A stretch of DNA of 13,524 bases, taken from an uncultured Verrucomicrobiota bacterium (GTDB taxonomy: Bacteria; Verrucomicrobiota; Verrucomicrobiia; Chthoniobacterales; SZAS-18). The notes below the pieces were generated by a model. That model did not search any database, was not told the origin of the DNA, and worked only from the letters and a program-made list of their open reading frames with translations. Position 1 is the stretch's first letter. Each line of letters begins with the position of its first letter. Shown piece after piece: positions 1-13,524 of the stretch. The position numbers were made by a program, and so were the translations under genes. Where the stretch lies: contig CALMVM010000167.1 in the NCBI GenBank assembly GCA_937873255.1, forward strand, positions 5,521 through 19,044. Reading direction: 5' to 3'.

Positions 1-409
1 GCGTGTTGTCGCCCCAGCAATCCAGGCCATAGAGAAAACCGGTGAGGGTGCCGTTGCGCACGGTGACGTTATTGGCGTTGGTGTAGATGCCGATGGTGCC
101 GTTGTCGTTCGTGTAAAGCTGGCTGATCGTGTGGCCGTTGAGATCCAGGGTCACGTTGGGGGCTGTGATGCTGATGGCGTAGGCGATGTCCACATTGATG
201 GAAAGGTCTCCCTTGAGATAGTAAGTGCCTGAGGCCGTGATCTGGTAAGGCAGGCTGGTGATCTCGGTGGCACCGGAGCCGGCGGTGGTTTCGGCGTGGG
301 CATCATGTGCCCGCCAGGTCACTGCCACCATGATCCAGGCAAGCAGCGCCAAGGGCAGCCGACCACGCCGAGGCGCACGCTGAGACCGGGAAACTGCGGT
401 GATGAACAA
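1..409 (-). CDS. Exported parallel beta-helix protein, C-terminally cut by window edge
   Basis: I translated this frame by hand; it is open from the TGA of the upstream paralogue to the window edge. The likely start is TTG at 409, which gives a good signal peptide: a basic n-region (RSQRAPRRGR), a hydrophobic core (LPLALLAWIMVAVTW) and a cleavage site after AHA. An ATG at 331 is in frame but would leave only about 14 residues before the cleavage site. The mature part begins ETTAGSGATEITSLPY and contains NVTLDLNGHTI, NNVTVRNGTLTGF and similar strand-turn units, typical of right-handed parallel beta-helix (PbH1/NosD-like) proteins. It is clearly a paralogue of the gene at 464-1240, about 54 bases downstream of it on the same strand, so the pair is probably co-transcribed. 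Substrate unknown; it could be a cell-surface or secreted carbohydrate-binding or lyase-like protein. No clear ribosome binding site is visible before the TTG. Confidence 0.7.
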   Translation of the reverse strand, partial: MFITAVSRSQRAPRRGRLPLALLAWIMVAVTWRAHDAHAETTAGSGATEITSLPYQITASGTYYLKGDLSINVDIAYAISITAPNVTLDLNGHTISQLYTNDNGTIGIYTNANNVTVRNGTLTGFLYGLDCWGDNT

Positions 410-463
410 AGGCCCATGGAAGAGGTTGGCAGAAGCGTTGCCGTGGTTGCTGAGAGCGAAATT

Positions 464-1240
464 TCAGTGGTTGTTGCCCGCATCGACGCCTGCGCCCACG
501 TAGGCGATGTTGATGCACGCCGAGCAAAGATTGTCCCGGTATTTGGCGGTCGCGCTGCTCACGTAGATCCCGTAGTTGCATTGGGCGACCCGGTTGTTGA
601 CGATCTGTCCGTTCTCGCCCCCGTAGGCAATCCCGATGACTTGGCCGCCGGGCCGGGGGGCGAATCCAAGCAGGTCGCAGTCGACCACCCGCAGGTTGTT
701 GCCTGTCGCCACGATGCCGTAGGCCGAGGTGTCGACCACGCCGGTGCTCCCGCCAGTGTCGAGGACGCGGCAGCCTCTGACGAGAGTGTTGGCAGCGACG
801 GAATAGATCCCGATGTAGGTGATGCCGATCCCGGCGGTGTTTTCGATGCGTGTGTTGGTACCCGAGGTGAACACGCCGTAAGCAAAACCGGTGAGCTGTC
901 CGTTGATGATCGAGACGTTGTTACCTATGACGTTAATGGCCGTGCTGGAACTGCTCAGGCCGCTCGAATCGGTCAGGGTGTGGCCGTTGAAGTCCAAGGT
1001 GACGTTGTTGGCGCTGACGGTGATGGCGGTCTGGTTGCTGACCGAAAGGCCATCGACAGCCACGTAGTAGGTGCCCGGACTCGTAATAGGATAAGGCAGG
1101 CTGGTGATGGCCGTGGCTCCCGAGGAAGCGGTCGTTTCCGCCAGGCAAGAAACTCTCGCGCAAAGCACGAGGAGGATCGTCAGCAGGGCGAAAAGACAAG
1201 AGCGGACAGAGGCACGCGAGGAAAGCAAAGCGGCGTTCAT
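464..1240 (-). CDS. Exported parallel beta-helix repeat protein
   Basis: This 258-residue protein has a clear signal peptide at residues 1-34: a short n-region, the hydrophobic core LFALLTILLVLCA, and cleavage near SCLA before ETTASSG. Residues 35-258 are a regular series of short beta-rich units (NNVTLDFNGHTL, NNVSIINGQLTGFAYG, NNLRVVDCDLLGF, GENGQIVNNRVAQCNYGIY), the pattern of right-handed parallel beta-helix (PbH1/NosD-like) domains. The end, KYRDNL...GVDAGNNH, is a usual terminus for such proteins, so the gene looks complete although short, with few helix rungs. No catalytic residues of pectate lyases can be assigned. The paralogue at 1-409 lies immediately downstream, and the pair looks like a tandem duplication. 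Role unknown; export to the periplasm, outer membrane or medium is predicted. The ATG lacks a good Shine-Dalgarno sequence. Confidence 0.8.
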   Translation of the reverse strand: MNAALLSSRASVRSCLFALLTILLVLCARVSCLAETTASSGATAITSLPYPITSPGTYYVAVDGLSVSNQTAITVSANNVTLDFNGHTLTDSSGLSSSSTAINVIGNNVSIINGQLTGFAYGVFTSGTNTRIENTAGIGITYIGIYSVAANTLVRGCRVLDTGGSTGVVDTSAYGIVATGNNLRVVDCDLLGFAPRPGGQVIGIAYGGENGQIVNNRVAQCNYGIYVSSATAKYRDNLCSACINIAYVGAGVDAGNNH

Positions 1241-1287
1241 GACTTCGGGGAGACAGCAACGCTGGGCGGACGGGGAAAGCGACCGTC

Positions 1288-1317
1288 AGTACATCTGATC
1301 TACGATGGGGTCGTCAA
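1288..1317 (-). promoter_or_regulatory. Possible sigma70-like promoter for beta-helix genes
   Basis: Reading the minus strand, TTGACG (1312-1317) is followed after 18 bases by TGTACT (1288-1293), about 48 bases before the ATG at 1240. The -35 is a good match and the -10 is poor. This is a weak suggestion only; no transcription evidence is available. Confidence 0.2.
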
Positions 1318-1456
1318 GAAAAGCGGCGACGGATTACAAATTCCGACAAACCTTTGTGTGCCTTGCGGCATGATATTACTGAGGTGGTACAACGCCGGAG
1401 TCCGAAGGTGCAAGGGAGTAAGGGGTTTCCGCTTGCTGAGGATTTGAGGAGTCGCG

Positions 1457-1681
1457 CTATTCACCGCCAGAATCGCTATCGACGGCAGCAGCGTTTGCTT
1501 CCCTGCTTCGTTTGATCCTCTTTTTGCGTGTAGCCAAGGGCGGCTCTGAACTCAGGCTCGTCGTACGAGAGGGGTCCACGGCATCTTCGGTGTCCGTGAA
1601 GAGATCTTTTTGACGCTTGCGCCCGCGCAGTTGAAACCAGCGGTTCAGAGCCTCCTTGCTCCACAGACACGCGGCTACCAT
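1457..1681 (-). CDS. Hypothetical small basic protein or C-terminal remnant
   Basis: The frame from the ATG at 1681 gives 74 residues beginning MVAACLWSKEALNRWFQLRG, followed by a very basic and then acidic low-complexity tail (RKKRIKRSRE, ending DSDSGGE). It could be the C-terminal remnant of a longer gene whose 5' part was replaced by the relaxase fragment, because the relaxase reading frame on the other strand begins at about the same place (1688). I recognise no family, and no ribosome binding site is visible. It may equally be non-coding. Apart from this frame I see no gene between 1241 and 1687. Confidence 0.22.
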   Translation of the reverse strand: MVAACLWSKEALNRWFQLRGRKRQKDLFTDTEDAVDPSRTTSLSSEPPLATRKKRIKRSREANAAAVDSDSGGE

Positions 1682-1687
1682 CAGTAA

Positions 1688-2461
1688 CCCGCGCGAGAGC
1701 CCCTGCTCGCCGACCGGTTCTCGCGCCGCACCGCGCAGATTGAGCGTCTCGCGACGGCAAAAGGTATTACTGACGCCAAGCAAAAAGACGCGCTCGGAGC
1801 GGCGAGCCGGGCAGGCAAGCGGCGGGGACTGACGACTGCCGACCTCCAAGCCGCTTGGGCGGCGCGGCTGACGCCGGAAGAAAAGGCGCAGATTTTATCC
1901 ATCGGCAAAGCGGCGAGGCCCGGTTTTCGCCAGCAGTCGATCACCTCGGAGCGGGCACTGGACGAAGCCTGCGAGAAACTCTTCGCCAAAAACGCCGTCG
2001 CCGACACGAAGCGCGTCGTCGCGGAGGCGTTGCGCTTCGGCGTGGGGCAGGTAAGGCCGGAGGCCGTCTGGCAGGCGCTTGGAAAGCGCGACATGGTGGT
2101 GCGTCGTGTCGGTGCCGATTTCCTGTGCACGTCGGTCAACGTGCTGGCGGAAGAGGTTTCACTCATCAACTTCGTGCGCACGGGACGCGACCAGCACGCA
2201 CCGCTCGCCTCGCGGCACTTCAAACTCGGCAACCCGAAACTCTCGGCGGAGCAGCAGACGGCGGTGCGCCACATTCTCGGCAGTCAAGATCAGGTGATCG
2301 GCTTGCGCGGCGGCGCGGGGGTCGGCAAAACCACGTCAATGCAAGAGGTAGTCGCGCAGATCCAAGCGAGCGGACAACGGGTCTTTGCCTTCGCGCCGTC
2401 TGCCTCAGCTTCGCGCGACACTTTGCGAGAGGCCGGTTTAGCCGATGCGGAGACGGTTGCC
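1688..2461 (+). pseudogene. TrwC/TraI-type conjugative relaxase-helicase, internal fragment
   Basis: The frame is open from just after an in-frame TAA (1685-1687). It encodes about 258 residues colinear with the middle of MobF-type relaxases (TrwC/TraI). First comes a helical linker (RRTAQIERLATAKGITDAKQ, then LTTADLQAAWAARLTPEEKA). Next is a segment matching the region where these proteins read TTREVLAEE (here CTSVNVLAEEVSLINFVRTG). Last is the start of the helicase domain, LSAEQQTAVRHIL with Walker A GGAGVGKTT at about 2317-2343. The N-terminal relaxase domain with its tyrosines and the rest of the helicase (Walker B onward) are both missing. Intact relaxases nick oriT and unwind plasmid or ICE DNA during conjugation; this piece cannot. 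Homology stops near 2461, where the frame changes to a recombinase tail. It marks a former conjugative element at this locus. Confidence 0.8.
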
Positions 2462-2462
2462 C

Positions 2463-2564
2463 ATCATCCAGGGTTGGATGGGGAACGCCGATGCCTCGAC
2501 GACAGCGATTTACCTTGCGGTGAAGGATGACGAGGAGCGCGCTTTGATCGAAAAAACGTGGTGA
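2463..2564 (+). pseudogene. Tyrosine recombinase, C-terminal remnant
   Basis: In a different frame from the relaxase fragment, 33 codons and a TGA read IIQGWMGNADASTTAIYLAV and continue with an acidic helix ending in EKTW. This is the classic C-terminus of XerC/XerD-like phage integrases: the W-(M/L)-G-H box (here N replaces the usual H), then TT.IY with the nucleophilic tyrosine. The upstream catalytic R, K and HxxR are absent. It is unrelated in detail to the intact integrase at 2869-4155, so it is a second, older recombinase. The join to the relaxase piece at about 2462 is a deletion or recombination junction. Confidence 0.75.
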
Positions 2565-2612
2565 AGGCGGGCCATAAAAGCTTGCCCATGAACTCGATTC
2601 CTGAGACGCTGT

Positions 2613-2642
2613 TTGAAACAGAATTCCAGCATTCTGTTTCAA
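2613..2642. repeat. Perfect 12-bp inverted repeat, possible operator or integrase arm site
   Basis: TTGAAACAGAAT (2613-2624) and ATTCTGTTTCAA (2631-2642) are exact reverse complements separated by 6 bases. The repeat ends 15 bases before the ATG of the HTH gene at 2658. There is no T-tract after it, so a terminator is less likely than a binding site. Autoregulation by the HTH protein, or binding by it as an excisionase, is the simplest guess. Confidence 0.6.
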
Positions 2643-2657
2643 GTGTGATTTTTGAGC

Positions 2658-3059
2658 ATGGCAGAAAAAGAACATTTTGCTCGCATGGCGTTCTCACCCG
2701 CCGAATTCGCGGCACTGTTTGGCAAGTCGCAGACTTGGGGTTATCGACAAATTTACGCTGGCAAAGTCAAAGCGATTACTGAACACGGCCGCATCCTTAT
2801 CCCGGCAGCAGAAGCCGACGCCATCTTGAAGACCGCTGGAATTTATGATGGTGCCAAACCGAGGTCGGTTAGGACGAAAAGCGAGATGCAGAGCCTCGCG
2901 CCCCGGTTGACGAACGCTTGGCAGTCGTTTTTGACTGCTCGTCGTCAATCGCAGCAGTCCAAGATTTCGCCGCACGCGGCGGTTGGCGAGAAGAAGTGGC
3001 CTTCTTCTCCGTTTGCTCGTCGAGCCGCAATGGCGCGTCTATCGAAACCGGGTCGCTGA
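2658..3059 (+). CDS. Small HTH DNA-binding protein, excisionase-like
   Basis: This is 133 residues from the ATG at 2658; a TTG at 2652 and an ATG at 2685 are alternatives, and none has a good ribosome binding site. Residues ~10-60 (FSPAEFAALFGKS, WGYRQIYAGKVKAI, then GRILIPAAEADAIL) have the layout of MerR/HTH_17 excisionase-type winged helix domains: helix, turn, recognition helix, then a beta wing ending in an IP motif. The remainder is basic and low in complexity. Its last ~190 bases overlap the 3' end of the integrase gene on the opposite strand. Next to an integrase, a role as recombination directionality factor or as repressor of the module is plausible. The inverted repeat just upstream could be its binding site. 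The real protein might be shorter than the frame, because the overlapping C-terminus shows no recognisable domain. Confidence 0.7.
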   Translation: MAEKEHFARMAFSPAEFAALFGKSQTWGYRQIYAGKVKAITEHGRILIPAAEADAILKTAGIYDGAKPRSVRTKSEMQSLAPRLTNAWQSFLTARRQSQQSKISPHAAVGEKKWPSSPFARRAAMARLSKPGR

Positions 3060-4155
3060 CTTCTGGCGGATTTACTGGCGCAAAAGTCACTTTCTGTGCT
3101 TGGGCAACGCTATGCTCGCGCCGCAGATGTCCATAAGTGCGCATGGCGAGAGCGCCCCCGTCTTTGTGCCCGAGCCAGCGCGACACAGTGGGAATATCCA
3201 CGCCGCTTTCGATGCTGACGGTTGCAAAGAAGTGTCGAAGATCGTGGTGCGTGATTCGCGTCATCCCAATTTTTTTGGCCGCTCGGCTCATCGATTTCTG
3301 TGAGTGACGCACTAAAAATACTTTTGCAGAGCCCGGCTCGTCGCCCCGTCCAGTCCGCATATTTTTGAGAAGTTCACGTGCTTGCGGGATCGTTGGGACA
3401 CGTCGAACTTCACCGTTTTTTGTTCCTTCTTCGGGATCACCTTTCACGAAGATTTCGCCAGCTTCAAAATCCAAATCTCGCCACTCGATTTGAGCAGCTT
3501 CCGAAATTCGGCAGCCGGTAAAGGCTAGCCCCTGCACAAAATCAGCACAGTTTTGGGAATCTCGGCTGTGAGCTGAGCGCATTTCCGCAACGAATGCGGC
3601 AAACTGCGACCGGGTTGAGAGTTCGAGCCGTTTTGGTCTCACGGTTTTGCGATCCAGCCCCGTCGCCGGATTTGAATAAACGACACCGTTTTCAATCGCA
3701 ATATCGATTACATGCTTCACCAGCGACAACGTGTTGTTGTAACGGGTTGAACTGGCAATCTTTGCGTACCGCGCCGCCCAATCACGGCAGACATTGCCCG
3801 TGATCCGCTTAATCTCCATCGCAGCCACTTCCGGCCAGTGCTTGAAGAGTGCAGCAAGCGTCTGCGCCCAATACACTCGCGTCCGCCGCTTGATGCCTAC
3901 GTTTTTTTCGATCCGCTGCATGTGGAGTGCGGCAGCTTGCGCGAAAGTCATCTTGGCGTCTGACGGGTCGATATCCTTGCTCTTATGAATGCGATGCTCT
4001 TTCTGGATGATTGCAAGGCGAGCTTCGGCAACGGAAAAATGTGAGGTCTTGAGCGACTTCCAAATCTCCTTGCCATTTTGGTAGAGGCGCGCATAGTAGC
4101 GGCCTGATTTGTGGCGGACCAAGTTTTGGACACGCGTTTTTTCCCAAGTTTTCAC
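2869..4155 (-). CDS. Tyrosine recombinase (phage/ICE-type integrase)
   Basis: This is 428 residues from the GTG at 4155. I prefer that start to an upstream ATG at 4209 because a strong AAGGAG lies 9 bases before it. The N-terminus has an arm-type beta-sheet segment (SGRYYARLYQNGKEIW), followed by a helical SAM-like core-binding domain (~residues 70-165) and the catalytic domain (~180-345). All catalytic residues are present: R216 (GCRISEA), K246, H304 and R307 (HHDLRH), H330 (WLGH) and Y341 (MRTYGHL). A polar ~75-residue C-terminal tail with no domain overlaps the HTH gene. The enzyme should integrate and excise DNA by a Holliday-junction mechanism. It lies 93 bases from a tRNA-Thr gene, a common target. 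The gene looks lower in GC than the flanking genes by eye, consistent with transfer. It appears intact and potentially active. Confidence 0.93.
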   Translation of the reverse strand: MKTWEKTRVQNLVRHKSGRYYARLYQNGKEIWKSLKTSHFSVAEARLAIIQKEHRIHKSKDIDPSDAKMTFAQAAALHMQRIEKNVGIKRRTRVYWAQTLAALFKHWPEVAAMEIKRITGNVCRDWAARYAKIASSTRYNNTLSLVKHVIDIAIENGVVYSNPATGLDRKTVRPKRLELSTRSQFAAFVAEMRSAHSRDSQNCADFVQGLAFTGCRISEAAQIEWRDLDFEAGEIFVKGDPEEGTKNGEVRRVPTIPQARELLKNMRTGRGDEPGSAKVFLVRHSQKSMSRAAKKIGMTRITHHDLRHFFATVSIESGVDIPTVSRWLGHKDGGALAMRTYGHLRREHSVAQAQKVTFAPVNPPEVSDPVSIDAPLRLDEQTEKKATSSRQPPRAAKSWTAAIDDEQSKTTAKRSSTGARGSASRFSS

Positions 4156-4164
4156 GGCTGCTTT

Positions 4165-4170
4165 CTCCTT
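4165..4170 (-). promoter_or_regulatory. Shine-Dalgarno site deciding the integrase start
   Basis: Minus-strand AAGGAG stands 9 bases before GTG AAA ACT TGG at 4155. It is one of the few strong ribosome binding sites in the window and argues that the 18 codons upstream (ATG 4209) are not translated. Confidence 0.7.
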
Positions 4171-4248
4171 AAAAGGTTCAACCGTAGAAAACGACCGCGA
4201 AAAATGCAAGTTTGAACGTCGATCCTTGCCCCTTTCTCCTCTAGAAAC

Positions 4249-4320
4249 GCCAACGTAGCACAGCGGTAGTGCAGCTGATTCGTAATCAGCAGGTCATGGG
4301 TTCGAATCCCATCGTTGGCT
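4249..4320 (+). tRNA. tRNA-Thr (anticodon CGT)
   Basis: A complete cloverleaf can be drawn. Acceptor arms are GCCAACG and CGTTGGC, with discriminator T at 4320. The D arm is GCAC-AGCGGTA-GTGC. The anticodon stem GCTGA/TCAGC holds loop TTCGTAA, giving anticodon CGT, which reads the ACG threonine codon. The T arm is ATGGG-TTCGAAT-CCCAT. CCA is not encoded. It lies 93 bases from the integrase start, on the opposite strand and divergent from it. It is a likely chromosomal landmark for integration, although I found no second copy of its 3' end in the window. Confidence 0.95.
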
Positions 4321-4442
4321 CTCTCAACGCGAAGAGTTTGCAGATGAAACTACTGAAGAATAGATTTTCGGTAGGTCAATTGTAGGCCAATTCCTGCTGG
4401 CGCTGGTCTGGTGACATCCGTCGCAACGGAATGCTGCCCCGC

Positions 4443-5486
4443 TCACCCCTTGATCTGTCCTGATCCTTCAGATAACCCGTATCGACGCGTGTTGGGCATC
4501 CACAGAGCCGCCCCCAAGGTGACCAGGGTCATCAGCGCCACATAATAAAAGAACAAGCTCTCCCGGCCAGCATCCTTCAGGTACAGCGCGACGTATTCCG
4601 CCGTCCCACCAAACAACGCGTTGGCCACGGTGTAGGGCAGTCCCACGCTCAGCGCGCGCACCTCCGGCGGGAACAACTCGGCTTTTACCACGCCGCTGAT
4701 GGGAGGTGTAAAAACACCCGATGAGCAGGCTCCCCGCCATCAGAGCGAACACGGCCGGCGAATCGTGACTCAGCTTCGGCAGCGCCGTCATGATTGGCAC
4801 GATGCGCAGAACGACGCTGCCGCCGAAGATGAGCATGTTGCTCCTGCGGCCGACCGGTCGGACAGCGTGCCCAACAGGGGCTGCGCCAGCACGAAGACCA
4901 ACAGCGCGTCGGTCGTGAGGTTGGTCGCGGTCTTCGGGTCCAGCCCGACGCTGTTGACTAGGTATTTCTGCATGTAGGTCGTCGTCGTGTAGAAGTACAG
5001 CGAGCCGCCTATGGTGAAAGCCAGCGTGATGAGCAGCCCGCGTTTGTGGTCGAGCAGGGCGCGCAGCGAACCGGTCTTGCGGTGCATCAGGGTCTCAACC
5101 TTGGCGGTCTCCGCCAGCGTGCGGCGCAGGCCCAGCGCCACCAGCGACGCCACCGCGCCGACGGCAAAGGGAATGCGCCAGCCCCAGGCCTTGAGGTCGG
5201 CAGGCGTGAGCACCTGTTGCAAGACCATGACCACGCCCGAAGCGAGCAGTTGGCCGCCGCTGAGCGTGACGTACTGGAAGGACGAGAAGAAGCCGCGCCG
5301 CTCCTGACCGGCGACCTCGCTCATGTACGTCGCTGCCGTGCCGTACTCACCGCCCACCGGAAGCTCCTGGATGAGCCGTGCGAGCAGCAGCAGCGCGGGA
5401 GCCCATTCGCCGACGGACTGGTGGGTGCGCAGGCAGGCGATCAAGAGCGAGCCGAAGCACATGGTCATCAGTCCCCCTGCCTTCAT
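4443..5486 (-). pseudogene. MFS transporter (KgtP/metabolite:H+ symporter-like), truncated and frameshifted
   Basis: Three frames must be joined to read the protein. The first (from ~5486) runs through [11 protein letters not shown], the MHS-family signature [32 protein letters not shown] and [11 protein letters not shown] to LLGTLSD. One base is missing near 4855, where [10 protein letters not shown] would be restored. A second frame then continues from [14 protein letters not shown] to GCFYT. One extra G in the run at 4701-4703 breaks FYTSISG. The last frame runs from VVKAELFPPEVRALSVGLPY to the stop at 4443. The order and motifs match alpha-ketoglutarate permease-type MHS symporters of about 430 residues. 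The N-terminal ~90 residues, with the first two or three membrane helices, are absent; the sequence upstream belongs to a NACHT remnant. The two single-base changes could be sequencing errors, but the missing N-terminus makes it non-functional regardless. Confidence 0.85.
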
Positions 5487-5532
5487 GACGGATTCACACT
5501 TTTCAAGGGAGCCGATAACCGCTTCCAGTAGA

Positions 5533-6086
5533 TCATCCTCCTGGCCACAGGCCAGTCAATCTTTCCCCGGCGATGCGATCCCATTCGGCGGAACGGCAAA
5601 CGAGCACGACTCTCAAACGCTCCGGCGGTTCGTGCTTGATCAGCTCACAAAAGGCCCGGACAAATTCGGGCACCTTGCGCAGTCCTTCATCGATCCCCTC
5701 AATGATTAGCGTGACGTTGCCATTCTGTGCGTGAGCTTGCTTCCAAGGCTGGCTGTCGACGGTTAGTGATTTGAGCACCTCGACGTTGGGAACGCTTCGG
5801 CAGTGAAGCTTGAGCAGGCAATCCGGTGGTTTGGTCTCCCGGCGCAGCGGTCCGAGGCCCGCGTTGATAGCGATGGTCTTGCCCATTCCCGGACGCCCCA
5901 GCAACACAACGCATCGTTTGGCGAGAAGTTCTTCGATGGTTTGAACCCGTGGGTTATGCGCCCTGCTCCATTTTTGTCCGGGTCGGGAAGAAATCCGCGT
6001 CCATCTTCCCCGTAGTAAATTTGCTCGTTCCAAGGAGACCAGAACTGACGCCATTCCAGTACCTTCCCGGAGATCGAGCCGCTCAT
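5533..6086 (-). pseudogene. NACHT-type STAND NTPase, N-terminal remnant with frameshift
   Basis: Reading begins at an ATG at 6086 (6122 is also possible) with VLEWRQFWSP, then FLPDPDKNGAG. After a one-base frameshift near 5953-5957 it continues NPRVQTIEELLAKRCVVLLG. Walker A GRPGMGKT lies at 5875-5898, a Walker B-like VTLIIEGIDEG at about 5685-5715, and a VLVCRSAEW segment after it. This order, including the W-x-x-F-W-(C/S)-P start and the DPD box before Walker A, recalls large bacterial NACHT proteins found among defence genes. Such proteins run to over 1,000 residues; here everything after about residue 185 is missing and the frame stops at 5533 beside the broken transporter. Intact relatives sense invaders and trigger effector action. 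It is divergent from the hydrolase-protease operon, with a ~180-base intergenic stretch between them. Confidence 0.7.
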
Positions 6087-6265
6087 TCTGAAGAGCGTGC
6101 GCAAATGGATTTGTGCTGTCACCGATTTGTGACCGGCGTGTTTGCAGCGGAAAATGTGGGATGTCGTCCCGCGTCACCGCTCGCAACATCAGCCCATCTT
6201 TCCGGTCCTCCGCAAAAACCTTGACGCGCCGCAATTAGCCTGACAACAAAGGGTCCGAAAAGCAC

Positions 6266-7579
6266 ATGCCGATTGTTTATGTCCACGGTGTAGGAACGCG
6301 CTCGGAGAGGCAAGGTTATTCAGGAAACTGGGCAGCGATACAAACTTACCTGACACGCTACATCCTGCCGATCATTTCCTCCTCGCCTGCTCCTGAGCGT
6401 GTGACCGCCGCCTACTGGGGAGATTTAGGTGCGAGCTACCTTTTCGGACGGCGTTCGCGCCCGCGCAGTCCGCTCCTGGGCATGGGTGCAACTGACGAAC
6501 TCTCCGAAGCACAGCGCGCGATTCTCCTCGCGGGAAGTGAACCTGCCTTCTACGTCGCACCGGTCCCTGCGCCAGCACGGCCCTCACCGGGGCCGCTTCT
6601 GCCGGCTGGGCCGGTTCCCGGTTCGGAGCGTGCACCGGAGCCCCGCTTCCGCCTGCGCCAATTGGACGAGGATCAACTCAGCGATTTGCTCGTGGCAGAG
6701 ATTCAAAACCTCGAGGGCGACCAGAATGTTGTCGCGGCTTCCGTCGCCGCCGATGCCGTCGCCCACACGCCCGGGTTGCGGGACCGATTGCACCAATGCC
6801 ACAATCTCCGGGAAGAAATTGCGCTCGTCGAATCGCTGCTATCTGGAGAAATGGCTGCCGACGGTGCCGACGCACCGCTTCTGGCGCAGGGGGGCGGCGT
6901 GATCGGGCCGTTCCTCGCCCGCCTGCGTGACCGGATCAGGGAGACCGCCCTGCGGATCGACCAAGCCCCTGGCTTCCTGGCGTCGCGGTTGGCAGTGGAA
7001 GTTCGCCAGCCGTTGAACGATTTCATCACGGATTTCATTGGTGACGTGTTCACCTACCTGAGGCGGCGCGACGAGCCGCAGGAAAGCATCCCAACACGAA
7101 TCATGGACACGTTGGCGACGGCCCGCGCCGGCTCCCCTCCCGAGGAACCCCTGATCGTCCTCAGCCACAGCATGGGAGGCCAGATCATCTACGATCTGGT
7201 CACGTACTATCTGCCCCAGAGCGAGGCACATCGGAGCCTGCGTGTCGATTTCTGGTGCGCCGCGGCTTCCCAGGTTGGCCTGTTTGCGGAAATGGGCCTT
7301 TTCCGAGCCGTACGGCCGAACGCTGGTGACGCGCCGGACCGCGAAAAAATTCCTTTCCCTGACCGCCATCACCTCGGCGGATGGTGGAATGTCTGGGATC
7401 ATAACGATTTCATCAGTTATTCCTGCCGCGACATCGTCGCGGACGTGGACGACGAAGGGTTTAATAACGGCATGTCCCTCTTGGGTGCGCACAGCGGCTA
7501 TCTTCAACGGCCGAGTTTTTACCGGCGGTTTGCCCGCAAGTTGCAAGTCGCCAAGAACGAAGGGTGGCATCGCCCATGA
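6266..7579 (+). CDS. Alpha/beta hydrolase (lipase/esterase-like), first gene of protease operon
   Basis: The protein has 437 residues and starts MPIVYVHGVGTR, the first strand and oxyanion loop (HGVG) of alpha/beta hydrolases; there is no signal peptide, so it is cytoplasmic. The AYWGD motif at 49-53 is common in this subfamily. The nucleophile elbow is S-H-S302-M-G-G in LIVLSHSMGGQIIYDLV. The likely acid is D378 or D381 (VWDHNDF), and the likely general base is H409 (GAHSGYL). Between the first strands and the elbow lies a ~240-residue insertion, proline-rich around 95-125 and helical afterwards, which could be a lid or partner-binding region. The stop overlaps the next gene's ATG (ATGA), indicating translational coupling to the caspase-like protein. 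Substrate unknown; acyl lipids are an inference. The start has only a weak AAGGG 12 bases upstream. Confidence 0.85.
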   Translation: MPIVYVHGVGTRSERQGYSGNWAAIQTYLTRYILPIISSSPAPERVTAAYWGDLGASYLFGRRSRPRSPLLGMGATDELSEAQRAILLAGSEPAFYVAPVPAPARPSPGPLLPAGPVPGSERAPEPRFRLRQLDEDQLSDLLVAEIQNLEGDQNVVAASVAADAVAHTPGLRDRLHQCHNLREEIALVESLLSGEMAADGADAPLLAQGGGVIGPFLARLRDRIRETALRIDQAPGFLASRLAVEVRQPLNDFITDFIGDVFTYLRRRDEPQESIPTRIMDTLATARAGSPPEEPLIVLSHSMGGQIIYDLVTYYLPQSEAHRSLRVDFWCAAASQVGLFAEMGLFRAVRPNAGDAPDREKIPFPDRHHLGGWWNVWDHNDFISYSCRDIVADVDDEGFNNGMSLLGAHSGYLQRPSFYRRFARKLQVAKNEGWHRP

Positions 7580-9561
7580 ATCTCCAACTCGATCCCGCGA
7601 TCCCCGGCCGCTGGATCAATCTGGATTGGCAGCCCGGCACTCCCGGCACGTTCGCGGTCGTCGTCGGCGTGAGCCGTTACCATCACCTCGACGACCAGAC
7701 GCGGTTGGCTCTCGGGCCGCTCGCCGTTTCCGCCCTCACGGCAATCCGGTTTTTTGAGTGGCTGCGCGACTCCTACCGCCTGGCCGATTGCCCGCTGGCG
7801 GCTTGTCACCTGCTACTGTCCCCGACCGTGGAGGAGGCCGGCTTGGGCGGTCTTTTCACCCAGAACCCGTGCGAGCCAAGTTTCAACGGCTGCACAACGG
7901 CCATCGGCCAGTGGTTTCAGGACATGAAAAATCTCCCGGACGCTGCCGCGCGGGCGAGCCGTTCGTTTTTTTTCTTCAGCGGCCACGGGTTGGAAATCTA
8001 CGAGGGGCAGCAAATTCTGCTGCCTTCGGACTACCTCGCTCCGCCGGCCAAAAGCGTGAATCTTGCCCTGAGCACGGACAATCTCACTCGCGGTTTGCGA
8101 GCGCTCCCGGTTTCCACGCATTTCTTCTTTCTCGACGCGTGCCGCTCCGATCACGACAGTCTGGACCATCTGGAGGCTGTGACCGGGACGGCGATCCTCA
8201 ACGTGCGCAAACGCCGTTTCAACAACCCCGACGCCTACGTGCCGGTCCTGTACGCCACGGCTGGTACGGCTTGGCAGCCCCGCAAGTTGGAAGACCAACC
8301 GTCGGTCTTTGGCAGCGCGTTGCTTGACGGTCTGCACGCTCGGCCGGACTTCCGTCCGACGCGCGGCGAGAACGACACTTGGCAGGTCCAGCCGGAGCCG
8401 CTCCGCGGTTTTGTCAGGAAGAGGGTCAAGGACATCCTGCGCCGTTATGGGTCGGGCTACGTGCAGGATGTCAGGCTCTCCGAGTCGAGCGACGCACCCG
8501 TCACCGAGGTGGACTTCGATCCTCTCAGGCTCGATGCGGGGGAGATCGACGGCCTGGAGTTGGCGGCCACTCGCACCGGGCGCGCCGAGGGCATGAGTCC
8601 ACCTAGCGAGAGGCGACTGATCGTCACTCCGGTCCGGCCGCGCGACCTCTCCGAAGCCAGCAGCCTGATCAAAAGCCGGTTCCTCGCCAAGGTTCTGACG
8701 GAAGGAGTGGCCGTCTACCATTTGCAGACCGGTTCGCGACGCAGCACGGCACGGGACTACAAATTGCACAACGTGGTCCGCTCGCGGCACGATGGCTCCG
8801 TGCGGCTGGAGATCGGCGTGCCCCCCAGTCCCATCATCCGGACCGCGCCGCCGGCCGGCAGCAGTTGGATCAACATCGACGACGGGGTGCGTCGATTCGG
8901 CTTTGTCCTGCCGAACGATCTCCGGCCGCCCATCTTCGCCGTCGAGGCAATTGAAGGAATCGCGGAAGGAAAACCGCAGATCACCCAACTGAGGATCTTC
9001 CTCGCGCGAAGCAACAAGGGTTTGCTCGGCCAGGCCGCGCGGCTGTGGAGCCGCTACGACCAGATCGGTCCATTGAACGCCGTGGCAAAAATCGACTTGC
9101 GCGGACTCGAAGACGCCCTTCGCTACAAGCTGGACTCGCCTCTCGCTGCATTGGTCGCGGGCACCGTCCTGCTGCGGGCGCGCGCTTGGAATCAATTGCA
9201 CGACTGGCTGGGGAATCTGGCCGTTCTTTTCCCCGCGCTGCCCGACGGGCCGGTCCTTTGGAACGAGCAGTTGCTATCGAAAGAAAGGACAGACCCCGCC
9301 GACCGGCGCGTCGTCGAGGGACTTCTATCTCTGGAAAAGCGCGGACTTCCGTTCACAGCCGACGCCTTCGGCTACGCCGTGCGACAGGTACGCGATGCCC
9401 TAGAGGATGAAAATCTTTCCGGAGATCATCACGAACGTCTCTCCAACCTCCAGCACCGACTTGGCCAAGCCTTGCGATTTTTGCGATCCGGCGGTCTGTT
9501 CTGCGTTTTTGCCGGTCCGCCGCGCCTGCTACGCCGTCAACTGATCATGCGTTGGCGTTGA
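7576..9561 (+). CDS. Caspase-like cysteine protease (peptidase C14) with long C-terminal extension
   Basis: The protein has 661 residues from the ATG at 7576, chosen because it overlaps the preceding stop; a GTG at 7564 is in frame. Residues ~22-255 form the caspase fold: first strand TFAVVVGVSRYHHLDD, then SFFFFSGHGLE with catalytic H137, then THFFFLDACRSD with catalytic C189. A region rich in strands and helices without a recognised domain follows (~300-500). The C-terminal helical part (~515-640; SPLAALVAGTVLLRARAWNQ, then W-x-G-N-L and LPDGPV) I recall loosely from other bacterial caspase and conflict-type proteins. No signal peptide or membrane segment is evident. Bacterial C14 enzymes cut after basic or acidic residues, and several act in abortive infection. 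Targets here could be the neighbouring subtilase, the hydrolase or the cell itself; none is shown by sequence. Confidence 0.88.
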   Translation: MNLQLDPAIPGRWINLDWQPGTPGTFAVVVGVSRYHHLDDQTRLALGPLAVSALTAIRFFEWLRDSYRLADCPLAACHLLLSPTVEEAGLGGLFTQNPCEPSFNGCTTAIGQWFQDMKNLPDAAARASRSFFFFSGHGLEIYEGQQILLPSDYLAPPAKSVNLALSTDNLTRGLRALPVSTHFFFLDACRSDHDSLDHLEAVTGTAILNVRKRRFNNPDAYVPVLYATAGTAWQPRKLEDQPSVFGSALLDGLHARPDFRPTRGENDTWQVQPEPLRGFVRKRVKDILRRYGSGYVQDVRLSESSDAPVTEVDFDPLRLDAGEIDGLELAATRTGRAEGMSPPSERRLIVTPVRPRDLSEASSLIKSRFLAKVLTEGVAVYHLQTGSRRSTARDYKLHNVVRSRHDGSVRLEIGVPPSPIIRTAPPAGSSWINIDDGVRRFGFVLPNDLRPPIFAVEAIEGIAEGKPQITQLRIFLARSNKGLLGQAARLWSRYDQIGPLNAVAKIDLRGLEDALRYKLDSPLAALVAGTVLLRARAWNQLHDWLGNLAVLFPALPDGPVLWNEQLLSKERTDPADRRVVEGLLSLEKRGLPFTADAFGYAVRQVRDALEDENLSGDHHERLSNLQHRLGQALRFLRSGGLFCVFAGPPRLLRRQLIMRWR

Positions 9562-9589
9562 TAAGCCGGTCCGGGAATTTTCTGCGACG

Positions 9590-10789
9590 ATGAGAATCTC
9601 AGTGAAAGTCCAACGCGAGGGCACTCCGGCAGAGGGAGCAGGTGTCATGTTCGACCTGGTGCCCCTCGACGGCGGATCGTGGAAGCGCACCGAGCACATC
9701 TGGGCCGATTCTGCGGGGATGGCGTATTGCGAGTACGACGAGGGCAAATACAGAGTGCGCCTCGTGACCATCTGCGCGCTCGATCACTGGCAGGTCCGGG
9801 TGCGCGAACCGGAGAGCTTTGAATCGGTCAGTCTTGAGCGTTTACCCAAGGACGGCCCGCTCGGATGGTGGCACCGTGCCATCGGCATTAACCGATTTGA
9901 CGCAGGCCGGGGGTGTGGCATCCATATCGGAGTGATCGACACGGGCATCAACCCCCATCGGGCGCTGGAGCACGTACGCGACCTTGGTTCCGTGGAGGAG
10001 ATGACCCATCGCCCCATGGAATCCGGCGACATTTGGGGACACGGAACCCATGTCTGCGGCATCATCTGCGCCCGGCCGCCCATGCCGGGGGAATTCGGCG
10101 GCATCGCCCCCGGCGCGACGCTGTCCTCGATCCGCGTGGCGTCCGGCTCGTCCGACGGTGATGAACTCCTCCCGCAGGACGGCGTGGCAGAAGCCATTGA
10201 GATGCTGGTCGAGGACCACGGCGTGGACCTGATCAACATCAGCATGGGGATGGTGTCCGCGAGCGCGGTGCTCGAAGCCCGCATCGCCGGGGCGTTCGAG
10301 AAAGGCGTTTTGTGCATCTGCGCCGCCGGCAACGACGGCAGGGCCGGCGTGCATTACCCCGCCGCTTGTTCCCGGGCTGTGGCCGTCTCTGCCGTGGGCA
10401 GGTATCAATACGGACCGGAACCCAACGAGTACCGCCCTACCGAGCCGGAAAAGCTGGCAGCGGGAGATTATTTTTTCGCGGCTAGCAGCAACTTCGGTCC
10501 CGGTATCGCTTGTTGCGCGCCGGGGGTGCGGATCATTTCCACCGCTTGGAGTGACCAGGAGAGCTATGTCGAAATGACAGGCACTTCGATGGCCAGCCCC
10601 GCTGCGTGCGCTGCCCTGGCCTGCCTGCTAGCGGAAGACCCCGTTTTCCGTTCCATGGACCGGACGGCCGCCCGTGCCGACCACGCGCGAAAGGTGCTGG
10701 AAAATGCCTGCCGCCCTACCGGGCTGTCCGATCGATACGAGGGGCGCGGACTTGTCCAAGCATTTTCGCCAGGCCCACCACCTGCTTGA
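9590..10789 (+). CDS. Subtilisin-like serine protease (S8) without signal peptide or prodomain
   Basis: The protein has 399 residues. Residues ~1-75 are a beta-rich module (VKVQREGTPAEGAGVMFDLV, DSAGMAYCEYDEGKYRVRLV) resembling a carboxypeptidase-regulatory/transthyretin-like domain, not an I9 prodomain. The catalytic domain follows: D117 (IGVIDTGI), H151 (GHGTHVCG), oxyanion N248 (CAAGNDGR) and S333 (MTGTSMASP). All four key residues are present. No signal peptide exists, so it should act in the cytoplasm. Several cysteines (C156, C160, C242, C244, C260, C308, C309) suggest a reducing environment or redox control. It lies 28 bases after the caspase gene and 58 bases before a small I9-like gene, in the same direction. 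Cytoplasmic subtilases are usually kept inactive; the separate small protein may do this. Confidence 0.93.
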   Translation: MRISVKVQREGTPAEGAGVMFDLVPLDGGSWKRTEHIWADSAGMAYCEYDEGKYRVRLVTICALDHWQVRVREPESFESVSLERLPKDGPLGWWHRAIGINRFDAGRGCGIHIGVIDTGINPHRALEHVRDLGSVEEMTHRPMESGDIWGHGTHVCGIICARPPMPGEFGGIAPGATLSSIRVASGSSDGDELLPQDGVAEAIEMLVEDHGVDLINISMGMVSASAVLEARIAGAFEKGVLCICAAGNDGRAGVHYPAACSRAVAVSAVGRYQYGPEPNEYRPTEPEKLAAGDYFFAASSNFGPGIACCAPGVRIISTAWSDQESYVEMTGTSMASPAACAALACLLAEDPVFRSMDRTAARADHARKVLENACRPTGLSDRYEGRGLVQAFSPGPPPA

Positions 10790-10847
10790 TTTTACCGTTG
10801 TTTTGTGGTTGCTTAGCTCCCCCATTTTACCCGAGGATTCGCCCTTT

Positions 10848-11069
10848 ATGCAGAACCGGACTTACGTCATCGCCCGCAAGTGCGCGCAGTCGGCCGCCGA
10901 ATGGAAGGCTGTGGTCGGGAAGCTCCTCGCCATTTCTGGCGTCGAGATTAGCGCCCGAGGACGCAGTCAGGTGAAGGTGGAGATCGACGCGCGGACATAC
11001 AAGAAAATTGCGCAGCAGATCGGTGACGAATGCATCATCGAACCGCGCATGTACCTCAAACCGGCCTAG
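10848..11069 (+). CDS. Small protein with I9-like (subtilisin propeptide/inhibitor) pattern
   Basis: The ATG at 10848 gives 73 residues; GAGG lies 11 bases upstream. The frame extends further upstream, but into the subtilase gene, so this start is preferred. The predicted pattern is strand (TYVIARK), helix (SAAEWKAVVGKLLAI), strand (GVEISARG), strand (SQVKVEID), helix (ARTYKKIAQQIGDE), strand (CIIEPRMYLKP). That is the order of the I9 propeptide of subtilisins, including the final segment IIEPRMYLKP at the place where propeptides end V-E-x-D and enter the active site. I infer a trans-acting inhibitor or folding chaperone for the S8 protease encoded just before it, which lacks such a prodomain. 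Similarity is by pattern only and other ferredoxin-like folds are possible. Confidence 0.6.
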   Translation: MQNRTYVIARKCAQSAAEWKAVVGKLLAISGVEISARGRSQVKVEIDARTYKKIAQQIGDECIIEPRMYLKPA

Positions 11070-11194
11070 ATGGTCCCCGCACGATGGTGGGGAGGGGCGA
11101 ACCGTCGCCGCCGTGCGATTCCCCCGGCCGCCATTTTGCGGGGGGCTCGTGATGGATGGTTCTCGGGGTCTGGTTACTAGTGGTCCTTATAAAC

Positions 11195-11215
11195 GAACGT
11201 TGAGTCGAAACGTTC
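11195..11215. repeat. Short perfect inverted repeat (7-bp arms)
   Basis: GAACGTT and AACGTTC flank a 7-base spacer, about 125 bases after the end of the small I9-like gene and near the 3' edge of the glycosidase fragment. It could be a protein-binding site, a hairpin after the operon, or a recombination site at the mosaic junction. There is no T-tract. Chance occurrence is possible. Confidence 0.4.
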
Positions 11216-11235
11216 TGTCCGGGCGCGCTGGCAAG

Positions 11236-11727
11236 CATGAGCTTCACGCCGAACACTCCGTCGGCGATGTCACTGGGCCGCGATCGGAAGCGCACGGTGA
11301 TCCGGGCCTTGCCCTTGGTCGATTTGGCTGGCAGATCGTAGACCTGATTGAAGAAATCACCGGGACGGTTGGTCAACAGACGTTGGCTGGTCAACGGCTG
11401 GTCGTCGACTAGCAGATCGAACCGGCGCTCGTGCCAGACCCCGCCCCAGTAGGTCACGACGAGCGCGACTGGTTCCTCGGTGTTCACCGCCATTTCATAG
11501 GAAAACCAGCCGCCGCCGCGCGCAAGGCGGCACCTGCGATCCGCGAAATCCTCGATCTCACTTCTCTCCGCACGCAGGGCGTGCTCCACCTTGGGCTGCT
11601 GGTAGCCGGGCGTCACCTGGTCGAGGGCGGCCGCGTCCTGGCGCATACGCTCGATTAGCTCGGCGCGAATCTCGCCTTGGCGGCGTTGCCATTCGTCCGC
11701 GCTCAGCGGCGACCCCGCCACGGTGTA
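11236..11727 (-). pseudogene. GH127-type glycosidase (DUF1680 family), C-terminal fragment
   Basis: About 164 uninterrupted residues on the minus strand read YTVAGSPLSADEWQ, then VEHALRAERSEIEDFADRRC, GGGWFSYEMAV, ALVVTYWGG, RRFDLLVDDQPLTSQRL, NRPGDFFNQVYDLP, ITVRFRSRP and DGVFGVKLM. This succession matches the C-terminal region of beta-L-arabinofuranosidase-like GH127 proteins (ERSE...GRR, WFSYE, TYWG, RFD-LVDG, PG-FF, VTVRF, GGVFGVR). The catalytic barrel that should lie upstream is absent; the sequence beyond 11727 belongs to a plus-strand ORF. It is a remnant of a plant-polysaccharide degradation gene, convergent with the protease operon. Its sharp 5' end near 11722-11728 marks a recombination junction. 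Confidence 0.75.
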
Positions 11728-12448
11728 CCTCAACCGGCAGTACCTGCTCAAGGCTCTCGGCTTCGGACTGCGCCGGATCGGTGTGCAGGAGCCTTTGAAG
11801 CCCCTGCGCTTCAGCGACGGCGGCAGCCGCCAGATGATCGTCATGCCAGTGCGGGTGGACGCCAACCCGCCCACGCCGAAACCCGCTGCCCTAGTCCCTG
11901 CGCCGGTCAGCCCCGTCACCCCTGCCGCTGCGTCCACCGACGCCGCGCCGGATCAACCCACCACCCTCAATCCCAACCCACAACCACCAACCGAAGGGAA
12001 CAACACATCCATGCAGAACGGAACCAGCAACCAAGCCAACGGCAACGGGCACCAACCCGCTGTCGTCCACGAAAGCGCCTCGCCCGAGGAAAAGCCCAGC
12101 TTGGAGCAGGCGCTCGACCAGATCGAGAGCCTCAAGGCCAGCCTGCGGGCGGCCGTCGGCAGCCTCAACAATCTGATCGACATCGTGCGCCAAGCGCAGC
12201 GCGAGCGCCGGGTCAGCGAGCGCGAGGGTGCGGGGACGGTGACGGGTTTCTTCGAGCGCGATGGGCCGTTGCGCGGGGAAAAGACGGTCCTGCCGTGCCG
12301 GGGCGACGGGCCGCGCGTGTTCAGGACGCGCCGCGCCCTGTACCGCTTCAACGAGGGTACGGGGGAATTTGCGGGGTTGGCGGGGTACCGTAGAGCTTTT
12401 TTCCAGCGCGACACGCTGTATCAATTGGATGCATCGCAGCTCGCGTAA
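11723..12448 (+). CDS. Mosaic ORF: sliding-clamp-like end, linker, coiled coil, unknown tail
   Basis: The ORF starts with GTG at 11723 and encodes 241 residues. Residues 1-45 (YLNRQYLLKALGFGL, then PLKPLRFSDG and MIVMPVRV) resemble the last strand-helix units and the terminal MPxR motif of a DNA polymerase III beta clamp. The first two and a half clamp domains would be missing. Residues ~48-110 are a Pro/Ala/Asn/Gln-rich linker. Residues ~115-172 form a helical coiled coil (SLEQALDQIESLKASLRAAV, then LIDIVRQAQRERRVSER). The final ~65 residues (RTRRALYRFNEGTGEFAGLA, ending LDASQLA) are unrecognised. The ORF begins exactly where the GH127 fragment ends on the other strand, so it is probably a 5'-truncated gene from a mobile element rather than a whole protein. 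Translation is uncertain. Confidence 0.45.
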   Translation: MYLNRQYLLKALGFGLRRIGVQEPLKPLRFSDGGSRQMIVMPVRVDANPPTPKPAALVPAPVSPVTPAAASTDAAPDQPTTLNPNPQPPTEGNNTSMQNGTSNQANGNGHQPAVVHESASPEEKPSLEQALDQIESLKASLRAAVGSLNNLIDIVRQAQRERRVSEREGAGTVTGFFERDGPLRGEKTVLPCRGDGPRVFRTRRALYRFNEGTGEFAGLAGYRRAFFQRDTLYQLDASQLA

Positions 12449-12909
12449 ATGGGCTTGCTCGGGTTTGAGTTGGTCAGCTTGAAAAAATCCGCAAACCTTT
12501 TTCGCAATGGTCACGAGCTTGAGCGAGCAGCCAAATCCTGCGCGTCTCGGCTGCGCGGACGAAATAAGGGATATCGCTCATCGGGGAGCGCGCGCGCCCG
12601 GAGAGGGAAACTTTAAGCGGGAAGTGGTAACCCGAGTGACGTACACGGACGGAGATTCGTTTGTTGGATGATCCGGCTTGCCGTAGATGAATGCGGGTAA
12701 TATGCCTAACAGGTTGCGCCGCGACGGTGATGGCACTCCGTGGAATCCACAAAATGCTCCTCGATAAAACCCAATCACCACATCAGCGGACGAAGCTGCC
12801 GAAGCATGGCCGTAAAGCCAATCTTGCCTACGCAGGAGCGTTGTATCGACGAGGGCATTACCACGCGGATCGAACATTTCGCAAAGGATGTCACTAGCCT
12901 CGACAGGCG
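12449..12909. other. Intergenic stretch without a recognisable gene
   Basis: The roughly 460 bases hold only short frames with no recognisable motifs on either strand. Near the right end, before the NERD gene, I see no convincing -35/-10 pair with normal spacing, though TAATAT at about 12699-12704 could be part of a promoter. The stretch may include decayed sequence at another junction. Confidence 0.5.
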
Positions 12910-13506
12910 ATGCCAGAACCAGAGAAATATTGGAAAACTGTCACGCGTTCCCATTTTCAATGGGAGCAGGAGGCGCTGGATTTTATCCACGAACGGTTTC
13001 CCGCGCAGGACAACTACCGCGCGTGGTCAAATTTCGAGTTCATCGCAGACGATGGTTCCATTAACGAGGCTGACCTCCTCATTGCCTGCCCGCAAGGGGT
13101 CTTCCTAGTCGAGATCAAGAGCCATCCAGGAAAGTTGTCGGGCGACGCTGGGGAGTGGACCTGGAACTTCGAAGGCCGCAACAGAACCGTCGAAAGTCCC
13201 GTTATCCTCACGAATCGAAAATGCAAGCGGCTCAAGAGCCTCCTATCCCGACAGAAATCGTTCAAAAAGGAGCGCGTTCCCTTCATTGAGCCACTCGTCT
13301 TCGTTTCCCATCCGAACGTTTCCTCCTCATTGACCGGAACCGCCGAGCATTACGTCCGGCTGCGGGATACCGAACGCCGGCCGGGGATCATGGCGGCGAT
13401 CCGCCAACGTGACTGTCCCGGCCTCAAGCAGTTCGAGCATCAGGTTGTCGACCGGCCTCAGATCAGGGCGCTTGACGTGACTTCGCTTTTTCGAGCCGGG
13501 TGCTGA
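12910..13506 (+). CDS. NERD nuclease-domain protein, PglW (BREX type 2) N-terminus-like, short
   Basis: The protein has 198 residues. Residues ~18-135 are a NERD domain of the PD-(D/E)XK fold. YRAWSNFEFIADDGSIN leads to E53 and D55 (NEADLLI), then VFLVEIKS with E68 and K70, SGDAGEWTW, and TNRKCKRLKSLLSRQ, then FIEPLVFVSHP. From memory, this succession is closest to the N-terminus of PglW-type serine/threonine kinases of BREX type 2 phage-defence systems. Those proteins exceed 1,000 residues, with a kinase domain after the NERD part. Here homology fades after VVDRPQIRAL and a stop follows at 13504-13506, just before the window ends. It may be a truncated or frameshifted pglW, or a stand-alone NERD protein. 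The start ATG has only a weak AGG before it. Confidence 0.75.
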   Translation: MPEPEKYWKTVTRSHFQWEQEALDFIHERFPAQDNYRAWSNFEFIADDGSINEADLLIACPQGVFLVEIKSHPGKLSGDAGEWTWNFEGRNRTVESPVILTNRKCKRLKSLLSRQKSFKKERVPFIEPLVFVSHPNVSSSLTGTAEHYVRLRDTERRPGIMAAIRQRDCPGLKQFEHQVVDRPQIRALDVTSLFRAGC

Positions 13507-13524
13507 GTTAGTCTGGGGTGCCAA

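Follow-up and report, generated by a model that had tools for sequence, protein, structure and literature searches.

The antiphage canu (caspase-nuclease) loci, as described for KaeCanABC, rely on a caspase that activates a pro-effector, the MBL pro-nuclease CanC, and the account given in PMC12799240 has canu and related systems operating through the cleavage of a pro-enzyme. Among the VMAP-MoxR-vWA ternary systems, Kaur et al. (PMC7159879) describe caspases that are always neighboured by an alpha/beta-hydrolase. A stand-alone relative of a subtilase propeptide has been described in Plasmodium, where SUB1-ProM is encoded apart from, and near, the subtilase gene (PMC6993865). The author of a first-pass annotation of the DNA considered here knew of no named system with exactly this composition; the VMAP hydrolase-caspase pairs and the canu pro-effectors are precedents that correct this statement.

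The window, i.e., the whole stretch of 13,524 nucleotides that was analysed, comes from an uncultured Verrucomicrobiota bacterium and contains an operon that we lean towards reading as an effector system that is activated by a caspase and shares its core with canu (Table 1). The coordinates agree with the layout in the first-pass annotation: four genes on the same strand, the caspase ATG sitting inside an ATGA overlap with the hydrolase gene, with gaps of 28 bases between caspase and subtilase and of 58 bases between subtilase and the gene of the 73-residue protein. The catalytic residues reported for the three enzymes were read off, and the positions were aligned in the hydrolase and the caspase. 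Signal peptides, judged by eye, are not evident in any of the four proteins.

Table 1. Genes of the operon and parts of their products (positions are those of the window)
Feature	Position	Strand	Extent in protein	Remark
Hydrolase gene	6266..7579	+	437 aa	Probable long-form alpha/beta-hydrolase, proposed pro-effector
Hydrolase insert	6485..6916	+	residues 74-217	From alignment of long versus short forms
Caspase gene	7576..9561	+	661 aa	
Caspase protease domain, MALT1-like			residues about 20-313	H137, C189
Caspase beta-rich part			residues about 345-476	Predicted
Caspase helical part			residues 480-661	Separate gene in canu-type loci
Subtilase gene	9590..10789	+	399 aa	
Small-protein gene	10848..11069	+	73 aa	

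The caspase scores 28 bits against PF00656 (cut-off 21.4) and has the His-Cys dyad of the C14 family, with the cysteine in a DAC motif. Its protease domain is MALT1-like, as is that of CanA; the rows of this comparison span residues 20-313, and the beta-rich part, to be set against the Ig-like fold that follows the caspase domain in canu, lies beyond them. The helical part matches the second gene of loci of canu composition (e.g., L086, E 2e-12; weakly in L091, E 5e-4), which makes it the counterpart of CanB as judged from these loci. For the third genes of L084 and L091, a Pfam scan gave no family. The likeness to canu extends to the partner enzyme, which is encoded in the same operon and has an additional stretch as a possible gate. 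The window differs from canu in that an alpha/beta-hydrolase replaces CanC (Pfam found no MBL family among the ten window proteins scanned), in that the caspase and the helical component are fused, and in the additional subtilase and propeptide. PF27295 is listed for most caspase homologues, and one of these (P0133) bears a C-terminal bDLD1, a link to the bacterial Death-like domain systems treated in PMC8195603, whereas the window caspase has no bDLD1 by Pfam. A sequence search of solved structures with the caspase profile yielded no match.

The subtilase (PF00082, 122 bits, cut-off 21.8) belongs to the S8 family, with the triad D117, H151 and S333 and the oxyanion residue N248, and is a short form that lacks the propeptide region found at the N-terminus of relatives of about 500 residues. 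The 73-residue protein reaches 14.4 bits against a propeptide profile, compared with 8.1 at most for 1200 shuffles, and hhalign paired its residues 5-71 with subtilase propeptides (probability 70, E 4e-5). It had been called I9-like, and this relationship bears out the kinship with subtilase propeptides, although a Pfam scan assigned the protein to no family. Its predicted order of elements, beta-alpha-beta-beta-alpha-beta, is that of propeptides, but unrelated ferredoxin-like folds score equally; the alignment behind this prediction already included the propeptides, and the predicted fold is a common one. The likeliest role of the protein is that of a detached, trans-acting propeptide for the subtilase. 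The structure of Pleurotus POIA1, another stand-alone subtilase propeptide, was among the rows compared with it. As with SUB1-ProM, the propeptide-like protein of the window is encoded apart from, and near, its subtilase; the window pair differs from SUB1-ProM and POIA1 in being bacterial and in lying in one operon, and its inhibition is putative. The genes for 80-85 residues found right behind other S8 genes (L054, L057, L059, L060 and L061) were considered, because of their position, as further detached propeptides and rejected, as their products show no match to the propeptide profile or to the 73-residue protein.

The small protein had also been proposed to hold a whole proteolytic cascade in check, an idea that we abandon, as nothing connects this protein with either caspase or hydrolase. 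It is possible, if somewhat doubtful, that it and the subtilase lie next to the hydrolase-caspase pair by chance and share no function with the pair. Hydrolase and caspase adjoin each other in other phyla, and such pairs are also located on plasmids; most of these loci have no adjoining subtilase, and in 11 other genomes no close relative of the subtilase was found beside the pair, which would fit a chance association. The same holds for the contig sizes common to the match lists, one for subtilase and hydrolase (43524 bases) and three for subtilase and caspase (4997, 5127 and 43524), which fall within the range of chance (about 0.7 expected per pair of lists, with as many as 5 occurring). Against chance stand the common strand and the short gaps, as well as the size of 43524 bases, which is present in all three lists and joins caspase P0124 (the best among the matches listed), hydrolase P0016 and the short-form subtilase P0246. 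Moreover, of 25 caspase cores, 7 have an S8 gene no more than about 10 kb away, where 0.93 would be expected. Divergent subtilases are found near the pairs in L002 and L012; a first motif scan overlooked both, and its zero was discarded. The subtilase and the 73-residue protein look like an accessory module to the pair. The notion of a conserved four-gene system was dropped, since the two are mostly not beside it. Of the intracellular proteolytic cascade with an ester- or lipid-cleaving effector, as first annotated, the hydrolase-caspase neighbourhood in other phyla, the canu-type caspase core and the propeptide-like small protein stand, and the unity of the four genes does not.

The window hydrolase, to which a Pfam scan assigned no family, has the nucleophile motif HSMGG (H301-S302), with H409 and D378 or D381 as candidate triad partners of S302; three homologues match Hydrolase_4/Abhydrolase_6, all under the Pfam cut-off, and its profile matched none of the solved structures by sequence. 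S302, D378, D381 and H409 are invariant among 40 aligned hydrolases, as H137 and C189 are across 38 aligned caspases, and the catalytic positions of both enzymes thus reflect more than chance. The insert is missing from 14 of 14 short hydrolases without a caspase, as three segments (74-86, 95-132 and 145-217). Its linker is rich in Pro and Ala, with L111 and G115 conserved, and the region around these two residues is a candidate cleavage gate. This conservation was judged by column counts and not by a loose LxxxG-island motif, which matches 94 of 120 hydrolases compared with 19% of shuffles; in one caspase-linked hydrolase (L056), LxxxG is not clear in the alignment. Five long hydrolases that have no caspase beside them (L004, L005, L009, L018 and L023) contain the insert as well, so that the insert may serve otherwise, e.g., in substrate or membrane binding. 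This would suit an arrangement in which the two enzymes work independently side by side, or in which the hydrolase is kept in check by the caspase, with no activation by cleavage. We consider that unlikely in view of the 14 short forms without a caspase, all of which lack the insert, and of the pro-enzyme cleavage reported for canu and its relatives (PMC12799240).

Ordinary turnover of proteins and esters, with the subtilase and its propeptide as an intracellular housekeeping protease, would have a parallel in the intracellular subtilisins described as processing proteins in stationary phase elsewhere (PMC6220982). It is made very doubtful by the patchy presence of the caspase, to which a close match was found in a single one of 240 genomes sampled from the phylum and a single one of 97 relatives (the genome of the window itself; two further matches were weak and partial), as well as by the fragments of an integrase and of PglW that the window contains and by the pairs on plasmids. 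PADLOC, run on 94 proteins encoded around the pair in ten loci (these loci alone were counted), reported 16 families with one member each (CBASS cyclases, phospholipase effectors, Cas5, TPR). Viral contigs contained no relative of the hydrolase, the caspase or the 73-residue protein and one distant match to the subtilase alignment, and phage records no match to the hydrolase. Least probable of all is that the pair is a stray VMAP-MoxR-vWA module working with a VMAP protein encoded elsewhere: the caspase does have an alpha/beta-hydrolase neighbour, as do the caspases described in PMC7159879, and the genome has one VMAP-C gene, but this lies on another contig (C89, the operon being on C167) and encodes a trypsin-like and an AAA domain, VMAP-C was not found in 13 of 14 genomes bearing the caspase core (several of them incomplete MAGs), and Pfam found no VMAP, MoxR or vWA among the window proteins scanned, and membership was dropped.

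In the favoured reading of a caspase-activated effector system, the caspase probably switches on the hydrolase by cutting it, by analogy with canu. An infection or stress signal would act through the helical domain to activate the caspase, which would cut the linker near L111-G115 and open the active site; once set free, the esterase or lipase would attack lipids of the cell itself or other esters, leading to growth arrest or death and stopping the invader. The subtilase would form an accessory arm, folded and silenced by the separate 73-residue propeptide and released once the latter is lost or cleaved. In animals, caspases release the DNase CAD by removing the hold of ICAD, which inhibits it. 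A similar two-stage zymogen cascade, in which an initiator paracaspase would both cut the pro-lipase and destroy the separate propeptide, thereby freeing a dedicated executioner subtilase, is an improbable but conceivable extension.

If the favoured reading is true, the caspase-plus-helical core of canu would be an activation module of general use, in which one effector can take the place of another (a nuclease, or an esterase/lipase). It would also explain why bacterial caspases travel with alpha/beta-hydrolases, and would name a candidate site of cleavage. With its propeptide encoded separately, the subtilase would offer an example from bacteria of control in trans by what used to be a prodomain of the same enzyme.

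The layout of the operon, with its four genes on a single strand, an ATGA overlap and then gaps of 28 and 58 bases, is as the first-pass annotation had described it, and the catalytic residues of its enzymes are all present. The window takes up bases 5521-19044 of a 19044-base contig, so that its right edge is the contig end, in a genome of 5.0 Mb assembled in 642 contigs. The helicase fragment and the tyrosine recombinase to the left of the operon are the remains of a mobile element, and the surroundings, judging from gene content, would fit a mobile, defence-rich stretch. Tandem similar genes with an N-terminal hydrophobic stretch and, by eye, parallel beta-helix-like repeats are found both in the window and in another of the compared loci, L065.

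Features of the window and of the loci compared
Locus	Feature	Position	Strand	Remark
Window	Tandem similar genes	464-1240	-	
Window	TraI-like helicase fragment	2030-2530	+	left of operon
Window	Tyrosine integrase/recombinase	2869-4209	-	left of operon
Window	NACHT/STAND-like N-terminal fragment	5533-6234	-	divergent from operon; all matches below curated cut-offs; stops early, looks truncated
Window	DUF6805 gene			right of operon, convergent
Window	PglW (BREX protein), N-terminal NERD part	12910-13506	+	runs into contig end
L065	Tandem similar genes	2678-5929	-	
L066	GDSL-like to Endonuclease_NS genes	3119-12563	+	
L067	GajA, GajB, caspase, helical and MBL genes	2663-10036	+	
L083	VMAP-C locus	352-3483	+	
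L084	TIR and caspase genes	2849-4226	-	

The expectation that all four families would recur together held for the hydrolase and the caspase, which are recurrent neighbours and form the conserved unit, and not for the subtilase, which probably does not belong to one fixed operon with them. When genome contigs were searched with 40 aligned hydrolases as the query, and hits had to carry either of two short motifs exactly, 42 loci were obtained, 13 of them (L002-L014) with a complete long-form hydrolase above 430 bits. In ten of these 13 (L002, L003, L006, L007, L008, L010, L011, L012, L013 and L014) a caspase frame overlaps the hydrolase end or comes after it; the three without it (L004, L005 and L009) are all cyanobacterial-group MAGs. 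In a further locus, L042, the caspase comes after a hydrolase that is broken. The remaining 28 of the 42 gave no caspase match and mostly hold short forms of ~300-325 aa, some of them cut by contig ends; since two of them, L018 and L023, are also long proteins, with lower scores, the stricter pairing count is 10/15. Among the hydrolase and caspase matches listed from the protein database (120 each, the query included among the hydrolases), 27 contig sizes were common, equal size being an indirect sign of the same contig, against a chance mean of 0.69 and a maximum of 5 in 2000 trials with shifted sizes. The pair is also found on plasmids of Deinococcus and Agrobacterium.

The same comparison for the subtilase matches listed yielded one common contig size with hydrolases and three with caspases, no excess over chance (0.7, up to 5), and of 11 further pair-bearing genomes one had a subtilase match (E <= 1e-20), which lies on another contig. 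A 43524-base contig size shared by a hydrolase (P0016), the best caspase among the matches listed (P0124) and a short-form subtilase (P0246) likely marks one more locus in which all three occur side by side. When any S8 gene within ~10 kb of a caspase core was counted, 7 of 25 cores had one, the window included (G000, G203, G494, G501, W02, W04 and W05, the G501 contig being equated with that of L012 from matching positions), against 0.93 expected from S8 density (P 5e-5); without the window the count was 6/24 against 0.91 (P 4e-4), and on chromosomes only, again without the window, 3/13 against 0.22 (P 0.001). This argues for a recurrent recruitment of S8 genes to caspase cores rather than one fixed operon, since the genes belong to different subfamilies and some of the plasmids counted are small.

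The closest subtilases among the matches listed (396, 395 and 399 aa; 55, 47 and 46% identity) are of a length like that of the window subtilase, whereas the majority of the remaining relatives listed are longer (~500 aa) and have an extra region at the N-terminus. Against a profile of 109 such N-termini the 73-aa protein scored 14.4 bits, the top score over all frames of the loci compared (best of 1200 shuffled small proteins, 8.1), and hhalign aligned its residues 5-71 with probability 70 and E 4e-5. Its predicted fold, from an input alignment that contained subtilase propeptides, is beta-alpha-beta-beta-alpha-beta (pLDDT 76, pTM 0.59), the order of elements in I9 propeptides; the fold is common, and in structure comparison pro-subtilisin E and POIA1 ranked amid many unrelated proteins. 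The subtilase propeptide has thus probably been split off and is encoded downstream as the 73-aa protein. In Plasmodium, a stand-alone propeptide-like inhibitor adjoining subtilase genes has been described (PMC6993865). Plasmids of Agrobacterium, Rhizobium and Paracoccus (L057, L059, L060, L061) carry an 80-83 aa gene ~15 bases or less behind an S8 gene, followed in two of them by a DNA/RNA non-specific endonuclease gene; these small proteins did not match the propeptide profile.

Residues 74-86, 95-132 and 145-217 of the window hydrolase have no counterpart in the 14 short forms compared. This insert is present in all 12 aligned hydrolases linked to fused caspases and also in five long forms that lack a neighbouring caspase, a finding that counts against a strict insert-caspase link. 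Its linker, which varies in sequence (in the window protein 12 of 43 residues are Pro and 7 are Ala), contains the conserved L111 and G115 (38/40 each), with R129 and L130 downstream (37/40 each); the L056 hydrolase, whose caspase is unfused, had no clear LxxxG in an alignment with short forms. Glycines are conserved in the gating insertions of the canu caspase-nuclease loci, where defence was abolished when either of the predicted cleavage sites was mutated (PMC12799240). We propose that the hydrolase would likewise be a pro-enzyme, with L111-G115 as the leading candidate cleavage site.

In a tree of 25 caspase domains, the 14 fused, hydrolase-linked ones stood apart from the other 11, with support of 0.94 to 1.0. 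Two plasmid loci, L056 (Sinorhizobium meliloti) and L090 (Rhizobium etli), have a window-family hydrolase followed by an unfused caspase and a helical gene, and their caspases group with the 11 others (0.84 with L066); the hydrolase family therefore accompanies two caspase lineages, and the caspase core different partner enzymes. Lipase-type neighbours recur beside such cores: L066, from the window's class, has GDSL-like, S8 and caspase genes, a helical domain with Lipase_3, a 151-aa protein and trypsin with Endonuclease_NS, in this order, and L085 has a Tle1-like phospholipase gene upstream of caspase, helical and MBL genes.

Other caspase loci showed further combinations. Two homologues of the same family have C-terminal fusions, P0133 to Bacterial Death-like domain 1 and P0237 to an astacin metalloprotease. 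In L067, GajA and GajB genes are directly followed by a canu-like caspase, a helical gene and an MBL gene, possibly a Gabija system with an added caspase-nuclease arm. On an Agrobacterium plasmid (L084), a ThsB-like TIR gene and a caspase gene adjoin a canu-like core, an arrangement which we take to be reminiscent of type IV Thoeris.

A hydrolase-caspase pairing was already noted for VMAP systems by Kaur and colleagues (PMC7159879). VMAP-C was not found in 13 of the 14 genomes with a window-type caspase core, and the single VMAP-C of the window's genome lies on another contig than the operon (C89, L083) in a single gene that also encodes trypsin-like and AAA parts, a separate VMAP-type conflict system. 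Searches of largely freely accessible literature yielded no paper that, judged by its title and the opening of its abstract, describes an alpha/beta-hydrolase-caspase-subtilase operon or a canu with a hydrolase.

Among 97 relatives a close caspase match was found in the window's own genome only, with two others weak and partial; within the class there were three matches in 286 at E <= 1e-20, two of them confined to the protease part, and within the phylum the window's own genome was the one match in 240 at E <= 1e-40. So sparse a distribution is what one sees for accessory systems that move horizontally. The homology of the operon's parts is well supported, and its activation order, substrate and biological role we infer. 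Its caspase core is like that of canu, with the difference that an alpha/beta-hydrolase serves as the partner enzyme and that a subtilase is further present as an accessory, its propeptide probably detached, which makes the operon a variant of the canu-type theme.
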